This document shows positions 1 through 64,000 of a DNA stretch of 64,000 nucleotides, piece by piece (the stretch's first letter is position 1; the number at the start of each line of letters is the position of its first letter). Source of the stretch: Chloroflexota bacterium (GTDB lineage: Bacteria > Chloroflexota > Dormibacteria > Dormibacterales > Dormibacteraceae). The notes beneath the pieces were generated by a model that did not search any database, was not told the origin of the DNA, and saw only the letters and a program-made list of their open reading frames with translations. The stretch covers positions 1 through 64,000 of the forward strand of contig VBGP01000017.1 in assembly GCA_005880795.1 (NCBI GenBank). The letters run 5' to 3'. The translations under genes were made by a program, and so were the position numbers.

Positions 1-1831
1 GCACGGGGAGGTGCGGCGGAGCCTCGATGAAAACGTCGACCTGGCGAAGCGGCAGCTCAAGCAGCTGGCCGAGGCGGACATCAGCCTGGAGGCGGTCACG
101 CACGAGCTCGAGGTCGAAGGCGTGGACGCCTTCACGAAGTCCTTCGAGAGCCTGCTGGCGACGCTCGCCAAGGCGTCAAAGGACATTCGCGCGGGCAAGG
201 GTCCGCGGCAGTGGTACAGCCTCGGCCGGCTTCAGCCCGTGGTCGACGCGCAGGTGGCGAAGCTGCAGAAGGATGACGCACCGCGCCGCCTCTGGGCGAA
301 GGACTCGACCCTGTGGAGCGGGGAGCCCGCCAAACGGCAAGAGATCCACGACCGCCTGGGCTGGCTCGACGTGGCGGAAAAGATGCTCGAGCACTCGCAC
401 CAGTTCACGGCCCTCGCCAAGGACGGCCGCGCCCACACCGACGTCGTGCTGCTGGGCATGGGCGGATCAAGCCTGTGCCCGGATGTTCTGCGCAACACCT
501 TCGGTGCGATCAAGGGTCACCCGAAGCTGCACGTCCTCGACACGACCGACCCGGCGACGATCCTTTCCGTCCGGTCGAAGATCCGCATCGGCAGCACGCT
601 GTTCATCGTCGCGTCGAAATCGGGCGAGACGACCGAAACGCTTTCGCATTTCGCATATTTTTGGGAGCAAACGAAAGGGAAGGGCCGGCAATTTGCGGCC
701 ATCACCGACCCCGGCTCGGGCCTCGAGAAGCTCGCCAAAGAGAATGACTTCCGCTGGATCTTTCCGAATCCTCCCGACATCGGCGGCCGTTACTCCGCGC
801 TCTCCTATTTCGGTCTCGTGCCCGGAGCGCTGATGGGGATCAACGTCGTGGAGATGCTCGAGCGGGCGACCGAGATGGCGCAGTCGTGCGCGGATTCGGT
901 TCCGGTGGAGAAGAATCCGGGCGTCTGGCTCGGCGCCGTGATGGGCCGCCTCGCGCTCCAGGGCCGCAACAAGGTGACGCTGATCACATCGCCCAAGGTG
1001 GCGACGTTCGGTTACTGGGTGGAGCAGCTGATCGCCGAGAGCACCGGCAAGGAAGGGAAGGGCATCGTACCCATCGAAGGCGAGCCTTTGGGCAAGCCCG
1101 CGATGTACGGGGACGACCGGCTGTTCGTGTACATGCGGACGGCCACCGACCCCCCGAATCGCGCCGTGCAGGCGCTGGAGAAAGCGGGTCAGCCCGTGAT
1201 CACCCTCACCATGCGCGACAAGCTCGACCTTGGCGGAGAGTTCTTCCGCTGGGAGGTCGCCACGGCGATCGCGGGCTCGATCCTCGGCATCGACGCCTTC
1301 GACCAGCCGAACGTCCAGGAGTCCAAGGACAACACCAAGAAGGTGCTCGCCCAGTTCAAGAGGGCGGGCAAGCTGCCGGCGGCCGAGTCGGTGGCGGCGG
1401 CGAAAGCCAAGGCGGGCATCGCCTCGCTGCTCGCGAAGGCGAAGCGGGGCGCCTACTTCGCGATCATGGCGTATACGACCCGCACGCCAGGCTCGGAGGC
1501 GGCCATTGCAGCCATCCGCACCGCGGTCCGGGACAAGAGGAAGATCGCCACCACCGCGGGGTACGGTCCACGGTTCCTCCACTCGACCGGGCAGCTGCAC
1601 AAGGGTGGCCCGAAGACCGGGCTCTTCCTGCAGATCGTCCAGGAGGACAGCAAGGACGTGAAGATCCCAGGCCAGCCCTACAGCTTCTCCGTCCTGAAGC
1701 AAGCCCAGTCGCTGGGCGATCTCCAGTCGCTCACGTCGCGCCGGCTGCCGGTGCTGCGAGTGACGCTGGGCCGCGACCCAGCGGCCGGATGGCGGGCATT
1801 GACCGCAGCGGCCAAGCAAGCGGTCAAATAG
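1..1831 (+). CDS. Bifunctional transaldolase / glucose-6-phosphate isomerase, 5' end outside window
   Basis: The reading frame is open from the window edge (codons from base 2 read HGEVRRSLDENVD, a typical transaldolase C-terminal segment), so the GTG at 11 is internal and the N-terminal transaldolase barrel lies upstream. About 60 residues of transaldolase tail are followed by a full phosphoglucose isomerase module. It has the SIS motifs GMGGSSLCPD and SKSGETTET, plus GGRYSALSYFG and a late GPRFLHSTGQLHKGG segment. Such Tal-Pgi fusions are known; they join sedoheptulose-7-P/glyceraldehyde-3-P exchange to G6P/F6P isomerisation in the cytoplasm. It heads the pentose-phosphate block with gnd, zwf and opcA. 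The missing active-site lysine of transaldolase cannot be checked here. Confidence 0.93.
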   Translation, partial: HGEVRRSLDENVDLAKRQLKQLAEADISLEAVTHELEVEGVDAFTKSFESLLATLAKASKDIRAGKGPRQWYSLGRLQPVVDAQVAKLQKDDAPRRLWAKDSTLWSGEPAKRQEIHDRLGWLDVAEKMLEHSHQFTALAKDGRAHTDVVLLGMGGSSLCPDVLRNTFGAIKGHPKLHVLDTTDPATILSVRSKIRIGSTLFIVASKSGETTETLSHFAYFWEQTKGKGRQFAAITDPGSGLEKLAKENDFRWIFPNPPDIGGRYSALSYFGLVPGALMGINVVEMLERATEMAQSCADSVPVEKNPGVWLGAVMGRLALQGRNKVTLITSPKVATFGYWVEQLIAESTGKEGKGIVPIEGEPLGKPAMYGDDRLFVYMRTATDPPNRAVQALEKAGQPVITLTMRDKLDLGGEFFRWEVATAIAGSILGIDAFDQPNVQESKDNTKKVLAQFKRAGKLPAAESVAAAKAKAGIASLLAKAKRGAYFAIMAYTTRTPGSEAAIAAIRTAVRDKRKIATTAGYGPRFLHSTGQLHKGGPKTGLFLQIVQEDSKDVKIPGQPYSFSVLKQAQSLGDLQSLTSRRLPVLRVTLGRDPAAGWRALTAAAKQAVK

Positions 1832-1840
1832 CGCGCACCC

Positions 1841-1862
1841 CCGGTTAGTCCGGACTATCCGG
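1841..1862. repeat. Solitary palindromic repeat, family A
   Basis: A near-perfect palindrome centred on TCCGGA at 1849-1854, with arms GGTTAGTCCGGACTATCC, sits 10 bp after the tal-pgi stop. It matches the palindromes at 10.5, 19.2, 23.0 and 43.1 kb. Unlike those, no second TCCGGA-centred site is found 42 bp to either side. Confidence 0.75.
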
Positions 1863-1890
1863 CGTTGTCGTCGCAATTAAGCTTCACCCC

Positions 1891-2814
1891 ATGGAAATGG
1901 GCATGGTCGGCCTCGGCCGCATGGGCGGCAACATGGTGCTGCGCCTGATGAAGCGCGGACATCGGATGGTCGCGTTCGACCTCTCGGCGGACGCGGTCAA
2001 GCGCCACGCCGACCAGGGAGCGATCGGCGCGACCTCGTGGGAAGACTTCGTCACCAAGTTCAACGACCGGCCGCGGGTGATGTGGATCATGGTCCCGGCC
2101 GGCGATCCCACCACGGACGCGATCAACAGGCTCATCGCGCTGGGCGACCCCGGCGACATCATCATCGACGGCGGCAACACCAACTGGAAGATCGCGCTCG
2201 AGGACTGCGCGCGGGTCAAGGCGAAGGGAATGCACTACATGGACGCCGGCGTCTCGGGCGGCATCTGGGGTCTCGAGTTCGGCTACAGCCTGATGGTCGG
2301 CGCCGAAGATGACGTCTACCAGCGCTGCATGCCGCTGTTGAAGGACCTGGCGCCGGATGACGGTGGCCTGGTGCACACCGGGGCGGAGGGCTCAGGCCAT
2401 TTCGTGAAGATGGTCCACAACGGCGTCGAGTACGGACTCATGCAGGCCTACGCCGAAGGCTTCCAGGTCATGAAGATGTCGAAGTCCTTTCCCGGCATGG
2501 ACATGCACGCGATCGCTGAGGCCTGGCGCTCCGGCAGCGTAGTGCGCTCATGGCTGCTCGACCTGATCGCCCGCGGACTCTCATCGGACCCTGAGCTGTC
2601 AGGAATCAAGGGTTATGTCGAGGACACGGGCGAGGGCCGCTGGACAGTCGAGGCGGCGATCGATGAGTCGGTGCCCACGCCCGTGATCGCGGAGTCGCTG
2701 TTCGCTCGTTTCCGGAGCCGGATGGAAAACACATTCGGCGACCGCATGCTGGCCATGATGAGGGCGCAGTTCGGCGGGCACGCCGTGGTGAAGGATGCGG
2801 CCCACGAGAAGTGA
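1891..2814 (+). CDS. gnd: 6-phosphogluconate dehydrogenase, decarboxylating (short type)
   Basis: It oxidises 6-phosphogluconate to ribulose-5-phosphate and CO2. The N-terminal Rossmann motif GLGRMGGNM is followed by [28 protein letters not shown] and [17 protein letters not shown], the signature segments of the family. At 307 residues it belongs to the short class, about 170 residues less than the E. coli enzyme, whose members often prefer NAD. ATG 1891 lacks a Shine-Dalgarno; a -10-like TAAGCT (1878-1883) ends 7 bp upstream, suggesting a leaderless mRNA. The stop overlaps the zwf start (GTGA). Confidence 0.95.
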
Positions 2815-4277
2815 AGGTCGAGATCTTCGGCGCCACGGGCGACCTCAGCGGCCGCAAGCTTCTGCCGGCGCTGTACAACCTGGCCAAGCAGCGCTCGCTG
2901 CCCGCGGGATTCGCGGTGGTGGGTGCGGCGATGGACGACCTGACCGAGGACGCGTTCCGCAAGCACGCATCCGAGAAGATCCACGCCTTCTCGCGCACGC
3001 AGCCCATCGACGACCGCGTCCTCGATACGTTTCTCTCGTCGCTCTCCTACGTCAAGGTGGACTTCGGCAAGCTGGAGGATTTCAAGGCGCTGGGCCAGAA
3101 GCTGCAGGAGCTCGACAGCACCAACCACATCCCCGGCAATCGCATCTTCTACTGCGCCACGCCGCCGCCGACCTATCAGAGCATCGCCCTGCAGCTGCAG
3201 GCCGCCGGGCTGAACACGGGGAGCGGCTTTCACCGGATCGTGGTCGAGAAACCGTTCGGCTTCGACCTGACGTCCGCGCGCGAGCTCACGCAGACGCTGC
3301 AGAAAGTGTTCGCGGAGGACTCGGTCTTTCGCATCGACCACTACCTCGGCAAGGAGACGGTCCAGAACATCCTTGCCTTCCGCTTCGCGAATTCGATCTT
3401 CGAGCCGATGTGGAACACCAACCTCATCGACTCGGTGCAGATCACGGTCGCCGAGGACATCGGTATCGAGGGCCGCGGGGCGTACTACGACAAGGCCGGC
3501 GCGATGCGCGACATCATCCAGAACCACGGCCTCCAGCTCGTGGCGCTGACTGCGATGGAACCGCCGCTGGCGTTTGACGCGAACGCTGTCCGCGACGAGA
3601 AGGTGAAGGTGCTGCGAGCCATCCGTCCCCTCATCGGCGAGGACATCGAGCAGTCGACCGTGCGCGGCCAGTACACGAAGGGATGGGTGCTGGGCGTGCA
3701 GGTTCAGGGCTATCGCGAAGAGAAGAACGTGGCGCCCGATTCGCAGACCGAGACCTACGCCGCGATGCGCCTGTTCATCGACAACTGGCGCTGGGCGGGG
3801 GTGCCGTTCTACATCAGGGCCGGCAAGCGGCTGCCCAAGCGCGTGACCGAGATCCGGGTCCAGTTCAAGCGCCCGCCGCACCTGACCTTCGGCAGGGAGG
3901 CGATGAAGGAGGTGGATCCAAACGCGATCACGCTGAGGATCCAGCCCGAGGAGGGAATCTCGCTGAAGTTCGGCGCCAAGGTGCCCAGCGCCGGGCTGCG
4001 CATCCGCAGCGTGACCATGGACTTCCAGTACATGACCTCTTTTCTGGTCGAAGCGCCCGAGGCCTACGAGCGGTTGCTGCTCGATTGCATGATCGGCGAC
4101 CCGACGCTCTTCACACGGGCCGACGAGGTCGAGGCGGCTTGGCAGCTGATCGACCCGATCGAGAACGCGTGGCGGAGCGGGCGGCCCCCGCTCAGCATGT
4201 ACGCCGCGGGCACGTGGGGGCCGGATACCTCGGCGAAGCTGCTGCAGGGCGATGGGCGGGAGTGGCACCGGCCGTGA
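2811..4277 (+). CDS. zwf: Glucose-6-phosphate 1-dehydrogenase
   Basis: It catalyses the first step of the oxidative pentose phosphate pathway, G6P to 6-phosphogluconolactone. The nucleotide-binding motif FGATGDLSGRKLLPAL is near the N-terminus, VVEKPFGFDLTSA follows, and the substrate site RIDHYLGKETVQN holds the conserved His-Tyr-Leu-Gly-Lys. 488 residues is the normal length. GTG 2811 overlaps the gnd stop by 4 bp, so translation is probably coupled. It is followed with the same overlap by opcA, whose product assists assembly or activity of this enzyme. Confidence 0.97.
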   Translation: MKVEIFGATGDLSGRKLLPALYNLAKQRSLPAGFAVVGAAMDDLTEDAFRKHASEKIHAFSRTQPIDDRVLDTFLSSLSYVKVDFGKLEDFKALGQKLQELDSTNHIPGNRIFYCATPPPTYQSIALQLQAAGLNTGSGFHRIVVEKPFGFDLTSARELTQTLQKVFAEDSVFRIDHYLGKETVQNILAFRFANSIFEPMWNTNLIDSVQITVAEDIGIEGRGAYYDKAGAMRDIIQNHGLQLVALTAMEPPLAFDANAVRDEKVKVLRAIRPLIGEDIEQSTVRGQYTKGWVLGVQVQGYREEKNVAPDSQTETYAAMRLFIDNWRWAGVPFYIRAGKRLPKRVTEIRVQFKRPPHLTFGREAMKEVDPNAITLRIQPEEGISLKFGAKVPSAGLRIRSVTMDFQYMTSFLVEAPEAYERLLLDCMIGDPTLFTRADEVEAAWQLIDPIENAWRSGRPPLSMYAAGTWGPDTSAKLLQGDGREWHRP

Positions 4278-5647
4278 GCGCAACGGTGCAGGGGGAATCC
4301 ATTCCGCTGTGGCACGCCGAGAACGTCACCCTGTCCGACGTCCTGGCCGCGTTGAGCGAGATCCGCTACAAGTTCGCGCGCGATGAGACCGGAGACGACG
4401 AGCACCTTCATCCGCGCACCTGCGTCATGACCCTGATCAGCGTGTCGCCGAGCGAGCCGGACGAAGAGCTGGCGCGGCGCACCACCCTGAGCATCGGCAC
4501 GGAGCATCCGGCGCAGGCGATCGTGATCCGCGAAAAGGCGCCGATCCGGGGGCGGCACCTCGACGCATGGATCACGTCCGAGGTCCGCGAGCCCGAGGTC
4601 GCGTGTGGCTGGCAGTGCGAGATCATCACCCTCCACGTCCACGGCCACGCGGCCGAGCACCTGGCGGAGCTTGTCGATCCGCTGCTGGCGAGCGGGGTGC
4701 CGACCTACCTCTGGTGGCTCGGCACGCCGCCGTTCGGCAAGAAGGAGCTGCTCGACGCGCTGCGGGTTTGTGACGGGCTCGTGGTCGACTCCGCCCGCTT
4801 CGAGGAGCCGTACACCTCTTTTCGGCGCATGGCGGGCTTGTTGAAGGTCGCGCACCACCGGCTGGGACTGGCCGACGTCCAGTGGGCGCGGCTCCGGCCA
4901 TGGCGCGAGACCATCGCGCAGTTCTTCACCCCCATGGACCGGCGTGGATTTCTGAACGGCATCGCCGAGGTCGGCGTGGATTACGTCGGGGAGGGGCGGG
5001 GCAACCGGATTGCGGCGGCCCTGCTGACGGGCTGGGTCGGTGCCGCGTTGGGCTGGAAGATCAAACGCGCGGCGGCCGGGACCGGTGGAGTCGTCGTGGC
5101 GCACTACGAAGCGGGCAATCGATCCGTCGAGGTCGATTTCAGGCCGGTGATAAGGGAGCACCTCGCGCCGGGCGAGATCAGCGCGGTGCGGATCGGAGGA
5201 TCGTCGCAGGGCACCACGTTCCGCCTGTCGGTGCAGCACGACCCCGCGCGCATGCGGCCCGTCCCCGAGCCCGCGTATCGAACCCTGCATGCAACGGGGG
5301 GCGAGGACGACGCCGGGTTGGAGCTGGCCGAGCGCCGCGCCGAATGGCACCGCGACGTGCTCCACGAGAACCTCGACTCGCTGCACCACACCGCGACCGG
5401 CGACCCTCCGGGCGAGAGCCGGCCCAAACGGCCGAGGGTGTTCTCGACGGAGCGCAGGCGGCCGGACTCGGCGCGGGTGCTGCTCACGATGATCGAGATC
5501 GGCGATGGCGAACCGCTGCGTCACGTCCAGCAGATGGATGCCGAAGACGAGGCCGCGCTGCTCCTCGACCTGCTTTCGACAGGCACGCACGACGAGGTCT
5601 ACAACCGATCGCTGGCGGCCGCGTCCGAGCTGGTCGAAAAGTTCTGA
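4274..5647 (+). CDS. opcA: Glucose-6-phosphate dehydrogenase assembly protein OpcA
   Basis: The gene starts at GTG 4274, overlapping the zwf TGA (GTGA), which gives 457 residues beginning VSATVQGESIPLWHAENVTL. The frame is open far upstream inside zwf, but only the part after 4274 resembles the family. OpcA-type segments include RTCVMTLI, CGWQCEIITLHV, PTYLWWLGTPPFG and the FFTPMDRR region. In actinobacteria and cyanobacteria OpcA acts as an allosteric partner of G6P dehydrogenase, and zwf-opcA adjacency is typical. The C-terminal third, after about residue 330, is charged and less conserved. Confidence 0.92.
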   Translation: MSATVQGESIPLWHAENVTLSDVLAALSEIRYKFARDETGDDEHLHPRTCVMTLISVSPSEPDEELARRTTLSIGTEHPAQAIVIREKAPIRGRHLDAWITSEVREPEVACGWQCEIITLHVHGHAAEHLAELVDPLLASGVPTYLWWLGTPPFGKKELLDALRVCDGLVVDSARFEEPYTSFRRMAGLLKVAHHRLGLADVQWARLRPWRETIAQFFTPMDRRGFLNGIAEVGVDYVGEGRGNRIAAALLTGWVGAALGWKIKRAAAGTGGVVVAHYEAGNRSVEVDFRPVIREHLAPGEISAVRIGGSSQGTTFRLSVQHDPARMRPVPEPAYRTLHATGGEDDAGLELAERRAEWHRDVLHENLDSLHHTATGDPPGESRPKRPRVFSTERRRPDSARVLLTMIEIGDGEPLRHVQQMDAEDEAALLLDLLSTGTHDEVYNRSLAAASELVEKF

Positions 5648-5650
5648 GGA

Positions 5651-6434
5651 CTACAGCAGAGCCTGGATCTCCGCACATAGACCGTTTAGGGCCCGCCGGT
5701 ATTTATCCAGCCTGGGCTGCCTGGTGGAGCCGGGTTGGAACTCGAATTGGTAGTGCGAGCCGGCAGTCCGCGCGAGCTGCAGGAGCTCCTCCGACGGGAT
5801 GACAAGGCACTCTTCGTGGAATCGGCGATCGTCCGGGACCCAGGCCACAACCACAAAGTAGGTCGTCGGCGCGGGCCGAAAGCTCGAGATGTAGATGTCA
5901 ACCGGCCGGTTCGGGTTCACGGCGTCGACACTCACGGTCTTGATCTGCAGCCCGACAACATGTTCGCTGTCCAGCTGCCGCACCGCGAGCTCAACGGTTT
6001 CGAGGTCCGGAAACGGTCGGAATAGATTTCGATCGAGGATTCATGCTGAACGACATCGCGTATTCGGGCACGCCGTTCGCGCTCGTCAAGAGCGCCAGGC
6101 GCCGGAAGTCCGGAGTCGGGACCACCAGAAGCTTTGGGCCCACCCCGCCGTCGACGATCTCGCCGCCGACGAGCACGACGCGGTCGTCGGCGACGCTCTC
6201 CGCGGCCACGAGGAGCGGCACAGTGCCCTTCCGCAGCGACGACCGACCCTTTGCTTGCACCGGGATGTAGGCGCCGTCGGTCAGGCGATGGACAAGCGCG
6301 TCGACCCCGCGATCCAACAAGGGACGAAACACGTGAAGCTGGCCTCGCGACTGCTCAGCCAGCAGAGCCCAAACCCGATCCTCGAAGACCTGGCCTGAAG
6401 CGCCGGCCTCGTCGCGCGTCCAGGGTCCCACCAT
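5651..6434 (-). pseudogene. PD-(D/E)XK-like nuclease or nuclease-fold protein, frameshifted
   Basis: Two adjacent minus-strand frames together look like one protein of about 260 residues. The upstream part, ATG 6434 to TGA 5991, has RGVDALVHR followed by YIPVQAKGRSS, a D...QxK pattern typical of restriction-endonuclease-like folds. The downstream part (to 5651) starts without a convincing start codon of its own. It can be joined through a one-base shift near 6030, after which the frame reads RNLFRPFPDLETVELAVRQLD. Either the gene is decaying or there is a sequencing error. It converges on opcA with a 3-bp gap. The function is not known. Confidence 0.55.
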
Positions 6435-6464
6435 GACGGGCTAGGGTAGGGTGAGCGTGTCGAT

Positions 6465-7109
6465 TTGAGCGAATTCGTTGTTCTTGCGACCGCGGAGGAG
6501 GTGGCCGAGGCCGCCGCCGCGGAGATCGCCGAGGCACTTCGCGGAGCCGGAGGCTCGCTGGTGCTGACGGGCGGCACCTCGCCGATACGGACCTACGAGC
6601 TGCTGACCGAGCTCGAGGTGCCGTGGGGTCGGGTGTCGGTGCTTTTCGGCGACGAGCGCTGCGTGCCCCCGCTCGACCCTGAGAGCAACTACCGTGTGGC
6701 CAGGGAGAGTCTTCTCGACCGGGTCAACCCGGCGACCGTCTATCGCATCCCGGCCGAGCTAGGCCCCGACGAGGGCGCAGACCTGTACGCGGAGGTCGTC
6801 GCGAACGTGGCGCCGTTCGACTTCGTGCTGCTGGGAGTGGGGGAGGACGGACACGTCAACTCGTTGTTTCCCGGCCACAAGGCGCTTCAGTCTGAAGGCC
6901 TAACCGCCGGCATCCACGACTCGCCCAAGCCGCCGCGACAGCGCGTGACGATGACGCTCGAGGCGGTCCGCGACGCGCGCCGCGTTCTGATCATCGCGAC
7001 CGGTGCGGGCAAGGCGGAGGCCGTTGCGAAGGCGAGGCGCGGCGAGACGCCATCCGGGATGATTGCCAACGCACGATGGCTGATCGACCGAGCTGCAGCA
7101 GGAAAGTAG
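6465..7109 (+). CDS. pgl: 6-phosphogluconolactonase
   Basis: It hydrolyses 6-phosphogluconolactone, linking Zwf to Gnd. The 214-residue protein has the family motifs LTGGTSPIRTYELL, LFGDERCVPP, SNYRVARESLLD and LLGVGEDGHVNSLFPGH. TTG 6465 is the first reasonable start in frame; no strong ribosome-binding site is seen, and TAGGGT at 6444-6449 may be a -10 element. It completes the oxidative branch of the pathway together with zwf and gnd upstream. Confidence 0.95.
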   Translation: MSEFVVLATAEEVAEAAAAEIAEALRGAGGSLVLTGGTSPIRTYELLTELEVPWGRVSVLFGDERCVPPLDPESNYRVARESLLDRVNPATVYRIPAELGPDEGADLYAEVVANVAPFDFVLLGVGEDGHVNSLFPGHKALQSEGLTAGIHDSPKPPRQRVTMTLEAVRDARRVLIIATGAGKAEAVAKARRGETPSGMIANARWLIDRAAAGK

Positions 7110-7112
7110 CTT

Positions 7113-7150
7113 CCCCTCTCCCCCCAGGGGAGAGGGTCAGGGAGAGGGGC
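7113..7150. repeat. REP-like inverted repeat, short relative of family B
   Basis: CCCCTCTCC and GGGGAGAGGG face each other, followed by a second half-unit CAGGGAGAGGGG, in the 48-bp gap between pgl and rpe. The terminal motifs match the 83-bp elements at 53.3 and 62.3 kb, but the internal sequence is missing. Its purine-rich edge lies just upstream of the rpe ATG and could act as a weak ribosome-binding site. Confidence 0.6.
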
Positions 7151-7157
7151 GTGGACG

Positions 7158-7805
7158 ATGAAAGTTGAAATAGTCCCCTCAATCCTTTCGGCCGACGTCG
7201 GCCGTCTCACCGAGCAGGTCAAAGAGGCCGAGGCCGCGGGCGCCGACCGGATCCAGGTTGACGTCATGGACGGCCACTTCGTGCCCAACCTCACGTTCGG
7301 TCCGCTTGTCGTCCAGGCGGTTCGCAAAGCGACATCGCTCCCGATCGAAGCCCACCTGATGGTCCTGCGACCCGAGCTGTTCCTCGAGGCGTTCGCAAAG
7401 GCAGGAGCAACGCTGATCGAGATACAGGTGGAGGCGACCAGTTCTCTGTACCGGACGGTGCAGACGATAAATGAGCTGGGCGCGAAGGCAGGCGTGGCCA
7501 TCAATCCCGCGACGCCGGTCGAAGACCTGCGCGAGATCCTGCCGTACATCGACCTGGTCAACGTGATGACGGTCGAGCCTGGATTCGGCGGTCAGAAATT
7601 CATCCCCCACAGCCCGGACAAGATCCGCCGGCTGCGCGCGATGTCAGCGGATATCGAGATCGAGGTCGACGGAGGCATCGACGCGCGGACAGCGCCGCTG
7701 GTCGTCGCGGCAGGGGCCTCGGTGCTGGTCGCGGGCAACTCCGTCTACGGGTACAAAGGCGGGATCGCCGCCGGCATCCGGGCCATTCGCGACGCTGTTG
7801 ACTGA
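7158..7805 (+). CDS. rpe: Ribulose-phosphate 3-epimerase
   Basis: It interconverts ribulose-5-phosphate and xylulose-5-phosphate. The 215-residue TIM barrel begins MKVEIVPSILSADVGRL and carries QVDVMDGHFVPNLTFG, the EAHLMV segment, VMTVEPGFGGQKFI and EVDGGIDARTAPLVVAAGA, all conserved metal- and phosphate-binding segments. The stop overlaps the rpiA TTG start by 8 bp, consistent with one transcript for pgl-rpe-rpiA. Confidence 0.96.
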   Translation: MKVEIVPSILSADVGRLTEQVKEAEAAGADRIQVDVMDGHFVPNLTFGPLVVQAVRKATSLPIEAHLMVLRPELFLEAFAKAGATLIEIQVEATSSLYRTVQTINELGAKAGVAINPATPVEDLREILPYIDLVNVMTVEPGFGGQKFIPHSPDKIRRLRAMSADIEIEVDGGIDARTAPLVVAAGASVLVAGNSVYGYKGGIAAGIRAIRDAVD

Positions 7806-8523
7806 CGACCTGAAGCGCGCGGCGGCTGAGAAGGCCCTCGAGCTGGTCCATGACGGGATGCTCGTCGGCCTGGGCAGCGGATCCACGGCCCGGTTTTTCA
7901 CCGAAGGCCTGGGACGCCTCGTCGCCGAGGGGATGAAGGTGCGTGGAGTGCCGACCTCGCGCGAAACCGCGGAGCTGGCGGCGGAGCTGGGCATCCCGAT
8001 CGTGACCGAGCTCCTCGGCCCGATCGACCTGGCGGTCGACGGGGCGGACGAGGTCGACCCGGATTTGAACCTGATCAAGGGCCGCGGCGGCGCGCTGTTC
8101 AGGGAAAAGCTGGTGGCCGCGGCGTCGAAGCGCTTTGTCGTCGTGATCGATGAGTCAAAGCTGGTCAAGCAGCTCGGCGTCGGGGTGCTTCCGGTCGAGG
8201 TGCTGCCGTTCCTGTGGCGCACGACGGCCGAGCGGCTGGCGGAGCTGGGGGTCAGCCTGGTCGTGCGAGGTGGGGAGGAGACGCCCTACATCACGGACAA
8301 CGGCAACCTGATCCTGGACCTGACGGTGGGGGGCGGCATCGCCAAGTCGGCGGATTTCGGTTTCGAGCTCAAAAAGGTGACAGGGGTGGTCGAGCATGGG
8401 CTGTTCGTGGCGATGACCGACACGGTGATAGTCGCGGGACCAGAAGGCCCCAAAGCGATCGGCCGCTCTTCCCAGCCTGCGGGGAAGTACCCGGCGAAGC
8501 CGGGGGATGGGGCAGGGAGGTAA
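7798..8523 (+). CDS. rpiA: Ribose-5-phosphate isomerase A
   Basis: It interconverts ribose-5-phosphate and ribulose-5-phosphate. Conserved segments are VGLGSGSTARFF, DLAVDGADEVDPDLNLIKGRGGALFREK and GNLILDLTVGGG. TTG 7798 overlaps rpe by 8 bp. The last 18 or so residues (from about SSQPAGKYPAKPGDG) go beyond the usual C-terminus near IGRSS. They appear to be translated from a REP-like element, so the original stop has probably been displaced by repeat sequence. Confidence 0.95.
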   Translation: MTDDLKRAAAEKALELVHDGMLVGLGSGSTARFFTEGLGRLVAEGMKVRGVPTSRETAELAAELGIPIVTELLGPIDLAVDGADEVDPDLNLIKGRGGALFREKLVAAASKRFVVVIDESKLVKQLGVGVLPVEVLPFLWRTTAERLAELGVSLVVRGGEETPYITDNGNLILDLTVGGGIAKSADFGFELKKVTGVVEHGLFVAMTDTVIVAGPEGPKAIGRSSQPAGKYPAKPGDGAGR

Positions 8524-8594
8524 TCGCTCCGCCGGCTGACCACATCGGCCCAGCCCCTCCGGCGCTGCGCGCCACCTCCCCATGCATGGGGAGG
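8478..8594. repeat. REP-like element, family C, overlapping rpiA 3' end
   Basis: A compound hairpin-rich segment contains CCCGGCGAAGCCGGG inside the rpiA tail (8490-8504) and ends with CCTCCCC-ATGCAT-GGGGAGG (8575-8594). The CCTCCCC/GGGGAGG module recurs at 24.1, 32.1 and 34.6 kb. It separates rpiA from the tRNA gene. Confidence 0.55.
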
Positions 8595-8628
8595 AGCATT
8601 TGCCGTTGTTGGCACAATGGGTCTCTCC

Positions 8629-8720
8629 GGACGGGTCGCCTAGCTCGGTCGAGGGCGCGGCACTGGAAATGCCGTAGGCCCGCAAGGGCCTCGTGGGTTC
8701 GAATCCCACCCCGTCCGCCA
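8629..8720 (+). tRNA. tRNA-Ser (anticodon GGA)
   Basis: The 92-nt gene folds as a class II tRNA. The acceptor arm GGACGGG pairs with CCCGTCC, and CCA is encoded. The anticodon stem CGGCA/TGCCG encloses loop CTGGAAA with anticodon GGA at 8665-8667. A long variable arm (GGCCC-GCAA-GGGCC) follows, then a T-arm with GGTTCGAATCC. The long variable arm and GGA anticodon identify serine, reading UCC/UCU codons. Confidence 0.97.
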
Positions 8721-8806
8721 AATCGCAACGTCCTATGGACGGCCAACGCTCAGTGTGTTTGAATCGGGTTGACTTTTCGTCGGGCCCAGGTCGGAGGTGG
8801 TGGTTT

Positions 8807-9652
8807 ATGGCTTCCTTCTATCGCAGGCTGGTCGGCATCTTTGGCGCAGCTTCCCTCGTCGCGGTGTTCATGGCCATCGGAGTGATCAGCGTCGCCGCGG
8901 ACGAGAAGGGCGCGACATGCTCGAACGGATCAGTGGCTCCGGGCCACTACGACTCGCTGACGATCACCGGTTTCTGCAACGTCGACAGCGGCAACGTCAC
9001 GGTCAATCACAACCTGACGATCGCCCCGGGAGGAGGCTTGAACGCAGCCTTCTCAGGTTCGGATTTGACGGTTGGACACGATTTGCTGCTCCAGTCCGGA
9101 GGCTTGTTGGTTCTGGGCTGCGAGCCATTTGCGTTTCCGTGCTTTAACGACCCAAACGGCCAGAACGGCGGCACACCTGGAATGCAGACCAGCCATAGCG
9201 TGGGCCACGACTTCGTCTCCGTCGGCGGCACACTGGTGCTGCTGCACCACAGCACGATTGGAGGCGAGGTGTCTCAAACCGGTGGCGGTGGCGGCCTCCC
9301 CTGCCGTGAGCTGTTTCCAAATGGCCCGCCCCCGTACACGACGTACGAGGACAACACCATTCACGGCGATGTGACAATCACAGGCCTCCACACGTGCTGG
9401 GCGGGCTTCTTCCGCAACACCGTCCATGGCGACGTGAACTGGAACAACAACCAGACCTGGGATGGGACGCCAGAGCCGCCCGGCGACCCAGCCGTAAACG
9501 GCGATGAGGACGGAAACGAGATCACGACAAACACCATCCATGGCAATCTCAACTGCTTCAACAACATGCCGGCGATTCAGTTCGGCGACTCCGGTGGAAT
9601 TCCAAACACCGTATCTGGAAAGACCAGGGGGCAGTGCCTGGCGGTCGTTTAG
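8807..9652 (+). CDS. Secreted protein with repeated N-T-(I/V)-H-G motifs
   Basis: ATG 8807 follows a strong ribosome-binding site (GGAGGTGG, 8793-8800) and gives 281 residues; the longer open frame would run into the tRNA. The N-terminus MASFYRRLVGIFGAASLVAV is a signal peptide cleaved near VAADEKG. The mature part is Gly/Asn/Thr-rich with repeated strand-like units: NVTVNHNLTI, SDLTVGHDLLL, NTIHGDVTI, NTVHGDVNW, NTIHGNLNC and NTVSGKTRGQC, resembling a right-handed beta-helix. Six or more cysteines are spread through it. I do not recognise a named family; an extracellular or cell-surface role is inferred. Confidence 0.75.
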   Translation: MASFYRRLVGIFGAASLVAVFMAIGVISVAADEKGATCSNGSVAPGHYDSLTITGFCNVDSGNVTVNHNLTIAPGGGLNAAFSGSDLTVGHDLLLQSGGLLVLGCEPFAFPCFNDPNGQNGGTPGMQTSHSVGHDFVSVGGTLVLLHHSTIGGEVSQTGGGGGLPCRELFPNGPPPYTTYEDNTIHGDVTITGLHTCWAGFFRNTVHGDVNWNNNQTWDGTPEPPGDPAVNGDEDGNEITTNTIHGNLNCFNNMPAIQFGDSGGIPNTVSGKTRGQCLAVV

Positions 9653-9667
9653 GTCTGGCTTCGTAAA

Positions 9668-9690
9668 GAGGGCCCGAGCGCCGGGCCCTC
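9668..9690 (+). terminator. GC-rich hairpin after the secreted-protein gene
   Basis: GAGGGCCCG and CGGGCCCTC (9 bp stem, 5-nt loop) lie 16 bp after the stop. There is no U-tract, so this is a hairpin of the type often found at transcript ends in high-GC genomes rather than a classical intrinsic terminator. Confidence 0.5.
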
Positions 9691-9823
9691 TCCCACGGGC
9701 ATGAACTCGCCACTCTGAAGGCTGGTCGCGATGTCCTTTACGTGAAGAGGCTCACCAGAGTGTGCCGTGGAGTCAGATTCGCAACTAGTTGATTGGTAAG
9801 ACGCACCTACGATAGGGACGCTC

Positions 9824-10402
9824 ATGCAGCGCATCGATCCACCTCAGTTGACCGGTCAGCTGTCGCCCGATGGCATGTGGCGATGGGACGGCACGCGCTG
9901 GCAGCCCGAGCCCTCGGTCTTTTCTCCGACGGCTCCGCCTCGAACCTCAAAGCGATCCTGGCTCGCCACCACAGGCGGCATCGCCGCGCTCATCGCGATC
10001 CCCTTCATCGTGGCCGGCTCCACGTTGCCCTTCGTCTACTACACCGACACCTCGAACGGTCCGGCCTCTTCCTCGATCTTCAATCTCGGCTATACCGGGG
10101 GCCTGTTCTTCGCCCTCGAACCGATAGCCGTCATGGTCTGCGCTCTCGTCACCGGCATCTTCCTCATCGCCTGGCAGAACCGGACCGTCCGCGCGGTGGG
10201 CACCGGTGTTCTGCTCGCCTTCGGGCTGCAGACCGTCGCGCTGTTCATCGGCTATATCGGCGGGGAGGCGCCCTACGGCCGGGTCGGCCCCGGCGGGCCG
10301 GTCGGCATCCTGGGTGGCATGGTCCTCCTGGCGGGCGGCAGCCTGGCCGCCGGCAGCCTGTTCGGGCGCCAGGCACCGGGCTCGGAGCAAACAGCCTCCT
10401 GA
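9824..10402 (+). CDS. Four-helix membrane protein with N-terminal WRWDGTRW motif
   Basis: The 192-residue protein begins with about 45 hydrophilic residues containing SPDGMWRWDGTRWQPE, a short tryptophan motif seen at the N-termini of many actinobacterial-type membrane proteins (DUF2510-like). Four hydrophobic segments follow, at roughly residues 45-70, 95-120, 123-150 and 158-180, with a Gly/Pro-rich loop before the last. A -10-like TACGAT (9808-9813) ends 10 bp before the ATG and no Shine-Dalgarno is visible, so the mRNA may be nearly leaderless. The function is unknown. Confidence 0.7.
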   Translation: MQRIDPPQLTGQLSPDGMWRWDGTRWQPEPSVFSPTAPPRTSKRSWLATTGGIAALIAIPFIVAGSTLPFVYYTDTSNGPASSSIFNLGYTGGLFFALEPIAVMVCALVTGIFLIAWQNRTVRAVGTGVLLAFGLQTVALFIGYIGGEAPYGRVGPGGPVGILGGMVLLAGGSLAAGSLFGRQAPGSEQTAS

Positions 10403-10480
10403 CGCCCGGACCCTTGTAGCACCCGATTCCGCATCTCTGACGCCAGCCATGCGTGTCGAGGCCCCGCCAGGCGCACGCCA

Positions 10481-10544
10481 CGGATAGTCCGGACGAAGCA
10501 GCACGAAGTCCAAAGCCAACTCCGGATAGTCCGGACTATCCGGG
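10481..10544 (+). repeat. Paired palindrome repeat, family A composite copy
   Basis: A half-palindrome GGATAGTCCGGACGAAGC (10482-10499) and a full palindrome GGATAGTCCGGACTATCC (10524-10541) have TCCGGA centres at 10488 and 10530, 42 bp apart. The copy at 43111-43174 is almost the same sequence in inverted orientation. It lies between the membrane-protein gene and the sigma-factor gene. Confidence 0.85.
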
Positions 10545-10621
10545 ATTTGACGCCAGGCGTGCGGAATCAGGATCACCACCTGCAACCAGCAGCCGGTTTC
10601 CGGCATCTCACAAGCAGCAAG

Positions 10622-11155
10622 ATGTCTGCCGCAGTGATGGAGCAACCGGCCCAGACCCTGGCGCGCGCCGCTCAGGGTGACCAGGATTCGTTCTCTGAGC
10701 TGATCGAGCCGCTGCTCGATCCCGCCTACCGGCTGGCCGCCGTCATGCTGGCCGACCGCGGCGCGGCCGAGGACGCCGTCCAGGAGGCCTCGGTCAAGGC
10801 CTGGCGGAAGCTCCGCCAGCTGCGCGGTGACGCGACGTCGCTCCGCCCGTGGTTTCTCTCGATCGTCGCCAACGAGTGCCGCATGGCGCGGCGGACGCGG
10901 TGGTGGTCGGTGATCAAGGTCGCCGACGTCGATGCGCAAGACAGGGCGCAGCCCGAGTCCTACTCGGACCTGCATCGAGCCCTGCTGCGCCTTTCACCGG
11001 ATGACCGGTTGCCGCTGGTCCTCCATTTCTATCTCGACCTTCCGCTCGACGAAGTCGCGAGGGCGCTCCGCGTCTCGCCCTCTGCCGCCAAGTCGCGCAT
11101 CTACCGCTCCGCCAAGCGGCTGCGAGCCGACCTGACCATGGACGAGGTGTTCTGA
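10622..11155 (+). CDS. ECF-family RNA polymerase sigma factor (sigma-70 family)
   Basis: The 177-residue protein has region 2 (FSELIEPLLDPAYRLAAVML, AEDAVQEASVKAWRKL) and region 4 (LPLDEVARALRVSPSAAKSRIYRSAKRLR) separated by a short linker, the classical ECF layout. ATG 10622 is chosen because the conserved part starts soon after; ATG 10637 is possible, and the longer frame back to 10547 runs into repeat family A. The next gene begins 2 bp after the stop and encodes a membrane protein, the usual place for a partner anti-sigma factor. The signal sensed is unknown. Confidence 0.9.
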   Translation: MSAAVMEQPAQTLARAAQGDQDSFSELIEPLLDPAYRLAAVMLADRGAAEDAVQEASVKAWRKLRQLRGDATSLRPWFLSIVANECRMARRTRWWSVIKVADVDAQDRAQPESYSDLHRALLRLSPDDRLPLVLHFYLDLPLDEVARALRVSPSAAKSRIYRSAKRLRADLTMDEVF

Positions 11156-11156
11156 G

Positions 11157-11921
11157 ATGAGCAACGAGAATTTCCGCCGCGAGCTGAACCGGGCCTTCGA
11201 CGGCATGGCCGGCCAGCCCAGTCCGACCCTGTCCGGCCGCATCCGTTCCGCCATCGCGCGGCCGACCGCGGCCCGGAGCTACTACTGGATCGCCGCCGCC
11301 GCAGCGTGCGTCATCGCGGCGCTGATCGTCGGCGTGCTGTTCGTCGCCAACCCGCTGCACCGGCCGACCTCGAACGTTGGCGTGCCGTTGCCAAGCCCGA
11401 GCGCGTCTCCGTCGGCATCGCCAAGCCCATCGCCCTCCCCGTCGCCGAGTCCCAGCCCATCAGCGTCGCCGACGCCATCGACCGCAGCTTTCCAATGCGC
11501 GACGACCTATGGCCCCGTCACCCAGAGCGGCCCGGTGACGGCCTACGTCAGCAACGTTGCAACCGGGGCTCACGCCGGCTATGACCGGATCACGATCACC
11601 TTCGGCAACGGCGCGCCCACGAGCGTCGAGGTACAGACGCAGAACAACGCGACCTTCACCAAGGACCCGAGCGGACAGTCCGTCACGTTGGCCGGCGACC
11701 ACGGCCTCCTCGTGACCATCCGCGGCGCCGACGCGCACACGACCTACAGCGGCTCGACCGACTTCAAGACCGGCTACACCAAATTGCTGGAGGCACAGCA
11801 GGTGCAGGACTACGAAGGCGTCGTGCAGTGGGGAATCGGGCTGTCCGGGAGCACCTGCTACCGGGTGTACCTGCTGAAGGGTCCCGACCGAGTGGTGATC
11901 GACGCGCAGACAGGAACCTGA
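11157..11921 (+). CDS. Membrane-anchored protein with Pro/Ser linker and AMIN-like domain, probable sigma partner
   Basis: The 254-residue protein has a cytoplasmic N-terminus of about 40 residues and one transmembrane helix (roughly residues 42-66). A PSPSASPS-type repeat linker spans about residues 76-108, followed by a C-terminal domain with YDRITITFGNG and a paired-cysteine pattern, resembling the AMIN-like beta domains of high-GC bacteria. Topology and position directly after the ECF sigma gene suggest that the short cytoplasmic tail controls that sigma factor. No zinc-binding anti-sigma HxxxCxxC motif is present, so the anti-sigma role is an inference from context. Confidence 0.65.
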   Translation: MSNENFRRELNRAFDGMAGQPSPTLSGRIRSAIARPTAARSYYWIAAAAACVIAALIVGVLFVANPLHRPTSNVGVPLPSPSASPSASPSPSPSPSPSPSPSASPTPSTAAFQCATTYGPVTQSGPVTAYVSNVATGAHAGYDRITITFGNGAPTSVEVQTQNNATFTKDPSGQSVTLAGDHGLLVTIRGADAHTTYSGSTDFKTGYTKLLEAQQVQDYEGVVQWGIGLSGSTCYRVYLLKGPDRVVIDAQTGT

Positions 11922-11924
11922 TAA

Positions 11925-12725
11925 CTACATCAGCGGGTGGCGTAGCGATAGTTGGCGCTGGCGGTCATGGTGATACTTCGGGTCGGACTCTTTGCCGAAC
12001 AGACTCGCGTACGGCGACAGACGCAGCCCGAACAGCTTTCCGATTGCTCTCACTCCGTCCAGCCACGTCAGCTTCTTGCCTTCGGCGCGGCTTCGGGCGT
12101 AGTACCGGATCGGCACCTCGTGGATGCGGTAGCCGAGTCGTAGGACTCGGGCCGTTATGTCCGGCTCGATGTCGAACCGGTTGCCCTGAAGGTTGAGGCG
12201 GCGCCACAAGTCGGCGCGCAAGGCTTTGTATCCGCTCTCCAGGTCCGAGATGTAGCAGTCGAACAGAACGTTGGCGGCAAACGTCACCGCCCAGTTGCCC
12301 ATGACGAACCAGAAGCTGAACGCGGTCTGGCCGGCGAACCCGCGCACTCCGTAGACGACGTCGGCTCGGCCTTCGACGAGCGGCTGCAGAAGGGTGGGGT
12401 AGTCGCGCGGGTCGTACTCGAGGTCCGCGTCCTGGACGACCGCGAAAGGCATGCGGACCTCGGAGATCGCCCGGCGCAGCGCGGCACCCTTGCCTTGATT
12501 CGCCTCCATCCGGAATGGGCGCACCCGAGGGTCGCGTTCGGCGCAGCGACTCAGGATGGACCAGGTGCCGTCGGTCGACCCATCGTCGACGGCGACCACC
12601 TCGCCGACCTCCGGCCGCTCCAGGACGTGCTTCAGGATGACCTCGAGGGTTCGTTCCTCGTTGAAGGCCGGAATCATGACCGAGAGAATCCGGTTCAGGG
12701 ACGGTGCTGCCGCCATCGAGTGCAC
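11925..12725 (-). CDS. Family 2 glycosyltransferase (polyprenyl-phosphate sugar transferase-like)
   Basis: The 266-residue GT-A fold begins with LSVMIPAFNEERTLEVILKHV. It has VVAVDDGSTDGTW (nucleotide-sugar site), the DxD-like AVVQDADLEYDPRDY, and DLESGYKALRADLWRRL. This arrangement is typical of dolichol/undecaprenyl-phosphate mannosyl- or glucosyltransferases that lack C-terminal membrane helices. ATG 12725 is used, though ATG 12716 fits equally well. It lies opposite to and between the sigma partner gene and folE. The exact sugar donor cannot be told. Confidence 0.85.
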   Translation of the reverse strand: MHSMAAAPSLNRILSVMIPAFNEERTLEVILKHVLERPEVGEVVAVDDGSTDGTWSILSRCAERDPRVRPFRMEANQGKGAALRRAISEVRMPFAVVQDADLEYDPRDYPTLLQPLVEGRADVVYGVRGFAGQTAFSFWFVMGNWAVTFAANVLFDCYISDLESGYKALRADLWRRLNLQGNRFDIEPDITARVLRLGYRIHEVPIRYYARSRAEGKKLTWLDGVRAIGKLFGLRLSPYASLFGKESDPKYHHDRQRQLSLRHPLM

Positions 12726-12779
12726 AACTTTAATCGCGGGGTACAGTTTCCGTACACCGCCTAGGCGAAGGAGAGGAGC

Positions 12780-13433
12780 ATGGCAACGCGAGCGTTCGAC
12801 CCCGAAGAGACCACGCAGTGGGAGCAGGTCCGCCCGCGCAAGATCGCACCGGACCAGTGGCAGAAGTTCGAGGGCTACGCGTCTGAGATCTTCCAGGCGT
12901 TCGGCATGAAGCTCGACACGCCTGGCACGCGCGAAACTCCCAGCCGGTACCTGCGCGCCCTGTATGAGGCGACCTCAGGCTATGAGGGCGACCCCAAGCT
13001 CCTCACCGCGTTTCCCACGGAATGCCATGGTGGTCCTGACTGCACGATCAGCCAGGTCATCGAGGGACCGATCGAGTTCTATTCGCTCTGCGAGCATCAT
13101 GCGCTGCCGTTTTACGGCCACGCGTACATCGGCTACATCGCGCACGAGGAGATCATCGGCATCTCCAAGCTGACCCGCCTGGTCCGTGTCTTCGCGCGCC
13201 GCTTCACGGTGCAGGAGCGGGTCGGGGTCGAGATCGCCGATGAACTGGTCCGCGTGCTCAAGCCCCACGGCGTCGCCGTACACCTCAGCGCGATGCACCT
13301 GTGCACGCAGATGCGCGGCGTTCGGGAGAGCCACTCGCGCACGTGGACTTCGTTCTGGCGCGGCAACTACGAGACCGACCCGCAGCTGCGAACCGAGTTC
13401 CTTTCGATCGCGGGCCAGCGGTCGGACCACTGA
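12780..13433 (+). CDS. folE: GTP cyclohydrolase I
   Basis: It converts GTP to 7,8-dihydroneopterin triphosphate, the first step of folate and pterin synthesis. The 217-residue protein has ETPSRYLRAL, the zinc-ligand motif SLCEHHALPF, GHAYIGYI, GISKLTRLVRVFARRFTVQE and the second zinc cysteine in MHLCTQMRGV. A strong AGGAGAGGAG precedes ATG 12780. The stop overlaps a possible CTG start of the downstream reductase gene. Confidence 0.96.
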   Translation: MATRAFDPEETTQWEQVRPRKIAPDQWQKFEGYASEIFQAFGMKLDTPGTRETPSRYLRALYEATSGYEGDPKLLTAFPTECHGGPDCTISQVIEGPIEFYSLCEHHALPFYGHAYIGYIAHEEIIGISKLTRLVRVFARRFTVQERVGVEIADELVRVLKPHGVAVHLSAMHLCTQMRGVRESHSRTWTSFWRGNYETDPQLRTEFLSIAGQRSDH

Positions 13434-14218
13434 TCGAACCGTTCGACGTCCTCTACGAGGCGGAGCTGCCCCGTTACGAGATGCCGGCGGACCTCGAGCG
13501 CATCTACGGCCGTCTGGGATTTGGTGACCGAGTCGTCTACTCGAACTTCGTCGCATCGCTTGACGGCGTCGTGACACTTGGCGACAGGCCTTCGGCGGGG
13601 TCGGTGATCAGCGGTCGCAACCAGGCCGATCGATTCCTGATGGGCCTGCTGCGCGCATGCGCTGACGCCGTGCTGCTCGGCGCCGGAACGCTGCGCGCAA
13701 CGCCGGGTCATCGCTGGACGCCCGAGCATATCTATCCCGACGCCGCGGCCGGTTTCGCCGGGCTGCGCAAGAAGCTTGGACGCAAGCCGCAGCCCCGCCT
13801 CGTGGTGTTCACGCGATCCGGAGACATCGCGTTGGACCACCCGGCCGTGGTGGCGGGCGCGACGGTCGTGACGAGTGAGGCCGGTGCCAGGACGCTCGGC
13901 GGCCGGCTGCCCGATTCGTGCGACGTCATTCGGGCGGATGACGTGACGCGCGCTGTAGGCGAGCTGCGCTTGCGGGGATACGAAGTGCTGCTGACTGAAG
14001 GCGGCCCGCACCTGTTGGGCGAGCTGGTTCAGGCCGGCCTGCTCGACGAGGCGTTCCTCACCATCTCGCCCGTGATCGCGGGGCGGGATGTCGACGCACG
14101 CCTGGGCATGGTCGCCAGTGTCGAGTTTTTACCCGACCGCCAGCTCTGGAGCAGGCTCCTCAGCGCACGCCGCCACGAAGATTTTCTGTTCCTGCGCTAC
14201 GGGCTGGGGAAGAGCTAG
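13430..14218 (+). CDS. RibD C-terminal-like (pyrimidine/dihydrofolate reductase fold) protein
   Basis: The 262-residue protein has the RibD_C/DHFR-like motifs YSNFVASLDGVV, ISGRNQADRFLMGLLRACADAVLLGAGTLR, PRLVVFTRSG and LTEGGPHLLGELVQAGLLDEAFLTISP. It is therefore an NAD(P)H-dependent reductase of the riboflavin or folate type; no deaminase domain is present. The start is uncertain. CTG 13430 overlaps the folE TGA (CTGA) and keeps the N-terminal LIEPFDVLYEAELP. ATG 13481 would remove it, and GTG 13343 would overlap folE by 91 bp. Coupling to folE suggests a pterin or flavin role. It meets the opposite gene in a CTAG overlap. Confidence 0.8.
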   Translation: MIEPFDVLYEAELPRYEMPADLERIYGRLGFGDRVVYSNFVASLDGVVTLGDRPSAGSVISGRNQADRFLMGLLRACADAVLLGAGTLRATPGHRWTPEHIYPDAAAGFAGLRKKLGRKPQPRLVVFTRSGDIALDHPAVVAGATVVTSEAGARTLGGRLPDSCDVIRADDVTRAVGELRLRGYEVLLTEGGPHLLGELVQAGLLDEAFLTISPVIAGRDVDARLGMVASVEFLPDRQLWSRLLSARRHEDFLFLRYGLGKS

Positions 14219-16245
14219 CAGGTACTCCCGCCAACCAGCAGCGGCGCCGAGGCCGCGACCGCCGGCGACGATGCGACCGCGACGACCGCACCCGACTTCA
14301 CGCCGCTGGGAATGCTCACCGGCCAGTGGTCGGTCGGGATCTCGACGATGTAGCCGGTCGAGGGCGTCGTCGCGCTCGGGCCCGGCAGGTCGGTCGTCTG
14401 CCCCGTGCAGCGGTCGAAGAATTTGATCGTGTAAGCGACGTTGACCGACTTTTGAACCGCGGTGAAGTACACCGCGACCTCGAGCCTGCACGAGTTCACC
14501 TCGCAAGCTGTTGCCGTTTCAGCTGAGGATCCGGGGATGTCGCAGGGCGAGGCGACCGTGCAGATCTGCACCTTGCTGATCGGCGCCGCGCTCGCCGCCC
14601 CAAAGCTCGGCACGGCCTGGGGGCCGCCGGTCGCGGTGGGGCTCGGCGTCGCGTGAGGCGAGGTCGTCGCGTGAGGCGAGGTCGTCGCATGCGGCGAGGG
14701 CGTGGCGTGGACCTGGCCTACCACCGTCGGACTGCTCCGGTGCGACAGCACGTACACCCCGACGATCCCGAGCAGGAGGACGATGACGACCGCGACCGCC
14801 GCCGGGACGAGCCACGGCGGGCGCTCAGCAAGCAGGCCGCCACCTGAGGGCGGACGTGGGACGCCCGGCCGGCGGACCGGCGCCGGCGCCGCTGCTGCGG
14901 CCGCGGGGCGCCAGGGCGGCGGAGCCGGCGCGACAGGCACAGGTGCGGCCGGTGGGGCCACCTCGGCGACGGCCGCGCCGGCGCCCAGCGGTTCGGCGGG
15001 CACGGTCTCTCCAGGCTTCCAGACCGGCGAGTCGACCGGGGTCCAGGTGGACTGCCTTGGGGGCTCCACGGGAGCGGCCGGCTCGGCCGGAGCGGACGCG
15101 GCGGGCGGGGAGGTGGCGAAGCTCGGGGCGGGAGCCACCGGGGCGGGTGGAGGAGGCTCGAACATCGGAGCTTGCTTGACCGGCTCGGGCTGCCAGCGCG
15201 GGGTCTCGACCGGGGCCGGCGCCGGAGGGTTGGTTGCGGCTGCGGGCGGCGGGTCGTCCCAGGTTGGCACGGGCGGCGTGCTGGGCACCGGTGCCGCCGG
15301 GGCTGGCGCCGAGACCGCGGGCGCGGGCGGGAAGGTGATGGCCGGCATGGCTGGATACGTCTGCAGCGGCCGGTCCGGCGCGTCGTACGAGACGGGCGCG
15401 CGCGCCGGGGTCTCTTCCCGGCGGGGCGGCGCGATGTAGGGCGCGGGGGCGGGCACCGCTGCAACGGGCTGGCGTGGGGTCGGGGGGACCGTGCCGGCCG
15501 GGAGGAACGGCGTGATCGCCGGAATCTCGCGGCCGCCCGCGCGAGTGGCGAGCTCTGATTGGGCGGCCATCTCGCGGTCCGGGGAGAGGAGGGCGGCCGC
15601 CATCTCGCGCAGGGCTCCCTGCGCGCGGTCGGCGGACGGACCCATCGCGCCGCTGGCCATGGAGCGCATGGTCACGACCAGGCCGGGCGGGATGTTGGCG
15701 GGAGCGGGCGCGCCCGCGGGGTCGACTCCAAACGCGGCGCAGACGGCCATGCCGCTCGAGCGCACGTCGGCGCGAAGGTCGCTCTGAGACGGCGCTCCGC
15801 GCACGGCCGCGGCGGGGTGACCGGCCAGGCGGACCTCGCCGTTCGAGGTCACGCGGACGGCGGTCGCGCCGAAGCCTCCCATGGCGATGCCGGCCTCGTG
15901 GAGCGCAGCCACACCCGAGAGCACGGCCGCGCCGAGATGGGCGGCGGCCGGAGGGGTAAGCGGTCCCCGAGACAGGATCGAACCCAGGGGAGTGCCCTCG
16001 TTGGGCTCGACGGCGATCCAGACCCCGTTGGGGTCGGTGCCCCAGGCCAGGACGGGCGAGAGGGCGGGGTGGCGGTGGTCGAAGAGGCGCTGGAGACGCG
16101 GCACGGCAGCCGTCGCCTCGGCCGGCGGAATGGGGATTTCGTGCACGACGGCGGGCTTTCCGGACTTCAGGACGGCCTTCCAGCCCTGGCCCCCGCCAGG
16201 TGCAACGAGTTCGATCAGCTTGGGCTTCGGCTCAGATTCGGGCAT
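14215..16245 (-). CDS. Transmembrane pseudokinase-like protein with long Pro/Ala-rich linker
   Basis: The 676-residue protein starts with about 215 residues of protein-kinase-like fold (GGGQGWKAVLKSG, HPALSPVLAWG, AAVLSGVAALHEAGIAMGG). The catalytic HRD and DFG motifs are absent: GIAMGGFGATAVRV and RLAGHP occupy those places. It is thus probably a pseudokinase. A Pro/Ala-rich linker covers about 240-480, one membrane helix lies near 485-510, and an outside segment with SPHATT repeats leads to a C-terminal domain with several cysteines (CTVASPC, ACEVNSC). The layout mimics PASTA/Stk-type sensors without the known ligand domains. A role as cell-surface sensor or scaffold is inferred. Confidence 0.7.
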   Translation of the reverse strand: MPESEPKPKLIELVAPGGGQGWKAVLKSGKPAVVHEIPIPPAEATAAVPRLQRLFDHRHPALSPVLAWGTDPNGVWIAVEPNEGTPLGSILSRGPLTPPAAAHLGAAVLSGVAALHEAGIAMGGFGATAVRVTSNGEVRLAGHPAAAVRGAPSQSDLRADVRSSGMAVCAAFGVDPAGAPAPANIPPGLVVTMRSMASGAMGPSADRAQGALREMAAALLSPDREMAAQSELATRAGGREIPAITPFLPAGTVPPTPRQPVAAVPAPAPYIAPPRREETPARAPVSYDAPDRPLQTYPAMPAITFPPAPAVSAPAPAAPVPSTPPVPTWDDPPPAAATNPPAPAPVETPRWQPEPVKQAPMFEPPPPAPVAPAPSFATSPPAASAPAEPAAPVEPPRQSTWTPVDSPVWKPGETVPAEPLGAGAAVAEVAPPAAPVPVAPAPPPWRPAAAAAAPAPVRRPGVPRPPSGGGLLAERPPWLVPAAVAVVIVLLLGIVGVYVLSHRSSPTVVGQVHATPSPHATTSPHATTSPHATPSPTATGGPQAVPSFGAASAAPISKVQICTVASPCDIPGSSAETATACEVNSCRLEVAVYFTAVQKSVNVAYTIKFFDRCTGQTTDLPGPSATTPSTGYIVEIPTDHWPVSIPSGVKSGAVVAVASSPAVAASAPLLVGGSTC
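14651..14704. repeat. 18-bp tandem repeat, three units
   Basis: Two identical units GCGTGAGGCGAGGTCGTC and a diverged third lie head to tail within the pseudokinase gene. They encode three SPHAT(T/P) units in the extracellular spacer, so unit number could vary between strains without a frameshift. Confidence 0.85.
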
Positions 16246-16273
16246 TTAACGCTGCATGGTACCCTTGCGGCAC

Positions 16274-16519
16274 GTGGCGTACGTCATCGTCCAGCCCTGC
16301 ATAGACGTAAAAGATGCCTCATGCGTCGAGGTCTGCCCGGTCGATTGCATCCACACAGACGATGCCGCGAACATGTACTACATCGACCCCGACGAGTGCA
16401 TTGACTGCGGTGCTTGCGTCGATCCGTGTCCGGTCGACGCCATCTTTCCCGAGGATGAAGTGCCTGAGCAGTGGCGCAACTTCATCCAGATCAACGCCGA
16501 CTACTTCAAAAACCGGTAG
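16274..16519 (+). CDS. fdxA: Ferredoxin, 7Fe type (3Fe-4S / 4Fe-4S)
   Basis: A small electron carrier. Two cysteine clusters are visible: DASCVEVCPVDCI, and DECIDCGACVDPCPVDAI, the second a standard CxxCxxCxxxCP 4Fe-4S motif. The N-terminus AYVIVQPCIDVKD is typical and points to GTG 16274 as start (81 residues) rather than ATG 16256. TACCCT (16260-16265) ends 8 bp before the GTG, consistent with leaderless expression. It precedes isocitrate dehydrogenase; which redox partner it serves is unknown. Confidence 0.92.
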   Translation: MAYVIVQPCIDVKDASCVEVCPVDCIHTDDAANMYYIDPDECIDCGACVDPCPVDAIFPEDEVPEQWRNFIQINADYFKNR

Positions 16520-16546
16520 TCGCGTCTTCACGCCCAGTTCAACGGA

Positions 16547-17638
16547 TTGAGTAGGCATGCCGTAACGCTGATCCCGGGGGACGGCGTCGGCCCCGAGATC
16601 TGCGACGCCTCCGTCCGCGTGCTCGAGGCCACCGGCGTCGAGTTCACATGGGACGTCCAGCAGGCCGGCGAGGCCGCGATCCCTGAGTTCGGGACTCCGC
16701 TCCCGGAACACGTCCTCGAATCGGTCCGCAAGAACAAGGTTGCGCTGAAAGGGCCGATCACGACCCCGGTCGGCAGCGGCTTTCGCAGCGTCAACGTCGC
16801 CTTGCGCCAGTCGCTCGACCTCTACGCGCTCGTGCGGCCGGTCAAGGCCTACAAGGGCGCGCGCAACCTTCGCGACGACCTGGACTTCATCATCGTGCGC
16901 GAGAACACCGAGGACATCTATGCCGGCCTCGAGTTCGAGCAGGGCACGCCCGACGCGGCTCACCTGATCGATGAGATTTCAGGTTTGCTTAAGAAAAAGA
17001 TTCGCCCCGACAGCGGGCTTTCGATCAAGCCGATCTCCATCAGCGGCACGGAGCGAATCGTGCAGTTCGCCTTCGACTACTCGCGCCGGAACAATCGACA
17101 CAAGGTGACGGCCGTGCACAAGGCGAACATCATGAAGCACACCGACGGCCTGTTCCTCGCGGTCGCGCGCCAGGTCGCGGCTCGCAACAAGGACATCGAG
17201 TTCGAGGACCGGATCGTCGACAACATGTGCATGCAGCTCGTCCTCCGCCCCAAGGAGTACGACGTGCTGTGCTGCCCGAATCTCTACGGCGACATCATCT
17301 CGGACCTCGGCGCGGGGATGATCGGCGGCCTGGGCCTGGCGCCGGGCGCCAACATCGGCACGAACGGCGCTGTTTTCGAGGCCACCCACGGCAGCGCGCC
17401 GAAATACGCCGGCCAGAACAAGGTGAACCCGATGGCCGTGATGCTGTCGGGCGTGCTGATGCTGCGCTACCTGGAGGAGACGGCGGCCGCGGACGCGATG
17501 GAGAAGGCCATCGCGAACGTGATCGCGCTGGGTGAGAACGTGACCTATGACCTCAAGGAGAAGCGCGACGACCCCACGGCGGTGGGCACGAGCCAGGTCG
17601 CGGACGCGGTGATCGCGCAGCTCAAAGCCGGAGCTTGA
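16547..17638 (+). CDS. Isocitrate dehydrogenase, NAD(P)-dependent (isocitrate/isopropylmalate dehydrogenase family)
   Basis: This TCA-cycle enzyme decarboxylates isocitrate to 2-oxoglutarate. The 363-residue protein begins HAVTLIPGDGVGPEI and has KGPITTPVGSGFRSVNVALR, VRENTEDIYAGLEF, VTAVHKANIMKHTDGLF, the metal-binding LYGDIISDLGAGMIGGLGLAPGANIG and EATHGSAPKYAGQNKVNP. The ENTED(I)Y segment favours isocitrate over isopropylmalate. Homoisocitrate or tartrate dehydrogenase activity cannot be excluded. It starts at TTG 16547, and the stop overlaps the next TTG start (TTGA). Confidence 0.88.
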   Translation: MSRHAVTLIPGDGVGPEICDASVRVLEATGVEFTWDVQQAGEAAIPEFGTPLPEHVLESVRKNKVALKGPITTPVGSGFRSVNVALRQSLDLYALVRPVKAYKGARNLRDDLDFIIVRENTEDIYAGLEFEQGTPDAAHLIDEISGLLKKKIRPDSGLSIKPISISGTERIVQFAFDYSRRNNRHKVTAVHKANIMKHTDGLFLAVARQVAARNKDIEFEDRIVDNMCMQLVLRPKEYDVLCCPNLYGDIISDLGAGMIGGLGLAPGANIGTNGAVFEATHGSAPKYAGQNKVNPMAVMLSGVLMLRYLEETAAADAMEKAIANVIALGENVTYDLKEKRDDPTAVGTSQVADAVIAQLKAGA

Positions 17639-17952
17639 GGGCCGAGACCCCAGAGCTTCTCCGCCTGCGCCGCCTCTGGAACGAGCACGTCCACACGCCG
17701 TCTCCGGTGGGGGGTGCGGACCCGCGCGAGCAGGAGGTGGCGCTCTACGCCTCGTGGATCGGAAGCGTGGTCGAGGTCGTGCTGGCGCGCGGCTCAATCG
17801 ACCCCAACCTGGTCAAGATGCTTGAAACCCGGCGGGCCGAAGGCAACCAGAGGGTTTTTCGGGCGGCGGGCGAGCTCGGAGAGTCGGTGCGCTCCTACGT
17901 GGCGCGCCTGATCGCGATCGAGGAACTGCTGGCACAATTGCCCATCACATGA
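17635..17952 (+). CDS. Small protein of unknown function
   Basis: 105 residues, mostly alpha-helical and charged, without signal peptide or membrane helix. I do not recognise a family. Segments such as LRRLWNEHVHTPSP and GSIDPNLVKMLETRRAEGNQRVFRAAGELGE have no familiar motif. The TTG start overlaps the isocitrate dehydrogenase stop (TTGA) and its own stop overlaps the next ATG (ATGA), so it is translated within this operon. Confidence 0.7.
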   Translation: MRAETPELLRLRRLWNEHVHTPSPVGGADPREQEVALYASWIGSVVEVVLARGSIDPNLVKMLETRRAEGNQRVFRAAGELGESVRSYVARLIAIEELLAQLPIT

Positions 17953-19121
17953 GGCGGCTGGTCGTGGCCCTGGTTTTTCTCGCCGCCTGCAACAACGCGA
18001 CCACGCCCGTGTCGACCAGCACCGTGGCCTCGAGCTCCCGCGCGCTCGTCGCCGCGCCAGACCTCATCGACCAGCCATCGTTCTCGGACCGCACCGGCCG
18101 CCTGCCGGCACTCAGCCTCCAGAACCTGTTTCACCCGACCTACTTCGTGCCCAACGATCCGAGCCGCATCCGCACGTTGCTCGTGACGGGTGACGTGATT
18201 CCCGCTCGCGGTGTCGACTACTTCGCGACGACGCGCCACGATTTCCTGTGGCCTTTCCGCCCGACCGCCGCGTACACGAAGAACGCCGACATCACTTACA
18301 TCAACCTTGAGTCGCCGCTGTTCGCCGGGTGCGCGGTGGACCCCGGGCCGAGCTTCACGTTTTGCGGCGACGCGCGGTTCGTTGACGGGTTGACGTTGAT
18401 GGGCGCGAAAGTTGTGAACCTCGCCAACAACCACCTGTCGAACTACGGGGCGCAGGGGATCACGCTCACCGACCAGCTCCTGCATCAGCACGGCATGTTG
18501 ACCTCGGGGCTGGGTCCGGTGGCGGTGTACGACGTGCGCGGCGTGAAGTTCGGTTTCATCGGGTTCAACGGCGTCGGCCGGGCGATCGACACCGCTGCGC
18601 TCAAGGCAAGCATCGCCTTCGCGCGCCAGCAGGCAGACATCGTGGTCGTGCAGTTCCACTGGGGCAAGGAGTACGAGCGCCAGCCGATGGCCGACCGCGG
18701 AGTTCCGACGCCGGACGACCCCGTCGCGATCGGCCACGACGCGATCGACTGGGGAGCGGACATCGTCATCGGCAACCACCCGCACTGGTACCAGGGGATC
18801 GAGATCTACAAAGGCAAGCTCATCACCTACGCCCACGGCAACTACGTGTTCGACCAGATGTGGTCCGAGGAGACGCGCGAAGGCGTGATCGGGACGTACA
18901 CCTTCTATGGCACCCAGCTGGTTTCGGCGACGTGGAAGGCGTATCGGATCTACGACTACGGGCAGCCCGTTTTCATGAACGCCCAGGACTCGCACACGGC
19001 GCTGCAGACGATGGAGGCCGCCAGCGACCAGCTCGCGTCGCGCCTCCACGAACCGACCACATCACAGGTCCCCGCGATGCCGCCGCCACCGGCATACGCG
19101 CCGGAGCACGCCCCTACTTAA
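17949..19121 (+). CDS. CapA/PgsA-family metallophosphoesterase-like lipoprotein
   Basis: The 390-residue protein has a lipoprotein signal (LVVALVFLAAC; cysteine near residue 14). It then shows the CapA/poly-gamma-glutamate biosynthesis layout: LLVTGDVIPARG, YINLESPLF, VVNLANNHLSNYG, VVVQFHWGKEYE, DIVIGNHPHWYQGIEIYKGKLITYAHGNYVFD. These are the metal-ligand Asp/Asn/His motifs of the calcineurin-like fold. The protein is predicted to be anchored outside the cell membrane. No capB/capC genes are nearby, so capsule synthesis is not supported by context; it may act on cell-wall or polymer substrates. Confidence 0.87.
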   Translation: MRRLVVALVFLAACNNATTPVSTSTVASSSRALVAAPDLIDQPSFSDRTGRLPALSLQNLFHPTYFVPNDPSRIRTLLVTGDVIPARGVDYFATTRHDFLWPFRPTAAYTKNADITYINLESPLFAGCAVDPGPSFTFCGDARFVDGLTLMGAKVVNLANNHLSNYGAQGITLTDQLLHQHGMLTSGLGPVAVYDVRGVKFGFIGFNGVGRAIDTAALKASIAFARQQADIVVVQFHWGKEYERQPMADRGVPTPDDPVAIGHDAIDWGADIVIGNHPHWYQGIEIYKGKLITYAHGNYVFDQMWSEETREGVIGTYTFYGTQLVSATWKAYRIYDYGQPVFMNAQDSHTALQTMEAASDQLASRLHEPTTSQVPAMPPPPAYAPEHAPT

Positions 19122-19130
19122 TCTCGTGGG

Positions 19131-19195
19131 TCGGATAGTCCGGACGAAGCCGCATCGGCGGCAGGTCCAATCCCGGATAGTCCGGACTATCCGGC
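19131..19195 (+). repeat. Paired palindrome repeat, family A composite copy
   Basis: A half-site GGATAGTCCGGACGAAGC (19133-19150) and a full palindrome GGATAGTCCGGACTATCC (19175-19192) have TCCGGA centres at 19139 and 19181, again 42 bp apart. The spacer resembles that at 10.5 kb only loosely. The element starts 10 bp after the CapA-like gene stop. Confidence 0.85.
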
Positions 19196-19343
19196 CTTGA
19201 CGCGGATGGTCCGCTAGAATCCCCGACAACCTAACCAGGGGGTTCCCACCGTCCCAGCACACGTCCCACCAAGAGGAATCTCTCGCACACGCGCCCGGCA
19301 CCGAAGCCGGCGCGAGCGACTTACCTTCTTTGTCTCGGTCGGT

Positions 19344-21553
<2,210 letters not shown>

Positions 21554-21569
21554 CACCGGCCGCTAACTG

Positions 21570-22730
21570 GTGAAACCGGCTTCTCGGGCTGTGCACGCGG
21601 GCCGCGACCTGGGGGCTCGGAGCCCGCTTGCCCCAGACCTCAGCACCGCCGCGGTGCACGTGTTCACCGACCTCGACGATTACGACGCCGTCGCGCGCGG
21701 TGAGCGGCCCGGCCACTACTACGGCCGCAACTCGAACAGCAACCGGGAGATGCTCGAGCGCGCGGTCGCCGAGCTGGAGGGGGCGGAGGCAGGCGTTGCT
21801 ACCGCGTCCGGCATGGCGGCGCTGCATGGTGCGATCCTCGCCCTCGTCCCGAAACCGGCGACCATCGTCGCGACGCGCGAGCTCTACGGCGGCACCGCAG
21901 CGCTTCTGCGCCAGGACCTCGAGCCCGCGGGATATGAGGCCCAGTTCGTCGACCTGACCGACCTGGATGCTGTCCGGCGGGCGATTCCTGGCGCCGGGCT
22001 TGTCATCGCCGAGACCATCACCAACCCACTCTGTGGCGTGCCGGACCTGGAAGCGATCGCGGCGATCGCCCGCGAGCGTGGGGTGCCGTTTCTCGTCGAC
22101 AACACATTCGCGTCGCCGCTGCTGTGCCGGCCACTCGAGCTGGGCGCGACGGTGGTCATGCACAGCGCGACCAAGTACATCGGTGGGCATTCCGACCTGG
22201 TCGCCGGCGTGATCGTGGGCGACGCCGACACGATGGGGCGGGCGCGAGCTCGCACGGCGCGCACCGGTACGCCGCTTGGTCCTTTCGATTCGTGGCTCTC
22301 CCTGCGCGGTCTGCGCACGCTCGACGTCCGGATGCGGCGCCACAGCGAGAACTCCCTGGCCCTGGCGCGAGCCATGCGATCGATGCCGGGGGTCGCGCGC
22401 GTCCACCATCCTTTAATGGACGATTCGCCGTCCTACCACGTGGCGCATCGACTGCTGCCGCACGGGTCGGGGGGAATGATGGCTTTCGACCTCGAGGGCG
22501 GGCGCGCCGCGGTGCAGCGGATGATCAAGCGCTTTTCGCTGGTGACGTTCGCGGCGAGCCTGGGCGGCGTCGAGACGACGATCAGCTACCCGGAGATCAC
22601 TTCACACCGCTCGATGAGCCCTGCGGAGCGGGCCGAGCTGGGCGTCGGTGCCGGGACGGTTCGCGTCTCGGTGGGGATCGAGGACGCGGCCGACATCGTG
22701 GCCGACTTCATGCACGCGCTCTCCAGCTGA
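21570..22730 (+). CDS. PLP-dependent trans-sulfuration enzyme (cystathionine gamma-synthase/lyase or methionine gamma-lyase type)
   Basis: The 386-residue Cys/Met metabolism PLP enzyme has YGRNSNSNREMLERAVAELEG, ATASGMAALHGAI, TRELYGGT, FLVDNTFASPLLCRPLELG and the PLP lysine in SATKYIGGHSDL, then SWLSLRGLRTLDVRM and SLGGVETTISYPEITSH. It makes or breaks C-S bonds in cysteine, homocysteine or methionine metabolism; the exact reaction is not told by sequence. The nearby cysteine synthase and JAMM protease genes make a sulfur amino-acid cluster. Confidence 0.9.
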   Translation: MKPASRAVHAGRDLGARSPLAPDLSTAAVHVFTDLDDYDAVARGERPGHYYGRNSNSNREMLERAVAELEGAEAGVATASGMAALHGAILALVPKPATIVATRELYGGTAALLRQDLEPAGYEAQFVDLTDLDAVRRAIPGAGLVIAETITNPLCGVPDLEAIAAIARERGVPFLVDNTFASPLLCRPLELGATVVMHSATKYIGGHSDLVAGVIVGDADTMGRARARTARTGTPLGPFDSWLSLRGLRTLDVRMRRHSENSLALARAMRSMPGVARVHHPLMDDSPSYHVAHRLLPHGSGGMMAFDLEGGRAAVQRMIKRFSLVTFAASLGGVETTISYPEITSHRSMSPAERAELGVGAGTVRVSVGIEDAADIVADFMHALSS

Positions 22731-22735
22731 CGAGG

Positions 22736-22978
22736 TTGGCCGCTTCGACCCTGCTGCAGCTGCTCGAGGTCGCTCTGTTCGGTGCGATCCTTCTCCTCGG
22801 CGTCCTGACGCGCTCAGGGCCCGTCGCGCTCCTCGGGGGAGGGTTCCTGGTGGGGATCGCGGTCCTGAACATCCTGGCCCCGGAGGGCGGATCGATCTAT
22901 CGCCGATCGTGGATCGGATACACCCTCGCCGGGCTGTTCGTGCTTGGCGGTGTCGTCCTTTATCACTTCGCCGGCTGA
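22736..22978 (+). CDS. Small membrane protein
   Basis: About 80 residues with three hydrophobic stretches: LLEVALFGAILLLGVL, PVALLGGGFLVGIAVLNIL and WIGYTLAGLFVLGGVVLYHF. The start is TTG 22736, or possibly CTG 22727, which overlaps the preceding TGA (CTGA) and would add TR before the first helix. I do not recognise a family. It is probably co-transcribed with the trans-sulfuration gene. Confidence 0.65.
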   Translation: MAASTLLQLLEVALFGAILLLGVLTRSGPVALLGGGFLVGIAVLNILAPEGGSIYRRSWIGYTLAGLFVLGGVVLYHFAG

Positions 22979-23000
22979 GTCCCCGAATAAGCTCGCAATG

Positions 23001-23068
23001 CCGGATAGTCCGGACTATCCAATATTTCCGCGGGCAAAACGGCCCGATTGTCCGGACTAACCGGGGTT
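23001..23068. repeat. Paired palindrome repeat, family A variant copy
   Basis: GGATAGTCCGGACTATCC (23003-23020) is followed by the variant GATTGTCCGGACTAACC (23046-23062). The TCCGGA centres at 23009 and 23051 are again 42 bp apart, although the spacer sequence is unrelated to the other copies. It lies 22 bp after the small membrane-protein gene. Confidence 0.8.
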
Positions 23069-23132
23069 GTGCCCGGACGCGGGCTCCGCCACCACTTCCC
23101 CATGAATGGCTCTGTTCCTATTCTTTCTAGCG

Positions 23133-24053
23133 ATGGCACGTGGCGTTGGCGTTCCTGGGATCACCCGGCTTGTCGGCAACACGCCGCTGCTTCGGGTTCG
23201 GCTGTTCGATCGCGAGTTTCCGCAGGTCGAGGTTTACGCCAAGGCCGAATGGTTCAACCCCGGCGGCTCGGTCAAGGACCGCGCGGCGCTGTCGATGATC
23301 GAGGACGGCGAGCGGCGAAAAGCGCTGACCCGCGACAGGACCATCATCGATTCGACCTCAGGCAACACCGGCATCGCCTACGCGCTGATCGGTTCGGCTA
23401 AGGGCTACCGCGTGAGGCTCGTGATGCCCGGCAACGTGAGCGCCGAGCGCAAGGCTCTCGTGACCGCTTACGGCGCGGAGATCGTGTACAGCGACGCGGG
23501 CGAAGGTTCCGACGGCGCCATCCGGATGGTGCGCGACATCGTGGCCGCGAACCCCGACGAATACTTCTACCCCGACCAGTACTCGAATCCCGCGAATCCC
23601 CGCGCGCATTACGAGGGCACCGCGGTGGAGATCCTGGAGCAGACGAACGGCCGCATCACACACTTTGTGGCCGGGCTCGGTACCACCGGAACGTTCGTTG
23701 GCACATCGCGGCGGCTGAAGGAGCACGACGCATCCATCAGGACAATTGCCGTTGAGCCGGAGGATTCGTTCCACGGCCTCGAAGGGCTCAAGCACCTGCC
23801 CACGGCGATCGTGCCGAAGATCTGGGACGAATCGCTCGCCGACGAGGTCTGGGGTTGCCCGACCGAGCCGGCCTATGACCTCGCGCGCGCGGTGGCGGGC
23901 ACGGAGGGCTTGCTCGTCGGACATTCCAGCGGCGCCGCGCTGTGGGCGGTGCGCAAGCTGGCGGAGACGATTCGCGAGGGCGTGGTCGTGACGGTGTTTC
24001 CCGACTCGGGGGACCGGTACCTATCCACTGGGCTTTACGGTGGAAGGAGATGA
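23133..24053 (+). CDS. Cysteine synthase (PLP-dependent, CysM/CysK family)
   Basis: The 306-residue beta-family PLP enzyme has ITRLVGNTPLLRV, the PLP lysine in NPGGSVKDRAALSMI, the substrate loop STSGNTGIAYALIG, FVAGLGTTGTFVGTSRRL and VGHSSGAALWAV. It makes cysteine from an activated serine and a sulfur donor. ATG 23133 is preferred over 23106: TATTCT (23119-23124) ends 8 bp upstream, suggesting a leaderless mRNA. The adjacent JAMM protease gene recalls the mycobacterial mec-cysO-cysM cluster, so the donor could be a thiocarboxylated carrier protein. Confidence 0.9.
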   Translation: MARGVGVPGITRLVGNTPLLRVRLFDREFPQVEVYAKAEWFNPGGSVKDRAALSMIEDGERRKALTRDRTIIDSTSGNTGIAYALIGSAKGYRVRLVMPGNVSAERKALVTAYGAEIVYSDAGEGSDGAIRMVRDIVAANPDEYFYPDQYSNPANPRAHYEGTAVEILEQTNGRITHFVAGLGTTGTFVGTSRRLKEHDASIRTIAVEPEDSFHGLEGLKHLPTAIVPKIWDESLADEVWGCPTEPAYDLARAVAGTEGLLVGHSSGAALWAVRKLAETIREGVVVTVFPDSGDRYLSTGLYGGRR

Positions 24054-24057
24054 ACGG

Positions 24058-24132
24058 ATCCCCCCATCCGGCCCGGCCGCAATGCGGCGGGGCCACCTTC
24101 CCCAGCGAGTGGGGAAGGGGAGCGGGGAGGTG
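24058..24132. repeat. REP-like element, family C, supplying the next ribosome-binding site
   Basis: The element contains CGGCCGCAATGCGGCGGG and CCTTCCCC-AGCGAGT-GGGGAAGG hairpins and ends in GGGGAGGTG. The terminal GGGGAGG would serve as the Shine-Dalgarno and the final GTG (24130) as start codon of the JAMM gene. It fills the whole gap after the cysteine synthase gene. Confidence 0.65.
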
Positions 24133-24540
24133 AAAATCAATCGCATCTCGATGGAGGCCATTCGGGCGCATGGGGCTGAGGGGTATCCGCATGAGATCTG
24201 CGGCATCATGGTCGGGCCTCGCGGGGACCGCACCGTGACCGAGGTGAAACGCGCGCGAAACATCGTGGTCGATCGTGCCCGCGACCGCTACGAGATCGAT
24301 CCTCGGGACCACATCCGGATCCAGCGCGAGGCCGACGCCGCGGGCCTCGATATTGTCGGCTACTACCACAGCCATCCCGACCACCCGGCGCAGGCGTCGC
24401 GATTCGACACCGAGCGCGCGTGGGCGGGCTACGTCTACCTGATCGTGGCCGTTCATGAGGGGAAGGCGGTGGACGCGAACGCGTTCGTCGCGGACAGCGA
24501 TGGGGGACCTTTTCAAACTGAGCCGCTGGAGCTGATCTGA
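24130..24540 (+). CDS. JAMM/MPN+ zinc metalloprotease (Mec-like)
   Basis: The 136-residue JAMM domain has the upstream glutamate in PHEICGIMVG and the zinc motif YYHSHPDHPAQASRFD (H-x-H-x7-S-x2-D). In mycobacteria such a protease (Mec) releases cysteine from CysO-cysteine made by CysM; the gene next door encodes a cysteine synthase, so the same role is plausible. No ThiS/MoaD-like CysO gene is visible in the window. GTG 24130 comes from the preceding repeat. The stop overlaps CTG 24537 of the transporter. Confidence 0.87.
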   Translation: MKINRISMEAIRAHGAEGYPHEICGIMVGPRGDRTVTEVKRARNIVVDRARDRYEIDPRDHIRIQREADAAGLDIVGYYHSHPDHPAQASRFDTERAWAGYVYLIVAVHEGKAVDANAFVADSDGGPFQTEPLELI

Positions 24541-25733
24541 CCGCTCCCGCCGCGGCGCCGCCCCCGCTGAGGTGGCTGAATCGAAACGTCCTCGGCATCG
24601 GTCTCGCCGACCTTGCCGCCGACGCCAACTACGAGATGGTCTTCGCCGTCCTGCCCCTTTTCATCACGGTCGGCCTCGGGGCGCCCGCATTCGCGGTGGG
24701 CTTGATCGAAGGAGTTGGCGACGGCTCATCGGCCGTGGTCAAGCTTTTCAGCGGCTGGTACAGCGACCGCATCGGATGGCGGAGACAGCTTGCCGTCGGC
24801 GGCTATGGCGGCACGGTCTTCGGACTCGGCCTTCTTGTGGCGATCACGGCCTGGCCGCAGATCATCGTCGCTCGAGCCCTCGCGTGGATGGGACGAGGTC
24901 TTCGCCAGCCGATCCGCTCCGCGATGCTCGCCGGGTCGGTCGAGAAGAAAGACCTCGGCAAGGCTTTCGGGTTTCACGAGGCCCTGGACACGGCGGGCGC
25001 GCTGATCGGGCCGAGCGTCGCCTTCGTGCTTCTCTCCACCGGCCACAGCTTCCGCACGATCTTCGGGGTCGCGCTGATACCAGGCGTCGTGTGCGTGGTG
25101 CTGTTCGCGCTCATCACCCGCGATCCACGCCGCGGGCGGCCGGAGCCGGTGTCGCTCCGGGTTCCCCTTCCCCCGAACTTCTGGCGGCTGATGGTCCCGG
25201 TGGCCATCTTCGGCCTCGGCAACTTCGCCACCGCCTTCTTCACGCTCCGGGCCGCGCAGATCATGCAGCCCGAGCTGGGCCGAACCGGCGCGCTCGCGGC
25301 TGCGGTCGGCTTCTACCTGGCGCACAACGCGGTGGGCGCGGCGGTGTCGTTCCCCGCCGGCTGGCTCGCCGACCGCGTCGGCAAGGCGCCGGTGCTCGCC
25401 GCCGCTTACCTCACTTTTGCCCTGGCGTGCGTGGTCGGCGTGGTCGGGCACGGCTGGCTTGCCCTCGGCCTCCTGGCGCTACTGGTGGGGGCGCAGAATC
25501 CGGTGGTGAGCGCGGTGGAGGGCTCGCTCACCAGCTCGCTGGTCGAGGCCCGCCGGCTGGGCACCGCCTTCGGATTCCTCAACGGCATCAACGGCGCAGC
25601 GGACCTGGCTTCGAGCGTCGTCGCCGGGGCGCTGTGGACCCTCGTGAGTTCGCAGGCCGCCCTCGGGTTCGGCGCCGTGCTCTGCGCCACCGCCGCCGTC
25701 GTCTTGTGGCTCAGGCAGCCAAAACCCGTCTAA
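24537..25733 (+). CDS. MFS transporter
   Basis: A Major Facilitator Superfamily carrier of about 398 residues and some 11-12 membrane helices, with GWYSDRIGWRRQ and GWLADRVGKAPVLA as the duplicated A-like motifs. The first standard start, ATG 24636, would remove most of helix 1 (NVLGIGLADLAADANYEMVF). No ATG, GTG or TTG occurs between the preceding TGA and that ATG. CTG 24537, inside a CTGA overlap, restores a full N-terminus (LTAPAAAPPPLRWLNRN). The substrate is unknown. Confidence 0.85.
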   Translation: MTAPAAAPPPLRWLNRNVLGIGLADLAADANYEMVFAVLPLFITVGLGAPAFAVGLIEGVGDGSSAVVKLFSGWYSDRIGWRRQLAVGGYGGTVFGLGLLVAITAWPQIIVARALAWMGRGLRQPIRSAMLAGSVEKKDLGKAFGFHEALDTAGALIGPSVAFVLLSTGHSFRTIFGVALIPGVVCVVLFALITRDPRRGRPEPVSLRVPLPPNFWRLMVPVAIFGLGNFATAFFTLRAAQIMQPELGRTGALAAAVGFYLAHNAVGAAVSFPAGWLADRVGKAPVLAAAYLTFALACVVGVVGHGWLALGLLALLVGAQNPVVSAVEGSLTSSLVEARRLGTAFGFLNGINGAADLASSVVAGALWTLVSSQAALGFGAVLCATAAVVLWLRQPKPV

Positions 25734-25740
25734 TTGACCG

Positions 25741-27090
25741 GTGGCCCGGCCCATCGTCGCGATCGTCGGCCGACCCAACGTCGGCAAATCGACGCTGTTC
25801 AACCGGATGATCGGCTGGCGGAAGGCCATCGTCGACGCCCAGTCAGGGCTGACCCGCGATCGCCTTTACGGCGTCGCCGAATGGCGAGGCCGCGAGTTCA
25901 CGGTGGTCGACACCGCCGGCCTGGACCTCGACGGCGCAAAGGACTCCTCGCGCAGCGCGATCGAAGCCCAGACCAGGATCGCCATCGACCAGGCGGACGT
26001 CATCGTGCTGCTGTTCGACGTGCGCCAGGGCCTGACGCCCATCGACCGCGACATCGCGCAGATGCTTCGCAAGTCACGGGCGCGGGTCATAGTCGCGGCC
26101 AACAAGGCCGACTCCCATGGCGAAGCGCATTTCGCCCACGAGCTGCTCGAGCTCGGCTTTGACGAGCCGTCGCTGGTCTCCGCCCAGCACGGGCTGGGCG
26201 TGGGCGAGCTGCTGGATCGCCTGCTGGAGGCGCTGCCGGCGCAGGAAGAGCCGAGTGGGGAGGACGAGAAGGCTGACCGGCTGGCCATCATGGGCCGGCC
26301 GAACGTCGGCAAGTCGTCTCTGCTGAATGCGCTGCTCGGCGACGAACGCGCGCTGGTCAGCCCGACGCCGGGCACGACCCGCGACCCCATCGACACGGAG
26401 CTGGTGTTCGACGGCGTTCCGGTGGTGCTAATCGACACCGCCGGCATCCGCCGCAAGTCGTCGAGCCGCGATCGGCTCGAGCGCTACAGCCTGCTGCGCG
26501 GAATCCACGCAATGGAGCGCGCCGACGCGGTGCTGCTCGTTCTCGACGCCTCTGCCGGTGTGCTCGCCCAGGACCAGCACGTCGCCGGCTACGCGCTTGA
26601 CGCGGGTAAGGGACTTGTGATCGTGGTCAACAAGATCGACCTGGTCGAGCCCGTCGAGCGCAAGCCGGCCCACTGGCGTGCGGCCCTCGCGAGGCACTTC
26701 AAGTTCGCTCCTTACGCACCCATCGCGACGGTCTCGGCGAAGACGAGGGAAGGCATCGGGACCCTCCTGCCGACGGCCCTTGAGGTGGTCGGGCAGCGCC
26801 GGATCAAGATGCCGCCCAACGAGCTGAATCGAGTCCTGCGCGAAGCGTTCCTCGAGCATCCGCCCCCGAGCTTCAAGGGCCGGCGGCTGAAGCTCGGTTA
26901 TGGAACGCAAGCCGCCGGCGAGGCGCCCACCGTCGTGATGTTCGTCAACGACACCGGGCTCCTTCACTTCTCCTACCGGCGCTATCTCGAGAAGAAGATT
27001 CGCGACCGTTTCGGACTCATCGGCAACCCGATCAAATTGGTGCTGCGGTCGGATGAAGGAAGCCGGAATCGCCCGCGAGCAAAACAGTGA
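25741..27090 (+). CDS. der: Ribosome-assembly GTPase Der (EngA)
   Basis: It has tandem GTPase domains: GRPNVGKSTLFN with DTAGLD and NKAD in the first, and GRPNVGKSSLLNALLG with DTAGIRRKS and NKID in the second. A KH-like C-terminal domain follows (RVLREAFLEHPPPSFKGRRLKLGYGTQ). 449 residues is the family's usual size. Der acts in 50S subunit maturation. It starts at GTG 25741, 7 bp after the transporter stop. Confidence 0.97.
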   Translation: MARPIVAIVGRPNVGKSTLFNRMIGWRKAIVDAQSGLTRDRLYGVAEWRGREFTVVDTAGLDLDGAKDSSRSAIEAQTRIAIDQADVIVLLFDVRQGLTPIDRDIAQMLRKSRARVIVAANKADSHGEAHFAHELLELGFDEPSLVSAQHGLGVGELLDRLLEALPAQEEPSGEDEKADRLAIMGRPNVGKSSLLNALLGDERALVSPTPGTTRDPIDTELVFDGVPVVLIDTAGIRRKSSSRDRLERYSLLRGIHAMERADAVLLVLDASAGVLAQDQHVAGYALDAGKGLVIVVNKIDLVEPVERKPAHWRAALARHFKFAPYAPIATVSAKTREGIGTLLPTALEVVGQRRIKMPPNELNRVLREAFLEHPPPSFKGRRLKLGYGTQAAGEAPTVVMFVNDTGLLHFSYRRYLEKKIRDRFGLIGNPIKLVLRSDEGSRNRPRAKQ

Positions 27091-27156
27091 TGCGATTTAC
27101 GTTTCGATGACACATGTAAAACCGAAGTCTGACGTTGGTCTGAACAATTGAAACCG

Positions 27157-27858
27157 ATGGGCGGAACAGTGACCTCCAAGATCCTCGTCGTCGACGACGA
27201 GAAGCACATCCTCGAGCTGGCGCGCCTGTACCTCACGCGCGAGGGATATGAGGTGGAGGGAGTGGGGGATGGGGCCCAGGCGGTTGCCCGCTTCAGCCAG
27301 GTCAAGCCCGACCTCGTGATCCTCGACATCATGCTGCCCGGAGTTGACGGGCTGACCATCTGCAAGGAGATCCGCAAGCAGAGCCAGGTCCCGATCATCA
27401 TGCTGACCGCCCGAGACGAGGTCACGGACAAGGTCGTCGGACTCGAGGTGGGGGCCGACGACTATCTCACCAAGCCCTTCCACCCCCAGGAGCTCGTGGC
27501 CCGCGCCAAGGCCCTGCTGCGCCGCGCCCGGATCGAGCCCGACCAGCCCAGGCTCGTGCGCGCCGGCAAGCTGGAGGTCGACGTCGAGCGCCACGAGGTG
27601 CGCCACGGCACCGAGCGCGTGCAGCTGCGGCCCAAGGAGTTCGACCTGCTGACCCTCCTGGCGCGCCATCCCGGGCGGGTCTTTCAGCGCAGCGAGCTGC
27701 TCGACCTGGTCTGGGGATATGACTTTCCGGGCTACACGAGGACCGTCGACGTCCACGTGCAGCAGGTGCGTGAGAAGCTGGCCGCCGCGAAGATCACCGA
27801 TCCGAGCATCCAGACCGTATGGGGCGTCGGCTACCGGTTGGAGCTGGCGGGAAGCTGA
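27157..27858 (+). CDS. OmpR/PhoB-family response regulator
   Basis: The receiver domain (ILVVDDEKHILELARLYL, phospho-acceptor in LVILDIMLPGVDG, MLTARDE, DDYLTKPFHPQELVAR) is followed by a winged-helix DNA-binding domain (LRPKEFDLLTLLARHPGRVFQRSELLDLVWGYDF, VRRKL-like VREKL, GVGYRLE). The start is ATG 27157 or GTG 27169. AACAAT at 27143-27148 is a possible -10 that would make the ATG leaderless. The stop overlaps CTG 27855 of the kinase gene. The stimulus is unknown. Confidence 0.92.
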   Translation: MGGTVTSKILVVDDEKHILELARLYLTREGYEVEGVGDGAQAVARFSQVKPDLVILDIMLPGVDGLTICKEIRKQSQVPIIMLTARDEVTDKVVGLEVGADDYLTKPFHPQELVARAKALLRRARIEPDQPRLVRAGKLEVDVERHEVRHGTERVQLRPKEFDLLTLLARHPGRVFQRSELLDLVWGYDFPGYTRTVDVHVQQVREKLAAAKITDPSIQTVWGVGYRLELAGS

Positions 27859-29354
27859 CCCTGCGACTGCGTCTTGTCGCGGCCGCGGCCGGCATCGTCG
27901 CCGTCAGCCTGCTGCTCGGGGGCGCGCTGACCTGGGTCATGGTTCGTGACCTCGAGTTCCAGAGCGTGCAGGATCAGCTCGACCGTCAGGTCATGTCGGC
28001 GGCGGCCGCGGTCCGGTCGCAGGAGTGCGTGCTCGCGCCGCAACCGGGCACGGCGGCGTGCCGCCCGGCGTCGCCCGCGGATTTCACCGAGCGCTTGAAC
28101 CTGAACGCGCCGCGGCTCGGCAGCGGGCGGCTGCTCCTCCTCGACAACGAGCGCGTCATCGTCTACGACAGCGGACAGGCAGGCACGGAGGGCACTCAGC
28201 TGAGTCTCACCCCGTCCAAACGGTTCGCAGGCGTCTTCGAGGCGCGCACATCGCTCGGCGACCAGACCTTTCTCGCCGCGGCGATCAAGCTGCCGGGCAA
28301 GCGGGTCGATCCGCTCGGAGCCACTTACGTGATGGTCGCCCAACCAGAAGCCTTCGTCGCGACGGCCGCGGCCGGCGATCTGGCGAGCCGTCTCCTCGAG
28401 GCCGGCGGCGTGGCTCTGGTGGTTGCGATGCTGCTCGTCCTGCTCGTGAGCCGCTCGGTGACCAGACCGCTGACGCAGCTCGGCTCGGCGGCGGAGGACA
28501 TCGCCGCCGGCAACTACTCGCGCCGAGTCGACATCAACGGCCAGGACGAGCTGGGGATGCTGGGCTCGGCGTTCAATCGCATGGCGGAAGCGGTGGAGCG
28601 TGCGCGCAAGGTACAGCGCGATTTCCTCGCCAACGTGTCGCACGAGCTCAAGACGCCGCTGACCAGCTTGATCGGGTTCAGCCAGGCGCTGGTTGACGGC
28701 AGCTTGCTGAGCGAAGCCGAGCGCACGCGCGCGGCCACGATCGTGCACGAGGAGTCGGAGCGCGTGCTGCGAATGGCGCAGGAGCTGCTCGACCTGGCGC
28801 GGGTCGAGGCGGGGACGATCTCGATGCACATCACGTCAGTCGACCTGGGCGCTCAGCTGGAGCAAGAGCTGGAGATGGTTCGGCCTCGGGCAGGGGCGCG
28901 CCGGCTTTCGCTGAAGCTCAACGTGCCCGACGACATCCCGCCCGTCGCCGCCGACCCTGAACGGCTCCATCAGGTCATCGACAACCTGCTCGACAACGCC
29001 GTCAAGTACGCCCCCGAGGGCTCGACCGTCAATGCCACCGCGCGCCTGAGCGGTGGCTCAGTCGAAGCGGTCGTCGCGAATCCCGCCGGCGCGCACCGGC
29101 CCGACCCGGACCGCATGTTTGATCGCTTCTACCGAGCCGACCCATCGCGTTCGGCGGCGGCAGGCGGCGTCGGGCTTGGGCTGTCGATCTCACGCGAGCT
29201 GGTCGCGGCGATGAAGGGGCGCATGTGGGCGGACTTCGACGACTCGGGCAACCTCCGCGTCCATCTCATGCTGCCGGCGTCACGCGAGGCGGGGAAGAAG
29301 TTGGAGCCGGCGATGGAGCAAGAAGCGTCGCCTGGGTCCAGGCCAGCCGCTTGA
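27855..29354 (+). CDS. Membrane sensor histidine kinase
   Basis: Partner of the preceding regulator. A short RLRL tail leads into helix 1 (VAAAAGIVAVSLLLGGALTWVM). Then come an extracellular sensor region of about 150 residues, helix 2 (GGVALVVAMLLVLLVS), HAMP, the phospho-acceptor box FLANVSHELKTPLTSLIGF, the N box DNLLDNAVKYAP, and the G box VGLGLSISRELV. CTG 27855 in the CTGA overlap gives 499 residues with a normal N-terminus; ATG 27819 would overlap the regulator by 40 bp. Confidence 0.9.
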   Translation: MTLRLRLVAAAAGIVAVSLLLGGALTWVMVRDLEFQSVQDQLDRQVMSAAAAVRSQECVLAPQPGTAACRPASPADFTERLNLNAPRLGSGRLLLLDNERVIVYDSGQAGTEGTQLSLTPSKRFAGVFEARTSLGDQTFLAAAIKLPGKRVDPLGATYVMVAQPEAFVATAAAGDLASRLLEAGGVALVVAMLLVLLVSRSVTRPLTQLGSAAEDIAAGNYSRRVDINGQDELGMLGSAFNRMAEAVERARKVQRDFLANVSHELKTPLTSLIGFSQALVDGSLLSEAERTRAATIVHEESERVLRMAQELLDLARVEAGTISMHITSVDLGAQLEQELEMVRPRAGARRLSLKLNVPDDIPPVAADPERLHQVIDNLLDNAVKYAPEGSTVNATARLSGGSVEAVVANPAGAHRPDPDRMFDRFYRADPSRSAAAGGVGLGLSISRELVAAMKGRMWADFDDSGNLRVHLMLPASREAGKKLEPAMEQEASPGSRPAA

Positions 29355-29438
29355 CGGACGGTCGGGGGAAGGGGTGTGGGGAGGGGTCTGGTTGCTGGTG
29401 GCGATGACTGGCGGAATACCTTTGTTGGTTAATGGGGC

Positions 29439-29466
29439 TTGACGACGAACGTTTGTTTGCGATACT
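29439..29466 (+). promoter_or_regulatory. SOS promoter of the HNH gene: -35, LexA box in spacer, -10
   Basis: TTGACG (29439-29444) and GATACT (29461-29466) are separated by 16 bp that contain CGAACGTTTGTTTG (29446-29459), one mismatch from CGAAC-N4-GTTCG. The gene's ATG lies 6 bp after the -10, so transcription should start at or next to the start codon. Confidence 0.8.
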
Positions 29467-29472
29467 TGGCGC

Positions 29473-30660
29473 ATGCCAATCGAGCTCGAAGACCTCAAGG
29501 CCGCGGTGGGCGATTTCGAGCGCGATGTCGATGATGGTGACGTAGATCCGGTCGAGCTGAGACAGCTCATCGACCGGCTGGAAGCCAAGTTCTCCAGAGT
29601 GGTGCGTCGGGCTACGGAACGTGGCGACCACCTCCTCCGCGGCCATTGCAGCGCAGTCTCCTGGCTCATGAACACCTGCACCATGTCGCAGAGTTCTGCC
29701 TCCGACCGGCTGTGTGTCGGCAAGCACTTGGAATCAATGCCTAAAGTTGCCCAGGCGCTTTCTTTCGGAGAGATCGGCTACCAGTCGGCCTCTGTCATCT
29801 GCCACCTGCGCGACAGATTGGGCCAGCAGCGGGACGAGCTGGATGAAGAGCAGTGGATCCGCTACGCCCGGGAGCATTCGATCAAGAATATGAATGCGCT
29901 CTCGGATCACATGCGATACGTGTTGGACCCGGACGGGTTCGACCGCGACACCGAGCAGAACTATGAAGAGCGCTTCCTCGATGTCAGCGAGATGAACGGG
30001 ATGTACCACCTCACCGGGGTGATCGACCCCGAAGGCGGCGCCGTCCTCAAATCCGCAGTCGATGCGCTGGCCAAGAAACTCGACCAAGATGACGGGCGGA
30101 CGTCAAAGCAGCGGCGGGCCGACGCCTCGACCGAGATCGTCTACCACGCGGTGGAGGCGGGCACCCTGCCTCGTCGCAACGGGGTGCGGCCGCACATCAC
30201 AGTGACTACCACGCTGGAAGGCTTGAAAGGTGAGGTAGGCGCGGCAGCCTCAGAGCTGCAAGGCGGGAAACCGATCTCGAGCAAGACGGTGCAGCGGCTG
30301 GCCTGCGATGGAACCCTGTGCAGGGTGCTGAAAGCCGACTCAGTTGTCGTGGATGTTGGTCGAGCCACGCGTTCGGTCTCGCCGGCTCAGTGGCGCGGCC
30401 TGAAAGCCAGACATCGCTCGTGTTCGGGACCGGGGTGCGATCGGCCGGTCAACTGGACCAGCCCCCATCACATCGAGTTCTGGTCCCATGGCGGAGAGAG
30501 CAACCTACGCAACATGCTCCCGCTCTGCTATTACCACCATCGCCTTGTGCATGAAGGCGGATGGCAGGTAGTTAGGGCGGGCGAAGGCGTGAAGTTCATT
30601 CCACCAGATCGTGTGATTGCGAGGCGGGCCCGCGGACCTGGAATGCGCCGGGCGGCCTAG
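29473..30660 (+). CDS. DUF222/13E12-type HNH endonuclease, SOS-regulated
   Basis: The 395-residue protein has an N-terminal helical DUF222-like region (LRQLIDRLEAKFSRVV, DRLCVGKHLESMPKVAQAL) and a C-terminal HNH nuclease motif (RHRSCSGPGCDRPVNWTSPHHIEFWSHGGE followed by NLRNMLPLCYYHHRLVHE). Such genes are multi-copy in actinobacteria and some are under LexA control. Here the promoter carries a LexA box in its spacer. ATG 29473 is at the predicted transcript start. The physiological role of the family is not established. Confidence 0.88.
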   Translation: MPIELEDLKAAVGDFERDVDDGDVDPVELRQLIDRLEAKFSRVVRRATERGDHLLRGHCSAVSWLMNTCTMSQSSASDRLCVGKHLESMPKVAQALSFGEIGYQSASVICHLRDRLGQQRDELDEEQWIRYAREHSIKNMNALSDHMRYVLDPDGFDRDTEQNYEERFLDVSEMNGMYHLTGVIDPEGGAVLKSAVDALAKKLDQDDGRTSKQRRADASTEIVYHAVEAGTLPRRNGVRPHITVTTTLEGLKGEVGAAASELQGGKPISSKTVQRLACDGTLCRVLKADSVVVDVGRATRSVSPAQWRGLKARHRSCSGPGCDRPVNWTSPHHIEFWSHGGESNLRNMLPLCYYHHRLVHEGGWQVVRAGEGVKFIPPDRVIARRARGPGMRRAA

Positions 30661-30706
30661 TCGGCCAACGCCATGGTGACATGGCCCGGGGCGTGTCGGA
30701 AGGTGC

Positions 30707-31210
30707 CTAGCCGCTGAAGCGCTGCGCGTTGCCCATGTCCGGCCAGACGTAGGCCTGGACGTTCGAGTACGCCTGGCGGAGGTGGTTGCCATCGTGATGG
30801 ACCCACTCGTGGAGGAGCTCCACCACCGTCAGGCGAGCCACCTTCGGATGCATACCGCCTCGCTTCAGCTGTTCAGGTTTCAGGGAGCGCACCAGCGCGA
30901 TGCTTTCGCGGCGCATCGGTTCAAACTCCTCGAGCATCTGCCGCGATGTGCGATCGCAGTCGTGCCTTGCGCGCGAGATGTCGACCTGTTTCCAATTCTC
31001 GAGCTGCGGTTCATCCTCGGCCACGATGATGCGGATGCGGCCGGCAAAACCGCGTTTCTCTGCCTCGATGATGTGTCCGACGCATTCGTTCACGCACCAC
31101 TCGTCGGGCGCGGGACGCCAAGAGGCGACAGCAGGCGGCAGGGTTTTCAGAAGGTTGGCGAAGGCCTGGCCGGAAGACTCGAGAAGATCAGCGATCTCTT
31201 CCGGCGTCAC
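30707..31210 (-). CDS. DinB-like (DfsB) four-helix metal-binding protein
   Basis: The 167-residue protein has the DinB helical-bundle pattern: WRPAPDEWCVNECVGHIIEAE, and near the C-terminus LTVVELLHEWVHHDGNHLRQAY, providing the usual three histidine ligands. The family comprises possible metal-dependent thiol-S-transferases, of unknown specific function. GTG 31210 overlaps the E2 stop (GTGA), so it is the last gene of the pyruvate dehydrogenase operon. Confidence 0.82.
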   Translation of the reverse strand: MTPEEIADLLESSGQAFANLLKTLPPAVASWRPAPDEWCVNECVGHIIEAEKRGFAGRIRIIVAEDEPQLENWKQVDISRARHDCDRTSRQMLEEFEPMRRESIALVRSLKPEQLKRGGMHPKVARLTVVELLHEWVHHDGNHLRQAYSNVQAYVWPDMGNAQRFSG

Positions 31211-32490
31211 GGAGCCGGCGGGACAAGAAGGGTCACCGGGTTCTCGACCAGCCGCTTCACCTCGGCCATGAACTGCGCCGCGGTTGCACCGTAAAAGACT
31301 CGGTGGTCGACGGACAGCGTCATTCGCATCACCTTGCCCGGAACGATTCGTCCCTCCGCGACCACCGGCACGTCCTTGATCGCGCCCACCGCGAGGATCC
31401 CCGCCTCGGGTGGATTGATGATGGCGACGAACTCGTCGACTCCGTACATGCCGAGATTCGATATGGAGAAGGTTGCGCCGGAAAGGTCACCTTCGTTCGG
31501 GCGGCCTGAGCGGGCGCGCTCGATGACCTGGCGCGATTCGATCGAGATCTGGATCAAGTCCTTCAGGTCGGCGTCGTGCACGACCGGCACGAGCAAACCC
31601 ATGCCCTGGCTCGGTGCGACGGCGAGGCCGATGTTGATCGAGCGCTTGCGCTGGAACTTGCCCTCGACCCACGAGCTGTTGACCTCGGGGAACTTGCGCA
31701 GCGCGAGCGCGCAGGCGCGGACCAGGAAATCGGTCATGGTCACCTTTTCGGCGCCTGGCACAGAGTCCTTCAACTGCTGCCGAAGGCTCACCGCGAGGTC
31801 GACACGGGCCTCGACCGTGACCTGGAACTCAGGGATGGTGGACTTCGCCTCGGCCATGCGGCGTGCGATCGTCGCCTGCATCCGGTTGGGCTCGACGATC
31901 TCGACCTCCGCGCCGGCACGCCTGTCACCTGCGGGCTGAGTCCGGCGGCGGTCCGCCGCGGGCCGGGTGCCACCGGCCGCCATCACGTCCTCTTTGACGA
32001 TCCTGCCCTCCGGGCCGCTGCCCTTCAGGGAGGAGAGGTCGACGCCCATCTCGGACGCCAATCGCTTCGCCAGCGGTGAGGCCTTGATGCCGTCCTGCTG
32101 GCCATCTTGTTGTCCTCCCCGTTCACGGGGAGGTGCCGGGGCAGCCGCCGGAGGGGCTGGAACCGGCTGCGCCTTTGGGGCGGGAGCTTCGGGTTCCTTG
32201 CCCTTCGGCTCGGCGGCCGCCTTCTGCTGAGCCGGTTGCTTCGCTGGAGCAGCCTCGCCTGCCTCGCCGATCTTCGCGATGGGTGCCCCGATCTTGGCCG
32301 GCACACCCTGCTCGACCAGGATCTGCAGTACGCCGTCGGCCTCCGCCTCGAGGTCAAACGTCGCCTTGTCGGACTCGACCTCGGCCAGCACCTCGCCGGT
32401 CTTCACCTGGTCGCCGCTCTTCTTCTTCCATTCGACGATCGTGCCCTCCTCCATCGTGTCGGAGAGCTTGGGCATGTTTATGTCAGGCAT
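31207..32490 (-). CDS. pdhC: Pyruvate dehydrogenase complex E2, dihydrolipoamide acetyltransferase
   Basis: The 427-residue protein has one N-terminal lipoyl domain (PKLSDTMEEGTIVEW, lipoyl lysine in ESDKATF), an Ala/Pro-rich linker, an E1/E3-binding domain (ASPLAKRLASEMGVDLSSLKGSGPEGRI), a second linker and the catalytic domain ending SVDHRVFYGATAAQFMAEVKRLVENP. HRVFYG carries Tyr where many E2s have Asp, as in cyanobacterial/chloroplast forms. A REP-like DNA element is embedded in the first linker (32113-32160). ATG 32490 overlaps the E1-beta TGA by one base. Confidence 0.94.
   Translation of the reverse strand: MPDINMPKLSDTMEEGTIVEWKKKSGDQVKTGEVLAEVESDKATFDLEAEADGVLQILVEQGVPAKIGAPIAKIGEAGEAAPAKQPAQQKAAAEPKGKEPEAPAPKAQPVPAPPAAAPAPPRERGGQQDGQQDGIKASPLAKRLASEMGVDLSSLKGSGPEGRIVKEDVMAAGGTRPAADRRRTQPAGDRRAGAEVEIVEPNRMQATIARRMAEAKSTIPEFQVTVEARVDLAVSLRQQLKDSVPGAEKVTMTDFLVRACALALRKFPEVNSSWVEGKFQRKRSINIGLAVAPSQGMGLLVPVVHDADLKDLIQISIESRQVIERARSGRPNEGDLSGATFSISNLGMYGVDEFVAIINPPEAGILAVGAIKDVPVVAEGRIVPGKVMRMTLSVDHRVFYGATAAQFMAEVKRLVENPVTLLVPPAP
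32113..32160. repeat. REP-like element, family C, inside pdhC
   Basis: CCTCCCC-GTTCAC-GGGGAGG (32115-32134) followed by CCGGGGCAGCCGCCGGAGGGG lies within the sequence encoding the first flexible linker of E2. The reading frame is kept, so the linker (PAPPAAAPAPPRERGGQQDG) is partly of repeat origin. Confidence 0.6.
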
Positions 32491-33518
32491 CAGCTCAACC
32501 CGGGTTTCCTGCCGAGAGTGACGCGGACCAGGCGCTTGATGTCCTCGCTCGTGGGGATCGAGGTCTTCTCGAGCTGCTGGTTGTATGGCATCGGCACCTG
32601 CGCGCCTCCGAGCCGGCGGATCGGGGCGTCGAGGTAATCGAAGCACCGCTCCTGCACGCCGGCCGCGAGCTCGGCGGTCACGCCGTACGTCGACCAGCCT
32701 TCCTCCACGACGACGCACCGGCTCGTCTTGCGCACCGACTCGACGATGGGATCCCAGTCGATGGGCCGGATCGAGCGCAGGTCGACGACCTCGGCGTCGA
32801 TGTCCTCTTCCTCGAGCTGCTTGGCGGCCTCGTTGGCGAGCACGGCCATCCTCGACACGCCGACGATGGTGACGTCAGAACCCGTGCGGCGAAGGGCCGC
32901 CTTGCCCAACGGCGTCGTGTAATCGCCGGCGGGAACCTCGCCCTTGACGTTGTAGAGGCTCATCGATTCGAGAAACATCACCGGGTTGTCGGCGCGGATC
33001 GCGGACTTGAGCATGCCCTTCGCATCCGCGGGCGTCGTCGGCGCGACGACCAGCAGGCCGGGGATCAGTCCGTACAGAACTTCAAAGCTGTGCGAGTGCT
33101 GGGCGGAGAGCTGATGTCCCGCACCGCCTGGCATCCGGATCACCATCGGCACCTTGACCTCGCCGCCGAACATATAGCGGATCTTGGCCGCGTTGTTGAC
33201 GATCTGGTCGTAGGCGATCAGCGAGAAGTTGATGGTCATCAGCTCGACCACCGGGCGCAGGCCGAGCATGGCCGCGCCGATGGCCGTGCCCACGATCGCC
33301 TCTTCGGCAATCGGCGCATCGACCACGCGCTGCGGGCCGAACCTGTCGAGGAGTCCCTCGGTGACGCGATACGCGCCGCCGAATATCCCTATGTCCTCGC
33401 CGATCAGGAAGATCGAGTCGTCGCGCTCCATCTCCTCGGCCAGCGCCTCGCGAAGAGCGACCCGGTAGAGCTTTTCGTCAGAGGCGGCCGGCGCCTTGGC
33501 CGGCGTTGCGGTCGCCAT
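32490..33518 (-). CDS. pdhB: Pyruvate dehydrogenase complex E1, beta subunit
   Basis: The 342-residue transketolase-like pyrimidine-binding subunit has GEDIGIFGGAYRVTEGLLDRFG, DAPIAEEAIVGTAIGAAMLGLRPVVE, MPGGAGHQLSAQHSHSFE, VVDLRSIRPIDWDPIVESV and VEEGWSTYGV. It pairs with the alpha subunit encoded directly upstream. ATG 33518 overlaps the alpha stop by one base (TGATG), and its own stop overlaps the E2 ATG in the same way. Confidence 0.96.
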   Translation of the reverse strand: MATATPAKAPAASDEKLYRVALREALAEEMERDDSIFLIGEDIGIFGGAYRVTEGLLDRFGPQRVVDAPIAEEAIVGTAIGAAMLGLRPVVELMTINFSLIAYDQIVNNAAKIRYMFGGEVKVPMVIRMPGGAGHQLSAQHSHSFEVLYGLIPGLLVVAPTTPADAKGMLKSAIRADNPVMFLESMSLYNVKGEVPAGDYTTPLGKAALRRTGSDVTIVGVSRMAVLANEAAKQLEEEDIDAEVVDLRSIRPIDWDPIVESVRKTSRCVVVEEGWSTYGVTAELAAGVQERCFDYLDAPIRRLGGAQVPMPYNQQLEKTSIPTSEDIKRLVRVTLGRKPGLS

Positions 33519-34603
33519 CACACCCTCTCCGCGCGAAGCTCGGGCCGGTTGTCCCACTGGCCGGCGTAGGTGTACTTGTAGAGGTCGTCCGGGTTGGGAT
33601 CCGGGCTCTGGTCCGCAAACTCGATGATGTCGCGGACCTCGGCGTCGACCTCCTGCCGCACCTTCTTGAAGTGCTCCTCGTCCGCCAGGCCGCTCTTCTC
33701 CAGCTCGTGCTCGAAGGCGACGATGGGGTCCGCCTTGCGCCACTTCTCCTTGTCCTCGGCCGAGCGGTATTTGTCCGGGTCGACCACCGAGTGGCCTCGG
33801 AATCGGTAGCAGAGCGACTCGATGAAGCGGGGGACCGAATCCTTGCGCGTCTTCTCGACGATCTCGCTCGTCTGCAGCATGACCTCGCGCAGGTTCATGC
33901 CGTCGATCTGGATCGACTCCATGTCGTAAGCGCACGCCTTCTTGTAGATGTCGGCGACGGCCGACGCCTTCTCGACCGGAGTGCCCATGCCGTAACGGTT
34001 GTTGACGCAGAACCAGACCACGGGAAGGTCGAAGACCTTGGCCATGTTCAGCGACTCGTGGAACGCGCCGATGTTGGTGGCGCCATCGCCGAACATGCAG
34101 AAGATCACGTCGGGCTGCTTGCGATATTTCACCGCCCACGCGCCGCCGACAGCCAGCGGCAGGTGACCTCCGACGATTCCGTAGCCGCCCATGAACCGGC
34201 GGCTGTAGTCGACGAGGTGCATCGACCCGCCGCGGCCGTGTGAGGTTCCAGTCTCTTTGCCGAAGAGCTCGGCCATGACTGCTTTCGGGTCGATACCGCG
34301 AGCGATCGCGTGGCCGTGCTCCCGGTAGCTGGTGAAGATCCAGTCATTCGGCTTGAGCGCGAGGATGCCCCCGACGACCGTCGCCTCCTCGCCGATGTTG
34401 AGGTGGCAGTAGCCTCCGATCTTCGCCTTGGTGTACTGCTCCTGCGCGCGCTCTTCGAAACGGCGGATCAGCTGCATCTGCCGGTGCAGGCCGAGCAGGA
34501 AATCGCGATTGCCCTTGTTCAGCTCGAGCGATTTCGGGTTGATCGCGCTCGGCGTGGGGGGTGGGGCAGAGGGCTTGACGGGGGCGACCATTTGTTTCTC
34601 CAT
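33518..34603 (-). CDS. pdhA: Pyruvate dehydrogenase complex E1, alpha subunit
   Basis: The 361-residue thiamine-diphosphate enzyme has YCHLNIGEEATVVGGI, the ThDP motif GDGATNIGAFHESLNM ending VWFCVNN, and the phospho-loop-like RFRGHSVVDPDKYRS. ATG 34603 follows a strong GGGGAGGTGAAA ribosome-binding site provided by a REP-like element. The same frame is open upstream through the entire E3 gene without a stop, so an E3-E1-alpha fusion protein could also be made. The Pro-rich stretch after the start is probably a flexible tail. Confidence 0.93.
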   Translation of the reverse strand: MEKQMVAPVKPSAPPPTPSAINPKSLELNKGNRDFLLGLHRQMQLIRRFEERAQEQYTKAKIGGYCHLNIGEEATVVGGILALKPNDWIFTSYREHGHAIARGIDPKAVMAELFGKETGTSHGRGGSMHLVDYSRRFMGGYGIVGGHLPLAVGGAWAVKYRKQPDVIFCMFGDGATNIGAFHESLNMAKVFDLPVVWFCVNNRYGMGTPVEKASAVADIYKKACAYDMESIQIDGMNLREVMLQTSEIVEKTRKDSVPRFIESLCYRFRGHSVVDPDKYRSAEDKEKWRKADPIVAFEHELEKSGLADEEHFKKVRQEVDAEVRDIIEFADQSPDPNPDDLYKYTYAGQWDNRPELRAERV

Positions 34604-36052
34604 TTTCACCTCCCCACTTGCTGGGGAGGTCAGGCCGCTCACGGCCTGGGTGGGGGGATTGGAGCTTGTTTTGCGATTCGGGATGTGGATCGCGCGACCT
34701 TGCGCCGCCAGCGCTGACTCCATCAGCGACTCGGGCAGCGTCGGATGGGCGTGGATCGTGAGGTCGATCTGCTCCAGCGTCAGCCCGTTCTGCACCGCCA
34801 GGGTCGCCTCGGCGATGAGGTCGGTCGCGCGCGGCCCGATGATGTGCGCGCCCAGCAGCCGGCCCGACTCCGCGTCGGCGACGACCTTGACGAACCCTTC
34901 GGTCTGGCCGAGCGTCAGGGCGCGACCCGCCGCGGCGAACGGAAACTTCCCGATTTTCACCGCGATGCCTTTTTCCTTCGCCTCTTTCTCGCCGAGTCCC
35001 ACGTGCGCGATCTCCGGGTCGGTGTAGATGCAGTTGGGCGCGGCGTGGTAATCGGGGACACGATTTCCGTGCCCGGCGATGTTCTCCACCGCGCACACCC
35101 CTTCGTACGACGCGACGTGCGCGAGCATGATGCCGCCGATCACGTCACCGATCGCCCACACGCCGTCCGCGGTCGTATGCAGGTGCTCGTCGACGACGAC
35201 GCGTCCGCGGTCGAGCTTGACGCCGGCTTTTTCCGCGTCGAGACCTTGCGTGTAGGGCACGCGCCCGACCGCGAGCAGCACCTGGTCGGCATCCACAGCG
35301 CCACCCTCGGCGCCGGTCGAGAAGCGCACCTGCAGCGCGCCGTTTTGTTTGACGACCTCGGAGACCTTGCTGTCGGTGTGGATCTCGCCGCCGAGTCCAG
35401 TCAGGTGCTTGGTGTAAACCGCGACCAGGTCGGCGTCGACCATCGCCAGCACCTGCGGCAGCATCTCGAGCACCGTGACCTTGCTGCCCAGCGCGGCGAA
35501 CATGGCCGCGAACTCCATCCCGACGACGCCACCGCCGATGACGGCGAGGCGGCGGGGGATCTCCTTCAGCTCGAGGATCTGGTCGGAGTCGATCGCAAGC
35601 TCGGCGCCGGCCAGCGGGATGCGGGCCACCGCGGACCCGGTGGCGATCACGATGTCCTTCGCCTGAAGCTGGTCGCCGCTCACGTCGACCAGGCCCTTCC
35701 CGGCAAGGCGGGCGCCGCCCTTGAACGCGGTCACGCCGCCCGCCTTGAGCAGCCCGTCGACACCCTTGACGAGCTGGTCGACGACCGAGGTCTTGCGCTT
35801 CTGGGCGGCGGTCCAGTCGAAGGCGAGATGGTCCGCGACGACGCCGAACGCCGCGCCCTCTCGGGCCTGCGTGTAGAGCTCGGAAGACTGGAGCAGCGCC
35901 TTGGTCGGGATGCAGCCCCGGACCAGGCAGGTGCCGCCCATGCGGTCTTTCTCCACGATGGCCGTCTTGGCCCCAAGCTGAGCCGCCCGAAGCGCGGCGA
36001 CGTAGCCACCCGGCCCGCCGCCGATCACCAGAACGTCAAACGCCCCAGCCAT
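34604..36052 (-). CDS. lpd: Dihydrolipoyl dehydrogenase (E3), open into pdhA
   Basis: This FAD-dependent E3 re-oxidises the lipoyl groups of E2. It has the FAD motif VIGGGPGGYVAALRAAQLG, the redox pair in GGTCLVRGCIPTK, the NAD motif VIGGGVVGMEFA, FAD segment VWAIGDVIGG, and the C-terminal HAHPTLPESLMESAL with the catalytic His. Homology ends near AIHIPNRK, but no stop follows: the frame runs through a REP-like element into pdhA. The span given ends at the pdhA ATG (483 codons). ATG 36052 has an AGGAG just upstream. Confidence 0.92.
34605..34663. repeat. REP-like element, family C, at the lpd-pdhA junction
   Basis: CACCTCCCC-ACTTGCT-GGGGAGG and AGGCCGCTCACGGCCT hairpins lie exactly between the E3 and E1-alpha coding regions. 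Read on the minus strand it encodes QAVSGLTSPASGEVK in frame with both and offers the Shine-Dalgarno of pdhA. The lpd stop codon is absent. Confidence 0.75.
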
Positions 36053-36097
36053 AGCTCCTGTCTATATGCCCCATCGATAGAAATTATGCCGCGAGCT

Positions 36098-37828
36098 TTA
36101 CTTCGCCCGGGCCCCGTTCGGGTTGTAGCGGTTGACGATCGGCATCCGGCGGTCGCGGCCGAACGCCCGTGGGGTGATCTTCACGCCCGGCGGCGCCTGG
36201 CGGCGCTTGTACTCGCTCCGGTCGACCAGCTGGATGACGCGCGCCACCGTCTCCGGCTTGTTCCCCACGGCCACCAGCTCCTCCGGGCTGAGGTCCTCTT
36301 CGATGTAGCCCTTCAGGATCGGGTCCAGCTCGTCGTAGGGCGGCAGGCTGTCGGTGTCCTTCTGGTCGGGCTTCAGCTCCGCCGAGGGTGGCTTGGTGAT
36401 CACGCGCTCGGGGATCGCGGGGCCGAGGGTGTTGCGGTGGCGGCAGAGCTCGTACACCGTCGTCTTGGTGATGTCTTTGAGCACCGCGTAGCCGCCGGCG
36501 ATGTCGCCGTACAGGGTTCCGTAGCCTGTCGCCAGCTCCGACTTGTTGCCGGTGCTGAGCACGATGTAGCCGAACTTGTTGGACAGCGCGTGGAGGATCG
36601 TGGACCGGATTCGCGGCTGGATGTTTTCCTCCGCCACCCCAGGCTTGGTGCCCTTGAAGGCGGGCGCCAGGATCTTCTCGAAGCCCTCGTGTGGCGGCTC
36701 GATGGAGAAGTCCATCAGCTGCATGCCGAGGTTCTCGGCGGTCATGCCGGCGTCGTCGAGGCTCTCCGCCGACGTGTGCCGGGAAGGCATCCGGACGCCG
36801 ATCACGTTCTCCGGTCCGAGCGCGTCGCATGCGATCGCCGCTGTCAGCGCCGAGTCGACGCCGCCTGACATTCCGATGACGACCTTCTTGAAACCCTGCT
36901 TGCGCATGTAGTCCCCCGTCGCGAGCACAACCGCGGCGTAGATCTCGGCCGCGCCCTCGAGCGGCGTCGCGAGACGATTTTTGATCTGCGGTTTTGTCCC
37001 CGACTTCGACATGGTCGTGATTGACACCTCGGAGACATCGAGTTCCAGGCGCTGCGCCGCATCCGCCTCGTAACGCAGCTTCTCGGGCGAGTGATGGATT
37101 GGCAAAGCGGTATCGAAATCGCAAACCAGGAGGTCCGGCACAAGAGACTCGGCGTGCGCGATCAGCTTGCCGTGCGGGTCGAACACCACGCTGTTGCCGT
37201 CGAACACGAGCTCGTCCTGTCCGCCCACCGTGTTGACCCACGCGACGAACGCCCCGTAGTCCGCGGCGCGTCCGCCGACCATGGCCTCGCGCGGCGCGCG
37301 CTTGCCGTAGTGGTAGGGCGAGCCGTTGATGTTGATCAGCAGCCGGGCGCCGTGGTGCGCCTGCGACGCCATCGGTCCGGATGGGAACCAGCAGTCCTCG
37401 CAGACCGATAGACCGATTCGCACGCCGTCGAGCTCGACGATGGGGCACCTGTGCCCGGGCTGGAAATAGCGCTTCTCGTCAAACACCCCGTAGTTGGGCA
37501 GGAACACCTTGTGATAGACGGCCTTCACCTCGCCGTCGTGCAGGAATGCAGCCGCGTTGAAGATGTCGCCGTCCTCGTCGACGAAGCCGACCACCGCGGA
37601 GATGCCCCTGGTCTCGCGCGCGATCAGGTCCAGCTTCGCCAGGTTGTCACGCACGAACGATGGCTTGAGGACGAGGTCCTCCGGCGGATATCCGGTGATG
37701 ACCAGCTCGGGGAAGCAGACGATGTCCACCCCTTGCTCGCGTGCGCGTTCGATGCCGTCGATGACGAGGCGCGCGTTGCCCGAAAGGTCGCCGACCGTCG
37801 GGTTGACCTGCGCGAGTCCGATTCTCAC
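36098..37828 (-). CDS. nadE: Glutamine-dependent NAD+ synthetase
   Basis: The 576-residue two-domain enzyme has an N-terminal nitrilase-type glutaminase with its Glu (PELVITGYPPEDL), Lys (YHKVFLPNYGVFDE) and Cys (SVCEDCWFPSG). The C-terminal ATP-pyrophosphatase domain has the P-loop VIGMSGGVDSALTAA and GNKSELATGYGTLYGD. It amidates nicotinic acid adenine dinucleotide to NAD+. GTG 37828 faces pyrF divergently across 42 bp; GACAAT (complement of 37835-37840) may be its -10, which would make the mRNA leaderless. Confidence 0.96.
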   Translation of the reverse strand: MRIGLAQVNPTVGDLSGNARLVIDGIERAREQGVDIVCFPELVITGYPPEDLVLKPSFVRDNLAKLDLIARETRGISAVVGFVDEDGDIFNAAAFLHDGEVKAVYHKVFLPNYGVFDEKRYFQPGHRCPIVELDGVRIGLSVCEDCWFPSGPMASQAHHGARLLININGSPYHYGKRAPREAMVGGRAADYGAFVAWVNTVGGQDELVFDGNSVVFDPHGKLIAHAESLVPDLLVCDFDTALPIHHSPEKLRYEADAAQRLELDVSEVSITTMSKSGTKPQIKNRLATPLEGAAEIYAAVVLATGDYMRKQGFKKVVIGMSGGVDSALTAAIACDALGPENVIGVRMPSRHTSAESLDDAGMTAENLGMQLMDFSIEPPHEGFEKILAPAFKGTKPGVAEENIQPRIRSTILHALSNKFGYIVLSTGNKSELATGYGTLYGDIAGGYAVLKDITKTTVYELCRHRNTLGPAIPERVITKPPSAELKPDQKDTDSLPPYDELDPILKGYIEEDLSPEELVAVGNKPETVARVIQLVDRSEYKRRQAPPGVKITPRAFGRDRRMPIVNRYNPNGARAK

Positions 37829-37870
37829 CCTTCAATTGTCGCTTGCGGCGCTAATTACCATTTGTAGGGC

Positions 37871-38650
37871 TTGGGCTACTTCGAACGTCTCCGCACGCTT
37901 TCGAGAGATCGCCAGACGCTGCTGTGCGTCGGACTCGATCCTGATCCCGACCGCATCGAAGGCGGCGTGGCGGGGGCATTGCGACACTGCCTGGAGGTCG
38001 TCCACCAGACTGAAGAGCACGTCTGCTGCTTCAAACCGAACAGCGCTTTCTGGGAGCAGTACGGACCTGACGGGTGGAAGGTGCTGATGGAGCTGCGCGA
38101 CGAGGCGCCGGCGACGCCGTTCCTGTTCGATGCCAAGCGCGGCGACATGGACAACACGATGCGCGCCTACGCCCGGGCGACCTTCGGGACCCTGGCGATG
38201 GATGCCGCCACCGTCAACCCGTATCTCGGAGCCGACTCGCTCCAGGAGTTCGTGAAGTACGAAGACCGCGGTGTTTACGTGCTCTGCCGCACATCGAACC
38301 CCGGGGCTGCGGACCTGCAGCATCTGGCCTCGGACGGCAAGCCCCTCTATCGCCACGTTGCCGCGCTCGCGGAGCGGATGAACGGGAAGGGCAATGTCGG
38401 CCTGGTGGTGGGTGCGACAGCGCCGGCACAGGTCGCCGAGGTGCGAGCGGTGAGCGACCTTCCCTTCCTGCTGCCCGGCGTCGGCGCCCAGGGCGGCGAC
38501 GTCGAGGCCGCCGTGCGCGCCGCGTGGAACGGCGACCCCGCATCCTGCCTCATCGCTGCCAGCCGCAGCGTGCTCTACGCCAAGAGCCCCGCGCGAGAAG
38601 CCGCCGCCTTGAAGGCGCAGATCAACGCCGCGGTCGGGGCGCGCGCGTGA
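37871..38650 (+). CDS. pyrF: Orotidine 5'-phosphate decarboxylase, type 2
   Basis: It makes UMP from OMP. The 259-residue barrel has LLCVGLDPDPDRI, CCFKPNSAFWEQYG, the catalytic FDAKRGDMDNT, and LLPGVGAQGGDV, typical of the actinobacterial/type 2 form. TTG 37871 follows TACCAT (37856-37861) by 9 bp with no Shine-Dalgarno, suggesting leaderless expression. The stop overlaps the next GTG start (GTGA). Confidence 0.95.
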   Translation: MGYFERLRTLSRDRQTLLCVGLDPDPDRIEGGVAGALRHCLEVVHQTEEHVCCFKPNSAFWEQYGPDGWKVLMELRDEAPATPFLFDAKRGDMDNTMRAYARATFGTLAMDAATVNPYLGADSLQEFVKYEDRGVYVLCRTSNPGAADLQHLASDGKPLYRHVAALAERMNGKGNVGLVVGATAPAQVAEVRAVSDLPFLLPGVGAQGGDVEAAVRAAWNGDPASCLIAASRSVLYAKSPAREAAALKAQINAAVGARA

Positions 38651-39885
38651 CCGAGGGCCGCCACACCGCGCGCCTGGTCTTGCAGGGCCACATCATCGAC
38701 TCGATGATGCTGCCGCAGGTGATGGACGTGGTGATGGACCTGGGCGGCAACTTCACCATCGAAGAGCTGAAGGTCGGCCAGCACAAGACCGACCCGTCGA
38801 TCTGCCGGATGGAGGTCTACGCCGACTCACCCGAGGTGCTCGACCGCATCGTGCAGCGGGCCCGCTCTCTCGGCGCCACCGCGGAGCATGAGCAGCCCGT
38901 GCGCGTCGACAAGGTCGCGCGCGAGGGAGTGTTTCCGGAAGGCTTCTATTCGACGAGCAACCTGCCGACCGAGATCCTGGTCGATGGGCGCTGGGTACCG
39001 GTGGACAACATAGAGATGGACGCCGCGATCGCCGTCGACCGCAAGTCAGGCAAGGCGCGCTGCATCGTCTTCCAGGACGCGAAGCCCGGCATGGAGGTCG
39101 TGATCGGCCACCAGGGCGTGCGGGTGACTCCGCTGGAGCGCTCGCGGCAGACCGAGATCTTCAGCTTCATGGGCAGCGAGGTGTCGGCCGAGAAGCCGAA
39201 GAAGGTCCTCATCGCGGGCATCGCCGACGAGATGCGGCAGGTGCGCGAGTCCGGCGGCCGCATCCTCGTCGTCGCCGGGCCCGCGGTCGTGCACACCGGC
39301 GCCGGCGTCTATCTCTCGCGGCTGATCGAGCTTGGCTTCGTACAGGTGCTGTTCGCCGGCAACGCGCTGGCTGTGCACGACGTCGAGTCCGCGCTGTTTG
39401 GCACGGCCCTCGGCGTGAACATCGAGAGCGGGCTTGCGATCGAGCATGGGCACGAGCACCACATGCGCGCCATCAACCGCGTTCGCGCGGCCGGCGGCCT
39501 CCGCCAGATGGTCGAGAGCGGGCAGCTCAAGACCGGCGTGATGAAGTCGGCCATCGAGCACCAGGTCGAGATCGTGCTCGCCGGCTCGGTGCGCGACGAC
39601 GGGCCGCTGCCCGACGTGATCACCGAGATGGTCGAGGCGCAGCGGCGCATGCGGGCCGCGCTGCACGGAGTCCGCATCGCCTTGATGCTTTCCACGATGC
39701 TGCACTCGATCGCGACCGGCAACATGCTGCCCGCCGGCGTGCGCACGGTTTGCGTCGACATCAACCCCGCGGTGGTGACCAAGCTGGCCGACCGCGGCAG
39801 CTGGCAGTCGGTCGGCCTGGTCACCGACGTGGAATCGTTCTTGCGCGAACTGGCCCTGGTCGTGGAAACTGGGCGCCATGGCTAA
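38647..39885 (+). CDS. TIGR00300-type protein (LOR/SDH family, ornithine cyclodeaminase-like)
   Basis: The 412-residue protein starts at GTG 38647 in a GTGA overlap with pyrF. The N-terminal region (HTARLVLQGHIIDSMMLPQVMDVVMDLGGNF with VGQHKTDPS) is the LOR/SDH bifunctional-enzyme conserved domain. The C-terminal Rossmann-like part has VLIAGIADEMRQV, VVAGPAVVHTGAGVYLSRLI and LFAGNALAVHDVESALFGTALGV. Members of this family act as ornithine cyclodeaminase in archaea and as the C-terminal part of cyanobacterial arginine-handling enzymes; which reaction applies here is not certain. Confidence 0.85.
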   Translation: MTEGRHTARLVLQGHIIDSMMLPQVMDVVMDLGGNFTIEELKVGQHKTDPSICRMEVYADSPEVLDRIVQRARSLGATAEHEQPVRVDKVAREGVFPEGFYSTSNLPTEILVDGRWVPVDNIEMDAAIAVDRKSGKARCIVFQDAKPGMEVVIGHQGVRVTPLERSRQTEIFSFMGSEVSAEKPKKVLIAGIADEMRQVRESGGRILVVAGPAVVHTGAGVYLSRLIELGFVQVLFAGNALAVHDVESALFGTALGVNIESGLAIEHGHEHHMRAINRVRAAGGLRQMVESGQLKTGVMKSAIEHQVEIVLAGSVRDDGPLPDVITEMVEAQRRMRAALHGVRIALMLSTMLHSIATGNMLPAGVRTVCVDINPAVVTKLADRGSWQSVGLVTDVESFLRELALVVETGRHG

Positions 39886-40027
39886 AGGACGCGACAAACA
39901 GGGCCGCGAGCAGAAAAAGAAGAAGAAAGCCAAGCAGCCGAACGCGGGCGTGCCCGACAACGTCCAGTTCCGGCACCACAGCGTGGTGACCAACCAGCCC
40001 GAGCCGGCGCCCCGGACGACCGAATAA
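39878..40027 (+). CDS. Short lysine-rich protein
   Basis: A 49-residue gene: ATG 39878 (overlapping the preceding stop by 8 bp) to TAA 40025-40027. The N-terminal half is strongly basic (GREQKKKKKAKQ), and the tail PAPRTTE is Pro/Thr-rich. No family is recognised. The overlap and intact frame suggest it is translated with the TIGR00300 gene, but a chance frame cannot be ruled out at this size. Confidence 0.5.
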   Translation: MAKGRDKQGREQKKKKKAKQPNAGVPDNVQFRHHSVVTNQPEPAPRTTE

Positions 40028-40059
40028 ACCGACCCGCCGTCTTCGCGGCGATCGGTTTT

Positions 40060-40392
40060 TTGGGCGGCCTGCTCGGCGGGCTGCTGGGGGTCGGCGGCGG
40101 CTTTGTCCTGGTGCCCCTGCAGGTGCTGTGGACCGGCATGCCGCAGCGCCAGGCCAACGCCAACTCCTTGGTCGCCATCATTCCCATCGCGCTGGCGGCG
40201 CTGCCGATCTACTACTTCCGTAAGGGCTCTCCGCAGGTCGATTTCCACGCCGCCCTGTTTCTGATCATCGGCAGCGTGGTGGGCGTGTACCTCGGAGCCC
40301 GGCTCTTGAGCCGGATCCCAGAACGCCCTCTCCGCATCGCGGTAGCCGTCGTGCTCGGCGTGGTCGGAGTCAAGGAGCTGGTGTTCCCGTGA
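40060..40392 (+). CDS. TauE/SafE-family permease, first half gene
   Basis: The 110-residue, four-helix protein has the family motif GLLGGLLGVGGGFVLVPL and QRQANANSLVAIIPIALAALP, equal to one half of the usual eight-helix sulfite/organosulfonate exporter. TTG 40060 is the first standard start; the frame upstream back to the previous stop also encodes a hydrophobic lead (AVFAAIGF), so the true N-terminus may be longer. It pairs with the next gene by a GTGA overlap. Confidence 0.8.
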   Translation: MGGLLGGLLGVGGGFVLVPLQVLWTGMPQRQANANSLVAIIPIALAALPIYYFRKGSPQVDFHAALFLIIGSVVGVYLGARLLSRIPERPLRIAVAVVLGVVGVKELVFP

Positions 40393-40778
40393 GCTGGCGC
40401 GACATCGTCGCGGTGGTGGGCGGCTTCGGCGCCGGCTTTCTCTCGGGCACCATCGGGATCGGTGGCGGACTGCTGTTCGTTCCCACGATGACGCTCGGAT
40501 TCAGCGCCTCCCAGGCCATCGCCCAGGGCACGTCCCTGGTCGCCATCGTGCCGACGGCCATCGTCGGCGGGGTCACGCACTTCCGGCAGGGCAACGTGGT
40601 GCTCGACGCGGCGCTGTGGATGGGAGGTGGGGGAGTGTTGGGCGCCGTGATCGGCGCCCTGGTGGCGGTTGAGGTGCCGGGTCCGCTGCTGGCCCGGGCC
40701 TGGGGCGCGTTCCTGGTCTTCAGCGCGTACCGGCTGGCCGCGCAGGCGGTCAAGCGCCCGGTTAAGGAATCGGATTGA
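40389..40778 (+). CDS. TauE/SafE-family permease, second half gene
   Basis: The 129-residue, four-helix protein has the second copy of the motif, GFLSGTIGIGGGLLFVPTM and SQAIAQGTSLVAIVPTAIVGGVTHFRQGNV. Together with the previous gene it forms a split TauE/SafE carrier, likely working as a heterodimer; an export substrate such as sulfite is suggested by family only. GTG 40389 overlaps the preceding TGA. Confidence 0.82.
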   Translation: MSWRDIVAVVGGFGAGFLSGTIGIGGGLLFVPTMTLGFSASQAIAQGTSLVAIVPTAIVGGVTHFRQGNVVLDAALWMGGGGVLGAVIGALVAVEVPGPLLARAWGAFLVFSAYRLAAQAVKRPVKESD

Positions 40779-40833
40779 CTTCCGGAGGCCTATCGGCGTA
40801 ACTTCCTCGGCGGAAACGGTACGTACGAGTACC
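40775..40833 (+). promoter_or_regulatory. Promoter and inverted-repeat operator upstream of the acyl-CoA dehydrogenase
   Basis: TTGACT (40775-40780) and TAACTT (40799-40804) with an 18-bp spacer make a plausible sigma-A promoter. Just downstream is the inverted repeat GGTAC-GTACGA-GTACC (40818-40833), a size and place typical of a TetR-type operator. The TetR gene follows the acyl-CoA dehydrogenase gene. Confidence 0.5.
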
Positions 40834-40868
40834 AAGGCGTTATACAGCCGAGGAGCACGAATACCTAG

Positions 40869-42062
40869 ATGATTTCGTTCGAGCTGACCGACGAGCAGAA
40901 AGAGATCCGGGACTGGGTCCACAGCTTCGCCGAGAAGGAGATCCGCCCCGTCGCGCACCAGTACGACGAGTCCGAGGAGTTCCCGTGGCCGATCGTCAAG
41001 AAGGCGGCCGAGGTGGGGCTCTACGGGACCGAATTCCTCCAGCAGACCTTCGGCGATGGGACGGGGATCATGCCCGCCCTGGTGGCCGAGGAGCTGACCT
41101 GGGGCTGCGCCGGCATCGCGCTCGCCATCCAGGGCACGGGCCTGCCGGTGGCGGCGATCTTCTCCCAGGGCACCCCCGACCAGATCTCGACCTGGATCCC
41201 GGCCTGCTTCGGCACGCCCGACAAGCCGGCGCTCGGCGCGTTCGCAGTGACCGAGCCCGACGCGGGCTCGGACGTGTCGTCGATGAAGACGCGCGCCATC
41301 CGCCAGAACGGCGATTGGGTGATCAACGGCCAGAAGATCTTCATCACCAACGGCGGCATCGCCGACGTCCACGTCGTCGTGGCCGCGGTCGAGCCTGAGC
41401 TCGGGACGCGCGGCCAGGCGAGCTTCGTCGTGCCGCCAGGCACCAAGGGCCTGCGCATGGGCAAGAAGGAAAAGAAGATGGGAATCCGCGCCTCGCACAC
41501 CGCCGAGGTGCTGCTCGAGGACTGCACGATCCCGCTCGAGAACGTGCTCGGTGGCGTCGAGAAGCTCGAGGCTCGACTCAAGCGCGCCCGCGAGGGCAAC
41601 CACCAGCGCTCCTCGGTCGCTTTGAAGACCTTCGAGCTTTCGCGGCCGATCGTCGGCGCCCAGGCGCTGGGCATCGCACGCGCGGCTTTCGAGTTCGCCC
41701 TGCAGTACGCCAAGGAGCGCAAGCAGTTCGGCCGCGCCCTGATCGAGAACGAGGCGATCGCCTTCATGCTCGCCGACATGGCGACCGAGATCGAGGCGAC
41801 CCGGGCGCTGATCTGGCGGGCCCTGTGGGAGGGCCGCAGCGGCGGCGAGTTCAAGAAGGCCGAGGGCTCGATGGCCAAGCTGAAGGCCGGCGAGGTCGCG
41901 GTCAAGGTCACGGAGCAGGCGATCCAGATCTGCGGCGGCTACGGCTACATCCGGGACTTCCCGGTCGAGAAGTGGCACCGCGACGCCAAGATCTACACGT
42001 TGTTCGAAGGCACGAGCGAGATCCAGCGCCTGGTGATCTCGCGCGCGCTCGCCGCCGGCTAA
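40869..42062 (+). CDS. Acyl-CoA dehydrogenase
   Basis: The 397-residue FAD enzyme of fatty- or branched-acid oxidation has the signatures AFAVTEPDAGSDVSSMKTRA, RQFG-like KERKQFGRAL, QICGGYGYIRDFPVEKWHRDAKI and the catalytic glutamate in YTLFEGTSEIQRLVI. AGGAG (40851-40855) precedes ATG 40869. It is followed 3 bp later by a TetR regulator gene, so it is probably induced by an acyl-CoA or related ligand. The chain-length preference is not apparent. Confidence 0.94.
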   Translation: MISFELTDEQKEIRDWVHSFAEKEIRPVAHQYDESEEFPWPIVKKAAEVGLYGTEFLQQTFGDGTGIMPALVAEELTWGCAGIALAIQGTGLPVAAIFSQGTPDQISTWIPACFGTPDKPALGAFAVTEPDAGSDVSSMKTRAIRQNGDWVINGQKIFITNGGIADVHVVVAAVEPELGTRGQASFVVPPGTKGLRMGKKEKKMGIRASHTAEVLLEDCTIPLENVLGGVEKLEARLKRAREGNHQRSSVALKTFELSRPIVGAQALGIARAAFEFALQYAKERKQFGRALIENEAIAFMLADMATEIEATRALIWRALWEGRSGGEFKKAEGSMAKLKAGEVAVKVTEQAIQICGGYGYIRDFPVEKWHRDAKIYTLFEGTSEIQRLVISRALAAG

Positions 42063-42065
42063 AAG

Positions 42066-42662
42066 ATGGCTCTCCCGGCGGCCCAGCTGAGGCGGGACGC
42101 GAGGGTCGAGAGGCGCCGCAGGCGGATCGTCGAGGCTGCGCTGGCGCTTTTCGCAGGCCAGGGTTACACCGTCACGTCGGTCGACGACATAGTGACTCGG
42201 GCGCGGGTCTCGAAGTCCGCCTTCTACGAGTTCTTCGAGTCCAAGGAGGACTGCTTTCGCGAGCTGCTGACGCTGGAGGGCGGCGCCCTGATCCGTGACG
42301 TGCTCGCCGACGCCACGACCGGTCACGACCACCACGAGCGGCTGCGGCTGGGCATCACGCGCTTTGTGCTCTCGTGCTTTGAGCGCTCGGACGTGGCGCG
42401 CCTGCTGATCGTGGAGTCGGTCGGGCTGAGCGCGGGGGTGGAGGCGATCCGCCACGACCTGCAGGCCCAGTTTGCCGACGCGGTGGCGGAGGAGGTCCGC
42501 CATGCGATGACCCACGACAACTTCTACGCCGACAAGGACCCGGTGGTCTTCGGGCGGGCCGTGGTGGGGGCGGTGAGCGACGCTGTGGGGTACTTCCTGA
42601 CCCACCCGGGCGCCGACGCGGACTCGCTGGCGGCGAGCCTGTGCCGGATCTTTGCCCCTTAG
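42066..42662 (+). CDS. TetR-family transcriptional regulator
   Basis: The 198-residue protein has an N-terminal helix-turn-helix (RIVEAALALFAGQGYTVTSVDDIVTRARVSKSAFYEFFESKEDCF) and a helical ligand domain. It is co-transcribed with the acyl-CoA dehydrogenase and is likely to repress that operon, with the inverted repeat at 40818-40833 as candidate operator. The ligand is unknown. Confidence 0.92.
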   Translation: MALPAAQLRRDARVERRRRRIVEAALALFAGQGYTVTSVDDIVTRARVSKSAFYEFFESKEDCFRELLTLEGGALIRDVLADATTGHDHHERLRLGITRFVLSCFERSDVARLLIVESVGLSAGVEAIRHDLQAQFADAVAEEVRHAMTHDNFYADKDPVVFGRAVVGAVSDAVGYFLTHPGADADSLAASLCRIFAP

Positions 42663-42703
42663 TGCGCCCTGCGCGCGCCCGGCGGCCCCTTAACCGGCCC
42701 GGA

Positions 42704-42732
42704 TTGCAGCCCGAACGTTCGTTCGGTACAAT
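42704..42732 (+). promoter_or_regulatory. SOS promoter of the orphan gene: LexA box in the spacer
   Basis: TTGCAG (42704-42709) and TACAAT (42727-42732) are 17 bp apart and enclose a perfect box CGAAC-GTTC-GTTCG at 42712-42725. The ATG at 42744 lies 11 bp after the -10, leaving a leader of about five bases. Confidence 0.88.
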
Positions 42733-42743
42733 GTGATTCGAAC

Positions 42744-43109
42744 ATGCAAACGCTGGCAACTCAGGTCAAGCTGCGGCGGCTGATCCGGACCTCGGCCCAG
42801 GACTGGGGCCGGCTGGCCTCGGACCCGCTCGAGCGCGTCCGTGTCGGTTCGGTCGCGGACCGGCTGCTCGGGCTCTCCGGCGAGGTTCGGGAGGCCTGGC
42901 GCCGGGAGAGCCAGCCGGGCGCGCTGGAGGAGCCTCTGCGGCTCTACGTCAGCGAGTCCTTGCGCTCGATCGACCTGGCGATCGCCGGCCTGCAGCAGCG
43001 CGGAGCCGACCTGGAGCTGCTGCGGGGCGACTTCGAGGCGGCGGCGCTGCCGCTCGAGGTGTTCCTGCGGGGCCTGGACGCCGAGCCGGCGCTGCAGCGC
43101 TCGGCCTGA
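42744..43109 (+). CDS. SOS-regulated small helical protein of unknown function
   Basis: 121 residues, Leu/Arg/Glu-rich and predicted to be almost all helix (LRRLIRTSAQDWGRLASD, YVSESLRSIDLAIAGLQQRGADLELL), with no signal peptide, membrane segment, zinc or nuclease motif. I do not recognise a family. The promoter has a perfect LexA box, placing it in the DNA-damage regulon next to lexA. A role in damage tolerance or division control is possible but not shown. The paired-palindrome repeat begins 2 bp after its stop. Confidence 0.8.
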   Translation: MQTLATQVKLRRLIRTSAQDWGRLASDPLERVRVGSVADRLLGLSGEVREAWRRESQPGALEEPLRLYVSESLRSIDLAIAGLQQRGADLELLRGDFEAAALPLEVFLRGLDAEPALQRSA

Positions 43110-43110
43110 T

Positions 43111-43174
43111 CCCGGATAGTCCGGACTATCAGGGGTTGGCTTTGGACATCGTGCTGCTTCGTCCGGACTATCCG
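43111..43174 (-). repeat. Paired palindrome repeat, family A composite copy, inverted
   Basis: GGATAGTCCGGACTATC (43113-43129) and the half-site GCTTCGTCCGGACTATCC (43156-43173), TCCGGA centres at 43120 and 43162, are 42 bp apart. On the minus strand nearly the whole 64-bp unit matches the copy at 10481-10544, including the spacer. Confidence 0.87.
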
Positions 43175-43229
43175 TAGGTATGCCGCACGTGCGTAATGCG
43201 CGGCCCGCCGCCCGTTATCCGCAGCTTGT

Positions 43230-43257
43230 GGGCTCTATAACAGTCATTATCAAGAGC
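43230..43257. other. Candidate dif-like XerC/XerD recombination site
   Basis: The 28-bp sequence has an 11-bp left arm GGGCTCTATAA, a 6-bp centre CAGTCA and an 11-bp right arm TTATCAAGAGC. The ATAA-N6-TTAT core and arm sizes match bacterial dif sites, and GCTCT/AGAGC extend the symmetry. It is an AT-rich island in an intergenic region, exactly where the main gene direction changes from plus to minus. ftsK is in the same window. No database comparison was possible. Confidence 0.5.
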
Positions 43258-43273
43258 AACCTGGGGGCATCCA

Positions 43274-43510
43274 TCAGGCCTGTCCAGCTTCCCTGCCCAC
43301 CGTTTTCAGCAGCTGGTCTCGGGTGATCCGACCCTCCGCGATGACGCGGTCGTCGAGCAGAACCACGGGGACGCGCCAGTCGTAGAGGTCGTGGAGGCGA
43401 TCGTCTGAATCCACGTCGGCCAGCTGCGGCTCGTGGCCGAGCGAGCGGAGGAGGCTGAGCGCGTCGTCGCAGAGGTGGCAGCCCTGGCGGGTGACGAGGA
43501 CCAGGCTCAC
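43274..43510 (-). CDS. Glutaredoxin-like thiol-disulfide protein
   Basis: The 78-residue thioredoxin-fold protein begins MSLVLVTRQGCHLCDDALSLL, with redox motif CHLC, and has the cis-proline segment WRVPVVLLDDRVI. It resembles the short DUF836/NrdH-type glutaredoxins. GTG 43510 is the start. It lies directly after the LysM gene on the same strand; the target protein is unknown. Confidence 0.88.
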   Translation of the reverse strand: MSLVLVTRQGCHLCDDALSLLRSLGHEPQLADVDSDDRLHDLYDWRVPVVLLDDRVIAEGRITRDQLLKTVGREAGQA

Positions 43511-43525
43511 GGCCTGGGCCGCCCC

Positions 43526-43837
43526 CTAGCCGGGCAGGCGCAGCCTCTGCCCCACCTGGATGACCGGCCCGGCAAGGCCGTTCGCCTGCTCGATGTCGTC
43601 GACACGGACCCGCACATCATCCGCCGGATAGTGCTCCGCGGCGATCGACCACAGGGTGTCGCCGGGCTGCACCACGACCGTCGTCTCGGCCGGCGCCGTG
43701 CCGCCATGCGCCGCGACGGCCAGCCCCAGGCTGCAAAAGGCCACCACGCCCAGCACGAGCGCAGCGCGCCGGACCTGGCGAAAGCCGCCGGTACGGGTTG
43801 CCCGCCAAGGTTCGATCCCGTAGCCGGCGGCGTACAT
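43526..43837 (-). CDS. LysM-domain membrane protein divergent from lexA (YneA/DivS-like)
   Basis: The 103-residue protein starts at ATG 43837: a short basic tail, one membrane helix (AALVLGVVAFCSLGLAVAAHGG) and a C-terminal LysM domain (VVVQPGDTLWSIAAEHYP, QVGQRLRLPG). Size, topology and position opposite lexA match the SOS-induced division inhibitors YneA (Bacillus) and DivS (Corynebacterium). Its promoter TTGACA-17-TACTCT holds a perfect LexA box and ends 9 bp before the ATG. The cell-division role is inferred from this context. Confidence 0.85.
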   Translation of the reverse strand: MYAAGYGIEPWRATRTGGFRQVRRAALVLGVVAFCSLGLAVAAHGGTAPAETTVVVQPGDTLWSIAAEHYPADDVRVRVDDIEQANGLAGPVIQVGQRLRLPG

Positions 43838-43846
43838 ACGTTCGAA

Positions 43847-43875
43847 AGAGTAGCGAACGCGCGTTCGGATGTCAA
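43847..43875 (-). promoter_or_regulatory. SOS promoter of the LysM gene, LexA box in spacer
   Basis: On the minus strand TTGACA (complement of 43870-43875) and TACTCT (complement of 43847-43852) are 17 bp apart. The perfect box CGAAC-GCGC-GTTCG (43854-43867) fills the spacer. The start codon is 9 bp beyond the -10. Confidence 0.88.
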
Positions 43876-43880
43876 GGCAG

Positions 43881-43920
43881 CGAACAAAAGTTTGCGCTCG
43901 CCGCGCCGAGGTGCTAGCAT
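43881..43920 (+). promoter_or_regulatory. lexA promoter with second LexA box
   Basis: TTGCGC (43892-43897) and TAGCAT (43915-43920) with a 17-bp spacer form the lexA promoter. CGAACAAAAGTTTG (43881-43894), one mismatch from the consensus, overlaps the -35. LexA bound here would repress its own gene. Confidence 0.78.
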
Positions 43921-43961
43921 GGCTTGCAACGTCCCCACCACGCTTTGGAGAAGAACTCGAA

Positions 43962-44576
43962 TTGACCGAAAACCTCACTGAACGGCAGACCCGGATCCTC
44001 GACTACATCCGCTCCGTCACCAAGACCCGGAACTACCCGCCCAGCGTGCGCGAGATCGGCGAAGCGGTCGGCCTGAGCTCGAGCTCGACCGTCCACAACC
44101 ACCTCAACCAGCTGGAGCGCCGGGGCCTGATCAAGCGCGACCCGAGCAAGTCGCGCACCGTGCAGGTCGTCCAGGACGCCGAGCTGGACCAGAAGCGGCG
44201 GACCGCCGTCTCGATACCCATCGTCGGCAACGTGGCGGCGGGGAGCCCGATCCTGGCAGAGCAGAACATCGAGGACCACGTCCTGCTCTCGTCCGAGCTG
44301 GCCAAGGAAGGCTATTTCCTGCTCCGGGTGCGCGGCGACAGCATGATCAACGCCGGCATTTTCGATAACGACCTGGTGCTGGTCCGGCCGCAGCACGAAG
44401 CGACCAATGGATCGATCGTGGTCGCGCTGGTCGACGGCGATGCCACCGTCAAGCGGTTCGAGCGGAGCAACGGCCACGTCAAGCTGATCGCGGAAAACCC
44501 GGCCTACGAGCCGATCGTCACCAGCAGCGTCAGCCTTGTCGGCGTCGTCCGAGGTGTGATCAGGCTCTTCCGTTAG
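43962..44576 (+). CDS. lexA: LexA repressor
   Basis: The 204-residue SOS repressor has an N-terminal winged helix (LTERQTRILDYIRS, NYPPSVREIGEAVGLSSSSTVHNHL), the Ala-Gly self-cleavage site in NVAAGSPI, the catalytic Ser in RGDSMINAGIFDNDLV and Lys in DGDATVKRF. TTG 43962 is chosen: GGAG lies 11 bp upstream and the conserved protein starts there, while the frame extends further back only through the operator region. RecA-promoted cleavage releases the boxes at 29.4, 42.7, 43.9 and 57.9 kb. The 3' end overlaps hflX by 17 bp. Confidence 0.97.
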   Translation: MTENLTERQTRILDYIRSVTKTRNYPPSVREIGEAVGLSSSSTVHNHLNQLERRGLIKRDPSKSRTVQVVQDAELDQKRRTAVSIPIVGNVAAGSPILAEQNIEDHVLLSSELAKEGYFLLRVRGDSMINAGIFDNDLVLVRPQHEATNGSIVVALVDGDATVKRFERSNGHVKLIAENPAYEPIVTSSVSLVGVVRGVIRLFR

Positions 44577-45855
44577 ACGCGAAGTCCTGAAATCGGCGGG
44601 CTGCATGACGCGGGGCCCAGCCCCACGCCCTGGTGCCGCCCTCCACGTACTCCGTGCGCTCCACGCCGCCTATCTTCCGCAGCTCGGCCAGCACGCCCTC
44701 GCGTCCGTACGGGACAAGGATCTCGAGCTCGACCGCGTCGTCGCGGCTGGCCCGATCGATCGCCTGGAGGAGCTCGGCCAGGCCCAGATTTTGCGTCGCG
44801 GAGATCGGGACGGCGGCCGGGTATCGCTCTGAGAGGGCGCTGACAGCGCGCCGCCGGCTGGCCGGTCCGAGCAGGTCGACCTTGTTCATGGCCACCACGC
44901 GGGGTTTCTCCGCCGCGCCAAGGTCGGCTAGCACGCCCTCCACCGTCTCGGCCTGCTCTTCGACTGCCGGCGAGCTTCCATCGAGGACCTGGATGACCAG
45001 GTCGGCCTCGGTGACCTCTTCCAGCGTCGCCCTGAACGCCGCGACCAGGTCGGTGGGCAGCTTCTGGATGAAGCCCACAGTGTCGGTCAGCAAGAGCTCG
45101 CGTCCCGCCGGCAGCTCGAGCTTGCGCGTCGTCGGGTCCAGCGTGGCGAACAGCTTCTGCTCGGCCCGCACCCCGGCTCCGGTCAGCACGTTGAGCAAGG
45201 TCGACTTCCCCGCGTTGGTGTAGCCGACGATCGCCGCCGTTTTCAGCTCGGCTCGCCGCCGGCCGGTCCGCTGCTGGTGGCGCTGGGTGCGCACCTGTTC
45301 GATCTCCCGGTCGAGGTCGCGCATCCGCTTGCGAATCCGGCGTCGCTCGACCTCGATCTGCTGCTCGCCGAAACCGCCGCGCGCCCCCACTCCCCCCCGC
45401 CTTCCGCCCACCTGGCGGTCGTACGCGTAGGCTCCGATCAACCGCGGCAGAAGGTGATGCAGACGAGCTGCTTCCACCTGCAGGCGTCCCTCATGGGTGC
45501 GCGCGTGCTGGGCGAATATCTCGAGGATGATCTCGGTGCGGTCGAGCACCCGGGCCTTGACCTGGAGCTCCAGGTTGCGCTGCTGACGGGGGCTGAGGTC
45601 CTCATTGCAGATGACGAGGTCGAACTCGCCCTCGAGCTTCATGTCTCGCAGCCCCTCCACCTTGCCCATCCCGATGAAATGCGCCGGGTCGACGTCAGAT
45701 CGCCTCTGCACATCCGACCCGACCACCTCGGCCCCCGCGGTCCGCGTGAGGTCGGCGAGCTCGCTCATCTGCTCGCGCACCGCCTCGGGAGTGGTGCCGG
45801 GTAGAAGGATCCCGACGAGATACGCCCGCTCGCGCGGGCTTTTAGTCGTGATCAG
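44560..45855 (-). CDS. hflX: Ribosome-associated GTPase HflX
   Basis: It splits or rescues ribosomes under stress. The N-terminal HflX domain (ERAYLVGILLPGTTPEAVREQ), glycine-rich linker (GGRRGGVGARGGFGEQQIEVERRRI) and G domain (VGYTNAGKSTLLNVLTG, DTVGFIQKLP, NKVD) are all present. The only standard start, GTG 45780, would cut off the conserved ERAYLVGILLPG. The frame is free of ATG/GTG/TTG upstream to CTG 45855, which overlaps the preceding TGA (CTGA) and gives 431 residues. Confidence 0.92.
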   Translation of the reverse strand: MITTKSPRERAYLVGILLPGTTPEAVREQMSELADLTRTAGAEVVGSDVQRRSDVDPAHFIGMGKVEGLRDMKLEGEFDLVICNEDLSPRQQRNLELQVKARVLDRTEIILEIFAQHARTHEGRLQVEAARLHHLLPRLIGAYAYDRQVGGRRGGVGARGGFGEQQIEVERRRIRKRMRDLDREIEQVRTQRHQQRTGRRRAELKTAAIVGYTNAGKSTLLNVLTGAGVRAEQKLFATLDPTTRKLELPAGRELLLTDTVGFIQKLPTDLVAAFRATLEEVTEADLVIQVLDGSSPAVEEQAETVEGVLADLGAAEKPRVVAMNKVDLLGPASRRRAVSALSERYPAAVPISATQNLGLAELLQAIDRASRDDAVELEILVPYGREGVLAELRKIGGVERTEYVEGGTRAWGWAPRHAARRFQDFASNGRA

Positions 45856-47033
45856 AGCGTGAGCTTCCTCAGCTTTCTCATTCGTGACATCGCCTCTTCG
45901 AGGCGCGCATCCGGAGCCGTGACCGAGAGGCGGAAGTAGCCTTCACCGTGGGCGCCGAAACCGACGCCGGGTGTGATGTTCACCCCGACCTCGTCGAGAA
46001 CATGACTCGCAAAACCGATGGAGTCATACCCTTTGGGAACCTCAGCCCACACATAGAAGGTGGCGCGCGGAGGCTTGATCTTCCAACCAAGTGAGTTCAG
46101 CGTGTCGGCGACCAATCGGTGTCTGCGGGCGTAGACGGTGCAGGCCGCCTTCGTCTCCTCCTCTCCCCCATTCATGGCCTCGATCGCCGCCCACTGCACG
46201 GCCTGAAAGATCCCTGAGTCGATGTTGGTCTTCAGCTGCCCGATCAGGTTCACGAGATCGGCTCGACCGCAGACCCAGCCGATGCGCCAGCCCGTCATGT
46301 TGTAGGTCTTGGAGAGCGAGTGGAACTCGAGGCCGATCTCCTTGGCGCCCGGAATCTCGAAGAGCGTCAGCGGCCGGTAACCGTCAAACGCGATCTCGGA
46401 GTAGGGCGCGTCGTGGCACAGGATGATGTCGTGTCTCCGGCAGAACTCCACCGCGCGCTCCAGGAACTCTCGGTCGGCGGTGGCCGCGGTCGGATTGTTG
46501 GGGTAGTTGAGCCACATGAGGCGCGCGCGCTCGGCAACGTCGGACGGGATCGCCTCGAGATCCGGAAGCCACTGATTCTCCGCGGTGAGCGGCATCAGGT
46601 ACGGCTCGGCGCCGGCCATGATGGCGCCGGTAACGTACACCGTGTAACCGGGCTCGGGCGCGAGCACGACGTCGCCAGGGTCGACCAGGGCCAGTGGCAC
46701 ATGGCTGATGCCGTCCTTGGAGCCGAGCGTCGGCAGGATCTCGGTGTGGGCGTCGAGCTCGACACCTGACCGCTCGTGGTACCAGCCGGAGATCGCCTCC
46801 CTCAGCTCCGCGAGTCCGAAGTAGGAGGCATAGCGATGGTTGGAAGGGTCGGCCGCCGTCTCCTGGAGGACGCTGACGATGCGCCCCGGCGTGGGCAGGT
46901 CAGGATCACCGATGCCGAGCGAGATGACATCGATGCCCGCGCGCTTTTTCTCCTGAACCTTGCGGTCGATCTCCGCGAAGAGATACGGCGGTATCAGGTC
47001 CAGACGGCGGGCCCCGATACGTGCCTTTCTCAC
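45852..47033 (-). CDS. Class I/II aminotransferase, LL-diaminopimelate aminotransferase type
   Basis: The 393-residue PLP enzyme has RLDLIPPYLFAEIDRKV, VISLGIGDPDLPTPG, YPNNPTAATA, the PLP lysine in HSLSKTYNMTGWRIGW and TPGVGFGAHGEGYFRLS. The N-terminal IPPYLFAEID segment is typical of DapL, which makes LL-diaminopimelate for lysine and peptidoglycan. Other aspartate or alanine aminotransferase activities are possible. GTG 47033 overlaps the miaA TGA (GTGA), and its stop overlaps the hflX CTG. Confidence 0.87.
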   Translation of the reverse strand: MRKARIGARRLDLIPPYLFAEIDRKVQEKKRAGIDVISLGIGDPDLPTPGRIVSVLQETAADPSNHRYASYFGLAELREAISGWYHERSGVELDAHTEILPTLGSKDGISHVPLALVDPGDVVLAPEPGYTVYVTGAIMAGAEPYLMPLTAENQWLPDLEAIPSDVAERARLMWLNYPNNPTAATADREFLERAVEFCRRHDIILCHDAPYSEIAFDGYRPLTLFEIPGAKEIGLEFHSLSKTYNMTGWRIGWVCGRADLVNLIGQLKTNIDSGIFQAVQWAAIEAMNGGEEETKAACTVYARRHRLVADTLNSLGWKIKPPRATFYVWAEVPKGYDSIGFASHVLDEVGVNITPGVGFGAHGEGYFRLSVTAPDARLEEAMSRMRKLRKLTL

Positions 47034-47916
47034 GCCGTCGCTCTCACGTAGCTGAGGATACCCGGCAGTGGATCGGGCTCGATCTCGAACCATCGCACCC
47101 GGTCGTCATGACGCCACCAGCGGAGCTGGCGCCTCGCATAGCGCCGATTCGACCGTGCCATCGCCAGCGGGAGCTCCTCCAGCGTGAGCTCACCACGAAT
47201 GTGAGCCAGCGCTTCCGCGTAGCCGATCCCTGTCAGCACCGCGGCATGGGCCGGCACACCGGCATCGAGCGCAGCCTGCGTTTCGGCCACCAGCCCGCGC
47301 TCCACCTGTCGCCGGCTGCGAGCCTCTAGCCTCTGGTCGATCACGTCGAGGCTCGCGGTGAGACCGATGCGCAGCGCGCTCCAGGCGGGCTGGCTTTTCG
47401 TGCGCAGGCGGCGCAGCGGAGGCCCCGCGGCCTCCAGGATCTCGAGGGCGCGAATCATCCGCAACGGATTCTTCAGGTCAACGCCCGGATCGGGATCGAT
47501 GCGAAGGAGCCTCGCCTGCATCTCGGCGACGTCGAGGCGCTCGAGCTCGGCTCGCAGGTGGGGATTGGGCGGGATTCCGGTCAGGGTGAATCCATCCGAG
47601 AGTGCGTCGACGTAGAGCATCGTGCCGCCTTCGACGATCGGCAGCTTGCTGCGAGACGTTATGTCCTCGATCGCGTTCCTCGCGCCTTCGAGATATTGGG
47701 CGGCGTCGAAGTTGGTGGCCGGGTCGACGAAATCGATCATGTGATAGCGCACGCGACGCCGCTGCTCCTGACTGGGCTTGTTGGTCGCGATGTCGAGGCG
47801 TTGGTAGACCTGGCGCGAATCGGCGACCACGATCTCGCCGTCAAGCTGGACCGCGAGGTCGAAGGCGAGCTGCGACTTCCCGATGCCGGTCGGTCCGACG
47901 ACTACCAGGACCTGGG

Positions 47917-47920
<4 letters not shown>
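47030..47920 (-). CDS. miaA: tRNA dimethylallyltransferase
   Basis: It adds the dimethylallyl group to A37 of tRNAs reading UNN codons; MiaB, encoded in the same operon, then methylthiolates it. It has the P-loop VVGPTGIGKSQLAFDLA, VVADSRQVYQRLDIATNKPS, GGTMLYVDAL, NPLRMIRALEILE and TGIGYAEAL. CTG 47920, overlapping the mutL TGA (CTGA), gives a normal N-terminus LTQVLVVVGPTG and 296 residues. The only alternatives lie upstream inside mutL. Confidence 0.93.
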
Positions 47921-49565
<1,645 letters not shown>

Positions 49566-49566
<1 letters not shown>

Positions 49567-52031
49567 CAGGTCAGCCTCGCGCGCAGTTCGTACAGCTTCT
49601 CCAACGCCTCGAGCGGGCTGAGCGATGCCGGGTCGATCGCCTCGAGCTCTTTGCGCAGGGGATCCGGGGCCATCTCGATCGGCAGGCCGAGCTGCAGCTC
49701 GGGCGGCTCGAGCGGCCGCTGCTGCTCGAGCTCGCCCAGCACCTGGCGAGCACGTGCGATGACTCCCGCGGGAAGGCCCGCCACCGCGGCGACGTGGATG
49801 CCATATGAGCGGTCCGCGCCGCCCGGGACGACGCGATGCAGAAAGCTCACCGAGTCGCCCTCCTCGAGAACCTCGACGCGCTCGTTGCGTACCCTGGGCA
49901 GCCGCTCCGCTAGTGCGGTCAGCTCGTGATAGTGCGTCGCGAAAAGCGTCCGGCAGCCAAGCTTGGGGGCGTCGTGCAGGTGCTCGACGACCGCCTGTGC
50001 GATTGACACGCCGTCGTAGGTCGATGTCCCCCTCCCCACCTCGTCGAAGATCACGAGCGATGAGCGGGTGGCGTGGTTGAGGATGTACGCGGTTTCCGTC
50101 ATCTCGACCATGAAGGTCGACATGCCGGCGCTGATGTCGTCGTGCGCGCCCACGCGCGTGAAGACCCGGTCGGCCAGTCCGATCACCGCTCGCTCTGCCG
50201 GCACGAAGCTGCCGCACTGGGCGAGGAGGACGATCATCGCCGCCTGGCGCAGATACGTCGACTTGCCGGCCATGTTCGGTCCGGTGAGGATGATGATCTG
50301 GGCACCCTCCGGATCGAGCTCGAGGTCGTTGGAGACGCGCCCCGCGCGGATGCTGAGCTGCACTCCCGCGTTCACCTCGGGTCGACGCCAGCCGTAGTCG
50401 GTGGCAGCGACCGCGAGGCTGACCAGTGCGTCCAGCATCCCCAGCGCCCGGGCGCAGTCGCGCAGGACGGGTGCCGAATCGGCGACCGCCGCGCCAAGGT
50501 CGTGAAGGATCTCGAGCTCGCGAGCCGCGATCCGCTCCTGGGCGCTGAGCACGATCGCTTCCTTTTCCTTCAGCTCGGGGGTGACGTAGCGCTCGCCACC
50601 GGTCAGTGTCTGCTTGCGGGTGTACTCATCCGGCAGGCCCACCGTGTTGGCGTGGCTGACCTCGATGTAGTAACCGAAGACCTTGTTGAATCCGACCTTG
50701 AGCGAGCGGACGCCTGTCCGCCTACGCTCCGCCGCCTCGAGCTTTGCGACCCACTCCCGCGCGCCGCGCGAGGCGTCGGCGATCGAATCGAGGTCGGCGT
50801 CGTAACCGGCGCGGATCGCACCGCCCTCCCGAACAGTCGGCGGCGGGTCATCGACCAGGGCTCTCGCCAGTGTTCCCGCCAGCTCCGGCGACGCGTTCAC
50901 CTCACTCGCCAGCTCTCGCGCCACCAGGGCGGCGCAGCCGCTGAGCGCTTCCTGGACGGCGGGGATCGCCTCGAGCGACCGGCGGAGCGCTACCAGCTCC
51001 CGGGCGGTGGCATGACCTTGCGCGGCTCGCGAGACAAGGCGCTCGAGGTCGCCCACCGGCCTCAGCACCTCCTGCAGGTGGTCGCGCAGAGTCGCCGCGG
51101 TCGCCAGCTCGTCCACCGCAGCCAGACGGAGCGCGATGGACTCCGCATCTCGCAGCGGGGCCCCCAGCCACGCGCGAAGCTGCCGCGCCCCGATCGGCGT
51201 CGAGGTCCGGTCCATGAGCGCGACGAGCGCGGGGAGCTCGAGGTTGCGGACCGTGGCGGCATCGAGCGGCATGGTCGCATCGGGCGAGTAGGTGTGCACC
51301 GTGAATGACCCCGGAACGACTCGCGTCTGGTTGTGCTTGAGGTAGTCGAGGACGACGCCGGCTGCTCCGACCGCCAGCGGTGCTTCGGCCGCGCCGACCG
51401 ATGCCGCGTATGCGATCCCCAGCATGTCCTTGAGCCGCTGCTGGCCCCGCACAGGATCGAACCTGTACTCCTCGATCTCTGGCGGGGTCAGGAGCTCCGC
51501 GGGCGCCAGCCGCTCGAGCTCCGATTGCAGCCTATCCTTCGGCAGCTGGCACAGGAGCAGCTCGCCGGTGGATACCTCGCAGGCGGCGATCCCCGCCTCG
51601 AGTCCGCGCGTCCAGGCGGCCACCAGGTAGTTGGGACGCGACGGTTCGAGGTAGGCGTCCTCGACCACTGTGCCCGGCGTCAGCACTCGCGTGACGTCGC
51701 GGCGCACGATCTTGTTCTTTCCGGCTGCTTCGACCTGGTCGCAGATCACGACCTTGTGACCGGCGCGAAGGAGCTTGCCGACGTAGGACTGCCATGCGTG
51801 ATGCGGAACGCCGCACATCGGCGCGCGCCCTGTCTTGCCCAGCGGCCGCGACGTGAGCTGCACGCCCATGATCGGCGCCGCGACTTTGGCGTCGTCGAAG
51901 AAGAGCTCGTAGAAGTCGCCGAGCCTGAAGAGAAGGATTCCGTCGGGGTGCGCGCCTTTTGCCTCCCGGTACTGCTTCATCACCGGGGTGATTGTTGGAA
52001 GTGCGCCCTGCGCGCGCCCGGCGGTCGTCAC
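49566..52031 (-). CDS. mutS: DNA mismatch recognition ATPase MutS
   Basis: The 821-residue protein has the mismatch-binding domain (PVMKQYREAKGAHPDGILLFRLGDFYELFFDDA, with the Phe-x-Glu-like RLGDFYE region), core and clamp (FNKVFGYYIEVSHAN), the Walker A TGPNMAGKSTYLRQAA, Walker B VIFDEVGRGTSTYDG and a C-terminal helix-turn-helix. GTG 52031 overlaps the miaB stop (GTGA). It acts with MutL encoded immediately downstream. Confidence 0.97.
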
Positions 52032-53395
52032 GCGACTAGCAATCCTGTGAGATGGCCGGCGGTGGCCTGTAGGACACGAATACTCACCACGTCACCGGGA
52101 GCGATCGCGCCGGCCCGCAGGACGTTGGCCCGCTTGCCCTGGCGGATGCGCCCGTAGGGGCGGTTCAGCTCATCCCGGCCCTCGATCAACACCTCGGCAT
52201 CGCGGCCGATCCACCTCGCGGTCTTGCGCGCCGCGATGTCGCGCTGCAGCACCAGGAGGTCGTTGAGGCGGCGCAGCTTCTCCGCCTGCGGCACGTCATC
52301 GGCCATTCGAGTCGCCGCGTAGGTCCCGGGCCTCGGCGAGTACATCGCGATATGAACGACGTCGAACTGCATCTCCTCGACCAGCGCGCGGGTGTTGAGG
52401 TAGGCGGCTTCGGACTCACCCGGAAATCCCACGATGACATCGGTCACGAGCCCGATGTCGGGCATCAACCGCCTGGCGTTGTCCACGATCTCCCTGTAGT
52501 GGCGTGTCTGGTAGCCCCGAGCCATCCGCTTCAACACCGTGTCGTCGCCCGACTGGATCGGCAGCTGCAGCTCGCGACACACCACGTCGCTTGCCGCCAT
52601 GACTTCGAGCAGCTCCGTCTCGAGGTCCTGCGGATGTGAGGTCATGAAACGGAGTCGCTTCAGGCCAGGAATCTGTTCCACCTCGTGGACGAGAGCGGCG
52701 AGGCCGCCGCGACCGTCGGGGTCGTGGTAGTCGTCGACGTTCTGGCCGAGCAGCACGACCTCCTTCGCTCCGTCCGCGACAGCCTGGCGGCACTCGGCGA
52801 CGACGGCTCGCAGCGGGACGTGCTTCTCGCGACCACGAACCCGCGGCACGATGCAGAACGTGCAGTTGTGATCGCAGCCCTGGATGACGCGCACGTAGTG
52901 GCTGACGCCCGTGCGGCCCGCGTCCGGGAGAGGCTCGCCCTGCGAGTAGTCATAGCGGGCCTCGAGGTTGGCTACGAAGTCCTCGTAGTCGCCGATCGGG
53001 ACGACCGCATCGAGGTGCGGGAACCGGCGAGTGAGGTCCTCGCCTTCCTTCGCCACGATGCAGCCAGTGACCGCGATCGTGCGATCCGGTGTCTTCCACT
53101 CTTTCAGCTCGTGGAGCTTGGAGTAGACCCGATCTTCGGATGCCTGCCGGACCACGCACGTGTTGAGGACCGCGACGTCAGCGCGCTCCAGCGAGTCTTC
53201 GACGTAACCCGCCGCCAGCAATCGCCGGGCGAGGCTCTCGGAATCCGCCGAGTTCATCTGGCATCCAATCGTCCAGATGTGGAACGACCTGCTTTGGACC
53301 CCCCTCTCCCCTGATCCCTGCGGGACGAGCCCGTTAACGACGCGCTGCCCGCGCCCTCTGATTGCGCCCCTGGGGGGAGAGGGTGCTCTGGCCAC
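52028..53395 (-). CDS. miaB: tRNA-2-methylthio-N6-dimethylallyladenosine synthase
   Basis: This radical-SAM methylthiotransferase has an N-terminal cluster domain with cysteines in TIGCQMN, NTCVV and TGCI, the radical-SAM CDHNCTFCIVP (CxxxCxxC), and a C-terminal TRAM domain. Conserved sequence starts only near RSFHIWTIGCQMN. The 30 or so residues before it are translated from an 83-bp repeat (53301-53383). Start choices are GTG 53395 or CTG 53414-53416, which overlaps the spoVS TGA (CTGA). There is no standard start between the repeat and the first conserved cysteine. Confidence 0.92.
   Translation of the reverse strand: MARAPSPPRGAIRGRGQRVVNGLVPQGSGERGVQSRSFHIWTIGCQMNSADSESLARRLLAAGYVEDSLERADVAVLNTCVVRQASEDRVYSKLHELKEWKTPDRTIAVTGCIVAKEGEDLTRRFPHLDAVVPIGDYEDFVANLEARYDYSQGEPLPDAGRTGVSHYVRVIQGCDHNCTFCIVPRVRGREKHVPLRAVVAECRQAVADGAKEVVLLGQNVDDYHDPDGRGGLAALVHEVEQIPGLKRLRFMTSHPQDLETELLEVMAASDVVCRELQLPIQSGDDTVLKRMARGYQTRHYREIVDNARRLMPDIGLVTDVIVGFPGESEAAYLNTRALVEEMQFDVVHIAMYSPRPGTYAATRMADDVPQAEKLRRLNDLLVLQRDIAARKTARWIGRDAEVLIEGRDELNRPYGRIRQGKRANVLRAGAIAPGDVVSIRVLQATAGHLTGLLVA
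53301..53383. repeat. 83-bp element, family B, inside the 5' end of miaB
   Basis: Terminal inverted repeats CCCCTCTCCC and GGGGAGAGGG enclose an internal part with CCTGCGGGAC, AGCCCGTTAA, GACGCGCT and CCCGCGCC. The element at 62320-62401 is the same with few changes. Here it lies between spoVS and the conserved start of MiaB and is read in frame. Confidence 0.82.
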
Positions 53396-53412
53396 GTCCG
53401 GCGGTCGTCCCG

Positions 53413-53694
53413 TCAGCGACTCTCCACCAGCAACCGAATTCCAGTCCTCTCTTCGCCATCGATCGATATGTCGATGAAGGCTGGGATGCACACCAGGTCG
53501 AGACCGCCTGGAGCCACGTAACCGCGCGAGATGGCGATCGCCTTGACCGCCTGGTTGATCGCGCCCGCCCCGATCGCCTGGACCTCAACGCGTCCCTTGC
53601 TCCGGATGACGCCGGCGATGGCGCCCGCCACGGCTACAGGCTTCGAGGTGGCCGAAACCTTGAGCACCTCAACTGGAGTGCGCTCCGATGTCAT
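53413..53694 (-). CDS. spoVS: Stage V sporulation protein S-like (SpoVS/Alba-like)
   Basis: The 93-residue protein MTSERTPVEVLKVSATSKP is typical SpoVS, followed by VAGAIAGVIRSKGRVEVQAIGAGAINQAVKAIAISRGYVAPGG. SpoVS proteins have an Alba-like nucleic-acid-binding fold and also occur in bacteria that do not form spores. ATG 53694 is preferred: AGGGG lies 9 bp upstream and ymdB ends 13 bp before. The rny-ymdB-spoVS-miaB order is conserved in many Gram-positive-type genomes. Confidence 0.95.
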   Translation of the reverse strand: MTSERTPVEVLKVSATSKPVAVAGAIAGVIRSKGRVEVQAIGAGAINQAVKAIAISRGYVAPGGLDLVCIPAFIDISIDGEERTGIRLLVESR

Positions 53695-53707
53695 TGCTGG
53701 AACCCCT

Positions 53708-54499
53708 TCAAGAATGTTCACGGTCGACTCGCTGGATCGATGTGGCTCGGCCGGTGGAACTGCTAATGGTAACCAGTACGGAATTGAATGTCACGGGTCC
53801 AGACGCCACGACGAAGCGGTTCGGGACCCCGCTCAGGAACCGCTGCAGGACGACGTCTTTGTCCATACCGATGCAGCCGTCCCGGGGCCCGACCATGCCC
53901 ACATCGGTGACGTAGGCGGTCCCGCCCGGCAGGATCCGGGCGTCGGCTGTCGGGACGTGGGTGTGGGTGCCCACCACGGCGCTGGCCCGGCCATCCAGGT
54001 ACCAGCCCATCGCGGTCTTCTCCGACGTGGCTTCGGCGTGCATGTCGCAGAAGACGATCGGCGTCTCTGGATGGCCGGCCAGGATTGCATCGGCCGCGCG
54101 AAACGGGTCATCCAGGGACTCGAGAAAGATCCGCCCGATCAGGTTCATGACCAGCACCTGGTGGCCGCCTGCATCGACCACGCACCAACCCTGGCCTGGC
54201 GCTGCCGGCGGGTAGTTGGCCGGCCGGAGCACGCGCTCCAGGTTGGGCAGCTCCCCGACGAACTCCTTCTGGGCGAACACGTGGTTGCCGGACGTGATCA
54301 CGTCGGCGCCGGAGGCCCTCAGCTCGGCGACTATCTTTCCCGTCAGGCCGAACCCTCCCGCGGCGTTCTCGCCGTTGACGATCGTCAGGTGCGGACGCAG
54401 CTCCTTCTTCAGCGCCGGGAGGATCGCCTTGACCGCATCCCGGCCCGGATGCCCGACGACGTCGGCCACGAACAGGATGCGGACCTCGTCTTCAGGCAT
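53708..54499 (-). CDS. ymdB: YmdB-family metallophosphoesterase (TIGR00282)
   Basis: The 263-residue calcineurin-like phosphoesterase has ILFVADVVGHPGRDAV, VNGENAAGGFGLT, VITSGNHVFAQKEF, FCDMHAEATSEK and GTHTHVPTADARILPGGTAYVTDVGMVG, supplying the metal ligands. Bacillus YmdB hydrolyses 2',3'-cyclic nucleotides and is functionally tied to RNase Y, encoded upstream here. A terminator-like hairpin separates the two genes. Confidence 0.94.
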   Translation of the reverse strand: MPEDEVRILFVADVVGHPGRDAVKAILPALKKELRPHLTIVNGENAAGGFGLTGKIVAELRASGADVITSGNHVFAQKEFVGELPNLERVLRPANYPPAAPGQGWCVVDAGGHQVLVMNLIGRIFLESLDDPFRAADAILAGHPETPIVFCDMHAEATSEKTAMGWYLDGRASAVVGTHTHVPTADARILPGGTAYVTDVGMVGPRDGCIGMDKDVVLQRFLSGVPNRFVVASGPVTFNSVLVTISSSTGRATSIQRVDREHS

Positions 54500-54513
54500 G
54501 CGTCGATTGTCGT

Positions 54514-54551
54514 GGAAAAGAAAAAGGGAGCCCCCGCGGAGGCTCCCTTTT
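54514..54551 (-). terminator. Intrinsic terminator after rny
   Basis: On the minus strand an 11-bp stem (AAAAGGGAGCC / GGCTCCCTTTT, 54522-54551) with an 8-nt loop is followed by TTTTTCTTTT. It is the best classical terminator in the window and lies 4 bp after the rny stop, before ymdB, so ymdB-spoVS-miaB either depends on read-through or has its own promoter. Confidence 0.88.
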
Positions 54552-54555
54552 GAAC

Positions 54556-56094
54556 TTACTTCGCGTACTCCACGGCCCTCGTCTCGCGCACCACGGTGAC
54601 GCGGATCTGGCCCGGGAAGCTGAGCTCTGATTCGATGCGCTTGGCGATGTCTCGCGCCATCAGCTGAGCAGCCGAGTCGTCGATCTGCTCGGGCTTGACC
54701 AGGATCCTGACCTCGCGGCCGGCCTGGATGGCGTAAGACTGCTGGACTCCCTGGAAGGAGTTGGCGATCTCCTCCAGCTTCTCGAGTCGCTTGACGTATG
54801 CCTCGAGCGACTCACGACGCGCTCCGGGCCGGGCCGCGGAGATCGCGTCCGCCGCAATCAGCAGCAGCGCCTCGATCGAGTGCGGTTCCTCGTCGTAATG
54901 GTGGGCGCGGACGGCGTGCACCACCTGTGCGGGAACCCCGTGTCGCTGGAGCAGGTCTGCACCGATCACGGCGTGCGAGCCCTCGACCTCGTGGTCGATG
55001 GACTTGCCGATGTCGTGAAGCAGGCCTGACAGCTTTGAGATGCGGACGTCGGCGCCGATCTCGGACGCCATCATGGCGGCGAGGTAGGCGACCTCTTTCG
55101 AGTGGTTGAGCACCTGCTGGCCGTAGCTGGTGCGGAATCGCAGGATGCCGAGGTGGCGAACGACCTCAGGATGCAGACCCTGAAGGCTGAGCTCCAGGAC
55201 CGCCGCCTCACCCTCCTCTTTGACCCTCTGCAGGACCTCCTGGCGAGACTTGGCGACGATCTCCTCGATCCGAGCCGGATGAATCCGGCCATCCACGATC
55301 AGCTTGTTGAGCGCGACCCTGGCCACCTCGCGGCGGACCGGGTCGAACCCGCTGATGATCACGGCCTCTGGCGTGTCGTCGACGATGAGGTCGATTCCGG
55401 TGGCCTGCTGGAGCGCGCGGATGTTGCGCCCCTCCTTGCCGATGATGCGGCCCTTCAGCTCGTCGGTTGGCAAGGGAAGCACCGAAACCGAGACCTCGGC
55501 GGTCTGGTCGGCGGCGATGCGCTGAATCGATTCGGTGACGATCTCCCGAGCACGGCGCTCGCTCTCGTCGCGGGCCACCAGCTCGGATTCGCGGACCTTG
55601 CGCGCCACTTCGTTGCGAAGGTCTTGCTCGACCTGGGCCATCAGGATTCCCTGGGCTTCCTGGCGCGTCATGTTTGCGACGCGCTGAAGCTCTTTCTCCT
55701 GCTGGCGGTAACTGTCCTCCAGCTGGGCTTTGATGTCGTCCAGGGACTTCTTCTGGCTGGCGAGCTCTCGCTCCGCTCGGTTGAGATCCTCTCCCTTACG
55801 GTCGAGGTTCTCCTCCTTCTGGATCAGGCGCTTTTCGACCTGTTGTGACTGTGCCCGATACTCGCGGGCTTCCTGTTCGGCGGCGGTTCGAACCTTGACC
55901 GCCTCCTCCTTGGCCTCCAGCAGCTTCTCTTTGGCTTGTGTTTCGGCCTCGAGCAGCGTCTGCTGTGCCTTGACTTCCCGGTCGTGACTTCCGTCGCTCT
56001 GCCGGCGGCTGAGGAGCAGGTAAACGACTCCGGCACCGACAGCGAGGGCGACCATTGCCACGACCAATAGCAATACGAAGACGTTGACAGGCAT
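54556..56094 (-). CDS. rny: Ribonuclease Y
   Basis: This membrane-bound endoribonuclease starts mRNA decay. The 512-residue protein has an N-terminal membrane helix (FVLLLVVAMVALAVGAGVVYLLL), a long coiled coil (about 35-190), a KH domain (LKGRIIGKEGRNIRAL), an HD domain with metal ligands HSKEVAYL, LLHDIGKSIDHE and HAVRAHHYDEE, and a conserved C-terminus. ATG 56094 is preceded by GAGGTG. Upstream on its strand is TTGACA (complement of 56123-56128), a possible -35 with only a poor -10. Confidence 0.97.
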   Translation of the reverse strand: MPVNVFVLLLVVAMVALAVGAGVVYLLLSRRQSDGSHDREVKAQQTLLEAETQAKEKLLEAKEEAVKVRTAAEQEAREYRAQSQQVEKRLIQKEENLDRKGEDLNRAERELASQKKSLDDIKAQLEDSYRQQEKELQRVANMTRQEAQGILMAQVEQDLRNEVARKVRESELVARDESERRAREIVTESIQRIAADQTAEVSVSVLPLPTDELKGRIIGKEGRNIRALQQATGIDLIVDDTPEAVIISGFDPVRREVARVALNKLIVDGRIHPARIEEIVAKSRQEVLQRVKEEGEAAVLELSLQGLHPEVVRHLGILRFRTSYGQQVLNHSKEVAYLAAMMASEIGADVRISKLSGLLHDIGKSIDHEVEGSHAVIGADLLQRHGVPAQVVHAVRAHHYDEEPHSIEALLLIAADAISAARPGARRESLEAYVKRLEKLEEIANSFQGVQQSYAIQAGREVRILVKPEQIDDSAAQLMARDIAKRIESELSFPGQIRVTVVRETRAVEYAK

Positions 56095-56184
56095 GTGACA
56101 TGCACCTCGTTAATTCGATTGTCAAAGTGCGTGACCATGGCAGGGCCAGAACGGGGTCCCACCTCGGGTTGGCTCTATGACTTC

Positions 56185-56203
56185 CGGGCCCAAAACGGGC
56201 CCG
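56185..56203 (-). terminator. GC-rich hairpin after recX
   Basis: CGGGCCC and GGGCCCG form a 7-bp stem with a 5-nt loop, 13 bp beyond the recX stop. There is no U-tract. It probably marks the end of the recA-recX transcript. Confidence 0.5.
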
Positions 56204-56215
56204 CGTGACCAAATT

Positions 56216-56716
56216 CTAGGCTTCGGCCGTGTCTGACGTCCCGTTCCAGAGCGCCTCGCAGGCCGCCCGGGCCACCGGCATCGAGAAGCCGCGGCGCATC
56301 AGCCTGGCGCCGACGGCGTGCAGCAGCTCCCGGTAGCTTGCATACCGGGTGTTGCCGCACAGGCGTTCGGCGAGCTTCACGGCTGAGGCGAGCTGCCTTT
56401 CCACGGTGAAGCGAGCCATCGCCCGGTCGGCGAGGTCCCGGTCGACGCCCCGGGCCGTGAGCTCGGCAGACAGCGCCAGCGGCCCGAGTGAGCGCGAGCG
56501 GCGGCGCACATGCGCGTCGGCGAAGGCTCCGTCGCTCTGCAGCCCTCGCTCCACGAGCCGCGCCAGCGCCGCCTCCACCGCTGCCTCGTCGTAACCTCGC
56601 CGGCCGAGCTTGCGGCGCAGCTCAGCCCGCGAGTGGCCTCGCCGCGCCTGCAGGGCAACCGCCGCGCTCAAGGCCCCGACCGGTGGAGGCTTCGGTCTAG
56701 AACTCCTCGGTGGCAC
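56216..56716 (-). CDS. recX: Regulatory protein RecX
   Basis: The 166-residue helical-repeat protein that limits RecA filament growth has the typical segments [40 protein letters not shown] and [16 protein letters not shown] 56716 overlaps the recA 3' end by 20 bp, the standard recA-recX arrangement, so it shares recA's SOS promoter. Confidence 0.92.
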
Positions 56717-57791
56717 CCGCGCTCGACCTGACGGGCGGCGCGCTCTTGATCGGCGTGGCCGCGCCGGCCGCCTTCTCGCGCACCTTGGCCTCGATCTCGG
56801 CCGACAGGCTCGGGTTCTCGCGCAGGTAGTTGCGGACGTTCTCCCGCCCCTGGCCCAATCGCTGGTCGCCGTAGGACATCCACGTGCCGCTCTTCTCGAA
56901 GACGGAGTACTCGACCGCGGCGTCGATCAAGGCGCCTTCTCGGGAGATGCCTTCGTTGAAGAGGATGTCGAACTCGGCGGCACGGAATGGCGGCGCCACC
57001 TTGTTCTTGACGACTTTGACCTTGACCCGTGCACCGACCGAGTCCAGGCCGTTCTTGATCACCTCGACCTTGCGGATGTCCAGCCGAATCGAGGAGTAGA
57101 ACTTCAGAGCGCGGCCGCCGGGCTGCGTCTCCGGGTTGCCGAACATGATCCCGACCTTCTCACGGAGCTGGTTGAGGAAGACCACCGAGCAGTTCGACTT
57201 GGAGATCGCGGCGGTGAGCTTGCGCAGCGCCTGCGACATCAAACGAGCCTGCAGGCCCATGTGCGAGTCACCCATCTCGCCTTCGATCTCCGCCTTCGGC
57301 ACGAGCGCCGCGACCGAGTCGATCACGATCACGTCCACCGCGTTGGACCGCACCAGCACCTCGACGATCTCGAGCGCCTGCTCGCCGGTGTCGGGCTGGC
57401 TGATCAGGAGGTCGTCGATCTTGACGCCGATGCGCGAGGCGTAAAGGGGATCGAGGGCGTGTTCGGCGTCGACGAACGCCGCCACGCCCCCGGCCTTCTG
57501 GGCCTCGGCGATGATGTGCAGCGCGAGGGTTGTCTTGCCGGCCGATTCCGGACCGTAGATCTCGGTCACCCTGCCGCGTGGGATGCCCCCCACCCCCAGC
57601 GCCAGGTCGAGGGGCAGCGCGCCGGTCGAGATGGCGATCACCTCGCCCCGCTGCGCGACGTGCTCGCCCAATTTCATGATTGCGCCCTTGCCGTAGCTCT
57701 TGGTGATCTGGGACATCGCTGAATCGAGGGCTCTGTCCTTTTCCTCCAGGGCCTTTTCCTTTTCCTTGTCTGCGTCTTTGTCTTTGTTCAA
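56697..57791 (-). CDS. recA: Recombinase RecA
   Basis: The 364-residue strand-exchange protein and LexA co-protease has Walker [21 protein letters not shown], the mid-section [23 protein letters not shown]2-like [32 protein letters not shown] and a C-terminal acidic tail. An unusual, highly charged N-terminal extension ([18 protein letters not shown]) precedes the core. The TTG start at 57791 has AGGAGG at 57805-57810 (minus strand). The SOS promoter lies about 80 bp upstream. Confidence 0.97.
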
Positions 57792-57877
57792 CTTGTTCGG
57801 CTTGCCTCCTAGGTCGTTGCGGCGAGTGTTCTACGTCGAAGGTAAGGAATCAACGTTCTTTACAGGCCGATCGGCAA

Positions 57878-57906
57878 AGTCTAACGAACAGGTGTTCGTC
57901 CGTCAA
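57878..57906 (-). promoter_or_regulatory. recA SOS promoter with LexA box in spacer
   Basis: On the minus strand TTGACG (complement of 57901-57906) and TAGACT (complement of 57878-57883) are 17 bp apart. The perfect box CGAAC-AGGT-GTTCG sits at 57885-57898 inside the spacer. The -35 overlaps the stop codon of the pgsA-cinA gene upstream. Confidence 0.92.
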
Positions 57907-58958
57907 GCGGTCTTCACCTTCACGCCGCCGGAGCGGACCTGCTGGAGCAAAAGCTCCAGCGCCCACGCTGCCGCCCGCCGGCGGTTCGACCACCGGTCGC
58001 CGTTCAAGGTGCTCTCGAATGCCCGGGTGCCGGTCGGAGACGCGATGCCGACATAGGTCAGGCCGACCGGCTTCCCGGACTGGTCGGAGTCGGGTCCGGC
58101 GATGCACGTGATGGAAACGGCGAAGTCGGTAGCCAGACGGGACCGGGCGCCGTCCGCCATTGCTTCGGCCACCTCTGCGCTGACGGCTCCGTGGTGCGCC
58201 AGCAGAGCGGCCGGAACCCCGAGCTGGTCGCGCTTCACGGAGTCGCTGTAGGCGACGATCCCACCCCGAAAGTATTCCGAGCTTCCGGACTGGTCCGTGA
58301 AAGCCGAGCCCAAAAGTCCACCCGTGCACGATTCCGCGACGGAAACGGTGAGCCCGTGCTCGGTCAACGCAGCCCCGACGTCCTGCGCGAGCTGTCGCAG
58401 CGGTGACTGCCCTCCCCGCGAGTTGTCGCCCATGCCCAGGACGTGCCTGAATCGCACGAGGTAGTCGAGGCCGCTGAAAAGGGTGAACGCCACCGCGACC
58501 AAAACCGCCAGGCCTGCGAACGGGACGAGGACCGGGTACGGGCGCTGAAGGATGAGCAGCGCGACCGCGCCCATCTGCGTAATCGTCTTGGTCTTGCCCA
58601 ACGGAGCGGCGGAGATCACGGTGCCCTGGCTGGCAGCCACAGAGCGAAGGATCGTGATGATCAGCTCGCGAGAGAAGATCACGACGACCACCCATGCGGC
58701 GACAAGCCCCTCCTGCACCAGAACGATGAGGACTGACAGCACGAACAGCTTGTCCGCGAGCGGGTCGAGAAATTTGCCGAGGTCGCTGACGGATCCGCGG
58801 CGCCGCGCCAGCTGGCCGTCGAGCGTGTCGGTCAGCGAGAAGATGATGAACAGCCCGGCCGCGACCTGGTCGTGCCCCGTAAACCGTAGGAGCAGGAGTG
58901 CCATCAGCACGGGAATGGCGGCCAGGCGGCTGATGGTCAGCGCGTTCGGGATGTTCAT
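57903..58958 (-). CDS. PgsA-CinA fusion: phosphatidylglycerophosphate synthase and nicotinamide-nucleotide amidase domains
   Basis: One open frame of 351 residues. Residues 1-175 form a CDP-alcohol phosphatidyltransferase with several membrane helices and the motif DTLDGQLARRRGSVSDLGKFLDPLADK split as D-G-x2-A-R-x8-G-x3-D-x3-D. Residues 185-351 form a CinA C-terminal (PncC) domain: VSVAESCTGGLLGSAFTD, GGIVAYSDSVKRDQLGV, AEAMADGARSRLATDFAVSITCIAGPD. In many genomes pgsA, cinA and recA are neighbours; here the first two share one frame. A separate start at an internal ATG (MGDNSRGG) would also be possible. Confidence 0.88.
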   Translation of the reverse strand: MNIPNALTISRLAAIPVLMALLLLRFTGHDQVAAGLFIIFSLTDTLDGQLARRRGSVSDLGKFLDPLADKLFVLSVLIVLVQEGLVAAWVVVVIFSRELIITILRSVAASQGTVISAAPLGKTKTITQMGAVALLILQRPYPVLVPFAGLAVLVAVAFTLFSGLDYLVRFRHVLGMGDNSRGGQSPLRQLAQDVGAALTEHGLTVSVAESCTGGLLGSAFTDQSGSSEYFRGGIVAYSDSVKRDQLGVPAALLAHHGAVSAEVAEAMADGARSRLATDFAVSITCIAGPDSDQSGKPVGLTYVGIASPTGTRAFESTLNGDRWSNRRRAAAWALELLLQQVRSGGVKVKTA

Positions 58959-58965
58959 CGCTGCC

Positions 58966-59667
58966 CTAAGAAGAAGTTTGCGACGAGAACTCCCGGGTTG
59001 CCACGCCCAGCCCCATCGCGCCCACGTTTCGCCCGTCGATCGTGATGAACGTCGCCGAAGCCTTTCCGCTCGTGATCTTCACGTCCACGCCCGTGAAATA
59101 CACGATCGAGCCGGCGGCAAGGTTGCGACCTGAGTCCCCGTACTGCGGTGTCCCGTCGACCACCGCGTTGATCCAGACCGCATCGGTGACACGCACGCCC
59201 ACGACGATCGGGCGAACCTGGATCGCCGGGCTTGCGACCGCGGACGGCTGGGCGGTGGCCAGAGCGGACGGCGATGCCAGAACCACCGCGGCGCGCTGGT
59301 CCGCCGTCACCTGACGCCAGGCGTACCCGGTGAAGGCGCCCGCGAGGAGGACCAGGCCGGCGGCCGCGATGGCGGGTGTGGTCAGGACGAAACGGGCGCG
59401 GCGCTCGCTCTTCTCCATTCCGAGGGCGAGGCTGGGGCGCCGTCCGTTGCTGGGCAGGGCGGCGAGAAGCTCGTCCGGATCGAGCCCGAGGTAGGTGGCG
59501 TAAGTGCGCAGGTAGCCCTTCGCATACACAGGCGCCGGCAGCCTGTCGAATTGGTCCGCCTCGATGGCGCGGAGGTGATCGGCGCGGACACGGGTCGCCG
59601 CCTCAACCTGCTCGATCGAGAGGCCACGCTCGCCGCGCTTGGCAGCCAGCACAGCCCCGATCGTCAT
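58966..59667 (-). CDS. RodZ-like helix-turn-helix membrane protein (DUF4115)
   Basis: The 233-residue protein has a cytoplasmic HTH_25-type domain (LAAKRGERGLSIEQVEAATRVRADHLRAIEADQFDRLP, YAKGYLRTYATYLGLD). One membrane helix follows (FVLTTPAIAAAGLVLLAGAFTGYAW), then an extracytoplasmic beta domain resembling DUF4115 (VRVTDAVWINAVVDG). RodZ proteins link MreB to the elongation machinery, but no mre genes are in the window. ATG 59667 overlaps the ftsK stop (ATGA). Confidence 0.87.
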   Translation of the reverse strand: MTIGAVLAAKRGERGLSIEQVEAATRVRADHLRAIEADQFDRLPAPVYAKGYLRTYATYLGLDPDELLAALPSNGRRPSLALGMEKSERRARFVLTTPAIAAAGLVLLAGAFTGYAWRQVTADQRAAVVLASPSALATAQPSAVASPAIQVRPIVVGVRVTDAVWINAVVDGTPQYGDSGRNLAAGSIVYFTGVDVKITSGKASATFITIDGRNVGAMGLGVATREFSSQTSS

Positions 59668-61952
59668 TCGAGACCTAAGCGCTCCAAAAGGTCATCCACG
59701 TCCGGCAGGTTCATCAGCACCTCTCTCGACTTCGAGCCCTGGTAGCCGCCGATCACGTGATGGTCCGCCAGCTGGTCGACGATGCGTCCCGCGCGCGAGT
59801 AGCCGACGTTGAACTTCCGCTGCACCAGAGAGACCGATGCGCCGCCCTCGGCCGCAACGGCTCGAGCCGAGCGAGCAAAAAGCGGATCGAGCTTGCGCTC
59901 CTCGCGCCGCTCCCCTCTCTCCCACTCGGTACCCGCACCCTCTTCGAGGATCTCTTCCATGTATCGCGGGCCGCCCTGAGACTTCCAGAAGTTGACGACG
60001 CCTTCCACCTCGGGGTCGCTGACGAACGCGCCCTGGATGCGCGTCGGCTTGCCCGCGTCGACAGGTTGGTAGAGCATGTCGCCGCGTCCGAGCAATTTCT
60101 CGGCGCCGCCGGTGTCGAGGATGACGCGGCTGTCGACCTGCGAACCAACGGCGAAGGCGATTCGCGATGGGATGTTGGCCTTGATCAATCCGGTGATGAT
60201 GTCGGTCGATGGACGCTGCGTCGCGATGATCAGGTGGATGCCGACAGCCCGCGCCAGCTGCGCGATCCGGCAGATCAGCTCCTCGATCTCACCCGCGGCG
60301 ACCATCATCAGGTCGGCGAGCTCGTCGATGACGATCACGATGTAGGGCAGCGATCGCGCCGATTTCAGCGCGGCCTTCTCGTTGTAGGTCGCGATGTTGC
60401 GCACGCCTTCACCGGAAAAGAGCTTGTAGCGGCGATCCATCTCGGCCACGGCCCAGCGCAGCGCCGCGGCGGCTTGGTGCGACTCGACCAGGACGGGCAA
60501 GGCCAGATGCGGCAGCCCGTTGTAGCCCGTGAGCTCGACCCGTTTGGGGTCGATCAGGAGCAGACGCAGATGATCGGGTGTCACCTGGAACAGCAGGCTG
60601 GTGATGAGGGCGTTGATGCAAACGCTCTTGCCCTGGCCGGTGGCGCCGGCGATGAGGAGATGCGGCATCCGGGTCAGGTCGGCGACGATCGACTGCCCCG
60701 ACACGTCATTGCCAAGGCCCAGCGCGAGCCGGTTGGTGCCTTCGCGGAACGCCGCCGTCTCGATGACCTCGCGAATGGTCACCAGGCTCGCCGACTTGTT
60801 GGGAACCTCGATGCCGACGGCGGACTTGCCCGGAATCGGCGCCTCGATGCGCAGCGGCGCGGCGGCGAGCGCGAGCGAGAGATCGTTCTGGAGCGCGGTG
60901 ATCCGCTTGACCTGGACACCGGGGCCGGGCTGCACCTCGTACTGCGTCACCGCGGGCCCGGGATTCACCCCGACGACCTTGCACTCCACCCCGAACGTCT
61001 GCAGGGTCGACTCGAGGATCTTCACGTTGCGCTTGATCTCATCCGCCATTCGCTCGCGACGCGCGGTCACGGTGTCGAGCAGCGCGATGGACGGCAGCTT
61101 CCACTCGATCTCGGGCAGGTCGTCCTCGGTTTCGGCGACGACGCGCATCACAGGCTCGGAGGCTCGCGGCGCATCGTCCTCGACGGCCACTGTCGTGGCG
61201 GGCGTGCTGGCCGGCCTTTCAGGCGCAACGTCTTCGGGCTCGTCGACCTCCCACAGAGCACGTTGATCGGCGGACGCCGGTGCCGTCGCGAAGCTCGCGG
61301 CCGAGCGGGTGAGCAGGTCGGAGCTCGCGGGCGTCGCCTTTTGTGGCTTGCCTTTTTCCTGCGCCGGCGCTGCGACGAGGTCGCGCAGCCGAGCGCGTTC
61401 GGCGTTCGCCGCCCGCAATCCGCCGACCGCGGCGACGAGGAGCGCCCCCGGACTGAAATGGATCGTCACGATGAGGCCGATCACGAGCCCGGCGATGAGC
61501 AGCGCCCACGCGCCGACCCTGGTGACGAGGCCGATGAGAGCCGAGTCAATGGCGCGTCCAGCCGATCCACCGGCGCCGGCCGCCAGGCCGAACAATCCGA
61601 TCAGAGAGAGGACCGTGACCATGCCCGCTACGAAGTCGATGCCGCGCGGCCGGGGCGCCTTGGGCCAAAGCAGGTACGCGCTGAGCGCGATCGCCGCCAC
61701 GACCGGAACAAACCACGCGCTGCCGAAGCCGGCGACCATGCCGTCGCGGATGAAGCCGAGGATCGAGCCGGCGTGGCTGAGGATGGCGAGCACCCCCAAC
61801 AGCGCGGCCAGCATCAGCAGGACGCCGACGATCTCACGTACCTGGCGGGTGCTCAGGCGCGGGCGAGCGGCGCGCTTGCTCCGCTTGGAACGTGAGGATG
61901 AAGCGCGGCGTGAGCCGGATCGAGTCGAGCTTCGGGATGTGGTGCGACGCAT
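59664..61952 (-). CDS. ftsK: DNA translocase FtsK/SpoIIIE
   Basis: The 762-residue protein has a basic N-terminus, four membrane helices (about 40-180), a linker and a RecA-like motor (GATGQGKSVCINALITSLLF, IVIDELADLMMVAAGEIEE, IIATQRPSTDIITGLIKANIPSRIAF). The C-terminal gamma winged helix (VSLVQRKFNVGYSRAGRIVDQL) reads polar KOPS-like sequences. It pumps chromosome ends across the septum and activates XerCD at dif, for which a candidate lies at 43.2 kb. Confidence 0.97.
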   Translation of the reverse strand: MRRTTSRSSTRSGSRRASSSRSKRSKRAARPRLSTRQVREIVGVLLMLAALLGVLAILSHAGSILGFIRDGMVAGFGSAWFVPVVAAIALSAYLLWPKAPRPRGIDFVAGMVTVLSLIGLFGLAAGAGGSAGRAIDSALIGLVTRVGAWALLIAGLVIGLIVTIHFSPGALLVAAVGGLRAANAERARLRDLVAAPAQEKGKPQKATPASSDLLTRSAASFATAPASADQRALWEVDEPEDVAPERPASTPATTVAVEDDAPRASEPVMRVVAETEDDLPEIEWKLPSIALLDTVTARRERMADEIKRNVKILESTLQTFGVECKVVGVNPGPAVTQYEVQPGPGVQVKRITALQNDLSLALAAAPLRIEAPIPGKSAVGIEVPNKSASLVTIREVIETAAFREGTNRLALGLGNDVSGQSIVADLTRMPHLLIAGATGQGKSVCINALITSLLFQVTPDHLRLLLIDPKRVELTGYNGLPHLALPVLVESHQAAAALRWAVAEMDRRYKLFSGEGVRNIATYNEKAALKSARSLPYIVIVIDELADLMMVAAGEIEELICRIAQLARAVGIHLIIATQRPSTDIITGLIKANIPSRIAFAVGSQVDSRVILDTGGAEKLLGRGDMLYQPVDAGKPTRIQGAFVSDPEVEGVVNFWKSQGGPRYMEEILEEGAGTEWERGERREERKLDPLFARSARAVAAEGGASVSLVQRKFNVGYSRAGRIVDQLADHHVIGGYQGSKSREVLMNLPDVDDLLERLGLE

Positions 61953-62009
61953 GCTGCGGGCCCTTGAGCCGATTGGATTCTACGTTATCCCGACCTGCAT
62001 ACTCTCGGC

Positions 62010-62306
62010 GTGGCTGTCGATCCGTTTGCCGAAGCAGAGATCCGCTTTAAGTTCCTGGTCGAGGAACGGCGCGTCGGCAACCTGCTGGCTCGAGCGTTCC
62101 GCGTCGCGGTGCGCGACCTCGCGGTGCTGGACAGCGAAGGACGGCGATGGATGCTTGGTCCGGAGGACGGGATCTGGTACCGGCGCGAGAACGAAAGGTG
62201 GCTGCAGGCCGATCCGCCGCGACGGCTGGTCTGTCCGTCGTGTGGGCATCACAATCTGGGTCGGCATAGTTTCTGTGTCGAATGCGGACACAGGTTGAAT
62301 CGCTGA
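62010..62306 (+). CDS. Small C-terminal zinc-ribbon protein
   Basis: The 98-residue protein has a C-terminal zinc ribbon CPSCGHHNLGRHSFCVECG (two CxxC knuckles) after an N-terminal part with RRWMLGPEDGIWYRRENERW. It is divergent from ftsK. CATACT (61998-62003) ends 6 bp before GTG 62010, suggesting leaderless expression. The function is unknown. Confidence 0.75.
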   Translation: MAVDPFAEAEIRFKFLVEERRVGNLLARAFRVAVRDLAVLDSEGRRWMLGPEDGIWYRRENERWLQADPPRRLVCPSCGHHNLGRHSFCVECGHRLNR

Positions 62307-62319
62307 ATCGCCACGTTCG

Positions 62320-62401
62320 CCCCTCTCCCTCACCCTGCGGGACAAGCCCGTTAAGGACGCGCTACCCGCGCCAACTGATCGCTCCCCTGAGGGGAGAGGG
62401 G
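62320..62401. repeat. 82-bp element, family B
   Basis: Terminal inverted repeats CCCCTCTCCC and GGGGAGAGGGG surround CCTGCGGGAC, AGCCCGTTAA, GACGCGCT and CCCGCGCC in the same order as at 53301-53383. It fills most of the gap between two convergent genes. Confidence 0.85.
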
Positions 62402-62409
62402 AAAGCAGG

Positions 62410-62709
62410 CTAGTGGTGCACTTGCGCTTGCGCTATCCCATACGCCAGGCCTGCTGCGACAGGTAGAAGAGCTGCCAGGAACCAGAGGCGCCACCACAGC
62501 GGCCGCTTTTCACCCTGCACCATCTCGTGACCGCAGAATCCGCAGTAGCGGTCGAACGGTCCGGCGATGCCGCGGCAGTTCGCGCACTGATGCAGCTGCA
62601 GGCCGCAATGCGCGCATCGTGCTTCCTCCGAATGGTTGAGCACCATCGCCGGTTGGTCGCATCGCGGGCACAGGCTGGGCGCGATGAGCGCGAGTGGCGG
62701 AAGCTTCAT
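62410..62709 (-). CDS. Zinc-ribbon membrane protein
   Basis: The 99-residue protein has three CxxC pairs plus one (CPRCDQP, CAHCG, CANC, CGFCG), forming one or two zinc ribbons, then a C-terminal membrane helix (LWFLAALLPVAAGLAYGIA). ATG 62709 overlaps the RNase J stop (ATGA), so it is translated with that gene. No specific role is known. Confidence 0.78.
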   Translation of the reverse strand: MKLPPLALIAPSLCPRCDQPAMVLNHSEEARCAHCGLQLHQCANCRGIAGPFDRYCGFCGHEMVQGEKRPLWWRLWFLAALLPVAAGLAYGIAQAQVHH

Positions 62710-64000
62710 ATCTCCGTGATCACCGGGATCACCATAGGGCGGCGCCGGGTCTGCCTGTAGACCGTTTTCGATACGGCGTCGTGGATGGTCTCCTGCAGCA
62801 GGCTGATGTCGGGATGCGAATGGGCGAAGCGCCGGATGCTGTCGAGAACCTCCTTGCGAGCATCCGCCATCAGGCGCACCGACAGCTCCGGCTCGATCAC
62901 TCCACGTGAGATGAGCTCGGGTCCGACGCGGACCGTGCCCGTGTCGCGGTCCAGCGTCAGCGTGACGACCAGGATGCCGTCCTCCGCGAGATGACGCCGG
63001 TCCCGAAGCACGACCTGCTCCACGTCACCGACGCCGAGACCGTCGACATAGACGAGGCCGGTGCTCACCTTCTCGCCGCGCGTCATCGCGTCCGCAGTGA
63101 GCTCGACGGTCTCACCGTCCTCGACCACCGCGATGTGATCGGCGCCCAGGCCGGCCTCACGCGCAAGCTCCGAATGGAGCAGCAGCTGGCGGTACTCGCC
63201 ATGCACGGGGATGAAGTAGCGCGGACGGACCGCTTTGAGCATGTCGCGCAGCTCCTCGCGCTGGGCGTGGCCCGTGACATGGACGTTGCCGACCTCCGAG
63301 TAGAAGACCCGTGCCCCATGCCGGTAGAGGTTGTTCACGGTCTGATGGACCATCCGCTCGTTGCCGGGCACCGGCCGCGCCGAGATCACGACCCAGTCGT
63401 CCTTCAGCACGTTGATGAACGGATGGCGTTGCGCCGCAAAACGAGTCAGCGCTGACATCGGTTCGCCCTGGCTGCCCGCCGTGAGCAGGAGCAGCTTCGA
63501 GGGTGGCACGCTCTCGTAGTCGGCAAGGGGGATCGTCAGGCCTTCCGGCACGCTGAGAAAGCCCAGCTCGCGAGCTGTCTTGAAGTTCTGCTGCAGGCTG
63601 CGGCCCACGACCGCCACACGCCGGCCGAACTGCGCCGCCATGCGGACCAGGTGCTGCACCCTGTGGATGTTCGAGGCGAAGTTGGCCACGACGATGCGGC
63701 TCGGAGCCTCATTGAAGATGCGCTCGAATGGTCCATGCAGGTCGCGCTCCGAGCCCGAGCGGCCCTCGCGCTCAGCGTTTGTCGAGTCGCTCAGCAGGAG
63801 CAGCACGCCCGCGTCCCCAATGCGGTGAAAACGGTCCATGTCGGTCGGAGAACCGTCAGGGGGAGCCGGGTCGAGCTTGAAATCGCCCGTGTAGACCACG
63901 CGACCGACCGGGGTTTCGATGCTGAGCGCTACCGCGTCAGGTATGGAGTGGCAAACCGCGATCGCCTCGACACGAAACGGACCGAGCTGCACCGAGTCCC
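62706..64000 (-). CDS. rnj: Ribonuclease J, N-terminus outside window
   Basis: A metallo-beta-lactamase/beta-CASP RNase with 5'-exonuclease and endonuclease activity. The frame runs to the window edge, so the HxHxDH motif is missing. Visible are CHSIPDAVALSIETPVGRVVYTGDFKLDP (metal ligands), LLLSDSTNAEREG, ANFASNIHRVQ, LTAGSQGEP, GHAQREELRDMLKAVRPRYFIPVHGEYRQL and the C-terminal domain. Together with rny it represents the mRNA-decay machinery of this genome. Confidence 0.95.
   Translation of the reverse strand, partial: DSVQLGPFRVEAIAVCHSIPDAVALSIETPVGRVVYTGDFKLDPAPPDGSPTDMDRFHRIGDAGVLLLLSDSTNAEREGRSGSERDLHGPFERIFNEAPSRIVVANFASNIHRVQHLVRMAAQFGRRVAVVGRSLQQNFKTARELGFLSVPEGLTIPLADYESVPPSKLLLLTAGSQGEPMSALTRFAAQRHPFINVLKDDWVVISARPVPGNERMVHQTVNNLYRHGARVFYSEVGNVHVTGHAQREELRDMLKAVRPRYFIPVHGEYRQLLLHSELAREAGLGADHIAVVEDGETVELTADAMTRGEKVSTGLVYVDGLGVGDVEQVVLRDRRHLAEDGILVVTLTLDRDTGTVRVGPELISRGVIEPELSVRLMADARKEVLDSIRRFAHSHPDISLLQETIHDAVSKTVYRQTRRRPMVIPVITEI

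Follow-up and report, generated by a model that had tools for sequence, protein, structure and literature searches.

In the window, the 64,000-nucleotide stretch of Dormibacteraceae DNA analysed here, a PLP-dependent (cysK-like) gene is followed on the same strand by a JAMM-domain gene, with a palindromic element of 75 bp at their junction. The features of this junction are as follows.

23106..24053, forward strand: PLP-dependent (cysK-like) gene (open reading frame, PF00291)
24058..24132, forward strand: composite (long) family C element, 75 bp, recognised from repeat copies elsewhere in the genome
24070..24094, forward strand: first hairpin, GGCCC...GGGCC (RNA fold, z -4.35)
24096..24118, forward strand: second hairpin, CCTTCCCC-AGCGAGT-GGGGAAGG, the family core (pattern census and fold)
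24124..24130, forward strand: Shine-Dalgarno (SD)-like GGGGAGG at the 3' end of the element, mostly paired in the predicted fold (unpaired probability 0.16)
24130..24540, forward strand: JAMM-domain gene (PF14464; ortholog junctions)

By inspection, the cysK-like stop codon (TGA, 24051-24053) overlaps an ATG at 24050 (ATGA), which is probably the relic of an old stop/start overlap. The element closes with GGGGAGGTG (24124-24132, forward strand), whose last triplet, the GTG at 24130-24132, is in frame with the JAMM gene and occupies the position homologous to the JAMM start codon of relatives. The initial annotation had placed a repeat edge at this start, with the GTG inside the repeat, and this is confirmed.

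Structure and distribution of the repeat family

The element belongs to a REP-like palindrome family, family C, whose own 3' end is GGGGAGGTGAA. Long and short forms share the core TCCCC-RGCNAGY-GGGGA, an inverted repeat, and the short form reads CTCCCCACCC-hairpin-GACC-TCCCC(RGCRAGY)GGGGAGGTGAA. The window genome, a 3.22-Mb MAG, holds three more long-form copies (92-96% identical) together with a diverged relative (84%), and its oriented core occurs in 44 exact and 10 one-mismatch copies. Allowing up to two mismatches gave 71 matches vs. 13 for the control, while the bare palindrome TCCCCN7GGGGA was found in 55 places vs. 3 for the reversed control. When the 54 copies were aligned in register, GGTGAA was present in most short copies, even far from any start, and is therefore part of the element, the right end of which reads GGGGAGGTGA(A) and combines the SD-like run, an embedded GTG and a TGA. 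In predicted folds of short copies, CCTCCCC pairs with GGGGAGG, and fold z-scores were -3.0 to -5.0 (three copies). The 75-bp element is a real composite member of this family.

We then analyzed the distribution of the edge motifs and of the family. GGGGAGGTG occurred six times in the window (0.69 expected; none of 100 shuffles reached six) and 121 times genome-wide, vs. 29 for the reversed control. Only two of the six window copies carry the family C core (ends at 24132, forward, and 34607, reverse); those at 8573 (reverse) and 32127 (forward) are palindromes with other loops, a flanking palindrome was looked for at 15107 (forward) and none was seen, and the copy at 5 (forward) lies at the contig edge, where flanks cannot be judged. 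GGGGAGAGG was found seven times in the window (1.06 expected). The exact 27-base pattern of the element end matched 66 public stretches, 63 from Chloroflexi bacterium CF_x and three from Ca. Dormiibacterota, and the long copy was matched in 15 of 17 same-genus genomes and in 20 of the 61 genomes searched, window genome included. As a short palindrome with many copies per genome, family C lies mostly outside genes; elsewhere it sits between genes, or in frame within protein linkers or N-termini without supplying a start.

At one locus (L118, C116:42024-42156), three family C-like copies with one core mismatch stand in tandem at 58 bp spacing, each ending in GGTGAA. Another palindromic family, built around CCGGATAGTCCGGACTATCCGG, occurs in the window at 1836, 10517, 19168, 22996, 23038 and 43107, one of the six being only 66% alike; it adjoins family C copies in L095.

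State of the junction in orthologs

We searched 37 genomes for JAMM orthologs and inspected 20 from the genus and family. Eleven have an element-free junction in which the upstream stop overlaps the JAMM start as NTGA, that is GTGA, TTGA or ATGA (G016, G009, G019, G022, G017, G021, G020, G006, G008, G005 and G001). Four carry an element (G000, G011, G013 and G003), whose make-up differs: a long form, a short form, a short plus a long form, and another mini-hairpin. All four show the upstream TGA to the left of the element, GGGAGGTGA to its right and a GTG at the homologous start, with stop-to-GTG gaps of 34, 55, 76 and 135 nt. As for the remaining orthologs, G018 has a related palindrome in frame within the tail of the cysK-like gene and keeps GTGA, G004 and G010 have a different gene upstream, and G014 is element-free with one continuous frame by eye (493 aa open). 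The junction of G007, closely related to the window genome, is occupied by yet another palindrome, within which a TAA closes the upstream frame; JAMM here lacks about its first 30 codons, a loss that would remove the conserved N-terminal part. This case speaks against an always-benign outcome of an element at this junction and slightly lowers our confidence in the explanation preferred below. Between the element-bearing sisters G011 and G013, JAMM dN was 0.038 and dS 0.358, and dN/dS was 0.05-0.10 in four other pairs, indicating that JAMM stays under purifying selection.

Another copy, C9:13614, lies upstream of a metallo-beta-lactamase-fold (MBL) gene. Among the 15 genus genomes read at this junction (a fragment in G012 was dropped), eight have the element-free NTGA overlap and five carry an element (G000, G002, G003, G004 and G011); of the other two, G010 has a short gap without overlap and G005 another context. 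The upstream TGA is retained to the left of the element in 5/5, the GTG stands exactly at the homologous start in 4/5 (in G004 the start lies 14 nt past the SD), and the gaps measure 49-64 nt. At JAMM and MBL combined, nine junctions have an element beside an undamaged downstream gene. All nine turn the GGGAGG end towards the start, and in eight the GTG coincides exactly with the homologous start.

To follow these states across the genus, we used a tree of four proteins and 19 genomes, in which not every protein is present in every genome and 5 of 16 inner branches are strongly supported. Counted as fewest changes of state, of which individual ones may be losses, element presence requires at least three for JAMM (12 rows scored) and at least five for MBL (14 rows scored). 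Opposite MBL states occur in the well-supported sister pairs G002/G009 (100/100), G011/G013 (100/100) and G003/G008 (98/96). Because the window genome prompted the choice of junctions, only the other lineages are independent of that choice and free of selection bias. The third case is leuC/leuD (the LeuD family model TIGR02087 matches above cut-off): stop and start overlap as TTGA in L173, and L186 has an element and then GTGA. An automated empty-site search returned 126 candidates, many of which, instead of being truly empty, held a different palindrome at that place; from the matches listed, only the JAMM, MBL and leuD rows were used. The gene at the methylmalonyl-CoA epimerase junction matches TIGR03081 above cut-off.

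Proximity to gene starts and orientation

Bias was tested on all 113 exact cores of five genomes (G000 44, G010 22, G011 21, G004 20, G003 6), with genes called by a codon-usage score blind to SDs and with orthologous and tandem copies counted separately, unmerged. Outside coding frames, 15 starts lay within 15 nt of the GGGGAGG edge and 5 within that distance of the opposite edge (p=0.041, binomial; p=0.07 in a Fisher comparison with starts at 16-60 nt). The 15 include the probably internal DUF1385 copy (see below) but not the thiolase copy (L107), which has its ATG 4 nt beyond GGGGAGG and fell under the score threshold. Starts within 9 nt numbered 11 vs. 3 (p=0.057), and a laxer window admitting starts up to 10 nt inside the edges gave 18 vs. 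10 (p=0.18). Both flanks could be classified for 61 of the 113 copies, the other 52 being unclassifiable; orientation in co-directional gaps was even (27 vs. 26), with 8 convergent and 0 divergent sites. The genome-wide bias in distance or orientation anticipated with the initial annotation was thus weakly supported for close starts (15 vs. 5, p=0.04) but not in the laxer window or for orientation. There is no general orientation bias and a weak, window-dependent excess next to starts, and the comparative evidence from orthologs is stronger than this count.

In two genomes (L097, C95:7416, and L174), it is the element's other edge that precedes, by about 10 nt, the TTG of a gene that we take to be adenylate-kinase-like.

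Copies that are not gene starts

Three further places at which the initial annotation had seen a repeat edge near a gene start fared less well. They involve the following features.

33518..36052, reverse strand: fused dihydrolipoamide dehydrogenase (Lpd)/E1-alpha frame, 844 aa (open frame, both domains recognised, relatives)
34607..34657, reverse strand: short family C copy (core 34611-34627) within the Lpd-E1alpha linker, in frame
53303..53382, reverse strand: GGGGAGAGG-edged palindromic stretch in the 5' part of a MiaB/RimO-family frame (motif search, frame inspection)
7111..7150, forward strand: a different palindrome, CCCCTCTCCC...GGGGAGAGG, between the upstream stop and rpe (motif search)

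The short copy ends at 34607 on the reverse strand, 4 nt before an ATG, matching the described edge 4-5 bp before pdhA, but this ATG was rejected as a gene start since Lpd through E1-alpha form one 844 aa open frame. An open frame of 813-855 aa was present in 11/11 genus relatives with a near full-length match (12/12 with the window genome's own); G002, G010 and G012 matched in pieces and G015 by a paralog only. By eye, the linker contains in-frame palindromes of several kinds in 9 of the 14 genomes read, and across L384-L395 different palindromic repeats stand in frame in different species. Similarly, GGGGAGAGG is present in the 5' region of the gene annotated as miaB, but it lies inside the open frame, and no in-frame ATG, GTG or TTG was found between it and the conserved part; the gene scores above cut-off for TIGR00089, with a match from residue 70, and below the cut-offs of the MiaB equivalogs. 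At rpe (TIGR01163 above cut-off; ATG at 7158) the related edge does exist, but the exact GGGGAGAGG stops at 7135, which leaves 22 nt to the ATG, and only a degenerate GGGAGAGGGG is nearer; the palindrome may serve as an SD for rpe.

The DUF1385 ATG was likewise rejected as a start: relatives share an ATG that directly follows the upstream TAG, and the element of the window genome lies downstream in that frame, so that this copy is probably internal to the gene. The gene upstream is presumably rpmE. Across L265-L280 the DUF1385 N-terminus is variable, with in-frame repeats in several genus members. Further in-frame copies were found in an MFS gene (PF07690; L098), in an ORF in L077 and in a long ORF of three species (L341/L342/L364), which carry them at comparable positions, one species in tandem; the peptide encoded downstream contains RYADR. 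As pdhA and DUF1385 illustrate, a repeat-borne ATG or GTG beside GGAGG is easily mistaken for a gene start.

Translation signals at the element end

The window genome uses SDs, a 4-mer being present in the SD window of 35/121 ATG genes vs. 10/121 in a control window. SD pairing is assumed here from the general rule for bacteria. The unpaired probability of the SD 7-mer was 0.000-0.003 in 9 of 11 folded copies and 0.14-0.16 in the other two, so that folding argues for occlusion of the element's SD. Moreover, the GGGGAGG abuts the GTG without the usual spacing, and initiation is generally poor when GGGGAG and GTG directly adjoin. In-frame alternatives for the JAMM start exist upstream (GTG 24040, ATG 24082, GTG 24109) and downstream (ATG 24151). 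Because the SD is predicted to be paired, abuts the GTG and is accompanied by in-frame alternatives, we keep initiation efficiency apart from rearrangement: the ortholog comparison shows the rearrangement, whereas efficient initiation on the supplied signals is no more than possible, and a gain in downstream translation has no better odds than its reduction or alteration.

Discussion

We consider it likely that a REP-like repeat of this genus came into NTGA overlaps, so that its terminal GTG now stands at the downstream start while the upstream stop was kept. A presumably mobile palindromic repeat would land in the four-nucleotide stop/start overlap of co-directional genes; the upstream gene would keep its TGA on the left, and the terminal GTG would lie in frame on the right, where the old start was. 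An overlapping, presumably translationally coupled pair would thereby become two genes 34 to 135 nt apart with hairpin sequence between them, and translation of the downstream gene would begin either on the element's GTG or on the next possible start. Element-free overlaps, repeated change of state, the kept upstream stop, the position of the GTG and purifying selection on JAMM can all be read from the compared sequences. From these we infer that the changes were insertions rather than losses and that the element's GTG is the start codon in use; the observed orientation was presumably found because both genes are saved in it. The reading that a gene start has more than once received its GTG and SD-like sequence from an inserted repeat is supported for JAMM and MBL. 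The broader proposal of the initial annotation, that insertion made or replaced translation signals several times, is partly supported: it stands for these two genes, whose orthologs display the element-free NTGA state, and not for pdhA or miaB.

Ordinary neutral REP insertion would explain the same junctions if palindromes fill short gaps and end at starts by chance, the signals not really being supplied and the downstream gene starting at another in-frame codon, acquiring an extended N-terminus or decaying. Most copies are indeed not at starts, orientation is even (27 vs. 26), in-frame coding use recurs (Lpd-E1alpha, DUF1385, the MFS gene and the L341/L342/L364 ORF), the SD is predicted to be paired, and JAMM is truncated beside the element in G007. 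We nevertheless regard this account as unlikely, given that the same two overlaps changed state again and again (at least three and at least five times), always with the GGGAGG end start-side and with the GTG exactly at the homologous start in 8/9. A regulatory hairpin, kept for hiding the downstream SD and start and so uncoupling the genes through translational attenuation or mRNA processing, would fit the pairing of GGGGAGG with CCTCCCC in the folds of short copies and the z-scores of -3.0 to -5.0 in three copies; its patchy presence among sister species, unlike a conserved regulator, and a stem that is merely the repeat's own palindrome make it the least probable of the readings considered.

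Alternatively, a mobilising enzyme might target or duplicate TGA or TGAA, bringing copies to NTGA overlaps with translation as a by-product. TGA stands on both sides at the nine JAMM/MBL junctions with an intact downstream gene, and TGAA does so at the thiolase and window JAMM copies. By eye, however, many copies elsewhere have the GGTGAA end but no TGA in their left flank, which indicates that the TGA is part of the element's end and leaves target duplication unsupported as a general rule at many non-junction copies; together with the failure of a PF01797 search of 17 genus genomes to find a transposase, this renders the idea rather unlikely. Returning to insertion into NTGA overlaps, we would tentatively, and with more doubt than conviction, extend it to a class of palindromic mobile repeats with a start- and stop-competent terminus (GGAGGTGA) that may colonise four-nucleotide operon overlaps, sites that as a rule do not admit insertions; coupled genes would then acquire separate starts, and operon stoichiometry would change repeatedly within one genus.

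The family resembles REP sequences of the GTAG/CGTC super-families, as far as described in the available part of PMC3733652, in being a small, many-copy palindrome found between co-directional or convergent genes and sometimes inside genes. REP termini supplying stop codons are already reported there; the family C terminus differs in giving a GTG and an SD-like run instead. No fixed offset carried a GTAG/CGTC tag in more than 3 of the 54 in-register copies, and within 6 nt of the 5' edge CGTC occurred in only 7/49 copies and GTAG in 0/49. The Y1 transposase domain (PF01797) was found in 0/17 genus genomes, whereas 5/14 control genomes matched, and a Y1 transposase encoded in the genus genomes was therefore rejected as the mobilising enzyme. 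With neither tag nor Y1 transposase in the 17 genus genomes, we did not file the family as classical REP.

Rickettsia palindromic elements, about 150 bp long and in frame in protein-coding genes according to the accessible text of PMC10969869, find a parallel in the copies in the Lpd-E1alpha linker and the DUF1385 N-terminus, but family C consists of smaller units, many of them outside genes, in an unrelated lineage. MITEAba12 has been noted to carry start codons at its termini, from which fusions could arise (PMC6382973, in part). In comparison with MITEs of this kind and enterobacterial RU elements (PMC2759123), the PF01797 search identified no parent transposon for family C and no consistent target duplication was seen, and the available portions of both papers do not describe insertion at stop/start overlaps. 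Repeats supplying start codons at such overlaps were not found described in a literature search of partial coverage that reached few subscription journals.

Overlapping genes leave scant room for insertions, yet in these uncultured soil bacteria a hairpin-forming repeat family appears to have entered such junctions repeatedly, apparently because the element end mimics both codons of the overlap. Termination-reinitiation, which couples overlapping genes (PMC6728339, available part), is by analogy the likely mechanism of the element-free NTGA state at JAMM and MBL. In contrast to overlaps of that type, the element breaks the overlap and places 34-135 nt between stop and start, and sister species with and without the insert offer a natural test of uncoupling two operon genes.

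Follow-up and report, generated by a model that had tools for sequence, protein, structure and literature searches.

A strongly supported dif candidate between convergent genes of a Ca. Dormibacterota genome, and an I-CreI-like endonuclease gene beside the site in relatives

The stretch of DNA analyzed here, which we call the window, consists of bases 1-64000 of contig C75 (106,810 bases) from a Ca. Dormibacterota MAG of 3.22 Mb (217 contigs, 95.5% complete), labelled G000. The nearest relatives of its LexA come from soil MAGs deposited under Chloroflexi or Ca. Dormibacterota. At its focus is a gap of 164 bp between two convergent genes, in which GGGCTCTATAA-CAGTCA-TTATCAAGAGC is found exactly at 43230-43257 of the plus strand. 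The features of this locus, together with the one distant gene that bears on it, are as follows.

42744-43109, plus strand: conserved open reading frame of 121 aa, the left neighbour; no Pfam match, 41-88% identity in relatives
43112-43178: REPIN-like element
43213-43231, plus strand: stretch containing GTTATCCGCAGCTTGTGG, which resembles the 3' end of the relatives' endonuclease gene (L036 and L043 compared with L029, L030 and L034)
43230-43257, plus strand: very probable dif site, 28 bp in an 11-6-11 layout; unique in the genome, with a conserved motif and a switch of skew and polar words
43230-43240, plus strand: left arm GGGCTCTATAA, the variable arm, at the XerC-arm position by analogy; 11.1 bits (31 genomes)
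43241-43246, plus strand: central region CAGTCA, by analogy the strand exchange region; 6 bp, 4.5 bits
43247-43257, plus strand: right arm TTATCAAGAGC, the conserved arm, at the XerD-arm position by analogy; 16.5 bits (31 genomes), TTATC nearly invariant
43274-43510, minus strand: glutaredoxin-like protein (DUF836), the right, convergent neighbour; PF05768, E 2.5e-10
59664-61952, minus strand: FtsK translocase with alpha, motor and gamma domains (Pfam)

The glutaredoxin-like gene is followed by LysM, lexA and hflX. To the left of the site, the REPIN-like element is made up of a 20-bp palindrome, CGGATAGTCCGGACTATCCG, a spacer of ~26-30 bp and then TCGTCCGGACTATCCG, and it folds strongly (z -3.3 and -6.4). 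Other copies are found in the window at 10480-10546 and 19132-19194, with more than 40 matches in the genome, in which no RAYT-type (PF01797) transposase was found. The element is also present in other members of the genus, and other genera have different paired palindromes in the same place. Considering that this repeat is dispersed over the genome, we ruled it out as a part of dif. By eye, four loci (L067, L069, L042 and L035) have an HNOB (heme-NO-binding)-like gene, intact or decayed, between dif and the glutaredoxin gene.

The first-pass annotation had proposed a dif candidate at this position, described as an AT-rich patch of 28 letters with the 11-6-11 layout, in a GC-rich intergenic region. 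Both the layout and the setting are borne out, as the 28 bp have a G+C content of 43%, compared with ~67% for the surrounding region. Only one copy of the core ATAACAGTCATTAT is present in the 3.22-Mb assembly; its next-best matches have 3 mismatches and do not rise above a reversed-pattern control. The two arms show a dyad symmetry averaging 5.5 matches out of 11, compared with 2.9 out of 11 after shuffling (maximum 3.7 in 2000 shuffles). In other words, the site has the length of ~28 bp, the two 11-bp arms with partial dyad symmetry, the 6-bp centre, the single copy, the intergenic position and the low G+C content that are expected of a dif.

We then compared the equivalent gap among relatives, and in ~25 of them it holds one motif with the fixed frame G-N10-N6-TTATC[AG]NN[AT]NC, the left arm ending in TAA, TAGAA, TTAG or AAA. 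The CTAGAA left arm found in several relatives is reminiscent of the dif of B. subtilis. Given this recurrence at the same place and an arm symmetry above that of shuffled sequences, the 28-bp patch is more than a product of chance. A sequence model built from 25 copies matches 32 of the 42 genomes of the family (f1), with one copy each in 31 genomes and two in G018, and has no match in any genome of families f2-f4. Many of the 10 f1 genomes without a match are incomplete; in G021, the syntenic gap measures 37 bp and has no motif, and in G010, the right arm of dif is lost and the endonuclease copy described below is broken. Among the 31 genomes, the right arm carries more information than the left. 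The single copy and the conservation among relatives that the first-pass annotation had expected of a real dif are thus both found.

For the analysis of skew, we used stretches of nine contigs, oriented so that the motif reads on the plus strand, with shorter contigs covered as far as they reach. In each of the nine, GC excess within 60 kb of the motif is positive on its left side and negative on its right. The cumulative GC-skew maximum lies 255 bp from the motif in its own contig and 139-700 bp away in five of the nine (G000, G022, G005, G032 and G020), while it lies 22-182 kb away in G019, G003, G026 and G013. At contig scale, and for MAG contigs only, the site therefore has the position at a GC-skew shift that is expected of a dif. 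Words pointing toward the motif were chosen on three contigs and tested on six validation contigs, in which GTGGGG occurs 423 times toward the motif and 178 times away from it, converging in six out of six. The longer GGTGGGG points toward the motif 209 times and away 59 times, and GTGGGGGA does so 61 and 6 times, from both sides. The cumulative maximum of GTGGGG lies at most 1.2 kb from the motif in six of the nine contigs and 3.1-7.3 kb from it in the remaining three; in G026, where GC skew alone is misleading, it is found 120 bp from the motif. Polar words directed at the site thus flank it, as expected of a dif and as the first-pass annotation had anticipated in naming KOPS-like octamers. 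GTGGGG and GTGGGGGA behave like KOPS, and we consider them candidate KOPS words that would be read by FtsK. The switch in gene direction on which the same annotation had relied is only partly seen: the genes to the left are mixed, with pyruvate-dehydrogenase genes on the minus strand at 31207-36052, whereas a switch of both GC skew and polar words does occur at the site.

A pseudo-palindrome between convergent genes at a skew switch could also be another conserved element of the terminus, such as a Tus/Ter or RTP-like terminator-protein site or a bidirectional transcription terminator. We regard this as very unlikely. Fork traps consist of several oriented sites, whereas the motif is single copy; its 11-6-11 frame is fixed, with a more conserved right arm, and FtsK-type polar words converge on it. 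Moreover, no stable hairpin forms at the site (z +0.5 and -1.2), and no terminator, promoter or structured RNA was found that accounts for the 28 bp. We therefore consider 43230-43257 very probably a chromosome-dimer resolution site (dif). This reading, computational throughout and drawn from MAGs, is strongly supported by the conservation, single copy and dyad symmetry of the motif, by the skew and polar words that converge on it, by the gamma domain of the FtsK that, as previously annotated, is encoded in the window, and by the presence of one Xer.

This Xer is the only PF00589 protein in the G000 assembly, a protein of 308 aa on contig C9 (21255-21767), outside the window. Compared with NCBIfam models, it scores 222.9 bits for XerC (cut-off 335) and 192.4 bits for XerD (cut-off 329.6), higher than with XerS or XerA models, and its best match among solved structures is XerD 1A0P. 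The residues by which E. coli XerD contacts FtsK are apparently not conserved at its C-terminus, judged by eye outside the alignment. The xer gene is not linked to dif, whose contig is free of xer over at least 43 kb to the left and at least 63 kb to the right. The canonical XerD arm TTATGTTAA was not found beyond chance in the G000 genome, nor in other families of Dormibacteria. Within the completeness of the assembly (95.5%), we thus find a single xer gene and not the two recombinases of canonical XerCD. The site could still be served by XerC and XerD if the second recombinase lay in the missing 4.5% or below detection, and the arms do resemble those of XerCD sites in their only partial symmetry and unequal conservation; moreover, some of the relatives contain several integrases. 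We think this variant rather unlikely, since exactly one PF00589 protein is found not only in G000 but also in about a dozen other f1 genomes, and the extra integrases elsewhere vary in number as those of mobile elements do. With only one Xer-type recombinase detected and non-canonical arms, XerCD is less likely here than a system with a single recombinase. The locus looks like a predicted Xer/dif system of this kind whose arms are divergent (TTATC, not TTATGTTAA), which refines the XerC/XerD-type site first annotated here.

In the mechanism that we propose, replication forks would meet near 43230-43257, and FtsK (59664-61952) would pump DNA to dif, probably steered by the G-rich words GTGGGG and GTGGGGGA. 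The single Xer tyrosine recombinase (G000:C9) would bind both 11-bp arms of dif and exchange strands within the 6-bp centre, turning chromosome dimers into monomers. Binding and cleavage at dif, the dependence on FtsK and the role of the KOPS words are predictions of this model.

In nine f1 genomes (G001, G002, G010, G011, G013, G018, G022, G033 and G034), an endonuclease ORF of ~162-179 aa is located directly to the left of dif and in the same orientation. It has a single LAGLIDADG motif, AAGFVDGEGC (AAGILDGEGC in G034), and no further copies were found elsewhere in those nine genomes. Its stop codon abuts dif in G001, G002 and G013, falls inside or barely past the edge of the left arm in G011, G018 and G034, and lies ~27-50 bp from dif in G022 and G033, the locus of G033 being cut by the contig end. 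Profile matches to the I-MsoI entry (E 5e-14), to I-CreI (E ~4e-9) and, weakly, to LAGLIDADG_1 show that the gene beside dif in relatives combines a LAGLIDADG motif with an I-CreI-like relationship. Among intact copies, dN/dS values are ~0.06-0.25, with dS near saturation, indicating that the protein is maintained by purifying selection. G003, G005 and G026 carry truncated remnants at this position, and the GTTATCCGCAGCTTGTGG stretch of the window is possibly another, judging from its similarity to the gene's 3' end. Intact, remnant and absent copies form the invade-decay-lose pattern of homing genes.

The motif itself might then be the target or footprint of a homing endonuclease, without a function for the host, which would account for the gene adjoining it in nine genomes and for the remnants in others. 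This is extremely unlikely, as the motif is located at the skew switch and persists in ~20 genomes that lack an intact endonuclease gene, which belong to many genera and include lineages without any trace of the gene. With the motif read as dif, the gene is associated with dif in relatives only, not in the window, and it is most likely a homing gene for which dif, being always present, offers a safe place to land, a mechanism that we infer from this association. Enzymes of the I-CreI type act as homodimers on pseudo-palindromes, and dif, being a pseudo-palindrome, may itself be the target of the endonuclease. We see an even chance that Dormibacterota harbour an I-CreI-like lineage specialised on dif, which would cut or insert at the empty locus, stay there, and track dif despite its sequence change between families. 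If so, selfish DNA would exploit chromosome-dimer resolution sites without Xer, and an important chromosome site would have, in the endonuclease, a parasite of a new kind. In the literature searched, which left most subscription journals out of reach, we found no paper on a homing endonuclease at dif.

Some loci with the gene or its remnants show additional half or whole sites. In G013 (L210, positions 858 and 1470), two dif-like sites lie 612 bp apart in direct orientation and have cagtcaTTATCG in common; the second copy is weak, one of the two abuts the endonuclease gene, and the double site could represent a displaced resident dif. Besides its endonuclease remnants, the G005 locus (L048) carries TTATCAAGTCCATGATC, a second but degenerate right arm, located a few hundred bp past dif. 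In G033 (L214) and G022 (L213), GATTGCGATAA and GATCGCGATAA, respectively, directly follow the endonuclease stop codon to the left of dif; in reverse complement, each reads as a half site resembling the right arm, and they lie 27-50 bp away from the real dif. We also considered whether dif is more deviant in endonuclease-bearing genomes, and set this aside as a weak effect (p ~0.017, uncorrected for relatedness).

A second family, f3, has endonuclease homologues (~35% identity) that are likewise found in a convergent gap. In f3 genomes without the endonuclease, the conserved motif in this gap is a different one, close to AACGTCGTAAA-tcgaag-ATTCTCCGTAC, with which the 3' end of the f3 endonuclease gene overlaps. 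Six f3 genomes have a strong xer match on the contig of this gap, a few kb from it. Only pattern positions were used to assess polarity in f3. On most contigs of G038, the polar word GTGGGGGAG has a single orientation; C51, which carries the gap at 51.9 kb, stands alone in showing a clean terminus-type change of this word, from plus at 16.5 kb to minus from 107.8 kb onward. Together with the gap motif, this polarity suggests that the f3 dif is probably there too, at the dif-like motif of the convergent gap, a lead drawn from five word positions.

A testable dif, a candidate single Xer and a candidate KOPS word are now available for a largely uncultivated soil phylum, and in combination they provide a terminus landmark for fragmented genomes. 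Our literature search, with most subscription journals outside its reach, returned no report of dif in Dormibacterota.

With I-CreI and I-MsoI, the relatives' gene shares the single LAGLIDADG motif of homodimers that read a pseudo-palindromic site; unlike them, it is free-standing between genes at dif and not in an rRNA intron. IMEX are likewise selfish DNA resident at dif, but in most loci here dif copies do not form a flanking pair, and the element is one small gene. Nearly all have one dif, rather than an element between dif and a dif mimic, and we infer homing and not Xer capture. Canonical XerCD/dif, as in E. coli and B. subtilis, has been predicted in 641 organisms from 16 phyla (PMC3025954). 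Our site shares with it the 28 bp in an 11-6-11 layout, the intergenic position, the single copy, the GC-skew shift and the better conserved right arm, which is the asymmetry between XerD and XerC arms described by Kono et al. (PMC3025954), while it differs in the sequence of its right arm (TTATC[AG]nn[AT]nC, not TTATGTTAA) and in having one recombinase, not two. Single-recombinase systems are known as difSL/XerS, difH/XerH and archaeal XerA/dif (PMC5357621), with which our system has the one recombinase and the divergent site in common; unlike in these, xer is not linked to dif here. The centre has a normal 6 bp, compared with 11 in difSL, and the C9 protein scores higher with XerC/XerD models than with those of XerS and XerA. 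Legionellales XerL/dif also combines one recombinase with an xer far from dif (PMC9765430), and it shares the divergent, intergenic dif and the skew inflection, but the Legionella arms are perfect 10-bp repeats, whereas those described here are only partly symmetrical. In its arms or its centre, the site thus differs from the XerS, XerH, XerA and XerL systems.
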